From the IMG/VR virus record IMGVR_UViG_3300031918_000076, positions 1 through 37,988 of that record: a stretch of DNA of 37,988 bases; one strand, written 5' to 3'. The stretch is from a virus. The position numbers and the translations under genes are program-made. Under the pieces are notes generated by a model. The model was not told the origin of the DNA and searched no databases. It saw only the letters and a program-made list of their open reading frames with translations. Of the stretch, positions 1 through 37,988 are shown one piece after another; the stretch's first letter is position 1, and every line of letters begins with the position of its first letter.

Positions 1-61
1 GCATGACGTTGATTCTATTGACGTTGTTAGTATCATGCTCATTCAAGAGGTATGATTTCAT
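1..61 (-). CDS. 5' part of small protein cut by the contig end
   Basis: ATG at 61-59 opens the frame MKSYLLNEHDTNN..., which runs off base 1. The complete gene is present at 37690-37851 in the other copy of the terminal overlap. This is an assembly cut, not a broken gene. Confidence 0.7.
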   Translation of the reverse strand, partial: MKSYLLNEHDTNNVNRINVM

Positions 62-198
62 TTGGCTGCCTTTCGTCTTATTCGCATTACATGGGCCCGA
101 AGTAGGTCTAGGGGCTTTTCATTTGACAGTTCGTAGTAGAGGGGCCATCTAAGGGGCATATTATCTCCAGTCCTCAGGCTTTATTATATTTCTCGGTG
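1..198. repeat. Terminal redundancy, left copy
   Basis: Bases 1-198 repeat at 37791-37988 in direct orientation with one substitution (128 A, 37918 G). This is what an assembler leaves for a circular or circularly permuted genome. The mismatch sits in the short gap between two genes and suggests a mixed population or a read error rather than a fixed terminal repeat. Unit length is 37,790 bp. Confidence 0.93.
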
Positions 199-520
199 CG
201 TTAGCAAACAGTTTCTTCATCTTAATTTCGGGAAACGAAGCAATGCCGCATCCTACCTTTGTGAGTAGGAACTCTAGCTCAGGGTGCTTCTGTGCGGTCT
301 GGTAGAGTTTTAGGCGGGAGGATTTGAGGAGAGTGGTAGAAACCTGTTTATGGTTCTCATCTAAAGTTGGGAAGGCGTAGCACTGTCCTGTTAATCCCTC
401 ACCGACTCCCCACTCAGCCCCAAAGTCCTCGTGTGCTTGTCTGGCTGCTCCTCCAGCGTGAAAACCGTTTAGATTAGAACCGAAGATGAAGATTTGGTTT
501 GGTTCTAGAGAAATTATCAT
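161..520 (-). CDS. Macro-like phage protein (A1S_2505-like)
   Basis: 119 aa. It resembles the small macro-domain-like family found in many phages: FIFGSNLNGFHAGGAA near residues 10-27, GEGLTGQCYAFPT around 40-53, KVGCGIASF around 88-96, and a C-terminal APRNIIKPEDW. These glycine-rich loops are those expected to bind an ADP-ribose or nucleotide-like ligand, but the biological role of the family is not settled. It starts with ATG behind GAGGAG, directly after the stop of the 521 gene. It is the last early gene before the small genes that cross the contig end. Confidence 0.75.
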   Translation of the reverse strand: MIISLEPNQIFIFGSNLNGFHAGGAARQAHEDFGAEWGVGEGLTGQCYAFPTLDENHKQVSTTLLKSSRLKLYQTAQKHPELEFLLTKVGCGIASFPEIKMKKLFANAPRNIIKPEDWR

Positions 521-1169
521 TTAGTACTCCTCAGCCTCTTTTCGGCTCAGGAAGAAGTGAATGCCTGTTGAGCACTCCTCAATTCTTTCATCGTATGGCG
601 CAGATACTGTAGTACCAACTTTATATACAAAGTCATAGTCAGCTTGTGACCGTCCAGTTTTTCGCTCTTTTCCATCAGGATTCTCAATCTTGAGCACCTT
701 GGCTGAGTCAGTGCGGCACTTCGAGTTATTAGCAGACTGAAAGACTTGGCCTTTCTGTAATTCAAGTGTTGCGATGAGTCCGTCGCGAAGTTTTTTATAG
801 ACGATCGTTTTCTTCTTTGTCTTGAACACTTGGTAGCGCTTCACAATTTTTGCAAAGTCAGATTTTATCTCAAACTTAACCGAGGGGAATACTATCCCAA
901 TAGCAAAACCTAGTAAGCTCACGGTTGCAGAGCCCCAAGCCCTCCACGGTTGCAGAGTCCGAAGCCTCCACGGTTGCAGAGCCCGAAGCCTCCACGTGTC
1001 TGTCTTGATACCAGTCACAATCTAATGGTTTCTTAATAGTAAGCTCACCGTAAACTTTCAAAATACCAGGTAAGCGGAGAGCAGCCTTGATGACTACTTT
1101 CTGTCCTACTTTTACCTCTTTGAGCTTGTTGAGCTGCGTTTGTGTAGTGATTATTATATCTTTAGGCAT
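521..1169 (-). pseudogene. Repeat protein with DUF5758-like C-terminus, +1 frameshift
   Basis: Two overlapping frames make one gene. The 5' part starts at ATG 1169 behind AAAGGAG (MPKDIIITTQTQLNK...). The 3' part ends at 521 and carries a C-terminal domain seen on phage pentapeptide/adhesin-like repeat proteins (GLIATLEL, VFQSANNSKCRTD, ECSTGIHFFLSRKEAEEY). Between them are 8-residue repeats of the type ASGSATVE. A GGG run at 942-940, where the other repeat copies have GG, shifts the frame. Removing one G restores 215 codons without a stop. It may be a sequencing or mutational indel, or slippage-based variation. The role is unknown; solenoid repeats suggest a beta-helix-like stretch. Confidence 0.75.
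920..993 (-). repeat. 24-bp tandem repeats encoding xSATVEAS units
   Basis: The core CACGGTTGCAGAG (plus strand) occurs at 920, 945 and 969. The spacing is 24 bp between the upper two copies and 25 bp between the lower two. The extra base is exactly the frameshift described for the host gene, so the repeats explain both the location and the likely mechanism (slippage). Confidence 0.85.
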
Positions 1170-1182
1170 AGCCAATTCTCCT

Positions 1183-1551
1183 TTATCGTTGTCGTATTTC
1201 TTCAAACTCATACTCAGGGTGGTCAGGAAGCCATATCAGGTCTAACAGCTTGCGTTTCGTGCGGTAAACGTCTGTAACGTGCCCTTTTGCTTCAACAAGC
1301 AAATAAGTGCCATCAGGACGCTCACAGCGGAAATCACAAATGTAGTTGAATATGTCTACTTTCTGACCATCTGGTAGGTAGCAGTAGAGTGTTATCCTGT
1401 ACTGCGTATCAATGCTTACAAATTCTCCGGCTGCTTTGCGTAAATCTAAATCTTGAGCGACCCGCGCTTCAAACTTCGACATGTACTGATAACCGTTGTA
1501 CTCGGTTCGTTTATTGCCGTATTTGCTGCCGTAGCGTGATATATATGTCAC
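1183..1551 (-). CDS. DUF1064-like nuclease-fold protein
   Basis: 122 aa, GTG start behind AAGGAG. The N-terminal KYGNKRTEYNGYQYMSKFEA pattern, the central FNYICDFRC and the following LLVEAKG match DUF1064 phage proteins. That family is regarded as a PD-(D/E)XK-type nuclease with D...ExK active-site residues, here D of ICDF and E/K of VEAKG. It lies in the recombination-rich early operon, so a role in DNA processing is reasonable. It overlaps nothing downstream and is followed by the repeat protein gene. Confidence 0.7.
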   Translation of the reverse strand: MTYISRYGSKYGNKRTEYNGYQYMSKFEARVAQDLDLRKAAGEFVSIDTQYRITLYCYLPDGQKVDIFNYICDFRCERPDGTYLLVEAKGHVTDVYRTKRKLLDLIWLPDHPEYEFEEIRQR

Positions 1552-1586
1552 TCGTCATCTCCTTGGTACTTGTACCACTCCTTACC

Positions 1587-1673
1587 TCATCTTCTACAGG
1601 CATGAAAGCCGTCATAATAGTAATCGGGGTCATGGTCTATAAAGAAGCTAATAATCCTTTTAAACGGGTACAT
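1587..1673 (-). CDS. Possible 28-aa protein
   Basis: ATG at 1673 overlaps the stop of the upstream gene (ATGACATG arrangement), with TTGGAG 8 nt upstream. Product MYPFKRIISFFIDHDPDYYY... is short and unrecognised. It fills the only gap between two tightly spaced genes, which is the main argument for it. Confidence 0.35.
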   Translation of the reverse strand: MYPFKRIISFFIDHDPDYYYDGFHACRR

Positions 1674-1674
1674 G

Positions 1675-1989
1675 TCATGCTCCAATCCACAACGTCTTTA
1701 AACGAAGATGGGCGCACCGCCTAGTAGTCGGGCGTGTGCCAATCGGCTTGATAACCCCTTCGTTTCGGGCTTTCATCATAATTCCGCCAAGTGCGCGGTT
1801 TTCACGAGTCACCGTATTCTTCCGTTCCAGTATGTCGAGTACCTCATCAGTGGTAAATGGTGACTTTTTGCGGGCCAGTACCTCGACCGTTGCCCGGGCC
1901 TCGCTGCGCCAATACTCTTTCGTATTATTCATTGCGCTGAATGCCGCAGCATCGCGCTCTCGTTTGAGTGCTTTGTATTGTTCAAACAT
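1675..1989 (-). CDS. Winged-helix-like phage protein
   Basis: 104 aa from ATG 1989, which overlaps the stop of the upstream gene and follows GAGG. The N-terminal helix is charged (MFEQYKALKRERDAAAF). The rest, SPFTTDEVLDILERKN...RALGGIMMKARNEGVI...RRCAHLRLKTLW, follows the pattern of small phage winged-helix proteins with a basic, histidine-containing end. DNA binding is inferred; the target is unknown. Confidence 0.55.
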   Translation of the reverse strand: MFEQYKALKRERDAAAFSAMNNTKEYWRSEARATVEVLARKKSPFTTDEVLDILERKNTVTRENRALGGIMMKARNEGVIKPIGTRPTTRRCAHLRLKTLWIGA

Positions 1990-2149
1990 CGTCTTCGTTT
2001 TCCTCGATGAATTTATCAATCATTTTGTCGATTTCGTCGTGACAGTCTTGCCGAAAAACATCTATGTCTTTGGAAGTGTCAAGGACCATCTTGCGGCTAG
2101 CGTTCTGCCAGTCGGTCGATTCGCCTGTATATAATGCTGCTTTGAGCAT
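1982..2149 (-). CDS. Small acidic hypothetical protein
   Basis: 55 aa, MLKAALYTGESTDWQNASRK..., ending in a very acidic tail (EENEDDV). The start is ATG 2149 behind a G-rich AGGGGGG. The stop overlaps the next gene start by 8 nt, typical of this operon. No family recognised. Confidence 0.65.
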   Translation of the reverse strand: MLKAALYTGESTDWQNASRKMVLDTSKDIDVFRQDCHDEIDKMIDKFIEENEDDV

Positions 2150-2158
2150 GTAGCCCCC

Positions 2159-2428
2159 CTATTCCTCTTTCTTTTTAACTATCTGTAGTTCAAGACCAAG
2201 CTCGTCGAGAATCCTGAGTGCAGGAGTTATCCCTAACGTCTTAGCGGTCTCAAAGTTGTAATACGCTGGATGCTGCATACCGGAATCAAGAGTTATTCTT
2301 GAAACCTTTTTGCATTGTCTTACACGCTCGTTTTTGAGGACGATGCGGAGTGGTGCGATACGGCCGTTTTTGACGCCATCCACTCTTTTGAAATGATGTC
2401 GTAGTATATTTTCATTTTCACCTTTCAA
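2159..2428 (-). CDS. Hypothetical protein, faint XRE-like C-terminus
   Basis: Open frame of up to 89 aa whose apparent start at 2428 is TTG. The C-terminal half (FETAKTLGITPALRILDELG followed by LELQIVKK) recalls the end of HipB/XRE-type helix-turn-helix proteins, but the recognition helix is not convincing. A competing 31-codon frame (ATG 2414, MKIYYDIISKEW) has the better ribosome binding site, so the true start or an indel is unclear. If it is an XRE protein it would be the only candidate repressor or antitoxin here. Confidence 0.4.
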   Translation of the reverse strand: MKGENENILRHHFKRVDGVKNGRIAPLRIVLKNERVRQCKKVSRITLDSGMQHPAYYNFETAKTLGITPALRILDELGLELQIVKKKEE

Positions 2429-2464
2429 AAACTTGCCAACACCCTCATGTGGTAAGTCCTCGAA

Positions 2465-2890
2465 CTAATATTTTGATTGCTCAATCTCATTTGCCATGAG
2501 ATTTCGTGTTTCCTCGTTATCAACTTGAGGAAGCGTGATTCCCATGTCGGCAGCTAGTCGGTACATCCTGTCTATCACAAGTGTCATTTCTTCAGTCGTT
2601 AGATCGGCCGAACTTTTAAAGTACGGGTCGCCATTCTTGAAATGCACAAAAACGTCACTCATGTGACGCTTGATGTATATTTTCGCTTCTTCTATGGTCA
2701 GCGGGTCATCTTTTGTATATCCGACTTGTAGACCGAAGTAGGTAAGAAGCAAGTGAAAGAATGCGTTTTGCGGCAAGCTGCGGGTTGGTTTAATCTCTTT
2801 GACTTCAACCAGTGCATGCTTGCCGCTCAACTTGGATAGGTAGGTGAATGCCGCATCTGCCTGTGTTTCATCAGACAGTCTGTATCTCAT
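2465..2890 (-). CDS. NinB/Orf-like recombination protein
   Basis: 141 aa. KPTRSLPQNAFFHLLLTYFG (about residues 34-53), the KSSADLTTEEMTLVIDRMY segment and ADMGITLPQ are typical of phage proteins near NinB/lambda Orf that assist single-strand recombination. It sits immediately downstream of the Rad52-exonuclease pair, which fits that role. Start behind AGAGGT. The family assignment is from pattern memory, not a search. Confidence 0.5.
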   Translation of the reverse strand: MRYRLSDETQADAAFTYLSKLSGKHALVEVKEIKPTRSLPQNAFFHLLLTYFGLQVGYTKDDPLTIEEAKIYIKRHMSDVFVHFKNGDPYFKSSADLTTEEMTLVIDRMYRLAADMGITLPQVDNEETRNLMANEIEQSKY

Positions 2891-2893
2891 TGG

Positions 2894-3130
2894 CTATACC
2901 TCTAGCTGTTGCTGGGGGTCTGTGAAATCAATAGCACCAACAAAATCTGCAATCTCATCATCACTACTGAACGAGACCTCATCGAGGCGTCGCATATTAG
3001 TGGTGATTGTCAGCTTTGAATCAAAGCCAAGCTTTGTGCCGTCATCGGCAAATACCGGCTTATTAACGACGGTGACTTTTACTTGTTTATTTGGTTCGTA
3101 GACTGTTTTGCTTTGCAACGCTGTTTTCAT
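2894..3130 (-). CDS. Hypothetical protein in recombination block
   Basis: 78 aa, ATG 3130 behind GAAAGGAG and overlapping the stop of the exonuclease gene. Beta-rich N-terminus (YEPNKQVKVTVVNKPVFADD) and an acidic C-terminus (SSDDEIADFVGAIDF). No family recognised. Its position between exonuclease and NinB-like genes suggests an accessory recombination role. Confidence 0.65.
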   Translation of the reverse strand: MKTALQSKTVYEPNKQVKVTVVNKPVFADDGTKLGFDSKLTITTNMRRLDEVSFSSDDEIADFVGAIDFTDPQQQLEV

Positions 3131-4032
3131 GCGATGCTCCTTTCATGATTAAATTGTGGTTTGTCAAACAGAGGTGATGGGCGGTAGAATTTGCCTGCGT
3201 CTGTATATTCAGCAAGCATTTTCTCGCGTAGTGCCGCGCCTATGGCGTAGAACTGTCGCTCATCGCAGTCACACTCTATAAGGAATCGTGTCACTGATGG
3301 AACGAGTACATTTTCGATGAAGAAATCATCGCGCTCGATGCGCTTGATAAACACCTGCAAATCCTTGATTTGTCGGCTATCGTACGCAACGAAGTCACAC
3401 CATGCACGGCCAGTAATCCACATCTGCATCTGAACCTGGTCGAAGTATTCCATCGGCAATGCCTCTTCCTTTATCACCTTGTATAGGTGGTTGCGGACAA
3501 TGAGACACTTAATCTCGACGTTTCCAAGCTCGCCAGTGGTTGTGTCAATGACAAGACCGTCTGGCGAAGCTCCGCATAGCAGTGTCGGATGCATCATATA
3601 CGGCGCATCTTTTACGATATTGCCGGTGATGGTTTTATAGGCGTCTCGCGCCATCCATTCATTGACAACACCCCACTGCATAGCTTTATTGACGTATTGA
3701 TCCTCGTCGGCTCTGATTCCAGTTAGACGCTCACCGACGATATCTTTGCGGTAGTTAGCACGTTCTTCGAGTTCAAGTAATGGAACTTGTGCCTGTAGGC
3801 AATACTCATGCGGGTATTCTGTCCGCATACGCTCAATCCATTGCTCACTTTTTTGTACTTTTGCATTAGCATAGTACTCATCAGCAGCAGCCATCTGCTT
3901 TGCCGTGATTTTCTTGGCCCATGCCCTAGTCTTTATTTCACCAGAGCCAGTAACATTTCCAAGACGTGCCTTGTACCATTCTTCACTACGTTGCGGAGCG
4001 TCAACTATTATCGGGTTGAATGTTTCCCGCAT
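3127..4032 (-). CDS. YqaJ-type phage exonuclease
   Basis: 301 aa. It has the YqaJ/lambda-exonuclease hallmarks: QRSEEWYKARLGNVTGSG near the N-terminus, QWGVVNEWMARDAY, GASPDGLV with the catalytic Asp, NVEIKC giving the E-x-K of the PD-(D/E)XK site, and FDQVQMQMWITGRAWCDFV. Such enzymes resect duplex DNA 5' to 3' to make 3' single strands for the partner annealing protein, here encoded just upstream (4001-4717, overlapping). ATG 4032 follows GGGAG. Length is within the family range. Confidence 0.88.
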   Translation of the reverse strand: MRETFNPIIVDAPQRSEEWYKARLGNVTGSGEIKTRAWAKKITAKQMAAADEYYANAKVQKSEQWIERMRTEYPHEYCLQAQVPLLELEERANYRKDIVGERLTGIRADEDQYVNKAMQWGVVNEWMARDAYKTITGNIVKDAPYMMHPTLLCGASPDGLVIDTTTGELGNVEIKCLIVRNHLYKVIKEEALPMEYFDQVQMQMWITGRAWCDFVAYDSRQIKDLQVFIKRIERDDFFIENVLVPSVTRFLIECDCDERQFYAIGAALREKMLAEYTDAGKFYRPSPLFDKPQFNHERSIA

Positions 4033-4717
4033 GTATTAGCTCCCTTCGTTTAACTTGAATCTGGTTTGCAAGCATGAATCTCTCATCTGAGCTAAATGAC
4101 TCAACTACCATATCAAGTTCTTCGTTAGAGGTTGAAGAACGAATCTTATCGACGTTATCAATAACCTCGTCTGCATCAAAGCCATCTTCACCAGAGGACG
4201 CATCGGCCAACAGTTCAGCAACGTCTTCCCAGTTCTCAACTTCGCCAGGCTTAGCCCAATCGGGTAGCAGCGGGCTTTCAGATAGAACGTATATCGGCTC
4301 TCCTCTGCTATTTTTCCCTTGCTGTTTGATAGCTACCCATAGTGTCGGCAGATAGTACAGGTAGTGGCCTACGCCCCACTTTGCAGCGGTTCGTTTGAAT
4401 GCGTCTGATGCACCACCTTTTATTGGTTCAACTTTTGTGTTGCCTGCTGCGTTAGAGCGGGTTATCCATTCGCCATCTATTCTGATGTCTATTTCGCTGA
4501 TGAATCCGCCATCGATAGGGATAAGCCTGTCGCGCCAGTTCTCAACACCACATACATCATCGAGACGCTTCTTAACTTCTCGGCTATCAATATATGCTAG
4601 CGCGATACCTTTGGTCTTGTCTGAGTTCGTAGCACCAATGCGCCACTTGACGAACTTAGGATCGAAAGGGTTCTTGAGCTGCTTCAAAAGCGTCTCTGCA
4701 ACTTGGTTCTTCGCCAT
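4001..4717 (-). CDS. Rad52-family single-strand annealing protein
   Basis: 238 aa from ATG 4717, chosen over an in-frame ATG at 4741 because AAAGGAG lies 8 nt before it. The Rad52/22 core is clear: KNPFDPKFVKWRIGATN, IALAYIDSREVKKRLDDVCG, EWITRSNAAG, KGGASDAFKRTAAKWGVGHY. The last ~70 residues are acidic and variable. It should anneal single strands made by the overlapping YqaJ exonuclease; together they form a Red-like recombination module. Confidence 0.88.
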   Translation of the reverse strand: MAKNQVAETLLKQLKNPFDPKFVKWRIGATNSDKTKGIALAYIDSREVKKRLDDVCGVENWRDRLIPIDGGFISEIDIRIDGEWITRSNAAGNTKVEPIKGGASDAFKRTAAKWGVGHYLYYLPTLWVAIKQQGKNSRGEPIYVLSESPLLPDWAKPGEVENWEDVAELLADASSGEDGFDADEVIDNVDKIRSSTSNEELDMVVESFSSDERFMLANQIQVKRRELIHAGNIQPDNS

Positions 4718-4719
4718 TA

Positions 4720-5052
4720 CTATTTCTCCTTTGCCTGCCATCTTACGACTTTGTGAAATGCGTATGCTCCCATCACAACGGCTGTGCTGCCAGCTATGAT
4801 GTTTGCAATCTGCCCTAGCTGCTCGGGTACTTGAACATTGAATTTGCCAGTGAGTATCACGACAACGCCGGCGGCGATGAACGTGAGAGTTACGATTATT
4901 GGAACGGATACAAGTATTGCTCGGCCAGTAGACTTGAAGAATGCTTTGTAGTCTGATAGAGTTGTGTTCTGAGACTTCTTCGCGGGGGTCTCTATTTCTT
5001 TGGGGGGTAGCGGGGCTACCCTATCGAGCACCTTTTTTAAACTTCGCTTCAT
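4720..5052 (-). CDS. Two-helix membrane protein
   Basis: 110 aa. A basic and proline-rich cytoplasmic start is followed by two hydrophobic segments (AILVSVPIIVTLTFIAAGVV about 45-64 and IANIIAGSTAVVMGAYAF about 83-100). Its stop abuts the Rad52 gene start. Not a recognisable holin family; it might be an early membrane protein such as a superinfection factor. Function unknown. Confidence 0.65.
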   Translation of the reverse strand: MKRSLKKVLDRVAPLPPKEIETPAKKSQNTTLSDYKAFFKSTGRAILVSVPIIVTLTFIAAGVVVILTGKFNVQVPEQLGQIANIIAGSTAVVMGAYAFHKVVRWQAKEK

Positions 5053-5198
5053 GATTTCTTTACACTTTCTTTCTTCTTAAATGTCTCTACCCGTTGCCGT
5101 AAAAGGTCGTAAGTGAGACTGTTATTATCTTCGAGATATTTGGCGTAGCTGAGCAATTGCTCTAGACCGAATACGACCAAATCTTTGATGCCACTCAT
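5049..5198 (-). CDS. Small hypothetical protein
   Basis: 49 aa, MSGIKDLVVFGLEQLLSYAK..., helical and ending in a lysine-rich tail. ATG 5198 overlaps the previous stop, and its own stop overlaps the next ATG (TCATGA). Translationally coupled member of the early operon; no family recognised. Confidence 0.6.
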   Translation of the reverse strand: MSGIKDLVVFGLEQLLSYAKYLEDNNSLTYDLLRQRVETFKKKESVKKS

Positions 5199-5303
5199 TT
5201 ATCGGCCTATGAGTTTTCGTAATTTTTCAACCTTGGCTGTGTCACCCTTTCGGGTTGCCTTTTGTATTGAGAGTTCGATTCTCTGGTGTTTTTTGATACC
5301 CAT
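5199..5303 (-). CDS. Small basic protein
   Basis: 34 aa, MGIKKHQRIELSIQKATRKG..., rich in Lys and Arg. It has an excellent AAGGAG site 6 nt from ATG 5303. First gene after the 5304-5738 untranslated stretch, so it heads this part of the early operon. Possibly nucleic-acid binding; function unknown. Confidence 0.6.
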   Translation of the reverse strand: MGIKKHQRIELSIQKATRKGDTAKVEKLRKLIGR

Positions 5304-5528
5304 AATGTCTCCTTACATTTATTATTTTTAGTCAGTCAAAGTGGTTTCCATTGTGCCGAATTTTGTACGCGGAATATCTCGTCCGTCGGTCTGTTAAAGC
5401 TACAATGTACATTCAGCATTAGACACTGTTATTGCTTTCTTGTACCCGTCGTGTCACGGTGTAGCTCGCAGGAGTTGAACAGTTCATCACTGCCCGTACC
5501 CTCAATGGAAATCACTCAAACAGACCAA

Positions 5529-5588
5529 TATGTACACATAGTGACCTTTATTGCCGGGGCCCGTAGCTTAGGGGTGTATGTGCACATA
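5529..5588. promoter_or_regulatory. Paired palindromic operator-like sites
   Basis: TATGTACACATA (5529-5540) and TATGTGCACATA (5577-5588) start 48 bp apart and share the flank xTGACCT on the same side. The second is a perfect 12-bp palindrome. Shared sequence plus flanks in an intergenic stretch is typical of a dimeric regulator binding two operators. The regulator is not identified. Confidence 0.5.
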
Positions 5589-5610
5589 ATGACCTGTTTA
5601 GAACTGAGTT

Positions 5611-5633
5611 CGGGGAGCCTCGCATACTCCCCG
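5611..5633. other. GC-rich hairpin
   Basis: CGGGGAG ... CTCCCCG with a 9-nt loop; 7 perfect pairs. No T-run on either side, so it is not a classical intrinsic terminator. It may be an RNA structure or protein site in the leader. Confidence 0.5.
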
Positions 5634-5738
5634 ATTCATCAGCTCACGCCCGGGACTCTAAGAGCCTTGTCAGCTAAATGTTGCCCCCTACTAGAGCGGG
5701 CTAGCTCAGCATTCCCGAGAGTGAACCGATGAGGTTCA

Positions 5739-6194
5739 CTACCACCAGCAACCCTCACGGGTTCCGCATTTACTTAACCAGAATGACTTCGCTGCACTCC
5801 AAGTGGTGTACCGCCGTATCATGTAGGCGGTGAAGAAAGCGTCCTGACATGCGTAATCCGCACCGCACTTGTCCTTTACTAAACCGTTGCAGTCCTGTCC
5901 TAGTCCGTAACATCCGCCGGGATTCGTCGCATTGGGGTTATTACTACTCTCTTTGAAGTAGATGAACACCTTTGCTTCGTCTTCCGCTGATGGTTTGGGC
6001 GGTTCGGTTTGTATCGGTTGCTCTTGGACTTCCACCTTCTCGGCCGTCGGCTCTGTAACAGTAGCCTTTTGGGTATTAACTGCATGGGATTGTGATTGTG
6101 CATGAACAACTTCTACTTGCCGGTTGCCCGTTGGGTATGCGATTACTGGTATTGCTATCAGCAAGGAACATACCACTTTGTTCAGTATTTTCAT
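5739..6194 (-). CDS. Secreted lysozyme/transglycosylase-like protein
   Basis: 151 aa. An N-terminal signal peptide (KILNKVVCSLLIAIPVIAY, likely cut near VHAQS) is followed by a Pro/Glu/Thr-rich linker (35-70). A C-terminal domain has KESSNNPNATNPGGCYGLGQ (Glu82 as likely catalytic acid), Cys pairs, and an ending CWW. This is the layout of secreted SLT/lysozyme-like proteins of Gram-positive-type and Patescibacteria cells. It is the first gene behind the early promoter rather than in the lysis block, so it may remodel the envelope of the infected or lysogenic cell instead of lysing it. ATG 6194 follows AGGAAAG. Confidence 0.7.
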   Translation of the reverse strand: MKILNKVVCSLLIAIPVIAYPTGNRQVEVVHAQSQSHAVNTQKATVTEPTAEKVEVQEQPIQTEPPKPSAEDEAKVFIYFKESSNNPNATNPGGCYGLGQDCNGLVKDKCGADYACQDAFFTAYMIRRYTTWSAAKSFWLSKCGTREGCWW

Positions 6195-6209
6195 GTTCTT
6201 TCCTAATTG

Positions 6210-6248
6210 TTAAGGTTGAGCTGCCTGCCGTCTTCGTTTCCCGCTCAT
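6210..6248 (-). CDS. Possible leader peptide 2 (12 aa)
   Basis: MSGKRRRQAAQP, ATG 6248 behind AGGACG and overlapping the stop of the preceding 17-codon ORF (ATGA). Very basic. It lies between the antisense target and the lysozyme gene, where translation could affect transcription of the leader. Only context supports it. Confidence 0.25.
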   Translation of the reverse strand: MSGKRRRQAAQP

Positions 6249-6298
6249 CGCGTCCTATCCGGCTTCGGTCTATTTGTGCTCGTTTTTGTTAAACACAT
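6245..6298 (-). CDS. Possible leader peptide 1 (17 aa)
   Basis: MCLTKTSTNRPKPDRTR, ATG 6298 with GAGGT about 9 nt upstream, coupled by ATGA to the next tiny ORF. Two coupled tiny ORFs in an attenuated leader are suggestive, but chance ORFs of this size are common. Confidence 0.25.
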   Translation of the reverse strand: MCLTKTSTNRPKPDRTR

Positions 6299-6351
6299 AC
6301 CTGACAGACCTCACGTCTGTTCGGTGGGAGCATTTAGCCCCCTCATTGGGT

Positions 6352-6374
6352 TACGAATCTTCTACTCGTAGCCC
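6352..6374 (-). repeat. 23-bp inverted repeat, leader (target) copy
   Basis: This 23-bp segment is the exact reverse complement of 8215-8237. Locally it also forms an 11-bp hairpin with its own flank (stem TTGGGTTACGA at 6348-6358, 9-nt loop, partner to 6378, one G-T pair). On the minus strand it falls 12 nt after the terminator T-run in the early leader, upstream of the two tiny ORFs. As RNA it would pair perfectly with the 5' end of the transcript started by the 8271 promoter. Confidence 0.85.
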
Positions 6375-6386
6375 AAAATTGGGTAA

Positions 6387-6408
6387 TAAAAAAACTCCCG
6401 TAGGAGTT
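6387..6408 (-). terminator. Intrinsic terminator in early leader
   Basis: On the minus strand AACTCC-TACG-GGAGTT followed by TTTTT: 6-bp stem, tetraloop and U-tract. It lies between the 6616 promoter and the lysozyme gene, so it would stop most early transcripts near 6387 unless read through or anti-terminated. It also closes the short transcript carrying the tRNA-like element. Confidence 0.85.
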
Positions 6409-6447
6409 AGAAGGTCTTGTATTTTCGACTGATGTAATGCTTAGGCA

Positions 6448-6484
6448 TTACCATGGAGGTGCTCTACCACTGAGCTATCGCGGC
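6448..6484 (-). other. tRNA 5'-half look-alike (possible attP core)
   Basis: Minus-strand sequence reads as positions 1-38 of a tRNA: 7-nt acceptor GCCGCGA, TA, D-arm GCTC-AGTGGTA-GAGC, A, anticodon 5' stem CCTCC and loop ATGGTAA (anticodon GGU, Thr). After the loop the match stops: no 3' anticodon stem, T-arm or acceptor partner follows. The loop end is part of a 7-bp dyad (6434-6451, GTAATGC/GCATTAC). It lies beside the integrase, so it may be the attachment core taken from a host tRNA-Thr gene; phages more often carry the 3' half. It could also be an RNA element of the early leader. Confidence 0.65.
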
Positions 6485-6588
6485 GAACCGGAACAGATAC
6501 AGTGTACAGATACTTCCGTTTGAAAACAAGAGTGCTTTCTAACTTCTGACTTGGTAAGGATTTAATGTGCTGGATGATTCTAAAGACC

Positions 6589-6616
6589 ATTATACTCGGT
6601 TTTCACAGTATGTCAA
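6589..6616 (-). promoter_or_regulatory. Strong sigma70-type promoter for early leader
   Basis: TTGACA (6616-6611), 16-bp spacer, TATAAT (6594-6589): both hexamers are consensus. Start expected near 6582, giving a ~390-nt leader with tRNA-like element, terminator and antisense target before the lysozyme gene. The promoter lies just below the integrase stop codon. Confidence 0.85.
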
Positions 6617-6627
6617 TACCCATTATG

Positions 6628-7467
6628 CTAAATCGAGTGTTTTTCCGCGTACACCTTCTGTAAATCCATGTTCACGACGTGAGTATACATCTGTGTAGTT
6701 TGCAGGCTGGCATGGCCCATCATCTCTTGAACGTAGCGCATATTCGTGTTGTTTCTGAGTAGGTTCGTCGCGAATGAGTGCCGTAGCACATGGGGCGTAA
6801 CATGCTTATCTATATGAGCGTTACGGCAAGCAGCTTGCAGCACGAATTGTATGTTTGTCGGTGTCATGCGGCATAGCCCTTGAGTAGAGATGAATAATGC
6901 CGGGTGGTTATCCTTTCGTGTCGCCAGGTACTTTTCAAGGAGTTGCTTTGTCCTGGTGTCTATGAAGCAGAGACGGGGTTTCTTTCCCTTCCCGACTATA
7001 GTAAAGCAGCCGTTTTGTATCATTCCACGGTCGAGAGAGCATAACTCACTGACACGGATGCCAGAAGCGTAAAGCAACGAGATGATTGCTTTACCCCTGA
7101 TTCTAAATGAAGCGTCTATAAGCTGGGTGACTTCTTCGGGGCTGATGAACTTTGGTACTGACTCAGATCGTTTCGGTACTGGTATAAGCTCAGGGTCAAG
7201 CGCATCTATCCCAATTCTTCTGAGGTAGGTGAGTACAACCCTGAGCTTAATGATGTAGCCCCTGACTGTAATGTCTGAGAGGGTTTTTGACATGTCAGCT
7301 TTCCATAACCGTACATGCTCAAATGTAAGCGAACCAATATCTATGTCACCGAGGAACCTCACAAGGCTATGCAGACTTGAGTTATGTGATTCTTCGGTTT
7401 TAGGGCTTTGATTGGTGAAGACAATAACGTCTTCTCGATACCGCTCAAAGGCCTCTGAGATGAGCAT
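6628..7467 (-). CDS. int: Tyrosine recombinase / phage integrase
   Basis: 279 aa, XerC/D-like. It has an N-terminal SAM-like core-binding domain (about 1-100) and a C-terminal catalytic domain with Arg138 (SGIRVSEL), Lys160 (VGKGKKP), His226-x-x-Arg229-His230 (HVLRHSF), His252 (MMGHASL) and nucleophile Tyr261 (QMYTHV), so it looks active. No arm-binding N-terminal domain is obvious, making it compact like Xer enzymes. ATG 7467 follows AAGGA. The neighbouring tRNA 5' half and inverted repeats are candidate sites. No excisionase is recognised. Confidence 0.93.
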   Translation of the reverse strand: MLISEAFERYREDVIVFTNQSPKTEESHNSSLHSLVRFLGDIDIGSLTFEHVRLWKADMSKTLSDITVRGYIIKLRVVLTYLRRIGIDALDPELIPVPKRSESVPKFISPEEVTQLIDASFRIRGKAIISLLYASGIRVSELCSLDRGMIQNGCFTIVGKGKKPRLCFIDTRTKQLLEKYLATRKDNHPALFISTQGLCRMTPTNIQFVLQAACRNAHIDKHVTPHVLRHSFATNLLRNNTNMRYVQEMMGHASLQTTQMYTHVVNMDLQKVYAEKHSI

Positions 7468-7521
7468 ACAGCAATTCCTTTTACCCTCAGTTAATGTGGT
7501 ATAGGTTTTGATGTTTGCCCG

Positions 7522-7547
7522 AGCACTTCTACTATATACCTAGTGCT
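7522..7547. promoter_or_regulatory. Dyad over possible integrase -10 region
   Basis: AGCACT (7522-7527) and AGTGCT (7542-7547) flank an AT-rich centre whose minus strand contains GGTATATAG, a plausible -10. It lies about 60 bp upstream of the integrase start. No good -35 is seen, so an activated or repressed promoter is possible. Inference from position and symmetry only. Confidence 0.3.
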
Positions 7548-7577
7548 TCGGTTTGTTCGTTGTAGTTTTTCCCACTC

Positions 7578-7614
7578 AAAAAGACCTGATTTTTTCTAAC
7601 CCCTGGGGTACAGG
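7578..7614 (-). terminator. Weak terminator candidate after ncRNA
   Basis: Minus strand CCTG ... CAGG encloses an inner ACC/GGT pairing and is followed by TCTTTTT. The stem is short and the loop long, so termination may be partial, which would let some transcripts continue into the integrase. Confidence 0.3.
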
Positions 7615-7850
7615 CTACCTTACGTTTGCACTGGCTCTATAATGAATTCTATTTCATTACCGAATCTGTGCTAAATGTTGGGTTGCCTTGAAGCTAAATC
7701 ATAAAAGATTCAGAACAAGCAACCGAATTGTTAAGTAACAAGGGGTGCGAACTATTTGTTCCCATTCTAACTTGAACCTATTTGTTAGCTGACGCATTAC
7801 GTCACCAGTCCGTATAACGGCCATACGGCTAGCCTCGTATATCCTTGTGG

Positions 7851-8008
7851 CCTTAACAAGTAAACAACTGAGCTCTACACGGTTCATAGACAAATGTCAT
7901 AACTATTCCCGTTCCACGTCTTAATTACCTATATGCGAAAAGGAAACACAAAGCATACCGCATATCGGAGGGCTGCATGCATAGAGCTCAAATATCTACT
8001 TGTTAAGG
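7851..8008. repeat. Imperfect 27-bp inverted repeat
   Basis: Arm 1 (7851-7877) is CCTTAACAAGTA, 6 nt, TGAGCTCTA. Arm 2 (7982-8008) is TAGAGCTCA, 6 nt, TACTTGTTAAGG. 21 of 27 positions pair and the 6-nt spacers coincide. In RNA the arms would close a ~104-nt domain containing further hairpins; in DNA they could be integrase or initiator arm sites. Confidence 0.75.
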
Positions 8009-8214
8009 TGTTCCAGGTTCTTTTACGCGCCCTGGTGGGTAGAATATAACCCTGCCTACGCGGTTTCCGCCCACAACCGTAGTTGTGGACAGAAAGGCCC
8101 CCGCAAAAAAGAGATTCAAAGGTTTCCAGCACATTAAACCTAGTATTACGAGGGCCTTACTATACCTAACGAGATGCCAGATATGGAAATAAGCCCTTTA
8201 TGTACGATGTACAT

Positions 8215-8237
8215 GGGCTACGAGTAGAAGATTCGTA
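8215..8237 (-). repeat. 23-bp inverted repeat, RNA 5'-end copy
   Basis: Exact reverse complement of 6352-6374. Its upper end coincides with the predicted start (about 8236) of the transcript from the 8271-8243 promoter, so the RNA would begin with this segment. It also takes part in a local 7-bp hairpin ACGAGTA/TACTCGT (8220-8242). Confidence 0.85.
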
Positions 8238-8242
8238 CTCGT

Positions 8243-8271
8243 ATAGTACTCGCACATCGGTAGATTGTCAA
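8243..8271 (-). promoter_or_regulatory. Strong sigma70-type promoter for ncRNA/integrase module
   Basis: TTGACA (8271-8266), exactly 17 bp, TACTAT (8248-8243). Start predicted at 8236 plus or minus 2. It sits just after the last late gene and reads toward the noncoding region and integrase. Confidence 0.8.
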
Positions 8272-8299
8272 TGAACGCCTAGTATTGTGATAGTTATTA

Positions 8300-8491
8300 C
8301 TATCCGAAACGGTGGTCACTCAAATATGGCGGGTCAAACTTATCTGATTCGATTCTCACATGTTCTTCCCAAAGGTACTCGGCACGCTTGGCCTCAAATT
8401 CGGGGCTTTGCGTGGTGTTATGGCCTGGGGTGAATAAGATTGCCATTTCAGCAGCAAGCAGGCTTATACGGGCTGTACGTTCGTAGTTCAT
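8300..8491 (-). CDS. Hypothetical protein, last late gene
   Basis: 63 aa from ATG 8491, which shares an A with the upstream stop (TAATG). MNYERTARISLLAAEMAILF... is helical, then polar (HNTTQSPEFEAKRAEYLWEE). The stop codon lies inside a 6-bp hairpin GATAGT/ACTATC (8289-8304). No family recognised. Confidence 0.6.
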   Translation of the reverse strand: MNYERTARISLLAAEMAILFTPGHNTTQSPEFEAKRAEYLWEEHVRIESDKFDPPYLSDHRFG

Positions 8492-8805
8492 TAGAACGCT
8501 TTCTGCCACTCAATCGGTACTGAATTAAGCCGCGCGACATCAGCTAGCGCGATAGACTCGTAGGCTTGCATGTCGTCTTTCTGTAGGAAGTTCATGTTTG
8601 TATGTGCGGGGTAGTTCCCCTCTATCGCTTCTTTGGCTAATTTCTTGTAGAGTTCGCCGCTGCGGCTCATCTCAAATACCCTTGCAGCATTCTCTTCACC
8701 ATCAACATAGACGAAGTTATACATTGAGAGAGTTCCGGCAAACTGAAACAGGACGGTATTCTCCGCACAGGTATCTATCTTTTCACCGTTTATCTTGAGT
8801 CTCAT
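8491..8805 (-). CDS. Hypothetical protein
   Basis: 104 aa beginning MRLKINGEKIDTCAENTVLF. Beta-rich N-terminal half and helical C-terminal half. Start ATG 8805 overlaps the stop of the upstream gene and its stop overlaps the next start, so it belongs to the late operon tail. No recognisable family. Confidence 0.65.
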   Translation of the reverse strand: MRLKINGEKIDTCAENTVLFQFAGTLSMYNFVYVDGEENAARVFEMSRSGELYKKLAKEAIEGNYPAHTNMNFLQKDDMQAYESIALADVARLNSVPIEWQKAF

Positions 8806-9191
8806 GCGACTCTCCCTAAATCTATGTAGGTGACAGTTGGCGGAAGCCCCTCTTGCAAGTATGGAATCTGTGATTGCAGGGCTTCTATCGCAAGAAGATT
8901 CACTTCTTTCTCGATTGGCTTGGCATATTTGAGTCGGTTAGCTGCTTCGAGTAGTGAGCTCAGGCTGTCAATCCCCTTGAACACATCTGTCTGCTCATGG
9001 AATCTATGTGACACCCATTGCAATGAATGAACAAGCGGAACAGGTACAGGTGAAGTTTCCCTGTGACACTGATCGTGGATAGGACGGAAGATAGAACGCG
9101 CGATGAGTCGTTCCCGAATCAGTAGGCTTTCGGGGCGAGCTTCCCATGCCACCCTGTCATGGCACAGGTGGTGGTCATCGCGCTCTATCAT
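8802..9191 (-). CDS. Conserved phage protein, DDHHLCHD type
   Basis: 129 aa. The N-terminus IERDDHHLCHDRVAWEARPE, the IHDQCHRETSPVPVP segment and the C-terminal EALQSQIPYLQEGLPP form a pattern I associate with small conserved proteins of actinobacterial phages. The clustered His, Cys and Asp could bind a metal, but no enzymatic family can be assigned. It follows the holin directly. Confidence 0.6.
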   Translation of the reverse strand: MIERDDHHLCHDRVAWEARPESLLIRERLIARSIFRPIHDQCHRETSPVPVPLVHSLQWVSHRFHEQTDVFKGIDSLSSLLEAANRLKYAKPIEKEVNLLAIEALQSQIPYLQEGLPPTVTYIDLGRVA

Positions 9192-9193
9192 GG

Positions 9194-9376
9194 CTATTTG
9201 CTCGACGTTACATTTATTGCAGCCAAGAGCGATGCAGCTCCGGCAACGCTAGTCCAAACTGAAAAGATAACATCACTGACTACACCTGCTTGATGCAGAG
9301 GAACGATAACTGACGTACCTATAACGACGGCAATGTAGATTGCTGCGCGTACTTTTGGTGATGGGTTGAGTTGCAT
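9194..9376 (-). CDS. Small two-helix holin
   Basis: 60 aa: a short polar N-terminus (MQLNPSPKVR), membrane helix AAIYIAVVIGTSVIVPL, turn, and second helix VASFVWT-like stretch ending SLLAAINVTSSK. Size, two helices and the place directly after the endolysin support a holin. AAGGAG precedes ATG 9376. Confidence 0.65.
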   Translation of the reverse strand: MQLNPSPKVRAAIYIAVVIGTSVIVPLHQAGVVSDVIFSVWTSVAGAASLLAAINVTSSK

Positions 9377-9385
9377 ATTGACTCC

Positions 9386-10069
9386 TTACTTCTTTTTAAA
9401 TACAGGACCGCTAATTTCTACGAAGTTGCTATCGCTGTTCACGATAGTAGGGTGGTTGAGCACCCACTGCGATACGTCATAACAAAGAGCCTTCCATACT
9501 TCATCCGCGCCTTTTGACCAGTTCGGATTACCAGTGCCGGTAGTCCAGTAGGCAACGTCGTTGTCATTAGGTTGATGGCCTAGCCATCCAGTCGAATTAT
9601 GGAAGTTGATTAAATCGCCTTTGTTTGGAAACATTGTATTTCCTCCTTTAACTACTTTTTCAAAATCTATGAAGCCCCTATACCCGTTATTGATATCGGG
9701 AGACAGAGGGCGTATGCCAAGATGAAGATGTGGGCCAGTTGTGAAGCCAGTGTTACCCGTGTATCCGATGAGCTGCCCCTCAGATACGCGTGCGCCTACT
9801 GGTACTGCCCTATTTGAAAGATGCATATACCAAGACTCGTATTCGCCATTGATGACGATGATTTCGCCTGCTGCAAAGCGTCCAGTGTATTTATCTGTTA
9901 CGCCATTCTGTGAAAACTCAACGGTTCCTGATTCAACGGCATAAACAGGTAATGGCGTCGCGGCTTGAAAGTCTGTACCATGGTGTCCTTTTAATCCAAA
10001 TGAAGAGTAATCTATCTCAGTTGATGCGAATGGCTGTGTGACTTCGATATGGTCTAGCGGAAAACGCAT
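9386..10069 (-). CDS. M23 metallopeptidase endolysin
   Basis: 227 aa. Zinc-site motifs of the LytM/M23 fold are present: His29-x-x-x-Asp33 in GHHGTDF and His114-Leu-His116 in GPHLHLG, with His83 in YMHLSN. GTDF and GNTGFTTGPHLHLG are typical. Residues about 145-227 form an extra, Trp-rich C-terminal domain (NKGDLINFHNSTGWLG..., KGADEVWKALC) that may bind the wall. No signal peptide, so release needs the adjacent holins. It would cut peptide cross-links of peptidoglycan. AAGGAG lies before ATG 10069. Confidence 0.88.
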   Translation of the reverse strand: MRFPLDHIEVTQPFASTEIDYSSFGLKGHHGTDFQAATPLPVYAVESGTVEFSQNGVTDKYTGRFAAGEIIVINGEYESWYMHLSNRAVPVGARVSEGQLIGYTGNTGFTTGPHLHLGIRPLSPDINNGYRGFIDFEKVVKGGNTMFPNKGDLINFHNSTGWLGHQPNDNDVAYWTTGTGNPNWSKGADEVWKALCYDVSQWVLNHPTIVNSDSNFVEISGPVFKKK

Positions 10070-10071
10070 GA

Positions 10072-10407
10072 CTACTCCTTTATTTGCTGATTGTTCACTA
10101 CCTGGTTATCGACATGCTGATTTGTAATATGCTTTATGGCATCTAATACGGCCGTTTGATGTTTCTGATTTGCCCTCTGGTTCTCTAGGGCTAATTCTGC
10201 AAGATGCCCGTTTCGTTGTTCAGCTTCTTTAGCTGACTTCTTCGTAGCTACTGCTACTTCTGCCATTGCCTGCGTATTCTTTTCTAGTGACTTAGCGAAT
10301 AATTCATCGCGCTTCTGCTGGCTCTCATCTTTACTCTGTATATATTTAAGGAATACTATCGCCATGATGACTGCTGCTGCTGATGGTCCGAGAGAAGATA
10401 AGTCCAT
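10072..10407 (-). CDS. Membrane-anchored coiled-coil protein (holin-like)
   Basis: 111 aa: one N-terminal membrane helix (GPSAAAVIMAIVFLKYI, about 7-23) followed by a long charged coiled coil (SKDESQQKRDELFAKSLEKN... to residue 110). This is the BhlA/XhlA-like layout of accessory holins. It sits just upstream of the endolysin. A spanin-like or tail-associated role cannot be excluded. Confidence 0.6.
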   Translation of the reverse strand: MDLSSLGPSAAAVIMAIVFLKYIQSKDESQQKRDELFAKSLEKNTQAMAEVAVATKKSAKEAEQRNGHLAELALENQRANQKHQTAVLDAIKHITNQHVDNQVVNNQQIKE

Positions 10408-10408
10408 G

Positions 10409-10906
10409 TTATTGCCCCACTGCTACCCAACTTACATTCTCACCAGTTCTAATTGTTCCGGCTGCATCAAGCAGGTGAATGGTAACTGCCGTTGTAGTAG
10501 GTGCCGACGTTTGCACGACGAATGTCTGGTTGCTGTTCGTTGAAGCCACGGCACAAAGCACAATTGGTGGGTATGTAAATGCAACAGGAAATGTAATAGT
10601 TGTAGGGTCACTAGGAACAGGAATATTTCCAAACTGCAGAAACACATCTTTCGCGCTCGTGTCAGTGTTGTTCGTTCCGGCCGTCTGCCACGAGGCGTCA
10701 CCGGTAGTGCTGCCCTGGCGTCTTCGGATCAATCCATATTTCAATTTTGCCGAAGCAATACTCGCGTCTGCATGATGAACATTTATAATTGCGCCATTTG
10801 CAATACCAGTTCCATCATTAAAACTCGCGTCATTCGTTCCGAGAATGCTCCATTTGGCAGCCGTTGGCTGCTCGCCAGCAATCACTGACCATGCTGCATA
10901 TGACAT
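10409..10906 (-). CDS. Tail fibre tip with H-type-lectin-like domain
   Basis: 165 aa. The N-terminal half (WSVIAGEQPTAAKWSILGTN) looks like a virion attachment segment. The C-terminal half ITFPVAFTYPPIVLCAVAST ... GENVSWVAVGQ matches the beta-sandwich pattern of H-type lectin/gp53-like fibre ends, which recognise surface glycans. Position between tail and lysis genes fits a receptor-binding protein. Overlaps the upstream stop; GAGAGG before ATG 10906. Confidence 0.6.
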   Translation of the reverse strand: MSYAAWSVIAGEQPTAAKWSILGTNDASFNDGTGIANGAIINVHHADASIASAKLKYGLIRRRQGSTTGDASWQTAGTNNTDTSAKDVFLQFGNIPVPSDPTTITFPVAFTYPPIVLCAVASTNSNQTFVVQTSAPTTTAVTIHLLDAAGTIRTGENVSWVAVGQ

Positions 10907-11328
10907 TATTTAATCCTCTCTCTCGTAAATGTTTCAGTAATCTCTCTGTTGCCGCGTACTTTTACCTTTGGTTGCCAGTCAACCTCAATCTGCTTCTGCT
11001 CGATTGCAGCGACTTCATGTGGTAGGAAGGTTCCATCCGGTGATAGTGCTTCTTCAATCTCAGTGCCACGGGTATCATTGCCACAGATGCATTGATAGCC
11101 CATGCTTCCATCGGTTCTTACCCTGCTAGTCAGAAGATTGCTGCCAAAGGCAAGCATGGTGTAGCCATTACGGTTGAGCGGATAGCCCGAGATGTGACCC
11201 TTGACTTCAATGCCAAGGTCTGCCTTACACTTATTGCAAGAGACGACGTACACCTCTTCGTAGTGCTCAGTATAGTAATTCAGGATTGATTGTTCATCGG
11301 TTGGCTCTAACTGTGGTCGTAAAATCAT
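10906..11328 (-). CDS. Zinc-ribbon-like tail-region protein
   Basis: 140 aa with two Cys pairs, VVSCNKCKADLG (about 29-40) and YQCICGNDT (about 79-87), suggesting a zinc ribbon. The C-terminus is basic (KVKVRGNREITETFTRERIK). Located among tail genes; could be a structural accessory or a regulator. No family recognised. Confidence 0.6.
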   Translation of the reverse strand: MILRPQLEPTDEQSILNYYTEHYEEVYVVSCNKCKADLGIEVKGHISGYPLNRNGYTMLAFGSNLLTSRVRTDGSMGYQCICGNDTRGTEIEEALSPDGTFLPHEVAAIEQKQIEVDWQPKVKVRGNREITETFTRERIK

Positions 11329-11370
11329 ATATACCTCTATTAACAGCGTACCCGAGAATGGCTTTTCCTA

Positions 11371-11742
11371 TTAGACGACTACTGTCTGTGTATATGTGTA
11401 GGCGATAGTCCAAGTAGTGACACCAAATGAACCGGAAGAAACATCGACAATGAAGCGGATTGCTTTTGACCCGTCCTTGACTGAGGTATAGCGAATCTGC
11501 GCGCGGATGTTGAGGGTGACAACACCAGATGAGTTTATCTCGGTATATGGGAATGGTAGGACTATATTCCCGAAGCTTCCGACATAGCTTGGTGACGTTG
11601 CTGTTCCGACGATGGATGTGATGACTGCGGTTGCCGGAACTATTACGTCCGTGTAGTAGCTGCCGGCCGCTGCCGCTGAAGATACGACGGCTGTTCCCGA
11701 TTGTGTAACTGTTGCCTGTTGTGTTGATGAACTATTCTGCAT
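11371..11742 (-). CDS. Tail structural protein, hypothetical
   Basis: 123 aa, rich in Ser/Thr/Val/Ala with alternating beta-strand pattern (SYYTDVIVPATAVITSIVGT, VVTLNIRAQIRYTSVKDG, TTWTIAYTYTQTVVV). Low-complexity N-terminus. Behind AAGGAG and between tail tip and fibre genes, so probably a small virion protein. Family unknown. Confidence 0.6.
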   Translation of the reverse strand: MQNSSSTQQATVTQSGTAVVSSAAAAGSYYTDVIVPATAVITSIVGTATSPSYVGSFGNIVLPFPYTEINSSGVVTLNIRAQIRYTSVKDGSKAIRFIVDVSSGSFGVTTWTIAYTYTQTVVV

Positions 11743-11751
11743 GGTGTCTCC

Positions 11752-13380
11752 TTATGGCGCAATCTCATGGGTACCACCGATGGTACTGGTTGCAATGGTG
11801 AAGTACTGCTTTGGTGTGCGTTCTTCGAGCCATACGATATGCTGCATATTGGCGTTATCACTCATCTGTATTTGCTGCCCGACTATGTACACGTTCTTGG
11901 TCTCGTTGTTCGCATCAGGTACGGTTATCTGCCCCCAATCACCTATCTGAAGTTCAGGCCGAGGAAATATGGTCGCTTTGTAGCGTCGCCGTGGTGTGCC
12001 ATATTCCTTTACTAGTGTATAGGCTAGTGAGTATGCGGCAGAGCTGCTCTGTATGTAGTCATTGGATATCGTGAGAGGGTCGCCATTATTCGACGGGTTT
12101 CTTCCGAACGCCTCGATGCTCGTATTATCCATGTAGCGTTGGCTAATCTCGCTCGTCACCTTTGCCGGTGTACCAAGCAACGATATCGACGTAAGGTAGA
12201 TTGGCGCGCTAGTCGGATTCTTGAACGTCATCTTGTACGATGCGCCAAAGAGGTAGACCGATGTCAACACAAGGGTTGATGACATATCGGTACCCGTTCC
12301 ATCACTTGCAGTGTTCGCGGTGTATGAACTGATAGTGTCTTGTGATGGCGATGGGGGCTTCACATTGGTCACGGGTAACTCACCGTATGAATCAGAAAAT
12401 CCTGCGAATATTGATAGCTCACTGTTTGCAGCGATAAGTGTTGCGCTGCTGAGCGTCCATAGCTGCTGATATCCTTGGATAGATCGAGGCTTTGCCGTCA
12501 CGATGACGTCGTTAATGACCGGCGTGTTCTCATATTCAAGGTTTACGATGTTCGTATAATTAAGCTGGAATTGACTCGTACCAGAGGTAGTAACGAAATG
12601 CTGGCGGTTCCAGAAGCGTGGTAATCCATTCTCATCCGCAAACATAAGCCCCTGCTCTGCCGTCACGATATCATTCATGATGTCGCCAAACTTGCGGTCC
12701 GCTAGTGAAACGTAGCCATAGCTCGACTGCAAACCCTGGTCGAGTACATACTGGTTGCTCGATAGCCCGATTGTCTGGAACATATATTGGAATATCTGGT
12801 CTGCTCTGACGTTCGCTAGGTAGCCAGATGTCGTCGTAGCAACGCCGCTCGTTGTTGTGCCAGAGGTTGTTATGCTGTACTTCTGCACATAATCCATAAT
12901 GTCGTATGCATGGAGTGTCATTTTTCGGTCATTTATGGTGAGCTCAGGTTGGCCGGTATAGCCAGAGAACTGCATGAGGCTTTCGTTTCCGATGGCTGCG
13001 CTTATCTTTATTGGTCTGTTTGGTAGTATGCCCGAGCCAATAGTAGCGTCTTTTCCAGGAAGAAATAGTCCTGAGGTATTATCGAGCTGCACGTCTGCCT
13101 GAGCCATTATCATTCCAAATGGATATTGCCCGAGCGTCCGTGATACTGACCAGTTCATGACGTTTGATGAATAATCGGTAAACTGATATCGGTCAAAGAA
13201 TGCGGGGAATGCGCCCGCGCTCTTGATGCTGTCTCCTCCGCCGATGGTACTTGTACCTATAGTGAAGAAGCCTGCAGTAGTAGCGACCCGTTGCCATGCG
13301 ATAAGTACGCCGAAATTGACCTGCCTGAAAGCTGCCTGTACGTTCGTCAGATAGCCACTGGTAGTCGTAGCCTGAGACAT
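11752..13380 (-). CDS. Tail tip / baseplate protein
   Basis: 542 aa. It follows the Dit-like gene and precedes the fibre genes, the place of the tail-tip hub. FSGYTGQPELTINDRKMTLHAYDIMDYVQKY resembles the hub-type domain of siphovirus tail proteins. It has internal echoes: ATTTSGYLTNV near the N-terminus and ATTTSGYLANV near residue 185, FTIGTSTIGG near residue 39 and FTIATSTIGG near the C-terminus. No protease or hydrolase motif seen. Confidence 0.65.
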   Translation of the reverse strand: MSQATTTSGYLTNVQAAFRQVNFGVLIAWQRVATTAGFFTIGTSTIGGGDSIKSAGAFPAFFDRYQFTDYSSNVMNWSVSRTLGQYPFGMIMAQADVQLDNTSGLFLPGKDATIGSGILPNRPIKISAAIGNESLMQFSGYTGQPELTINDRKMTLHAYDIMDYVQKYSITTSGTTTSGVATTTSGYLANVRADQIFQYMFQTIGLSSNQYVLDQGLQSSYGYVSLADRKFGDIMNDIVTAEQGLMFADENGLPRFWNRQHFVTTSGTSQFQLNYTNIVNLEYENTPVINDVIVTAKPRSIQGYQQLWTLSSATLIAANSELSIFAGFSDSYGELPVTNVKPPSPSQDTISSYTANTASDGTGTDMSSTLVLTSVYLFGASYKMTFKNPTSAPIYLTSISLLGTPAKVTSEISQRYMDNTSIEAFGRNPSNNGDPLTISNDYIQSSSAAYSLAYTLVKEYGTPRRRYKATIFPRPELQIGDWGQITVPDANNETKNVYIVGQQIQMSDNANMQHIVWLEERTPKQYFTIATSTIGGTHEIAP

Positions 13381-13382
13381 GG

Positions 13383-13727
13383 CTATTGCTCCCTAATTCT
13401 TACCGTAAATGGTCTGTAGAGGCTCGCGCCTGGTACATATTCCGACTCACTAAAATATGGCAGCCCCGAGAACGTGAATACGCCCCCTGAGTAGCTAGCC
13501 TGGTCATTGTAGTATACGCAGCCCGATCCTGTCGTGAACGCCGCTATGAGCTGCTGGTACTGCGTAGGAGCAACCATATCATAGGTGAGCGTCGCCTGTT
13601 TCTTCTGACCGATACGGTTGCGCTGCAGGCCGCCTGCGATGGCTTGGTTTTCGGATTGAATCTGTACATACTCTTCTCGGAGTGATGTTGGCTGTTGGAT
13701 GGTAGTGCTATTGATTAGAACGCTCAT
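13383..13727 (-). CDS. Distal tail protein-like (Dit-like)
   Basis: 114 aa. Start ATG 13727 shares an A with the tape measure stop (TAATG) and is preferred over an upstream in-frame start. SLREEYVQIQSENQAIAGG..., GQKKQATLTYDMVAPTQYQQ and the YRPFTVRIREQ ending give a compact beta protein located directly after the tape measure. Position is the main evidence. Confidence 0.6.
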   Translation of the reverse strand: MSVLINSTTIQQPTSLREEYVQIQSENQAIAGGLQRNRIGQKKQATLTYDMVAPTQYQQLIAAFTTGSGCVYYNDQASYSGGVFTFSGLPYFSESEYVPGASLYRPFTVRIREQ

Positions 13728-15535
13728 TACTGTACCCCCACTGCGCCAATCATCGGGAGCTGTACGCCCTGCGCGCGAGCACCTCGTACAATCTCTTTCC
13801 ACATATCGAGAGCAATCTCGCGCTTCTCGACGGGCATTCCGGCGTACATACCGACATTGACGTTTAGATTTATCGTAGTATTACCCGAGGCTTTAGGTGT
13901 TCCGGTAGTCTGGTCAACATTGCTCTTCGGGATAACGTACTCTCCCTTGTGTACAACACCAGCAACCTCGTCAACTGCGCCCGCACCAGTATACCCACCA
14001 GATGCATACCCTTTAGCAAGTAGTGCGTTTGCACGCGCTTTCTGCGCACTGTCACCGTTCTTCGATAAATTGAGCAGTGTCGCATGTGTCTGGTTGGCTG
14101 CATCTTGTGCGCCCTTTGCTGATGCTGCAGCATTGTTCATCTCTTCAATGGCACCACGGACCGCATCGATGGCCTTTTTAACAAGGTAGATGTCAGCGAG
14201 AGCCCCAGCAACAGCGATACCACCCATACCAGTTGGTGACATTATCAGTGCTTTCAGCGTAGTCATGCTTGCCATCAGATTTGGTATGGTGATGAGAGTA
14301 AGGGTATTGAAGCCAATAGTAAGCGCATTGAATATGCCATTGAATGCCATGTACCCGGCAAGCACACCAAAGGCAATACCGAAATCTATGATGATTTGGC
14401 GATGGTCTGCGAAGAACTTGATAAGGTCACTTGCTATTGACAGGAGTATCGAGAACGTGTCAATCGTTACCTTGAGCGCAGCAACAAGTATCACGCCGAA
14501 TACCGGCAAAAGAGGTTCGATAATATTGTGCCAAAGGTCACGGAGTGCAGGCATAACTTTGTCAGATATTACAGTCCAGAGCCCCTCAAATGATGGCTTG
14601 AGATATGTCATTACGACACTACCAACGTCACCTACCTTCTTGCCAAACTCTACAAGGTTAGGGATTGCAGTATCGACAAACCATACGAATATAGGCTTGA
14701 TGTCATTCTGCATGAACTCACCGGTCTTCTTAACCCAGTCTTGGAAAGTGTCAGATGCAACGAATTTTCCGAGAGCGTTCATGAATGGTGTCAGGGCGTC
14801 AATAGTGACCTTACCGATAGCTTCTTTCATATTACCGATGACAACATTGAGGTGTGCCATCTTACCCTCAGTAGTTTCTAGGGCCGTCGCCTGGTTTGTC
14901 CTGAGGTTCTTTGCGAGAATATCATTAACTGTATTGACCCTGGTTGTCTCATCGCCAAATTTTATAAGAGCCTTCTGTGTATCAGTAACATGTATACCCA
15001 TACGCTCAAGCACGCCGAAGTTTCCATTGAGAGCCTTTGCCATCATATTGGCCGCGCTGATTGCTCCGTCTGAGCTTGCATTTACACCCGACTGGTTGAC
15101 CGTAAGGTCGGCCATTGACTTTGATAGCTTTTGTACAGATGCATTCGTAAGACCAAAGGTAGAGAGCTGCGCTTGTCCGGCTCGGATAACATCATCATCA
15201 AGAACACCCTTTTGTGACAATTGGTCAGCAAGTTCGCTTGTAGCCTTAAGCTGCTCGCGCGTAGCTTTTGTGACGTCTAGAACGGCATGCTCAAGCTGCT
15301 TGGTGTTTCGCTCTGACTCTTCATATTGCGAAACGCTATCCTTCAGGAATCCGACAGTCTTGTTTATAACAGCAGAGGCACCGGCAAAAATTGCCTGTCC
15401 GGCAGCAACGGCAGTGGTAAGTTTCAGGAATGAGGTATGGCTTTCATCAGATGACGACTTGACTCCCTTCATCGAATTGGTGAAGTCTTTTGTGTCGCCT
15501 TTAATTCTAACGGTTAAATCTCGGATATCAGCCAT
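13727..15535 (-). CDS. Tape measure protein
   Basis: 602 aa. N-terminal DLTVRIKGDTKDFTNSMKGV is typical of tape measures, followed by long helical stretches, hydrophobic segments around 360-440 (VFGVILVAALKVTIDTFSIL, GVLAGYMAFNGIFNALTIGF) and the C-terminal GYASGGYTGAGAVDEVAGVV...KGEYVIPKS cap common to siphovirus tape measures. It sets tail length and takes part in DNA entry. The length predicts a short tail, roughly 90 nm by the usual 1.5 Å per residue rule. Its start overlaps the end of the frameshifted chaperone. Confidence 0.92.
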   Translation of the reverse strand: MADIRDLTVRIKGDTKDFTNSMKGVKSSSDESHTSFLKLTTAVAAGQAIFAGASAVINKTVGFLKDSVSQYEESERNTKQLEHAVLDVTKATREQLKATSELADQLSQKGVLDDDVIRAGQAQLSTFGLTNASVQKLSKSMADLTVNQSGVNASSDGAISAANMMAKALNGNFGVLERMGIHVTDTQKALIKFGDETTRVNTVNDILAKNLRTNQATALETTEGKMAHLNVVIGNMKEAIGKVTIDALTPFMNALGKFVASDTFQDWVKKTGEFMQNDIKPIFVWFVDTAIPNLVEFGKKVGDVGSVVMTYLKPSFEGLWTVISDKVMPALRDLWHNIIEPLLPVFGVILVAALKVTIDTFSILLSIASDLIKFFADHRQIIIDFGIAFGVLAGYMAFNGIFNALTIGFNTLTLITIPNLMASMTTLKALIMSPTGMGGIAVAGALADIYLVKKAIDAVRGAIEEMNNAAASAKGAQDAANQTHATLLNLSKNGDSAQKARANALLAKGYASGGYTGAGAVDEVAGVVHKGEYVIPKSNVDQTTGTPKASGNTTINLNVNVGMYAGMPVEKREIALDMWKEIVRGARAQGVQLPMIGAVGVQ

Positions 15536-16045
15536 TTGTTTGCGCTCTTATTCTTTCCATCTGCTTCTTTTGATTCATGATGTGTATGAACCTCGTCACC
15601 TTGATAAGCGGTTGTTTGTACAATTCCGTTATCGTCCAGCCGAAAGTTTGGCAAAGTTCATACTCGACAAGCTCAATTGGCGCACCTTCTCCCGAACCGT
15701 TAAGGGCAGAGATGAGGCTGCTTACAAAGTTTTTTTTTGCTCGTCACTTTCGACAAGGCTACCAGCCGCCTCAAGAATCATGACTGCATCGGCTTGCGCC
15801 AACTTGTCAATGTTCTCAGGTGTAACCGGTAGCACATTTCCATCTTCATCATCAAGATTCCAGTTCTTGATGACTGTTTGCAGGAACACATCGGCGCGAG
15901 CGGCAAAGTCTATGTTCCCGTCTTGGCTTACATTCGCAAAGGCCTTAATATCCCCATATTTGAGGTCGGCAATCACTTCAATCCAATATTTTTTATCGCT
16001 CAGGAGAGTGATTTTTTTCAGTTCTTGTGCCTTGAAGTAACTCAT
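15528..16045 (-). CDS. Tail assembly chaperone, -1 frameshift long form (GT-like)
   Basis: Slipping -1 on the A-run at 15737-15731 fuses the 107-aa frame to a second open frame ending at 15528: about 172 aa. The extension reads ...QKKNFVSSLISALNGSGEG... and has the signature YELCQTFGWTITELYKQPL and FIHIMNQKKQMERIRAQ of the T part in lambda-type GT chaperones. It has no start of its own and ends 8 nt inside the tape measure gene, exactly the usual arrangement. The long form is made at a low ratio and recruits the major tail protein to the tape measure. Confidence 0.85.
15722..16045 (-). CDS. Tail assembly chaperone, short form (G-like)
   Basis: 107 aa, MSYFKAQELKKITLLSDKKY..., between major tail protein and tape measure. 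Contains KNWNLDDEDGNVLPVTPENI and EAAGSLVESDEQKK, typical of phage G-type chaperones with conserved 'linking the tail tube domain to degradation-prone end' character only by position. In-frame translation stops at TAA 15724-15722 right after the slippery run. AAAGGT precedes ATG 16045. Confidence 0.8.
   Translation of the reverse strand: MSYFKAQELKKITLLSDKKYWIEVIADLKYGDIKAFANVSQDGNIDFAARADVFLQTVIKNWNLDDEDGNVLPVTPENIDKLAQADAVMILEAAGSLVESDEQKKTL
15731..15737 (-). promoter_or_regulatory. -1 ribosomal slippery site
   Basis: Nine A residues (15738-15730) give the frame-0 codons CAA AAA AAA ACT. The heptamer A AAA AAA allows tandem -1 slippage. The zero-frame stop follows within 3 codons and the -1 frame stays open for 67 codons with a conserved chaperone extension. 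Confidence 0.85.
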
Positions 16046-16062
16046 CTGTATGACCTTTCGTA

Positions 16063-17028
16063 TTAGATGTAGAGGGTCTTATTGTTCTGTATTTCCATAT
16101 CGAACGTCTTCGAGTTGACGTTATCCCATTCGGCGGATAGTTTGACCTTCTCGGCATAGAAGCTATCAAGGCCCGTTTCAAGTTCGAATGTTTCGACGGA
16201 TGTCTGGTAGAAGTTACACTTCACGAACTCAAAGAACCCACCACCTATACCATTTCCGATGAATTGTAGGCTTGCTGCCTGCTTCGACTGGTTGTAGTAG
16301 GCATCACGGTCAGTAGTATTCTCAAAGTAGAGCTGGAAATCTGCCCCAACTGAGAAGCCCTTGTTATTGACCGAGCGTGGGTTGCTAGAGCCATGTGCAT
16401 GAACGACTTCTGCATTGTTACTGATAGTGACCTTCATGTCATGTGTCTTGAGGTTTGTGGCAGCTTGAGCGACGGCTACAGTAGAACCAAAGGCGAACTG
16501 CGCATTGCGGAAGCTGAAGACATTGCCAGATGCAGTCGTATTCGTACCAGAGGTAGTAGTCTGCGGGAATGCTCCCTTGAGGCCTACAGTGTAGCTTGAA
16601 AGGTCTGTTCCTACGGCAATTTCTAGCTGGTCAACGGCAACATCGTAGTAGTTCTGTCTGTCAACGACACGATCGTTCGTAATGGTAAGCAACTGCGGAG
16701 CATTGCTATCGTTCCTGGTGATGGTGTGCTTGTAGACTCCAGAGCCTTGTGTTGCGGTATTCACAGTACCAAGAGCGGCAACAGCGAAGTAGCCAAAGAG
16801 TTTGCTATCGATGATACCACCGATGCTTCCCTCTGAGTACGCCTTGCCCGGCACGCTTGAGAATGTTGAGTCACGATAACCTGTAGCATGCTGAACTTTG
16901 AGCTGCTCTTGCACTCCGTGAAGTGTGTTTGAGTCAAACGGAACATAGTCAGCAATTGCGGCGGGAACTTGTGCGGCACTCTGAAGGCCAACACCGATGA
17001 AACCCTGACGACCAATGTTTAATGTCAT
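16063..17028 (-). CDS. Major tail tube protein
   Basis: 321 aa from ATG 17028 (MTLNIGRQGFIGVGLQSAAQ), preferred to an upstream in-frame ATG at 17058 because the purine-rich AGGAAGG lies between them. Beta-rich with GSIGGIIDSKLFGYFAVAAL and a C-terminal SVETFELETGLDSFYAEKVK. Size and place upstream of the G/GT chaperone identify the tail tube subunit. Its upstream gap contains the divergent promoter of the plus-strand moron. Confidence 0.82.
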   Translation of the reverse strand: MTLNIGRQGFIGVGLQSAAQVPAAIADYVPFDSNTLHGVQEQLKVQHATGYRDSTFSSVPGKAYSEGSIGGIIDSKLFGYFAVAALGTVNTATQGSGVYKHTITRNDSNAPQLLTITNDRVVDRQNYYDVAVDQLEIAVGTDLSSYTVGLKGAFPQTTTSGTNTTASGNVFSFRNAQFAFGSTVAVAQAATNLKTHDMKVTISNNAEVVHAHGSSNPRSVNNKGFSVGADFQLYFENTTDRDAYYNQSKQAASLQFIGNGIGGGFFEFVKCNFYQTSVETFELETGLDSFYAEKVKLSAEWDNVNSKTFDMEIQNNKTLYI

Positions 17029-17090
17029 AATATAATAATCCTTCCTCTCTATTCTCATAGTAGAGCGGAATGGGTTTTCTTATTACTGCA

Positions 17091-17120
17091 TTGATATATC
17101 TTTGGAACGGTGTATATAAT
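17091..17120 (+). promoter_or_regulatory. Promoter of plus-strand moron
   Basis: TTGATA (17091-17096), 18-bp spacer, TATAAT (17115-17120) on the plus strand, 26 bp before the gene start. It fires against the late operon, so it can act when late genes are silent. Confidence 0.85.
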
Positions 17121-17145
17121 GACTGCATTAAATAAGGAGGTCATT

Positions 17146-17568
17146 GTGGCCGTATCGAAAAGAAACGTAATCGCTTCAGGGGTGCTTGCAGCAGCCGTGA
17201 TTGCCTTTGTGGCATATGTAGTGGTAAGCAATAGACAATTGAATCAGTACACTTCACCAACGTCATCATCTGTAAGTACTACGCCTATTCAGGAGAGCAA
17301 GGACACTATCACCATTAAAAACACCTCTGTTAGCGATAAGGGGTATGGCATTACTGAGGTTGTCGGAGAAGCGACCAATAACAGCAGCACCAAACACTCT
17401 GCTACTCTAAAGGCAACATTCTATAGTGCTGATGGAAAGATAATCGGAACCGCGTCAGGGGTAGTGAATGATATCTCACCAAATGACACGAAGACATTCA
17501 ATCTAATGACAACTGATAGTATTGCTGGATATTCCAGCTTCAAGGTTCAGATTGATTCTCTAATATAA
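17146..17568 (+). CDS. Membrane-anchored FxLYD-like surface protein (moron)
   Basis: 140 aa. GTG 17146 follows a perfect AAGGAGGT at 4 nt; earlier in-frame starts lie inside the promoter. N-terminal membrane anchor (NVIASGVLAAAVIAFVAYVV), a Ser/Thr/Gln linker, then an extracytoplasmic beta domain: YGITEVVGEATNNSS, ATLKATFYSADGKIIGTASG, VNDISPNDTKTFNL, like the FxLYD/DUF3426-type domain of bacterial envelope proteins. It is the only plus-strand gene, sits between two tail genes and has its own promoter, the classic moron layout. Expression in the lysogen and a role such as superinfection exclusion or surface modification are inferences. Confidence 0.8.
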   Translation: MAVSKRNVIASGVLAAAVIAFVAYVVVSNRQLNQYTSPTSSSVSTTPIQESKDTITIKNTSVSDKGYGITEVVGEATNNSSTKHSATLKATFYSADGKIIGTASGVVNDISPNDTKTFNLMTTDSIAGYSSFKVQIDSLI

Positions 17569-17985
17569 CTACTGAGCTACTTCGCCGAATAGAGTGATTT
17601 CACAAGACCGTACATCTGCATCTGGTGCTTGCAGGTAGCCCCACTTGGACTTAACGGGCTTCATATATACGACTGTATTGCCGAGGGTAGTGTTTGCCGG
17701 GTCATCAAAGAGTGATAGTATCTGGTCCACCAGGGCGCGCATAATCTGCTCGGCTCCCTGTGGTTTGGCTTCAATTCGTTCCTGATACACCTTTATGGTA
17801 AATACAAAGTCGCGACGCACGCGCATGGTGTCGAGGAACTCAGCTTCACCATCGCTCGGGGTGACGGTAATGGCCGGATATCCGGTTGGTTTCGTCTCCT
17901 CATAGTCATACACAACCTTTGCTTTGGTTGCGCTCTGCAGCAGCGAAACAATCCCTGCCTCTATATCGTCATAGTAATGTGCCAT
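17569..17985 (-). CDS. Tail terminator-like protein
   Basis: 138 aa. DDIEAGIVSLLQSATKAKVV, YPAITVTPSDGEAEFLD, FVFTIKVYQER and the final SCEITLFGEVAQ follow the pattern of gpU-like tail completion proteins. It lies after the gp10-like gene and before the tube protein, interrupted only by the plus-strand moron with which it is convergent (stops adjacent at 17568/17569). Confidence 0.65.
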   Translation of the reverse strand: MAHYYDDIEAGIVSLLQSATKAKVVYDYEETKPTGYPAITVTPSDGEAEFLDTMRVRRDFVFTIKVYQERIEAKPQGAEQIMRALVDQILSLFDDPANTTLGNTVVYMKPVKSKWGYLQAPDADVRSCEITLFGEVAQ

Positions 17986-17986
17986 C

Positions 17987-18454
17987 TTAGAACCCCTTTC
18001 CCGCGAGTCCGCTCGCTAATCGTTCAATAACTTTCTGAAACTGTGCATTTATGTATTCGACACTCTTCTCGATACCTGGTTTAAAGAATGGACGCGCCTT
18101 CATACCCTTCGTACTCCTCGCGAATACCATCGAGCCACCAGAACCCCATGCAAGAGCCTTGGCCTTCTTCGGGGTAATCCGCGAGCCTGTCGGACCGTAT
18201 ATACCGGTTCCCTCTTCAAGCCATATGCCATATTTCTCATTTACTTGTACTTGTCCTTCTGGATAATCAACCTGAGTAAGGATTGAGCGTTGCAGCGTAC
18301 CTGTTTTATGTGGCGCGAGAGCGCGCGCCTCTGACTGAATCTTATTCACTGAGTTGACAAGCGCAGCCTTCATGAGCCGCTCAGAATTAGGGCCCGCCTC
18401 ATTCACGTCAGCAACGAGCTGATTAAAGCCCTCTACTTCGACAGCGAGGCTCAT
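17987..18454 (-). CDS. HK97 gp10-like neck/tail-joining protein
   Basis: 155 aa. VEVEGFNQLVADVNEAG..., a helix with NSVNKIQSEARALAPHKTGT, LQRSILTQVDYPEGQVQVNE and FARSTKGMKARPFFKPGIEK are the standard features of the HK97 gp10 family. Very strong AAGGAGGGG before ATG 18454, overlapping the upstream stop. Confidence 0.82.
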   Translation of the reverse strand: MSLAVEVEGFNQLVADVNEAGPNSERLMKAALVNSVNKIQSEARALAPHKTGTLQRSILTQVDYPEGQVQVNEKYGIWLEEGTGIYGPTGSRITPKKAKALAWGSGGSMVFARSTKGMKARPFFKPGIEKSVEYINAQFQKVIERLASGLAGKGF

Positions 18455-18789
18455 CGCCCCTCCTTGATAAGTACGACTTCATTGTGCATGCCAATGCCGT
18501 AGCCGTAGTTCTCACGTCCTTTTACCGTGTAAGTGTCATTGGTACCGCTTACTGTGACTCTCATGCCCTCAGCAAGCCCTGATGCGCTCGTAAAGGCTTT
18601 GAACGTCTTGAATATCTCACCCTCAGATAGTGCGGTCAGCTCGGGCGACGCAGGCTGTATGTTGATACGGATTGCAGCGGATCGTTGTCCGCCAAACCAA
18701 AACCCGCTATAGGTAAGGTACGTTTCTTTGTTCGTACCACTGCCATCGGATGTCACCTTGCTTACGAATGCAACTTTATCCTCAAGCAT
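18451..18789 (-). CDS. Head closure-like protein
   Basis: 112 aa from ATG 18789 (MLEDKVAFVSKVTSDGSG); a GTG three codons upstream is also possible. Beta-barrel-like with AIRINIQPASPELTALSEG and MRVTVSGTNDTYTVKGREN, as in SPP1 gp16/head-tail adaptor proteins. Position between the connector and gp10-like genes supports it. Confidence 0.6.
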   Translation of the reverse strand: MLEDKVAFVSKVTSDGSGTNKETYLTYSGFWFGGQRSAAIRINIQPASPELTALSEGEIFKTFKAFTSASGLAEGMRVTVSGTNDTYTVKGRENYGYGIGMHNEVVLIKEGR

Positions 18790-18791
18790 GG

Positions 18792-19457
18792 CTACCACAT
18801 CCCGACTTTGTTATACCCGCCCTGGTTAAGCATATATTTCGCTTGCATCAACATCGGAGAGTCACCATTTCGGTTGCTCTTGCCGAAGTTAATCGACAGT
18901 GAACCCTGAGTGAAACTCTGTGCGCCGGCGCGGTTAATCTTGCGCATCACAATGTCTTGTACCCATAGGATGCAGATGTCCTTGAGGTCTTGCGGTATTG
19001 TCTGCCATCCGGCGGTATAGCTTACCTCAGCCCATAGCTGCGCAGCTTGCAGTGTCATCATCTGAGAGTTACCTCCTGCGAGATAGGTTCCTGTCAGGTA
19101 TAGATAGCTGTTTGGGATATGAATGCGGTCGCCAGGGTCAGGAATATCATATAGAGGATTTCCGGCAGAATCCGTGAGGGTGAGATTTGTAGAAAAGCCA
19201 CCCCTCTTGAGGCGGACTGACTGCACGCTCACGACCGGGCGCACACGGGGATTGATAACTAGCTCACCCTTGTTCGTGATTCTGGCGCGGTCTTTGTCTG
19301 TGTATGTGCCAAAAACGAAATCTTTGACACTACAAAATTGGGTAATCTCAGCAGTAGCCTGTGAGATGATGCCGGATATCGTGGTAGAGGTGTAAGCCGA
19401 CGTATCAAGGTCAGGTGCGAAATCTGCGAGGTCTTGGGCTGTGATTAAGTTCGTCAT
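18792..19457 (-). CDS. Head-tail connector protein (gp6-like)
   Basis: 221 aa. ATG 19457 (MTNLITAQDLADFAPDLDTS) follows AAGGAAAGG and is preferred to an upstream frame extension. ISGIISQATAEITQFCSVKD and DLKDICILWVQDIVMRKINR match the helical gp6/SPP1 gp15 connector fold. It follows the capsid gene as usual. Confidence 0.75.
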   Translation of the reverse strand: MTNLITAQDLADFAPDLDTSAYTSTTISGIISQATAEITQFCSVKDFVFGTYTDKDRARITNKGELVINPRVRPVVSVQSVRLKRGGFSTNLTLTDSAGNPLYDIPDPGDRIHIPNSYLYLTGTYLAGGNSQMMTLQAAQLWAEVSYTAGWQTIPQDLKDICILWVQDIVMRKINRAGAQSFTQGSLSINFGKSNRNGDSPMLMQAKYMLNQGGYNKVGMW

Positions 19458-19529
19458 GGCTTTCCTTTCCTTAGTAATCAGGCGCGGGGGCAAGTGTATG
19501 CCCCCAGCGTCCGACTGCTAATCTTCCGA

Positions 19530-20513
19530 TTAGGTTAGGCTGAGACCACCGACCTTCATTTGGAAGTTCTCGGCAATCACCTTCAGGACCGTAGTCTCGT
19601 AGACACGAGATACGACTGAGTGGTTTGCAGTTGGAACGTCGTAGACGCTCAACGATTCGAGGTCTTCCATGCAGAGCCAGTTTTCACCGGTCACATGCGT
19701 AACGGTCAGGAGGTAACCGAATGAGCCAGTGTAGCGGCTCGCGAACGTGTCAATGAGGTTACCAGTGACAGGGTTCACAATCTTTGCGAGGTGAACACCA
19801 CCAACTGCGGCACCTTGTGCATCAACAGTAATACGCTGAATAGAGCCAGTACCTTGGAGGTCATCGGCGAGAGCTTGCTGTTGGCGAGCACTTGCAATCC
19901 AGTGTGTAGGAGCTTCTGCGCCCTGTCCGTAGACTGTTCGTGAATAGACACCGATACCGGAAGCGGTCACATAGCCAGCAGTACCAGAGTTAGTGGTAAA
20001 GCTCTTGGCAAATCCATCAAACTCGGTCGCAGTGACAGCGGTGTCACCGTTGAGGATGATGTCTTCCTCACCAAGAATGACTTCCGTCGCCTTGATGAGC
20101 TCTTCATGTGCGCGAATATCTTCGAGGCTTCCACCGCGATTGCTCGCGATAGCCTGACGACCGATTTCCACGTCGCGACCAATGTTCTTGTAAGCAGCGG
20201 TTGCAAGCGTGTAGCTCTGCGTTGTCTGGTTTGGCTGACCTGCGTCTGCGAATCCAAGACGAACACCGGTACCACCGGCTTGTGGATCGAGGCGACTAGT
20301 AAGCTTGCGCCATGTAGCGACCTGTCCTGAACCTTGAGTACGAGGCAAAATGTTTCGTACCGGGGCCACCATAGGCACAACGTGCTTGATGGTAGGGTCA
20401 AGGTTTTCTGGTGAGTAAATACTACGAGATGGGGGGCTCATAGTGTAGGTTGTGTTCGTGACTGCTTTCGCAATGCGCGAATCAACCTCTGCGAGTACTT
20501 GTTCTGCGTCCAT
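19530..20513 (-). CDS. Major capsid protein (HK97 fold)
   Basis: 327 aa. KHVVPMVAPVRNILPRTQGS, the strand-rich YTLATAAYKNIGRDVEIGRQ, a spine-helix region EELIKATEVILGEEDIILNG and the C-terminal SVVSRVYETTVLKVIAENFQ are typical of HK97-fold capsid subunits. It lies after the protease-scaffold gene. No delta domain precedes it, consistent with a separate scaffold. GAAGGA precedes ATG 20513. Confidence 0.88.
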   Translation of the reverse strand: MDAEQVLAEVDSRIAKAVTNTTYTMSPPSRSIYSPENLDPTIKHVVPMVAPVRNILPRTQGSGQVATWRKLTSRLDPQAGGTGVRLGFADAGQPNQTTQSYTLATAAYKNIGRDVEIGRQAIASNRGGSLEDIRAHEELIKATEVILGEEDIILNGDTAVTATEFDGFAKSFTTNSGTAGYVTASGIGVYSRTVYGQGAEAPTHWIASARQQQALADDLQGTGSIQRITVDAQGAAVGGVHLAKIVNPVTGNLIDTFASRYTGSFGYLLTVTHVTGENWLCMEDLESLSVYDVPTANHSVVSRVYETTVLKVIAENFQMKVGGLSLT

Positions 20514-20546
20514 AATTGAAATTCCTTCGTATGGGTTTAATTGCTA

Positions 20547-22223
20547 TTAGGAAAGTTTTGCGCCCGATGCCTGAGCTTTACGAAGCTGTGTTGCAAGCTC
20601 CATTCTCTCGGCGGGAGTGCCTTCGTTGGGATTAGCGACAAGCTCATCTCTGCGCTTTAGCAAGGCGGCAACGTCCACCTCTTCACCGGTTCGCTTCTCA
20701 GCACCCTTTTCGATTTCTACAAAGCTAGCAACTGCCTTTGGTGACGCTGGTTGATTCTCGAATTTTGTCATCCGGTCTTCTAGTGAAGTGATTGACTTCT
20801 CTACTTTACCGGCAAATTCACCAAGCACCTTGGTTAGTTCTGCCTTATTAGAATCTCCAAGCTTGCTAAACAAGCCATCAGTAAACTTCTTCAAGTCGCC
20901 AATGGTGACGGACTTCTCGGCATCTTCGGCAGGTGCGTCATCCTTCTTGGCTTCATCAGTCTTCGGCTCTTCAACCTTGACTTCTTTTTTGGGGGCATCC
21001 GCAGGCTTCTCAACCTTTGGCTCTTCGACAACAGCAACTTCATCGGCCTTGACTGCAGGCGCAACGACTTCATTGCCTTCGGCATCTTCAACGACCGCAC
21101 CGGCGACTTCTACGCCAGCATCAGCGGCTCGCTCTTCAGTATCATTGACTGGTCGGCCGTTCTCTTCAGCAGTAGTGACAACTTCGGCTTTGTCGTTGCG
21201 CTCTTCACCACCGGCAGGAGCCGTTGATTTCGTCATGTCAGCAACCTTTGACTTTGCGAGGTCGATGTTCTTCTGTGCAAGTTCAACTGCAACGGTAAGC
21301 TCTGCCGTAGGCTCTGATAGCTCTTTGACGACGGCTTGCTTGATTGTGTCGAGAGCAGATTTCAGCTCTGCAACATCGTCACCCTCATAAGACTCATTGT
21401 TAATGTAGTAACTTAGCTCAATAGCCAAATCAAGCAGCCACGCTGCATCATACATACTCTTTTTCATTTCAGATTCCTTCCCTCGTTTAATTGGCTTTGG
21501 TAATGCTGCAGGCTTGATTGGTGCTGGCCCATTTATAACAGGGGTAACTACTACGCCCTTATCATTCTTAGGCTCCTCATCCAAGACTGCGATACCGGCT
21601 TTTTCCATCTTATGTGTCTTCATACTCTCATCGTATAACGATTGGGCTTTTTCTATTGGTAGCATGAACTGCATATGCCAGGCGGGGAGTCTGATTCCCT
21701 TGCTCATCTCTGCTTCAGTAGCTTCGTGCTCGATACGCTGTAGACCGCCATTTTGGCTTTTAACCATGACGAACATCGCTTCAGGATTGGCAGGGTTATC
21801 GACGAGTGACGTTTCTGAAAGATCGTAGTCCATAATACGGGTGACGTTGACGTCTTTCCCGTTCTTTTTGGCAACTTCTTTGGTAACTTTATTGACGTTG
21901 CCACCGATGCTGAAACCGTTCAAGATACCCTCTTTGACTTTCGTCCATGCATTTTCGCCATCAGTGCTCTCACTGATTTTCGCCCCAATGAGGACTTGCT
22001 TGTTCTCGTCATCGAACTGAATATCTATAGCCTTGCCAACTGCGACAGGCTGATGCATCTCTCGGATATTGCCGAGCCATCGGCTGAACGCCGATTTGCT
22101 GGCTTCGTAATCGACAATATCACCCTGAGAATCTACTGCCTCAGTGGTGGCAACGCCCCAAACAACACGCTCTTCTTCGTCAATCTTGCTGATAGGTATG
22201 TGAAAATTAAATATCTTGCTCAT
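20547..22223 (-). CDS. XkdF-type prohead protease fused to scaffold
   Basis: 558 aa. Residues 1-165 are a protease-like domain: VVWGVATTEAVDSQGDIVDY, WLGNIREMHQPVAVG (likely catalytic His), GILNGFSIGG (likely nucleophile Ser) and DLSETSLVDNPANPEAMF. After about 300 comes a low-complexity Ala/Glu/Lys/Pro/Val stretch (DAPKKEVKVEEPKTDEAKKD) and then helices (DGLFSKLGDSNKAELTKVLG) typical of scaffold. Fused protease and scaffold suggests self-cleavage during capsid maturation. Confidence 0.8.
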   Translation of the reverse strand: MSKIFNFHIPISKIDEEERVVWGVATTEAVDSQGDIVDYEASKSAFSRWLGNIREMHQPVAVGKAIDIQFDDENKQVLIGAKISESTDGENAWTKVKEGILNGFSIGGNVNKVTKEVAKKNGKDVNVTRIMDYDLSETSLVDNPANPEAMFVMVKSQNGGLQRIEHEATEAEMSKGIRLPAWHMQFMLPIEKAQSLYDESMKTHKMEKAGIAVLDEEPKNDKGVVVTPVINGPAPIKPAALPKPIKRGKESEMKKSMYDAAWLLDLAIELSYYINNESYEGDDVAELKSALDTIKQAVVKELSEPTAELTVAVELAQKNIDLAKSKVADMTKSTAPAGGEERNDKAEVVTTAEENGRPVNDTEERAADAGVEVAGAVVEDAEGNEVVAPAVKADEVAVVEEPKVEKPADAPKKEVKVEEPKTDEAKKDDAPAEDAEKSVTIGDLKKFTDGLFSKLGDSNKAELTKVLGEFAGKVEKSITSLEDRMTKFENQPASPKAVASFVEIEKGAEKRTGEEVDVAALLKRRDELVANPNEGTPAERMELATQLRKAQASGAKLS

Positions 22224-22269
22224 AGTCTTCCTCTACTCTCATTGTATTGAGGATAGGGAAAACTTATTA

Positions 22270-23133
22270 CTATGAGCCATCCCATATGTCTACACTGTCA
22301 AGATCTATCTCGTCAGCTTCGGTATAACACTCACAGCGCGGGTGGGCCGGTTCATTCATATCGCCCGAGCTGAACTCTTCATCGACTGGCATTGAGCCAT
22401 CATCAGCATTTCCCTGGCATATCTCGCATACATTACTACCCGCAAGCACCCAGTGTTTCGTCTGGACGCCGTTCTCAATCATCGTCGCATTGTTAGCACT
22501 TCCCATTGCTTGAGCCGTCTCAGTCCTTGCTATGACGTCCGCACGCGTCTTTGATATCTCTCCGAACTGGTCGTCAATCTCACTAGCAATCTCATCGATG
22601 GTCATGCCATCAAGCTTGCCGTTCTTGATAAGATTTATGAGCTGCTCGCGCGTCGTATTATCTATGGATGACTGGTTGAGCAGGTAATTTGCCTGGTCGT
22701 TCAGCATCTCAATGTACTTCTGGTTAGTCAGTTTGAACGTGACGTCAGCCTTGGCTATTAAGCCCCATCGCTTGTATTGCTGGATAGCAGAGTAAGCAAA
22801 GGCAGATTTCAAGGCTTTTACTAGTTGCTCGGGCGTCAAAAGGTCGGAAAGTGACGGCATTGAGTCTGCTACTAATTGTGCGACATGCGTTTTTTGCACT
22901 TCGGTCAATGGTTGTAAGTCGTCATTCATCGCAAGAGATGTCGATTGGTCATAGTTACGCAGCGCGTCAGCTACGCTCGTGCCCTGCTTCAATGTAGCAG
23001 ATGCCAAAGACTTATAGAAAGCATTGTATGCGTCAGTCTGCAAGAACGCCTGGAATGGCTCATTTTGCTTCTTAGCTTTCCGTAGAAATCTATCAGTCGC
23101 GAGTTTCGCTTTGGTTAGGGCAAGCTTATCCAT
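22270..23133 (-). CDS. MuF-like minor head protein
   Basis: 287 aa. The C-terminal domain has the Mu gpF signature: EISKTRADVIARTETAQAMG, HWVLAGSNVCEICQGNADDG, and AHPRCECY, with Cys/His residues likely binding zinc. The N-terminal part is helical. No toxin extension is present after the MuF domain. Portal-adjacent position is standard. Confidence 0.85.
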   Translation of the reverse strand: MDKLALTKAKLATDRFLRKAKKQNEPFQAFLQTDAYNAFYKSLASATLKQGTSVADALRNYDQSTSLAMNDDLQPLTEVQKTHVAQLVADSMPSLSDLLTPEQLVKALKSAFAYSAIQQYKRWGLIAKADVTFKLTNQKYIEMLNDQANYLLNQSSIDNTTREQLINLIKNGKLDGMTIDEIASEIDDQFGEISKTRADVIARTETAQAMGSANNATMIENGVQTKHWVLAGSNVCEICQGNADDGSMPVDEEFSSGDMNEPAHPRCECYTEADEIDLDSVDIWDGS

Positions 23134-23137
23134 CGAG

Positions 23138-24889
23138 CTACCCCAATATTTTCTGTAAGTTGCCTTGGAGTTCTACGACGTCCGCGATAAAGTTTATTTG
23201 ATAGTCTTGCATGTATTCACTGAACGTCTTCTTGATGTCATCGGCAGTCTCGGCTTTTGCTATCCTGTCGTTCATCTCATTGACGGTCTCGGCTGGTAGT
23301 AGGTCGCTCGTAAATGGTCGGAATGTCTTGCCTGCTTTCTTGCGCGTGAGTGCCATCTTACGGAACTTGCGGAACTCAGTAACGAGCGCGACCATCTTCT
23401 GCGTACTATCAGCCGGAGCCTCTTCATCGGTCTTTTTGTCCTCGGTTGGCGGTGTTTCCTCGGCATTGTTCGCGGCAGCACCACTTGCTATAGTTGCGGC
23501 AATTTCTGCTTTGGCATCAAGCTCTTCCTGTGTATCGAGGAAGGTCGGTGTGCCTGTGGTAATCATAAGCTTATCTGCAAGTGGTGATTCATCAGTATCA
23601 AGACCCTCATCTGTGCGAATCTCATTGATGGTGCGCTGCCCTGAGCGGATTTGTACCTCTGCTACCTGTGCTTTGACAAGGGCATCTTCGTCTTGCTTGA
23701 GCCCAACATACGAGAACTTGAGGTTTTCATAGCCAAGCTCATTCTGAATAATGTCGGTGAAGATTTCCTCAAAGAATTGCGCGAGCGGCACGAGACCGCG
23801 GCTATCTGCTGCCTGCTGCTGAATCTGGTTCGAGCCTTTATCACCAAGACCGCCCTTGCTATGTGTAAAGCCAATCTCTGATGGTGGTACATCGAACATC
23901 GCGCACGTGACTTTCATCAGCCATTCGTTGAACTCTTGCCATGCCATGTCAGATGGCTTCTTGGTCGCTGTATACGAGCCCTCTGGTGTGAAGCGTAGTT
24001 TTGCAGTAGCGGTTTCATCACCGGCCATGACTGCATCCCAGTTCTCTTGGAAGTCGTTAATCATCTGCGGCGTCCAGCTATCAGGAACACCAAAGAAGCC
24101 CTCAGGTATGTTCCCTTCAGTTAGGAATGCCATATTTGCGAGCCCTGCTTTGAGCGAGCTCTGGACGACTATCATGAGACTCTCGATGGCTGCAAGCCCA
24201 TATGGGCTATTCGTTCGAGGGTTCATCATGTCATAGACCATCTCATCAGTCGTAAGTTCGGCAACCACGGCACCGCGTATGACTTGTCTGTATGCTATCT
24301 CAGGCGGGATTGGCGTTTCACCAGCTTGCCCTACGCGCAGGCGTATAGTTGTCGGGTCTATAGGTATGAGTGTATAGAGCTTGCCCCCATTCGTGCGCTG
24401 CTTGTAGAGCGACACAGCATCAAGGACAAGAATGTCTTCAGTCTCTCGGGCGATGAACTTGCGGTACTTGTTTGAGGGTCCACCAATTGTCTTGAAGAAC
24501 TTCTTAATCTCTTTGGCTTCTGCAGTGTAATCGTTAGTGTCCTCATGCTCCTCGGCAACGATATCCCACTCAAGACCAGCGAGCTGGCGTTTGCGGTAGT
24601 TAATAGCTGCGCGTGAGACTTCATGTGCGACTGAGAAGCGTCGTAGCACGTCAAATGGTACATTGCTATCTGGTTTCTGGCGTGAATAGGTTGTATTTTG
24701 CTGCAGTGTCGGGCTCATCTGATAGCGCATCATGCCGGTTTTCCCGGTTGGATTTGCTGGTGGTGAGACGGCTTTTACGAATGCCGCATCAATATGCGAG
24801 CCGATTTCCTTGGTGAACTCTGGCATTTGAGCTTTGATCTGCGCTTCAACGAGCTTATCAATCCCAAAGACCCTATCGAAGATTCCCAT
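23138..24889 (-). CDS. Portal protein
   Basis: 583 aa. SRAAINYRKRQLAGLEWDIV, RTNSPYGLAAIESLMIVVQS, EWLMKVTCAMFDVPPSEIGF and QIRSGQRTINEIRTDEGLD are hallmarks of HK97/SPP1-type portals. An acidic low-complexity segment (about 470-500) precedes a basic C-terminal helix. It forms the dodecameric DNA channel and follows TerL. AAAGGA precedes ATG 24889. Confidence 0.9.
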   Translation of the reverse strand: MGIFDRVFGIDKLVEAQIKAQMPEFTKEIGSHIDAAFVKAVSPPANPTGKTGMMRYQMSPTLQQNTTYSRQKPDSNVPFDVLRRFSVAHEVSRAAINYRKRQLAGLEWDIVAEEHEDTNDYTAEAKEIKKFFKTIGGPSNKYRKFIARETEDILVLDAVSLYKQRTNGGKLYTLIPIDPTTIRLRVGQAGETPIPPEIAYRQVIRGAVVAELTTDEMVYDMMNPRTNSPYGLAAIESLMIVVQSSLKAGLANMAFLTEGNIPEGFFGVPDSWTPQMINDFQENWDAVMAGDETATAKLRFTPEGSYTATKKPSDMAWQEFNEWLMKVTCAMFDVPPSEIGFTHSKGGLGDKGSNQIQQQAADSRGLVPLAQFFEEIFTDIIQNELGYENLKFSYVGLKQDEDALVKAQVAEVQIRSGQRTINEIRTDEGLDTDESPLADKLMITTGTPTFLDTQEELDAKAEIAATIASGAAANNAEETPPTEDKKTDEEAPADSTQKMVALVTEFRKFRKMALTRKKAGKTFRPFTSDLLPAETVNEMNDRIAKAETADDIKKTFSEYMQDYQINFIADVVELQGNLQKILG

Positions 24890-24924
24890 TTATACTGTCC
24901 TTTCGTGTTCTATTCTCATCATAT

Positions 24925-26208
24925 CTAGTTTTCCGCTTCTCTATTAGCAGCCTGGCTTCTCATCCACCCAAGAATCGCTGGCATGTATGGCTGTGAGTAG
25001 CAAATGATACAGGCATCAGCAAGGTCAGGGCTGCGGAAACCACGCTTCTTGTAGTCTTGTTTGCTCTCGACTCTTCGGCGACCTTTGTTATCTTGGCCCC
25101 ATTCACGAGTTGATAACTCCATGATGAGGTCGCTATCCATAGGAAGCTGTGATTCACTGATAACATCGCGCATATGGAACCACGCTTCGCTTATCCAGTT
25201 CGGGTACTTATCTGAATCTGAAGCCTCACCACCGAAGTTGACTGCTGTCACGTTATACCCACGCTTCATCATCTCGTCAGTAACGCCACCACCGACACCG
25301 GTATCATCAATGCGTATCTCTACAGATTTATCATAGTCAACGAACATCTCAAGCTGGTCGCATATCTCGGTTGTCCTCAGTTTTGTAAATACCTTCTTGT
25401 CGAGTGTCTTGAGCCCTTTGCGCTTCCACAGTACAGTACGGTCATTACCCATGCGCGCGATATCAGCACCGACAATCGTAGCACCTTCATCAGTTATGTT
25501 GCGTTGCATAGCATCAAGCACTGATTGCCTCGGTATAATTGCTAGCTCTGCCTGGCCCATCGGTTCGCCAAGCCATTTGTGCGAGTAGAGTATAGGGTCA
25601 TTCTCTTTGTCGTACTCCATCTCGACGCGTAGCACCTCAGGAAAGATGCCATACTTGATAATGTCAGTGTAGTTCACCTTTCTCGTATAGGTGTTCGGGG
25701 GCGACTGTACAACGTATTTGACATACACAGGGTCAAGCTCATTCTGCCGGTTGAATGAGAATATAAGCTGTGCGCCGTCTTTGCGAATTGTCGGCGAGAG
25801 AATATCAAGGCTTTCCTCTGTTACTGACTGAGCCTCTTCTACCCAGCATATATCGATACCCTCAAGAGATTTGACGCTCTGAGTTGTGCCTTTCTTTAGG
25901 CCCTTGAATAGGAATTGAGTGCCAGTGAGTGTGTTATAAATGGCATTCTTGGTATAGGTATAATCGCTAAGCTCATAGAGGTCGATGATATCCTTGAGCA
26001 ACTGAAAACTAGAGTCCTCAATCGAGTTCTGAATCTCTCGCGTACATAGTATGCGCATTCTCTTTTGGCGACCAAGGATAACGAGAGCTCTGGCGATGCT
26101 ATGGGATTTAGTACTTCCTCTCCCGCCGTAGAACACGAGATTACGCCACTTCGGGTTGAACAGTTCCTTGAACTCTGGTGGAATGAATATATCAACTGTC
26201 TTTGTCAT
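24925..26208 (-). CDS. terL: Terminase large subunit
   Basis: 427 aa, PBSX/Terminase_3-like. Walker A GGRGSTKS (about 29-36), Walker B region GIDICWVEEAQ (about 114-124), coupling motif FSFN. Nuclease residues are in VGADIARMGNDRTV, RIDDTGVGGG and the C-terminal PDLADACIICY. It packages DNA into the prohead. The start ATG 26208 overlaps the small-subunit gene. The terminase type alone does not decide between cos and pac packaging. Confidence 0.93.
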   Translation of the reverse strand: MTKTVDIFIPPEFKELFNPKWRNLVFYGGRGSTKSHSIARALVILGRQKRMRILCTREIQNSIEDSSFQLLKDIIDLYELSDYTYTKNAIYNTLTGTQFLFKGLKKGTTQSVKSLEGIDICWVEEAQSVTEESLDILSPTIRKDGAQLIFSFNRQNELDPVYVKYVVQSPPNTYTRKVNYTDIIKYGIFPEVLRVEMEYDKENDPILYSHKWLGEPMGQAELAIIPRQSVLDAMQRNITDEGATIVGADIARMGNDRTVLWKRKGLKTLDKKVFTKLRTTEICDQLEMFVDYDKSVEIRIDDTGVGGGVTDEMMKRGYNVTAVNFGGEASDSDKYPNWISEAWFHMRDVISESQLPMDSDLIMELSTREWGQDNKGRRRVESKQDYKKRGFRSPDLADACIICYSQPYMPAILGWMRSQAANREAEN

Positions 26209-26536
26209 CGAAGAACCTCACGAGCGCAATCGGAGCCTCTCCGTCGCCACCCAGCTTTACTTGCTGGACTGGCTTGCCCTCTGTGCGGTCTGTAATTTCT
26301 TTGGTGTCAGGAAGGCCGTTCTCTTTCATTGCAGCAGTTACTCTTGAGTAGGCAATCTTCTGAGCCGCCGTTATAGGTACATATTCTGCAAGCTCATCCG
26401 GTGTCATGCGCAATAAGAAGTTGTACTGATAAGTTATAGAATCTTCCTTTTTCCACCCACCATCAGAACGATTCTCGGGGTGTTCTTGGAAGCCGCCTTT
26501 GCCTGTTGGATTATTTGATTGTCCTGTGCCTGCCAT
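26192..26536 (-). CDS. terS: Small terminase subunit-like (DUF5681-like)
   Basis: 114 aa. N-terminus GQSNNPTGKGGFQEHPENRS is the DUF5681-type motif found just before large terminase genes; it is followed by KKEDSITYQYNFLLRMTPDE and DRTEGKPVQQVKL. Overlaps the TerL start by 17 nt. The role as DNA-recognition subunit is inferred from family and position. Confidence 0.7.
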   Translation of the reverse strand: MAGTGQSNNPTGKGGFQEHPENRSDGGWKKEDSITYQYNFLLRMTPDELAEYVPITAAQKIAYSRVTAAMKENGLPDTKEITDRTEGKPVQQVKLGGDGEAPIALVRFFDDKDS

Positions 26537-26588
26537 GGTTTATCCTCTTTGCTGCCTCTGTAATGTATTATGTCGCGTTTTGACAACT

Positions 26589-26921
26589 TCAATTTTCAGT
26601 TTCATATTCATCCTCTGCCTTTGGTTCATCCATCACAAGCGGATGATTCTCCCTGTAGAACTGACGCAGCTCTAGGGTCTTGTGTAAATTACCCTCTGCA
26701 AGCTTAAAGCGAATCTGTCGGAATATAATGCTAATCCACCCTTGCGAGAGTCCGAGTGCACAGCCTATTTCCTCCTGTGACCAGCCTGCAATCCTGAGAT
26801 CAATGATAATCTGCTCACGGAAATCTAGCTGGTCATACGTCTCTTCCGCAGCGTCAAAGCCGAGTACCTTCTGCAGGGGAGTTGATTTAGTTGTGAACGA
26901 CATTGCTACCACCATGTTCAT
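26589..26921 (-). CDS. Sigma-region-4-like HTH protein
   Basis: 110 aa. LDFREQIIIDLRIAGWSQEE followed by IGCALGLSQGWISIIFRQIR is a clear helix-turn-helix of the sigma70 region 4/TrfA type. The C-terminus is acidic. It could be a late transcription activator or the DNA-binding half of the small terminase, since it sits two genes before TerL. ATG 26921 (GGGGAG upstream) overlaps the previous gene by 35 nt; an internal ATG at 26903 is possible. Confidence 0.65.
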   Translation of the reverse strand: MNMVVAMSFTTKSTPLQKVLGFDAAEETYDQLDFREQIIIDLRIAGWSQEEIGCALGLSQGWISIIFRQIRFKLAEGNLHKTLELRQFYRENHPLVMDEPKAEDEYETEN

Positions 26922-27099
26922 TACGGAAAACTCCCCTCACTTCATCCTTCTCATGAACCTTTATTGATTTATCCCTGACCTGGTGCGCCGTGGTGCCAAG
27001 ACCGCAGCGGGCGCAATTGAGAACGACAGACTCTTTGTCTTGAGTGAGAAATTGGTCACCTTCATATCCGCAACTATGTTTGTATCTGTAGAATGGCAT
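26887..27099 (-). CDS. Small zinc-ribbon protein
   Basis: 70 aa from ATG 27099, chosen for GGAGGT 5 nt upstream. FYRYKHSCGYEGDQFLTQDK and VLNCARCGLG place a Cys and a CxxC to form a small zinc ribbon; the tail is basic. Lies between the glycosyltransferase and the HTH gene. Function unknown. Confidence 0.6.
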   Translation of the reverse strand: MPFYRYKHSCGYEGDQFLTQDKESVVLNCARCGLGTTAHQVRDKSIKVHEKDEVRGVFRNEHGGSNVVHN

Positions 27100-27100
27100 A

Positions 27101-28414
27101 CTACCTCCGATTCTTCTTCTGAGCCTTACGACGTTGTTCTCTATTAGGGCGTGACACACCAAGCTGGCTAGAGAGACGGGCTTCTTTGGCTGCACTGTCA
27201 AAGATGGTTTCCCATCGCTGGCAAATGGTACCCCAATTGTTACCGGTAGCCCATTCATAGGCTGCATCAACATCTGGCTTGTAGCCTTTCATGATTTTCT
27301 CAATGTTGGTTGCAGCATCCTCTACATCCATGAGCGGGCGAAGGCGTTCGTTATCGTTACCACCAAGCATGGTCCATAATGATGGATTCGAGCCGCTTTT
27401 AGTGAGCATCCCACGGCCATCGGCAAGTATCTCATTGATTGACGTGTTTGCAGGGGCTACAACCGGCAGTTTAGTTGCCATCGCCTCTGTGATACTCAAT
27501 CCCCATCCCTCGCCAAGCGTGGTAGTCAGGAGTGCATCTGAGGCGTTATAGATGAGGTTGATTGCATCGACTGGCAAGCCCTGATTTGGGTTAAAGTACC
27601 GAGGCGATGGCAGAATGAAGTCTTCCTGAAGCTTGAAGCCAAAGTGCTGTGCCATGACGAGCATGTTTCCGCCTTGGTCATCGTGGCTCATATGGAGATA
27701 CATGACGACGTTATCATGGCCGCGCTTGCGTAGCTCTTCGAGAATGAGGAAGTTGCGCACAGGGTCTTTGCGTATCTGGTTGCGGTTGACATTGGTGATG
27801 AGGAACTTATCATCTGCCTTGCCGCTGAAGTAGTTATGGCGAAACTCTTTCACCTCTTCGCGGTCCTCGATGTAATGGAAGTCACTTGTGTTAGTGCCGT
27901 GGTAAATCACCTGTAGGCGGTCTTCAAGAGACGGGTCAATAGCGAGTACTGCTTCTTTGCCGTACTCAGTGTAAACAACAGGGTAATCCACAAGGCTTAC
28001 ACAGTCGGTCACCCATTCAGGCTTCGGCTCTGCATCGATTGGGAAGTAATGGACAATCTTGTATTTGCGGGCTAGTTCATCGCGTGTTTCGAGCAAGGCT
28101 TTGATGAACGTCTGTACGATGAACGTGTCTTGGATTATGTAGATAAGGTCATACTTACCACTGCCGGCCATATCGACAAGCTTCTGGCGTCCGTAAGGGT
28201 CACCGACATGCATGTTCGCTATGTTCAATGCAGGGTAGACAGTACCCGGGAACTTGTCATGGTCATACGGGTCACCAGTGTAGTTGATACCGATGACGTC
28301 GATATCATACTTACCCGTATTATGTAGCTGGCGCATGACGTTGCTTGCAACGGTCGCAAAGCCTGTTGTACATGCGTAATCTGCTAGTACGAGGACGTTT
28401 ATTTTATCTGTCAT
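27101..28414 (-). CDS. GT4-family glycosyltransferase
   Basis: 437 aa. N-terminal VLVLADYACTTGFATVASNV, C-terminal nucleotide-sugar domain with NVNRNQIRKDPVRNFLILEE, DALLTTTLGEGWGLSITEAM (the E-x7-E signature region) and PVVAPANTSINEIL. Two Rossmann domains of GT-B type. Basic C-terminus (NREQRRKAQKKNRR). With two GT2 enzymes and two methyltransferases it forms a glycan module in the late operon; acceptor unknown (virion protein or host surface). Confidence 0.82.
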   Translation of the reverse strand: MTDKINVLVLADYACTTGFATVASNVMRQLHNTGKYDIDVIGINYTGDPYDHDKFPGTVYPALNIANMHVGDPYGRQKLVDMAGSGKYDLIYIIQDTFIVQTFIKALLETRDELARKYKIVHYFPIDAEPKPEWVTDCVSLVDYPVVYTEYGKEAVLAIDPSLEDRLQVIYHGTNTSDFHYIEDREEVKEFRHNYFSGKADDKFLITNVNRNQIRKDPVRNFLILEELRKRGHDNVVMYLHMSHDDQGGNMLVMAQHFGFKLQEDFILPSPRYFNPNQGLPVDAINLIYNASDALLTTTLGEGWGLSITEAMATKLPVVAPANTSINEILADGRGMLTKSGSNPSLWTMLGGNDNERLRPLMDVEDAATNIEKIMKGYKPDVDAAYEWATGNNWGTICQRWETIFDSAAKEARLSSQLGVSRPNREQRRKAQKKNRR

Positions 28415-28749
28415 GGTCGGAATCCCATCTTTCGTTGATACTCAGGATCGTCGAGACGACTGATAGGCTTGCCATCTATGCCCTTTGGCAGTTCTCGGTT
28501 GCCGTACCATTCAGGGTCAAAGCTGAATCCATTATTGAGTAGTGTTTGTATGCAGTCTTCGAGGCTTGCATGGCGGATAGAGTCTCCCGCTTCATCATCA
28601 CCTTGAGCAAAGATATTGATTAGGAAACTCTTAATACGACCATCTTCCCTCTGGTTTATGCGCTCTGCATATAGATACCCGACAGGCGAGTTCATCCATA
28701 GCTCACGCTCGTCGGCTAGAATATCAACGGCGGTTGGTTTACCATTCAT
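28411..28749 (-). CDS. Hypothetical protein in glycan cassette
   Basis: 112 aa. Three consecutive ATGs occur (28755, 28752, 28749); the last is best spaced from AAAGGAG. MNGKPTAVDILADERELWMN, SFLINIFAQGDDEAGDSIRH and DGKPISRLDDPEYQRKMGF are soluble and polar. Overlaps the GT4 gene. Family not recognised. Confidence 0.6.
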   Translation of the reverse strand: MNGKPTAVDILADERELWMNSPVGYLYAERINQREDGRIKSFLINIFAQGDDEAGDSIRHASLEDCIQTLLNNGFSFDPEWYGNRELPKGIDGKPISRLDDPEYQRKMGFRP

Positions 28750-28954
28750 CATCATCTCCTTTTGTAATTGAATAAATGCCTACAATAATTAGTGCGATGA
28801 TAAGCCCAGCCATAACGATTAAGGACGTAAGCCATAGAGGCATCATGACGTACCACCATGACCAGGCAATCAAATGGGTGAGCTTCAAAATGATGAATAC
28901 TACGAGCATCACTTCGAGCACTCCCCTTATAGAAGTCGAGATATTACTTGACAT
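28739..28954 (-). CDS. Small membrane protein (Fragile-X-F-like)
   Basis: 71 aa with two membrane helices: VLEVMLVVFIILKLTHLI and MPLWLTSLIVMAGLIIALII, separated by AWSWWYV. LKLTxxIxWSWWYVxxPLW is the pattern of small phage membrane proteins annotated as Fragile-X-F family. Acidic end GDDDEW. Possibly helps place the glycan enzymes at the membrane (speculative). Confidence 0.6.
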   Translation of the reverse strand: MSSNISTSIRGVLEVMLVVFIILKLTHLIAWSWWYVMMPLWLTSLIVMAGLIIALIIVGIYSITKGDDDEW

Positions 28955-29675
28955 ACTCGTTTCCTCTCCAGTCCTTTAGTGTTAAGTTGCTATCGTTGTA
29001 TGGTGTTGCGAAATGCTCCTTGACGGCATCAAGTGGGTGACTCTCAGGAATGCCTCCCCACTTCTCGATGTAGTATGCTTGTGATGCGCCCGAGCCTGGG
29101 TTATCTGTCCACATGTGGCTACTGACACCACCGATATGGACCATTGGCGCAGCAGTTGTTGTTATCTCGCGCACGCCCGCAAGGATAGCGCGCCTATGGC
29201 TGTCATTGTCTTCATACCATGCAGGGTTGAAGTTCTCGTCAAAATAGCCTACGGTCTGAAAATAGTCTTTGCCAATAAGGAAGCAACTGAAGTTTGGGTG
29301 GTCGCTAAACGTCACCTCATGGCCTTCGGGGAGTTTGTAGTCAAGAATGCGGTACGGGTCACCTAGTTCACCGAGAATGTTGTTCGGGGTTACCATGACA
29401 ACGCCATCGCTCTTGAGACGCCACATCTGCTCAACCATGTTATCGATGCACTCAGGGGAGAACATAATATCGTCATTACAGACAAGGGCATACTTGCAGC
29501 CATCAGCGAATGCCTGTAGTGCGCCTTGATTCCATGCACGGGCCAATGGCACCTGTGCGCGGTACTGAGGTTGTACATACACTCGATATTCATGCTCAGT
29601 CTTGATGCTGCTCATGAAATCCGTGAAGCCACGGAAGTTGTTAAGGACAGGAACAACGATGCCGATTTTAGACAT
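28944..29675 (-). CDS. GT2-family glycosyltransferase
   Basis: 243 aa, GT-A fold. GIVVPVLNNFRGFTDFMSS, ARAWNQGALQAFADGCKYAL, metal-binding DxD-like CNDDIMF, and WYEDNDSHRRAILAG near the acceptor site. Start behind GGGAGAG, overlapping the methyltransferase gene. It should transfer a sugar from a nucleotide donor; donor and acceptor are unknown. Confidence 0.78.
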   Translation of the reverse strand: MSKIGIVVPVLNNFRGFTDFMSSIKTEHEYRVYVQPQYRAQVPLARAWNQGALQAFADGCKYALVCNDDIMFSPECIDNMVEQMWRLKSDGVVMVTPNNILGELGDPYRILDYKLPEGHEVTFSDHPNFSCFLIGKDYFQTVGYFDENFNPAWYEDNDSHRRAILAGVREITTTAAPMVHIGGVSSHMWTDNPGSGASQAYYIEKWGGIPESHPLDAVKEHFATPYNDSNLTLKDWRGNEYVK

Positions 29676-30192
29676 TATATGGCTCTCCCGCTGGCTTGAT
29701 AGCTCTTAATGTTACGCACATACGCCAGCTAAGCTCAGGGCTGACGTCAATTGAAACCTTCTGAAACTTACTTGTATGACCATAAGTATCATGGTGTCCG
29801 AAGTAGTCGCCCGAGTAGTAGTTGACTGAATCCTCAACCCATTCAGTGACATGAGTAGGGTCTGCCATGTACTGTGTTGTTCCGCCCTTTGGTACTTCAA
29901 AATGAAACTCGCCACCATCTTTCAATACGCGATATACCTCATTGAATAGCTCAATCATGCAGTTGCGACGATAGCCATTTACATACAACATCTTTGGTAT
30001 GTGCTCTAGCACATCGTAGGCAGTTACGAGGTCGAATGTGTCATCTGCGTATGGTATGGCCGCAAGTGCAAGGTCTGCCTCCTTGTTTTCTTTCAGCCAT
30101 GGTCGCTCATGCGCGTAGATATCAACTCCGTAGCCCTCATAGCCATCCATGATACGGTTAGCACCTCCGACGCCTACATCGAGTTGCTTCAT
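29668..30192 (-). CDS. SAM-dependent methyltransferase
   Basis: 174 aa, class I fold of the Methyltransf_11 type: motif I KQLDVGVGGANRIM at the very N-terminus, YGVDIYA as the acidic second motif, DDTFDLVTAYDVLEHIP as motif post-II/III, and FNEVYRVLKDGGEFHFEVPK. It is short but complete for the core. Within the glycan cassette a sugar or lipid-linked intermediate is the likely target. Confidence 0.78.
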   Translation of the reverse strand: MKQLDVGVGGANRIMDGYEGYGVDIYAHERPWLKENKEADLALAAIPYADDTFDLVTAYDVLEHIPKMLYVNGYRRNCMIELFNEVYRVLKDGGEFHFEVPKGGTTQYMADPTHVTEWVEDSVNYYSGDYFGHHDTYGHTSKFQKVSIDVSPELSWRMCVTLRAIKPAGEPYNV

Positions 30193-30872
30193 GCTAGCCC
30201 CCTATAAACCCTGTCAGAGACAGGCTTAATGCTGTTTTTGATAAAGAAAACGTCATTGTGACTCTGTATTTCACTGTCCTGGGTGTAGCCATGCTCCTTG
30301 AGCCAGGCACATACTTTCTCTGCTGATGTCTCGCCCTCATAGACTGGTGTGCTACTGAGCTCAATGGATAGGAAATCAAAGGCGTATAGGTAGTCATCCA
30401 TGCCAAGAAGCACATCCATTTCGTTGCCTTGGGTATCTAGCACGAGGCAGTTATAGAGACTGAGGTCAACATTGTTTTGCTTTACCCATGTCGCAAAACG
30501 CATAGTTTCAATCTGTTGGTGGCCGACAATGATTCCGTTGTCTTGCCAGTTCTTCTTTACCTCTTCGCTCTCAAGGATAGGCTCATAGATCGAAGAGCCT
30601 TTGCCATCACCTTTAGTGACAATAAGCTCAGTGAAACCGTCAGTATTCGCAAGTGCTATTTCTTCAACTTGAATATCAGGATGTAGTTCTCTGGCCTTTG
30701 CAGCGGCATGAACCAGTGGTTCAAATCCGATGATGCGCTGGATTCCGAGGCCTTGATAACTGTAGACTTCTTCTCCATCGTTCATGCCTCCATGGATTAA
30801 CCCTTTGATTGTGTAGCCCTGTTGTGTAAAGTGAGTTACTTTTGCGGGTTGGATTGTGCCATCGTCACGCAT
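30189..30872 (-). CDS. FkbM-family methyltransferase
   Basis: 227 aa from ATG 30872, which shares an A with the upstream stop. GGMNDGEEVYSYQGLGIQRI and GFEPLVHAAAKARELHPDI form the SAM region; NCLVLDTQGNEMDVLLGMDD and FLSIELSSTPVYEGE match the FkbM C-terminal motifs (D-x-Q/E-G-x-E). FkbM enzymes O-methylate sugars and polyketides. Probably methylates the glycan made by the adjacent transferases. Confidence 0.75.
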   Translation of the reverse strand: MRDDGTIQPAKVTHFTQQGYTIKGLIHGGMNDGEEVYSYQGLGIQRIIGFEPLVHAAAKARELHPDIQVEEIALANTDGFTELIVTKGDGKGSSIYEPILESEEVKKNWQDNGIIVGHQQIETMRFATWVKQNNVDLSLYNCLVLDTQGNEMDVLLGMDDYLYAFDFLSIELSSTPVYEGETSAEKVCAWLKEHGYTQDSEIQSHNDVFFIKNSIKPVSDRVYRGLA

Positions 30873-31743
30873 TATGCCACACCTCGCCATTCATAATTCC
30901 AATCTGATTGAACGTAGCATGGTATTCGCCGGCCAAACTCAGTAAAGAACTGTTTCTCGGCTATGTCATAAATCTGCTTATCAATATTCACACCGTCCTG
31001 ATATTGCCCTGTAGCCTCTAGCCACTTCTTGCCACTCTCTGTGTACTTCTCTGAGCTGTTAGCGGTAGCGCCGGACCAATGATCGAAGCCAAGCCCGAGC
31101 GTTGCTATTTTGTACCCTGCATCAATAAGCTTCAGTGGGATAATGCGGTCATAGAAATGATGAGGTGCGCGCCAGTCTACGAAGATGTCAGTTCCAAGTA
31201 GATGATTCGCTGCTGCACGGCTGAAGAACATTCCAACACCGTCGAGTATTGCTGCAGGTGATAGGCCATCTAGGTACTCACTATGATGCTGCCATGCTAC
31301 TTCATGACATTCACATTTGCCCCATTCCTTGCCAAGCATCTTGCTTTGTGGTCGAATACGTCCACCATTCTCACCTACACCAACAGCACCAAAAATACCA
31401 ACGAGGCCGAGCTTATCATTTGAAGTGAATGCGTCGATAACTTTCTGAACCCAGTTCTCTTCATGAATGAGTACATCATTATGAATGAAGCAGATGATGT
31501 CACCAGTTGCCTTGTCAAAGCCCTGCTTGAAGCTAGGAAGAACGCCGATGTTCTCTTTATTGTAGAGATAAAGCATCTTTGCATTCTTGCCAATGTTTCT
31601 TCTACCTTTATTGAATAGCGGAGCATCAGAGCCATTATCAATGAGCACCAATTCAAACTCACTTCCTGCATTCTTCTCTGCTGTCTCAATGCAATGCTTT
31701 GTCAGTTCCGGTTGGTCAATGAATGGGATGACAAGTGAGAGTT

Positions 31744-31747
<4 letters not shown>
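30872..31747 (-). CDS. GT2-family glycosyltransferase
   Basis: 291 aa. KLSLVIPFIDQPELTKHCIE, VLIDNGSDAPLF, the loop NKENIGVLPSFKQGFDKATG, and ICFIHNDVLI containing the metal-site Asp. HHFYDRIIPLKLIDAGYKIA and HWSGATAN form the C-terminal part. It is rhamnosyltransferase-like in layout. First enzyme of the glycan cassette after groEL. AGGAG precedes ATG 31747. Confidence 0.78.
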
Positions 31748-33789
<2,042 letters not shown>

Positions 33790-33793
<4 letters not shown>

Positions 33794-33948
33794 TTTTTAT
33801 CCTCCAGTTTCGTTATTGCTTTCCTAAACTTCTTTTCTCTGTGCATTCGCCTAAGATGGGCGAGGGCTTGTGTTTTCGTAGCTGTTAAGAGGTATCTGTA
33901 TGTATCGATGGCTTCATCGATACGCCCCTTCTTGTAGCTCTTGAACAT
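33790..33948 (-). CDS. Small basic protein heading late operon
   Basis: 52 aa, MFKSYKKGRIDEAIDTYRYL..., very basic and helical (RRMHREKKFRKAITKLEDKK). AAAGG precedes ATG 33948; the stop overlaps the groES GTG. The coding DNA contains a perfect 9-bp hairpin, GTATCGATG/CATCGATAC at 33902-33923. Unknown function; possibly nucleic-acid binding. Confidence 0.6.
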
Positions 33949-34049
33949 ATATGCCTTTCGCTGGCGGTTAATGTCTCATCGAGACGGCCTACAATCCTAA
34001 CCATGTGAGGTTCGGAGCGGATAAGTAGTGTAAGCTGTCTCTTCTTCAT
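33885..34049 (-). CDS. Doubtful 54-aa ORF overlapping the late leader
   Basis: ATG 34049, MKKRQLTLLIRSEPHMVRIV..., overlaps the better-supported 33790-33948 gene by 64 nt in another frame and lacks a clear ribosome site. A GAAA-capped hairpin (ACGGC/GCCGT, 34056-34069) lies just before it. It may be a decayed 5' part of a longer gene. Confidence 0.25.
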   Translation of the reverse strand: MKKRQLTLLIRSEPHMVRIVGRLDETLTASERHICSRATRRGVSMKPSIHTDTS

Positions 34050-34247
34050 TTAGGAACGGCTTTCGCCGTAACGTAAATATGAATATAAAGGTACGACCAG
34101 ATTCCCTGGCATGAGAGGCATGTTCGACAAGCCTCGATGAGACATTAAAAAACGCCGTATTAACGGCGTAGAAGTTCCTGAATGATTAGCTACATTATAT
34201 CACAGATTCCATAAAAACTAAACACTAGCAGTAATAATTATCACAAT
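33949..34247. promoter_or_regulatory. Late operon control region
   Basis: Between the 34169-34147 terminator and the first late gene. It has a 16-bp inverted repeat (33968-33983 with 34133-34148; palindromic heart GTCTC-atc-GAGAC), the GAAA hairpin at 34056-34069 and a -10-like TATATT (minus strand, near 34088) without a good -35. This is what an activator-dependent late promoter could look like. No consensus sigma70 promoter seen. Confidence 0.45.
34147..34169 (-). terminator. Intrinsic terminator between middle and late operons
   Basis: Minus strand ACGCCGT-TAAT-ACGGCGT followed by TTTTT: 7-bp GC-rich stem and U-tract. Separates the 34248-37153 operon from the late operon, so late genes must have their own promoter or antitermination. 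Confidence 0.88.
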
Positions 34248-34628
34248 TTACTTGCAAGAATTATCACCACTAGCGGATGTTGTCTCTGTTGGGGCTACTA
34301 CTGGTGCGGTAGCGACTGGTGCCGCCTGTTCCTTGGCAAGCTTGTCGCACAGCGGGTCAGTCAGCGACAACGCATGTGCGTACGGACACTCATGAATATA
34401 GTTGACAGTGCATAGAGGTTTACCATCTTCCTTGTAGCCTTGCAGAATATAGGACATATCTGCAGTGTCAGTGGGGCACGATGCCTGGGCGGTGGCCGTA
34501 GTGTTGCGAGTTGCTAGGAGTGCTCCTACGAAGATTCCGCCGACATATGAAACCACAATCAACACTAGCGTCATGATGATCCACAGATTCTGTTGTTTAT
34601 GTAATAGTTTTTCGTATTGCTTGTTCAT
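34248..34628 (-). CDS. Membrane-anchored Cys-containing protein
   Basis: 126 aa. Basic cytoplasmic start, one membrane helix (LWIIMTLVLIVVSYVGGIFV about 15-34), then an external part with CPTDTADMSYILQGYKEDGK, PLCTVNYIHECPYAHA and DPLC, and a low-complexity Ala/Pro/Thr/Val tail ending SCK. The Cys residues probably form disulfides outside the membrane. Possible surface or exclusion protein; family unknown. Confidence 0.65.
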   Translation of the reverse strand: MNKQYEKLLHKQQNLWIIMTLVLIVVSYVGGIFVGALLATRNTTATAQASCPTDTADMSYILQGYKEDGKPLCTVNYIHECPYAHALSLTDPLCDKLAKEQAAPVATAPVVAPTETTSASGDNSCK

Positions 34629-34786
34629 TTCATACCTTTCTTTAGCTGGGTGATGAGGGACATGATTTTGTCGGTCTGATAGTAACTTGGCAAGTCATCT
34701 GCATCGTTATACAGACAAGTTAGGTCATTGTGATGGAAACACTCACCAGTTATGCAACGTATTTGCTCCCGTAGCTCATCACTCAT
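34625..34786 (-). CDS. Small Cys-containing hypothetical protein
   Basis: 53 aa, MSDELREQIRCITGECFHHN..., with Cys/His clustered in the first half (RC..GEC FHH ... LTC) as in a small metal site. Behind AAAGGAG with ATGA couplings on both sides. No family. Confidence 0.6.
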   Translation of the reverse strand: MSDELREQIRCITGECFHHNDLTCLYNDADDLPSYYQTDKIMSLITQLKKGMK

Positions 34787-35325
34787 GCCTTGTCTCCTTT
34801 TTGAAGCTGCATCAGACGCTCGGATACTGCTACGGCGTTGTATAGGTCATCCGTAGGAAACCATCGAGCAGCGGGGTCTATGTGACTCAGCTCATCTATT
34901 CGTGCTGCTGTTGTTTTCTGGGTGATGAGAGCGATTATAGGTTCTACGTCTTTCTTCTGCACATATCCCTTATCGGCAATAACTTTCAGCATTGGTAGTA
35001 TCTCATCACTTACAACCCCGTCAGCTAGAATAACATCGTCGCTTATTCTATTTTGGGGAGGTATTTTAGAATTATCACTTACGAGTTGGGTGGGATGGAA
35101 TAGCTGCTCTATGGCTTGTTTAGCCTTATTTTTTGCGGCGTTCCACTCAGCGCTCGGCTCGTACAGTTTGAACTCGTATACAGTCATGCCGTAAGCTTGC
35201 AAGATGTTTTCTAATTCATCACTTACAACCCCATTGGGTGTGGGGGGAGGGACAGATACAATGGTAACAACATCACTTACTGGTTTATCACACTCAGCAC
35301 AGTAGCAACCTTCATGTACTCTCAT
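34783..35325 (-). CDS. Hypothetical protein with zinc-knuckle start
   Basis: 180 aa. N-terminus VHEGCYCAECDKPVSD contains a Cys cluster. Three similar short segments, VVSDELENIL, RISDDVILAD and VVSDEILPML, mark a repeated helix motif. C-terminal helices. ATG 35325 behind GGGGGAG. No recognised family. Confidence 0.6.
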   Translation of the reverse strand: MRVHEGCYCAECDKPVSDVVTIVSVPPPTPNGVVSDELENILQAYGMTVYEFKLYEPSAEWNAAKNKAKQAIEQLFHPTQLVSDNSKIPPQNRISDDVILADGVVSDEILPMLKVIADKGYVQKKDVEPIIALITQKTTAARIDELSHIDPAARWFPTDDLYNAVAVSERLMQLQKGDKA

Positions 35326-35513
35326 TTCTCCCCCTTTGGCACTATGCCTTGTTTAACCCCTAGCAGCTTGAGTAATTTTACATAGTGTTTGTCACAGACG
35401 TATGTGACCTCATCCCATATACCGCTAGGCATATCGTCACTAGGGTAGTTGATTGTACCGATTTCCCGTGTGGCGACACGCTTACATCTTCGGTAACGAC
35501 AATATGGCATCAT
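35322..35513 (-). CDS. Small zinc-finger-like protein
   Basis: 63 aa: PYCRYRRCKRVATREIG and VTYVCDKHYVKLLKLLG give a C-x4-C...C-x2-H arrangement, likely zinc binding, as in small phage proteins of unknown role. Coupled to the next gene. Confidence 0.6.
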   Translation of the reverse strand: MMPYCRYRRCKRVATREIGTINYPSDDMPSGIWDEVTYVCDKHYVKLLKLLGVKQGIVPKGEK

Positions 35514-35532
35514 TTCACTTCCTCCTTAATAA

Positions 35533-36039
35533 TTACTTTACCAACCTGTTGTGCGTGGAAAACTCGCAGTATGCGGTCATCAGTATTACTTCATAGCCAT
35601 TATCTACGACCTCAGTAATCGTCGTATTACCAGAGTTACCAGGGTTTGCGACCCAAATAGGGGTGTCCCTAGACATAACATAATCGCCACCCTTCCACCC
35701 ACAGAACCCTTTACCGATAGCTGATTTGAGTTCATTTAACAATCCATCAAGTGTTAGTTCTTCAGTCCCGTTGTGGTCTGGTGCATCACCAGGAGCGTAC
35801 CCTTGGTAGTCCCAGCCAAGAGCAAGCTCGTCATAAGAACCTCTCCAACTATCTAGTGTTGTTGGTATGCAAAACTCAAAGTCATACCTAACAGTTTTCG
35901 GTTCATTATCCGACCCATACACTAGTGGTACCGCCTCTAGTTTATCTATAAGTACACCAAGGGTCATCTGATTTGTTTCTTTTAGCTTATTTGCTCGAAC
36001 TCTTTTAAGTTCACTGTCTAGGAATGTTTGTAAATCCAT
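35533..36039 (-). CDS. Conserved phage hypothetical protein
   Basis: 168 aa. TLGVLIDKLEAVP, RYDFEFCIPTTLDSWRGSYD and SAIGKGFCGWKGGDYVMSRD followed by PIWVANPGNSG form a pattern seen in phage proteins of unknown function. GAAAGGAG before ATG 36039. It overlaps the methylase-like gene by 29 nt. Confidence 0.65.
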   Translation of the reverse strand: MDLQTFLDSELKRVRANKLKETNQMTLGVLIDKLEAVPLVYGSDNEPKTVRYDFEFCIPTTLDSWRGSYDELALGWDYQGYAPGDAPDHNGTEELTLDGLLNELKSAIGKGFCGWKGGDYVMSRDTPIWVANPGNSGNTTITEVVDNGYEVILMTAYCEFSTHNRLVK

Positions 36040-36640
36040 CTTGCTCTCCTTTCATCCTAAACTGCTCTGCGTTCATATTGCTCCCCCACTGTGCTGCGAA
36101 TGCGTCTGCAATTCCTTGAAATGTTGTGCTACGTATTTTCCAGCGGTCTTTTGAGCTGATGCCTTTTACACCTTCTACCCAGTTTATTGGTTTGCCTGTT
36201 GTCCCTAGTAAGAATAGTGGTGGTGGTTTGATAGCCTTTTCTTTATCCCATGTCAGAAGTGGCAACCCTTTGAGCCATAAACAAGTACGTTTCTGGTATG
36301 GTTCACCAAAATAGTAAGGTTGTATTATCTGGTCATACTTACGGTACGCCCTAGATGGTTCGCCTAGTGGGTTCTCTACACATATCTTTGGGATTGGTGC
36401 TTCGGCTAGTGCTACAAAGAAATCTAACGCCTCTTTGCGAAGTTCCGCTCTACCTGGCTTATTCCAGTGACGGTTGCCAACATAACTTAGGTACGTACAA
36501 TGCTCCAGTACATCACCTTGTATGTGGTAGGGGCTATTATCATCGGACGGTAGTAGGTCACAACTCCAAGCGTCATGTCCTAGCTTGCGGAAAGCTTCGC
36601 GCACACGACCAGAATATTCACAGGCTACTAGTATTTTCAT
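36011..36640 (-). CDS. C5-methylase-like protein lacking the PPC motif
   Basis: 209 aa from ATG 36640 (MKILVACEYSGRVREAFRKL). Family features are strong: GHDAWSCDLLPSDD, ICVENPLGEPSRAYRKYDQI, IQPYYFGEPYQKRTCLWLKG and RSTTFQGIADAFAAQWG. But GDVLEHCTYLSYVGNRHW lacks the segment normally found between GDV and CTYLS (about a dozen residues ending in HPP), so the Pro-Pro of the usual PPC motif is gone though the Cys remains. The frame is intact. Probably inactive or altered as a DNA methylase; a regulatory or decoy role is possible. Confidence 0.7.
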   Translation of the reverse strand: MKILVACEYSGRVREAFRKLGHDAWSCDLLPSDDNSPYHIQGDVLEHCTYLSYVGNRHWNKPGRAELRKEALDFFVALAEAPIPKICVENPLGEPSRAYRKYDQIIQPYYFGEPYQKRTCLWLKGLPLLTWDKEKAIKPPPLFLLGTTGKPINWVEGVKGISSKDRWKIRSTTFQGIADAFAAQWGSNMNAEQFRMKGEQDGFTNIPRQ

Positions 36641-36741
36641 TCTTCGCTCACAATCTCGCACATCTCGCCACAATCCATACATCGACCTTCTCTACCTTCA
36701 CCGCTCGGGTCTGACACGGCTGCTGAACAACAGTTGCTCAC
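36637..36741 (-). CDS. Small cysteine-rich protein
   Basis: 34 aa, GTG 36741 overlapping the stop of the previous gene. MSNCCSAAVSD and GRCMDCGEMCE give six Cys in a CC ... CxxC pattern, like the small phage zinc-ribbon proteins. Its TGA overlaps the methylase-like ATG. Confidence 0.6.
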   Translation of the reverse strand: MSNCCSAAVSDPSGEGREGRCMDCGEMCEIVSEE

Positions 36742-37013
36742 ATCATCCTCTTTTCTATTAAGGCTCGTTCTGATTGAAGTACCTCAACTGTTACGGCTCT
36801 CATAAAAGCACCGTCACCAGGAAGCTCACCCACATTGAAGTTTGCTGAGCGTGCCTCTAGTCGGGTTAATATGTCGAGTTGTGCAGTTTGTACTGCGTCG
36901 TCACGCCATTTTAGTAATTTATCGGCAGCTACTACTACGTCATCGGCTGGGCCAATAGCTCTAAAAATAGGTGGCAGCACTTCAATGTTTAGCTCATCTT
37001 TTGCTTTAGTCAT
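36738..37013 (-). CDS. Hypothetical protein
   Basis: 91 aa, MTKAKDELNIEVLPPIFRAI..., mainly helical (AADKLLKWRDDAVQTAQLDI, VTVEVLQSERALIEKRMM). ATGA coupling upstream and GTGA coupling downstream. No family recognised. Confidence 0.65.
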   Translation of the reverse strand: MTKAKDELNIEVLPPIFRAIGPADDVVVAADKLLKWRDDAVQTAQLDILTRLEARSANFNVGELPGDGAFMRAVTVEVLQSERALIEKRMM

Positions 37014-37153
37014 GCCAACTCCTCCACATCTAAACGCTCACATAGCTCATCGAATACTTTTTTCATGCGTTCAGTTGCTCCAAATGAGCTACTTTTTAAC
37101 ATTGCGAGTGCAAAACGCACAACTGCTATTTCATCTTTATCTAATTGGGTCAT
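37010..37153 (-). CDS. Small hypothetical protein, first of middle operon
   Basis: 47 aa, MTQLDKDEIAVVRFALAMLK..., helical and acidic at the end. ATG 37153 follows AAGGAAGG. It is the first gene after the 37154-37564 control region. Confidence 0.6.
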   Translation of the reverse strand: MTQLDKDEIAVVRFALAMLKSSSFGATERMKKVFDELCERLDVEELA

Positions 37154-37564
37154 AATCTTTCCTTCCTTAGTTAGTTTGGTTGTGGGGGGCTAGAAGATGG
37201 GAGCAAGCTTTCGTGTACCGCGACCAGTTACTTACGCCCATCTTGGGTGAAAAACTTTCACCCAATAATATATATTATCCCAACTCTCCATTGTGTTAGG
37301 GGCGTTGCTCCGCGCTCATAGTAATCGGCATTATTTCAGCCGTTCACAGAGCAACGTAATCCCCTATTCTGGGCTGCTGCATCCAACACGCTAGGTCTAT
37401 TTCAACCGTAGTGTCCGTGAGAACAACGTTTGGACGGTCACGGAGCCAACTGCTGCCACTTACGCTGGCACCCAGATTGTTAAAGAGCTACCTTACATAC
37501 AACACAGTGGTTCAAACCACTTGGTACGCAGTGTTTGCCTTTATTGACTGCTGCGAAACCACAA
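37154..37564. other. Untranslated, highly structured control region
   Basis: No gene seen in 411 bp. Contents: a perfect 10-bp hairpin TTGGGTGAAA/TTTCACCCAA (37243-37265), a 14-bp AT palindrome ATAATATATATTAT (37265-37278) that also offers TATATT as -10, a long-range pair CGTTGCTC/GAGCAACG flanked by AGGGG/CCCCT (37298-37367), hairpin AGTGGT/ACCACT (37506-37521), TGCCA/TGGCA (37454-37470) and a boxA-like site (37478-37489). Leader with antitermination and/or replication origin are the two readings. Confidence 0.5.
37478..37489 (-). promoter_or_regulatory. boxA-like antitermination element
   Basis: Minus strand AGCTCTTTAACA, 11 of 12 to the bacterial rrn boxA TGCTCTTTAACA, and it continues AAT as in the E. 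coli rrn leader. boxA RNA binds NusB/S10. It lies about 325 nt before the first gene of the middle operon, in a structured leader. Confidence 0.5.
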
Positions 37565-37693
37565 CTATTGGTCATTCTTTTTCTTCCGGCTTATACGGCC
37601 ACCTATTGCACCAATCTTTGCATAGTAGTGTTCGCCAAACTTTTTAATCATGGTTTCACGGGCTTTGATTGCACCCTCTTTTGTCTGACTCAT
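37565..37693 (-). CDS. Small basic Gly-rich phage protein
   Basis: 42 aa, MSQTKEGAIKARETMIKKFG, EHYYAKIGAIGGRISRKKKN. The KxG...KxGEHYYxKIGxxGG pattern recurs in small phage and bacterial proteins of the KGG/GsiB-like sort. ATG 37693 overlaps the stop of the preceding gene. Function unknown; last gene of the early operon. Confidence 0.65.
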   Translation of the reverse strand: MSQTKEGAIKARETMIKKFGEHYYAKIGAIGGRISRKKKNDQ

Positions 37694-37851
37694 TTACCAG
37701 CCTTTCGACGTGCAGGGAGTCCCCATTTCGTCCGTAGAGTCTTCTCCAGCAATGCCGGGTTGTACTCCTTGAGGGCTTGTACTTTTTTTAGCATGACGTT
37801 GATTCTATTGACGTTGTTAGTATCATGCTCATTCAAGAGGTATGATTTCAT
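37690..37851 (-). CDS. Small basic hypothetical protein
   Basis: 53 aa, MKSYLLNEHDTNNVNRINVM..., basic C-terminus (LRTKWGLPARRKAGK). ATG 37851 follows AAAGG. Complete here; its 5' part is duplicated at 1-61 by the terminal overlap. ATGA-coupled to the next gene. Confidence 0.65.
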   Translation of the reverse strand: MKSYLLNEHDTNNVNRINVMLKKVQALKEYNPALLEKTLRTKWGLPARRKAGK

Positions 37852-37988
37852 TTGGCTGCCTTTCGTCTTATTCGCATTACATGGGCCCGAAGTAGGTCTA
37901 GGGGCTTTTCATTTGACGGTTCGTAGTAGAGGGGCCATCTAAGGGGCATATTATCTCCAGTCCTCAGGCTTTATTATATTTCTCGGTG
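37791..37988. repeat. Terminal redundancy, right copy
   Basis: Second copy of bases 1-198 with one substitution at 37918. See the left copy. Confidence 0.93.

Follow-up and report, generated by a model that had tools for sequence, protein, structure and literature searches.

A likely trans-acting antisense-RNA switch beside the integrase gene of temperate phages inferred to infect Ca. Saccharibacteria

In the 37,988-nt viral record IMGVR_UViG_3300031918_000076 (positions 1 to 37,988, analysed in full and hereafter called the window), a short segment upstream of the tyrosine integrase gene (int) reappears downstream of that gene as its exact reverse complement, in such a way that one copy would open a small RNA and the other would lie in the leader of the early operon. 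The question raised by this locus is whether the two predicted RNAs pair in trans and, if they do, whether the pairing acts as a switch for lysogeny and superinfection immunity.

The window is inferred, from sequence alone, to be a temperate phage of Ca. Saccharibacteria, on the basis that its attachment site (attP) is the 5' half of a tRNA-Thr(GGT) gene and is found exactly in four genomes. Saccharibacteria are tiny parasitic bacteria. The 37-mer in question (6484-6448) occurred in only four of the 84,980 species genomes scanned, each time within a complete tRNA-Thr(GGT), and three of these four genomes are named Ca. Saccharibacteria. Recognisable genes on the minus strand encode Erf, a YqaJ exonuclease, NinB, a terminase, a GroEL-like protein and the integrase. 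The record carries a 198-bp terminal repeat with one mismatch (1-198 / 37791-37988), and is therefore probably a complete genome, either circularly closed or terminally redundant. Beside glycosyltransferase-like genes lie what we take to be, from a reading of the ORFs, GroEL-like and adjoining GroES-like genes (31935-33793).

The inverted repeat and its setting in the window

The two copies of the repeat agree over 24 nt, one more than the 23 nt of the original prediction (8215-8237 / 6352-6374), and constitute the longest inverted repeat of the whole window, in which no other of at least 18 nt is present. The chance expectation for such 24-mers is ~3e-6 (by arithmetic), and when the sequences were shuffled 60 times, the stretches upstream and downstream of int shared complements of no more than 13 nt, with a mean of 10 nt for the longest one. 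The sequence is found at only two sites in the window, the next best copy having 8 mismatches.

Most of what had been predicted about the surroundings of the repeat also held (Table 1). The proposed near-consensus minus-strand promoter (8271-8243) matches at 10/12 positions, and the repeat starts 5-6 nt past its -10 hexamer, so that the claimed RNA start at about 8236, with the RNA beginning in the repeat, stands as to position, the promoter itself being predicted only. The consensus promoter claimed for the early leader (6616-6589) matches at 12/12, and the intrinsic terminator said to precede the target is in place (6408-6393). Two points needed correction: the transcript predicted to start at ~6582 first crosses the 5' half of tRNA-Thr(GGT), and the target was said to be followed by two coupled tiny ORFs, where the first substantial ORF is the 151-aa gene (5739-6194). 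All promoters, terminators and boxA elements reported here are consensus matches, and there are no RNA or phenotype data.

Table 1. Positions of the features of the predicted switch and of neighbouring genes in the window
Feature	Positions	Strand	Remarks
Promoter of the antisense RNA (predicted)	8243..8271	-	TTGACA-17-TACTAT, sigma70-like
Predicted antisense sRNA	8185..8237	-	~53 nt; ends in hairpin 8219-8192 with weak U tract
Antisense segment	8214..8237	-	first 24 nt of the sRNA
Strongly folded non-coding region from sRNA to int	7468..8184	-	fold z=-7.5 including the sRNA
Tyrosine integrase (int)	6628..7467	-	Pfam PF00589 E=6e-36; PHROG integrase
Early promoter P_E (predicted)	6589..6616	-	TTGACA-16-TATAAT
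attP	6448..6484	-	first 37 nt of tRNA-Thr(GGT)
Intrinsic terminator T_E (predicted)	6386..6408	-	with U run; between attP and target
Target stem-loop P1 in the early leader	6346..6376	-	sRNA 5' end exactly complementary to 6352-6375
boxA-like motif TTAACAATT of the early leader	6205..6213	-	
First early gene, 151 aa	5739..6194	-	weak transglycosylase match
Early gene, Erf/Rad52 annealing protein	4001..4741	-	
Early gene, YqaJ/RecE-like exonuclease	3127..4032	-	

Two further features of this region are recorded as side observations. A second exact complementarity, of 14 nt, links the 5' end of the early transcript (6561-6574) with a hairpin loop (8125-8138) situated ~100 nt downstream of the sRNA start (~0.001 such matches expected between the two stretches); it has no equivalent in the circular phage c8 described below. 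The early operon also contains a 540-nt non-coding gap (5199-5738) with two similar segments, TATGTACACATAGTGACCT and TATGTGCACATAATGACCT, which could possibly serve as operators for a protein regulator.

Concerted change of the two copies among relatives

An integrase profile search yielded ~34 related metagenomic contigs, 25 of which display complementarity of the same geometry, and an integrase search of Saccharibacteria genomes led to c8 (G287:C8), a 43-kb circular phage; together with one prophage (G230:C7), 27 further sequences carry the device. In the 25 contigs the sRNA copy is mostly located 500-640 nt upstream of int (the distance being 700 nt in L169 and 770 nt in the window), and the partner site 0.2-0.9 kb after it. 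A pair of the expected layout was not found in five relatives with enough flanking sequence (L166, L167/L168, L173, L184 and L186), for which a c8-like layout is not excluded. The module was likewise not found with more distant integrases (L200-L242), nor the same pair in two prophages (G264 and G326). Scans of viral contigs for exact occurrences of the 24-mer and of two conserved motifs gave no match, a query with the integrase alone returned nothing, and a terminase search returned structural relatives, none of them with the module. A 20-nt match in G005/G006 was set aside, as it looked like chance.

The complementary stretch corresponds to the first ~22-30 nt of the RNA (perfect over 25 nt in L198 and L193), and the paired sequences vary between phages yet change together. 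Both-sided, in-register substitutions account for 7 of 8 changes between L170 and L178 and for 10 of 10 between L175 and L178, while a single inserted base sets L194 and L196 apart, in both copies alike. In a 27x27 duplex matrix, own pairs had a mean of -41.5 kcal/mol versus -16.5 kcal/mol for cross pairs, and the own partner was the best one in 26 of the 27 rows. As the relatives are partly clustered by shared ancestry, the number of independent pairings is roughly ten or more, and not 27. The original prediction had called for such a comparison of compensatory changes, and had named as refuting evidence relatives that keep one copy without its complement; the opposite was seen, since the 25 contigs, the circular phage and the prophage keep both copies, and these turn over in concert. 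The complementarity and its concerted evolution are thereby shown, and we infer that RNA-RNA pairing, together with selection for it, is established as far as sequence comparison allows.

The mismatches within the duplexes are less clear. A comparison of G.U with C.A mismatches, which bears on RNA versus DNA, gave no clear separation of RNA pairing from DNA repeats. Moreover, an A.C mismatch recurs at duplex position 12-13 (L170, L171, L175, L178, L181, L182, L183, L185, L190, L197 and L199), and another A.C mismatch lies mid-duplex in L169. The recurrent mismatch, which interrupts duplexes that are nearly complete in other respects, counts against the switch reading, and is one for which we offer no explanation.

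The placement of the paired segments relative to promoters, terminators, att and boxA is shown as well, within the limits of consensus matching. On the side of the sRNA, whose gene is directly upstream of int and in the same direction, the pairing segment begins 3-12 nt past a sigma70-like -10 element in all but one of the 27 duplexes (the case being unclear in L188). A terminator-like hairpin with a U run follows the pairing segment in 27/28 phages (by a liberal terminator scan), the 5' arm of this hairpin being usually part of the antisense segment, and the predicted length of the sRNA is ~45-60 nt in most phages. Most relatives have a good terminator between the sRNA and int; given the weak U tract of its terminator, the window sRNA may possibly run on into int. 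No match to Rfam families (such as C4 or isrK) above the cut-off was obtained in the window, in c8 or in seven relatives, apart from a tRNA.

On the side of the early operon, the order after int is P_E, the tRNA part (where seen), a terminator and then, directly, P1, with attP situated between P_E and the target. A P_E of at least 9/12 follows int in 25/26 phages, and an intrinsic terminator precedes the target in 25/26 (again by a liberal scan). P1 and the next hairpin, P2, covary in relatives (6 pairs with both-sided changes versus 0/500 shuffles). Furthermore, the motif TTAACAATT is present at a match of at least 8/9 in 24/27 leaders (5% expected per shuffled leader), 40-80 nt past the target in most leaders and 162 nt past it in the window, and is also encountered 72 nt upstream of a Saccharibacteria host 16S gene (L246). 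We infer from its sequence that it resembles boxA, the consensus of which in gamma-proteobacteria is GYTCTTTAANA (PMC5725501).

The circular phage and the prophage add two arrangements of these parts. The structural genes of c8 stand in the same order as in the window, and the sequence preceding its int is related. Its transcript directions are rearranged: the promoters are divergent, and attP, formed by the 3' half of tRNA-Thr(GGT), flanks the sRNA-int block on the opposite side. The int-side RNA and the segment that immediately follows the att-tRNA terminator are nevertheless complementary over 27 nt (one mismatch, one G.U). As DNA, the two copies form direct repeats in c8 and inverted ones in the window; what is kept is the RNA relation alone. 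The layout of the prophage is shown by its sequence: the host tRNA-Thr(GGT), a terminator and the target are found at 57.3 kb and are followed by the prophage body, with the sRNA and int at 88 kb and P_E with a second att core at 89.5 kb. Integration therefore parts P_E from the early operon, and the target then stands behind the host tRNA gene. From this arrangement of sequences we infer that P_E would drive the early leader in the circular phage and the rebuilt host tRNA-Thr after integration.

The region between the sRNA and int differs among the phages. Within 7480-8185, the folded stretch of the window is partly conserved in c8, L169, L184 and L201 (window motif 7782-7839), its counterpart in c8 (L143) spanning 414-713 (z=-6.2 including the sRNA), and contains a six-pair stem with two compensatory changes; it has no Rfam match. 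A large structured non-coding RNA (ROOL/GOLLD-like), suggested by the folding of the 757 nt from 8236 at z=-7.5, was considered and rejected: in most relatives the RNA stops at ~50 nt and what follows encodes a protein of ~110 aa, so that a large RNA could at most exist in the subgroup of the window. Most of the contigs L170-L199 have such a protein (~100-130 aa) between the sRNA and int, with a C-terminal four-helix region (by a four-helix model) and no Pfam or PDB match; it is a possible candidate for a second regulator.

The proposed switch and rival readings

We consider it likely (with a probability of roughly 0.75) that the device is a trans-acting antisense-RNA switch for lysogeny and immunity with many specificity groups, its transcription, repression and immunity being inferred. 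According to this model, the promoter upstream of int would produce a short RNA with an unpaired 5' end, which would recognise the P1 loop just past the terminator and then zip into a duplex of 22-30 bp. In a lysogen, the pairing would silence read-through into the early operon, and during superinfection an incoming homoimmune phage would have its copy of that leader silenced too. Integration would remove P_E from the operon and place the leader behind the host tRNA gene, and we argue that control acts on the RNA because the host tRNA promoter is presumably not repressible by the phage. As for the route of silencing, we prefer the one in which the duplex would disrupt the P1/P2/boxA leader that lets the polymerase cross, with Rho-dependent termination as the outcome; the main alternative is that RNase III would cut the duplex. 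Simple attenuation at the intrinsic terminator is unlikely, since the target follows the terminator and does not precede it. That the sRNA silences the early operon at all is inferred, by analogy with P4 and from the logic of the tRNA promoter.

To this extent the RNA-based lysogeny or superinfection switch through trans pairing, as originally predicted, is supported, with RNA production and repression inferred; of the precedent invoked for it (P4-like early termination), the likeness is kept, while termination by pairing is here only an inference. It had also been claimed that no protein repressor is evident. The scanned proteins yielded no CI-like repressor and only weak HTH-like (2159-2428) and sigma-r4-like (26589-26921) matches; many small ORFs remain unidentified, and a protein repressor is not excluded.

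According to the first rival reading, the repeats work as DNA, being bound by an unseen repressor (as operators) or by the integrase (as arm sites), and the RNA complementarity is incidental. In its favour, the repeat contains a short dyad (TACGA-N9-TCGTA), copy 1 overlaps the start site, and small proteins of unknown function exist, including the ~110-aa one before int in most relatives. Against it, the entire segment is kept, loop included, and not the dyad arms alone; the window has just the two sites; one edge of the repeat keeps step with the -10 element in almost all phages; copy 1 is 1.7 kb from att, across int, and runs into the terminator hairpin; and the orientation in c8 follows the direction of the transcript. 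We regard this reading as unlikely.

Similarly improbable is a second reading, in which the pairing is real and serves another decision, for example the titration by the early leader of the sRNA or of the 5' end of the int mRNA, and hence the control of integration. The position of the sRNA gene immediately before int, in the same direction, and the weak terminator of the window sRNA would agree with it; on the other hand, a good terminator parts the sRNA from int in most relatives, and the sRNA consistently matches the leader of the operon beyond att.

A third reading, in which the repeats serve to invert the int segment of the DNA, draws on their inverted orientation and on their flanking of int in most phages, and is very improbable in view of the direct repeats of c8, the imperfect identity of the copies in many phages and their ties to promoters and terminators. 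Finally, an IscB- or bridge-RNA-like role, in which the 5' end of the RNA would guide a nuclease or recombinase, is suggested by a variable 5' segment (20-27 nt) that precedes a conserved structured RNA in the group of the window. It can be practically ruled out, as the RNA ends after ~50 nt in most relatives, no such nuclease was seen among the scanned proteins, and nothing but the leader of the phage itself offers a close copy of the target.

Beyond the preferred switch reading, a bolder version can be formulated, which we hold as apt to fail as to be right: a lysogeny and superinfection system made of RNA only, without a protein repressor, and widespread among the temperate Saccharibacteria phages. 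Many immunity groups would then be set by a short antisense RNA, and insertion into a tRNA gene would itself belong to the switch, by swapping the promoter before an RNA-controlled, boxA-bearing early leader.

Significance and comparison with known systems

Phage immunity based on RNA has been described for a few enterobacterial elements (P4, P1/P7 and N15). In the present case it appears to be common to a clade of temperate Saccharibacteria phages, in a host group whose phage biology is barely studied; the literature searched, the coverage of which is incomplete, yielded no publication that deals with antisense RNAs of such phages. Under the switch reading, specificity would be readable from ~25 bases, making immunity groups predictable from sequence, and the device would illustrate a way for a phage to control an operon that integration has placed behind a host tRNA promoter.

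The closest likeness is to the CI RNA of satellite phage P4 (and of phiR73), a small untranslated RNA that pairs with the leader of the early/replication operon and silences the lysogen, no repressor protein being involved (PMC4825925; PMC7567579), in P4 by stopping transcription of the replication operon (PMC4825925); the silencing is, in our case, inferred. Whereas the P4 RNA is processed from the very untranslated leader that it controls, the RNA described here is predicted to have a separate promoter and, mostly, a terminator of its own near int; P4 CI RNA pairs with the flanking seqA and seqC, in contrast to the single close target copy of the window; and the leader here carries a terminator, a covarying pair of hairpins and a boxA-like motif. 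The C4 RNA of P1/P7 and the antirepressor RNA of N15 are likewise phage RNAs complementary to a gene leader (PMC7567579). These RNAs control an antirepressor, that is, an anti-immunity gene, unlike the RNA of the present phages, the predicted target of which is the head of the early operon. We infer that the device works like the P4 CI and P1 C4 RNAs and belongs to neither, as it fails two features that define the former and has no Rfam match.

With regard to integration, the device resembles the integration-dependent immunity of mycobacteriophage BPs, in which attP also lies inside the immunity circuit and integration changes regulation (PMC4557955); in BPs it is the repressor protein that is altered (attP being in the repressor gene), whereas here the promoter is swapped before an RNA-controlled leader. 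In tRNA-dependent lysogeny, attP is in a tRNA gene that is not reconstructed (PMC10865867), in contrast to the tRNA half restored here. Lastly, in the antisense systems of plasmids (ColE1 RNAI/RNAII, R1 CopA/CopT and pT181), an unstructured segment meets a loop and a full duplex with the leader RNA follows, as proposed for the sRNA and P1; the plasmid RNAs are encoded in cis, on the strand opposite to their targets, whereas the two partners of the phage switch are separate loci that must co-evolve.
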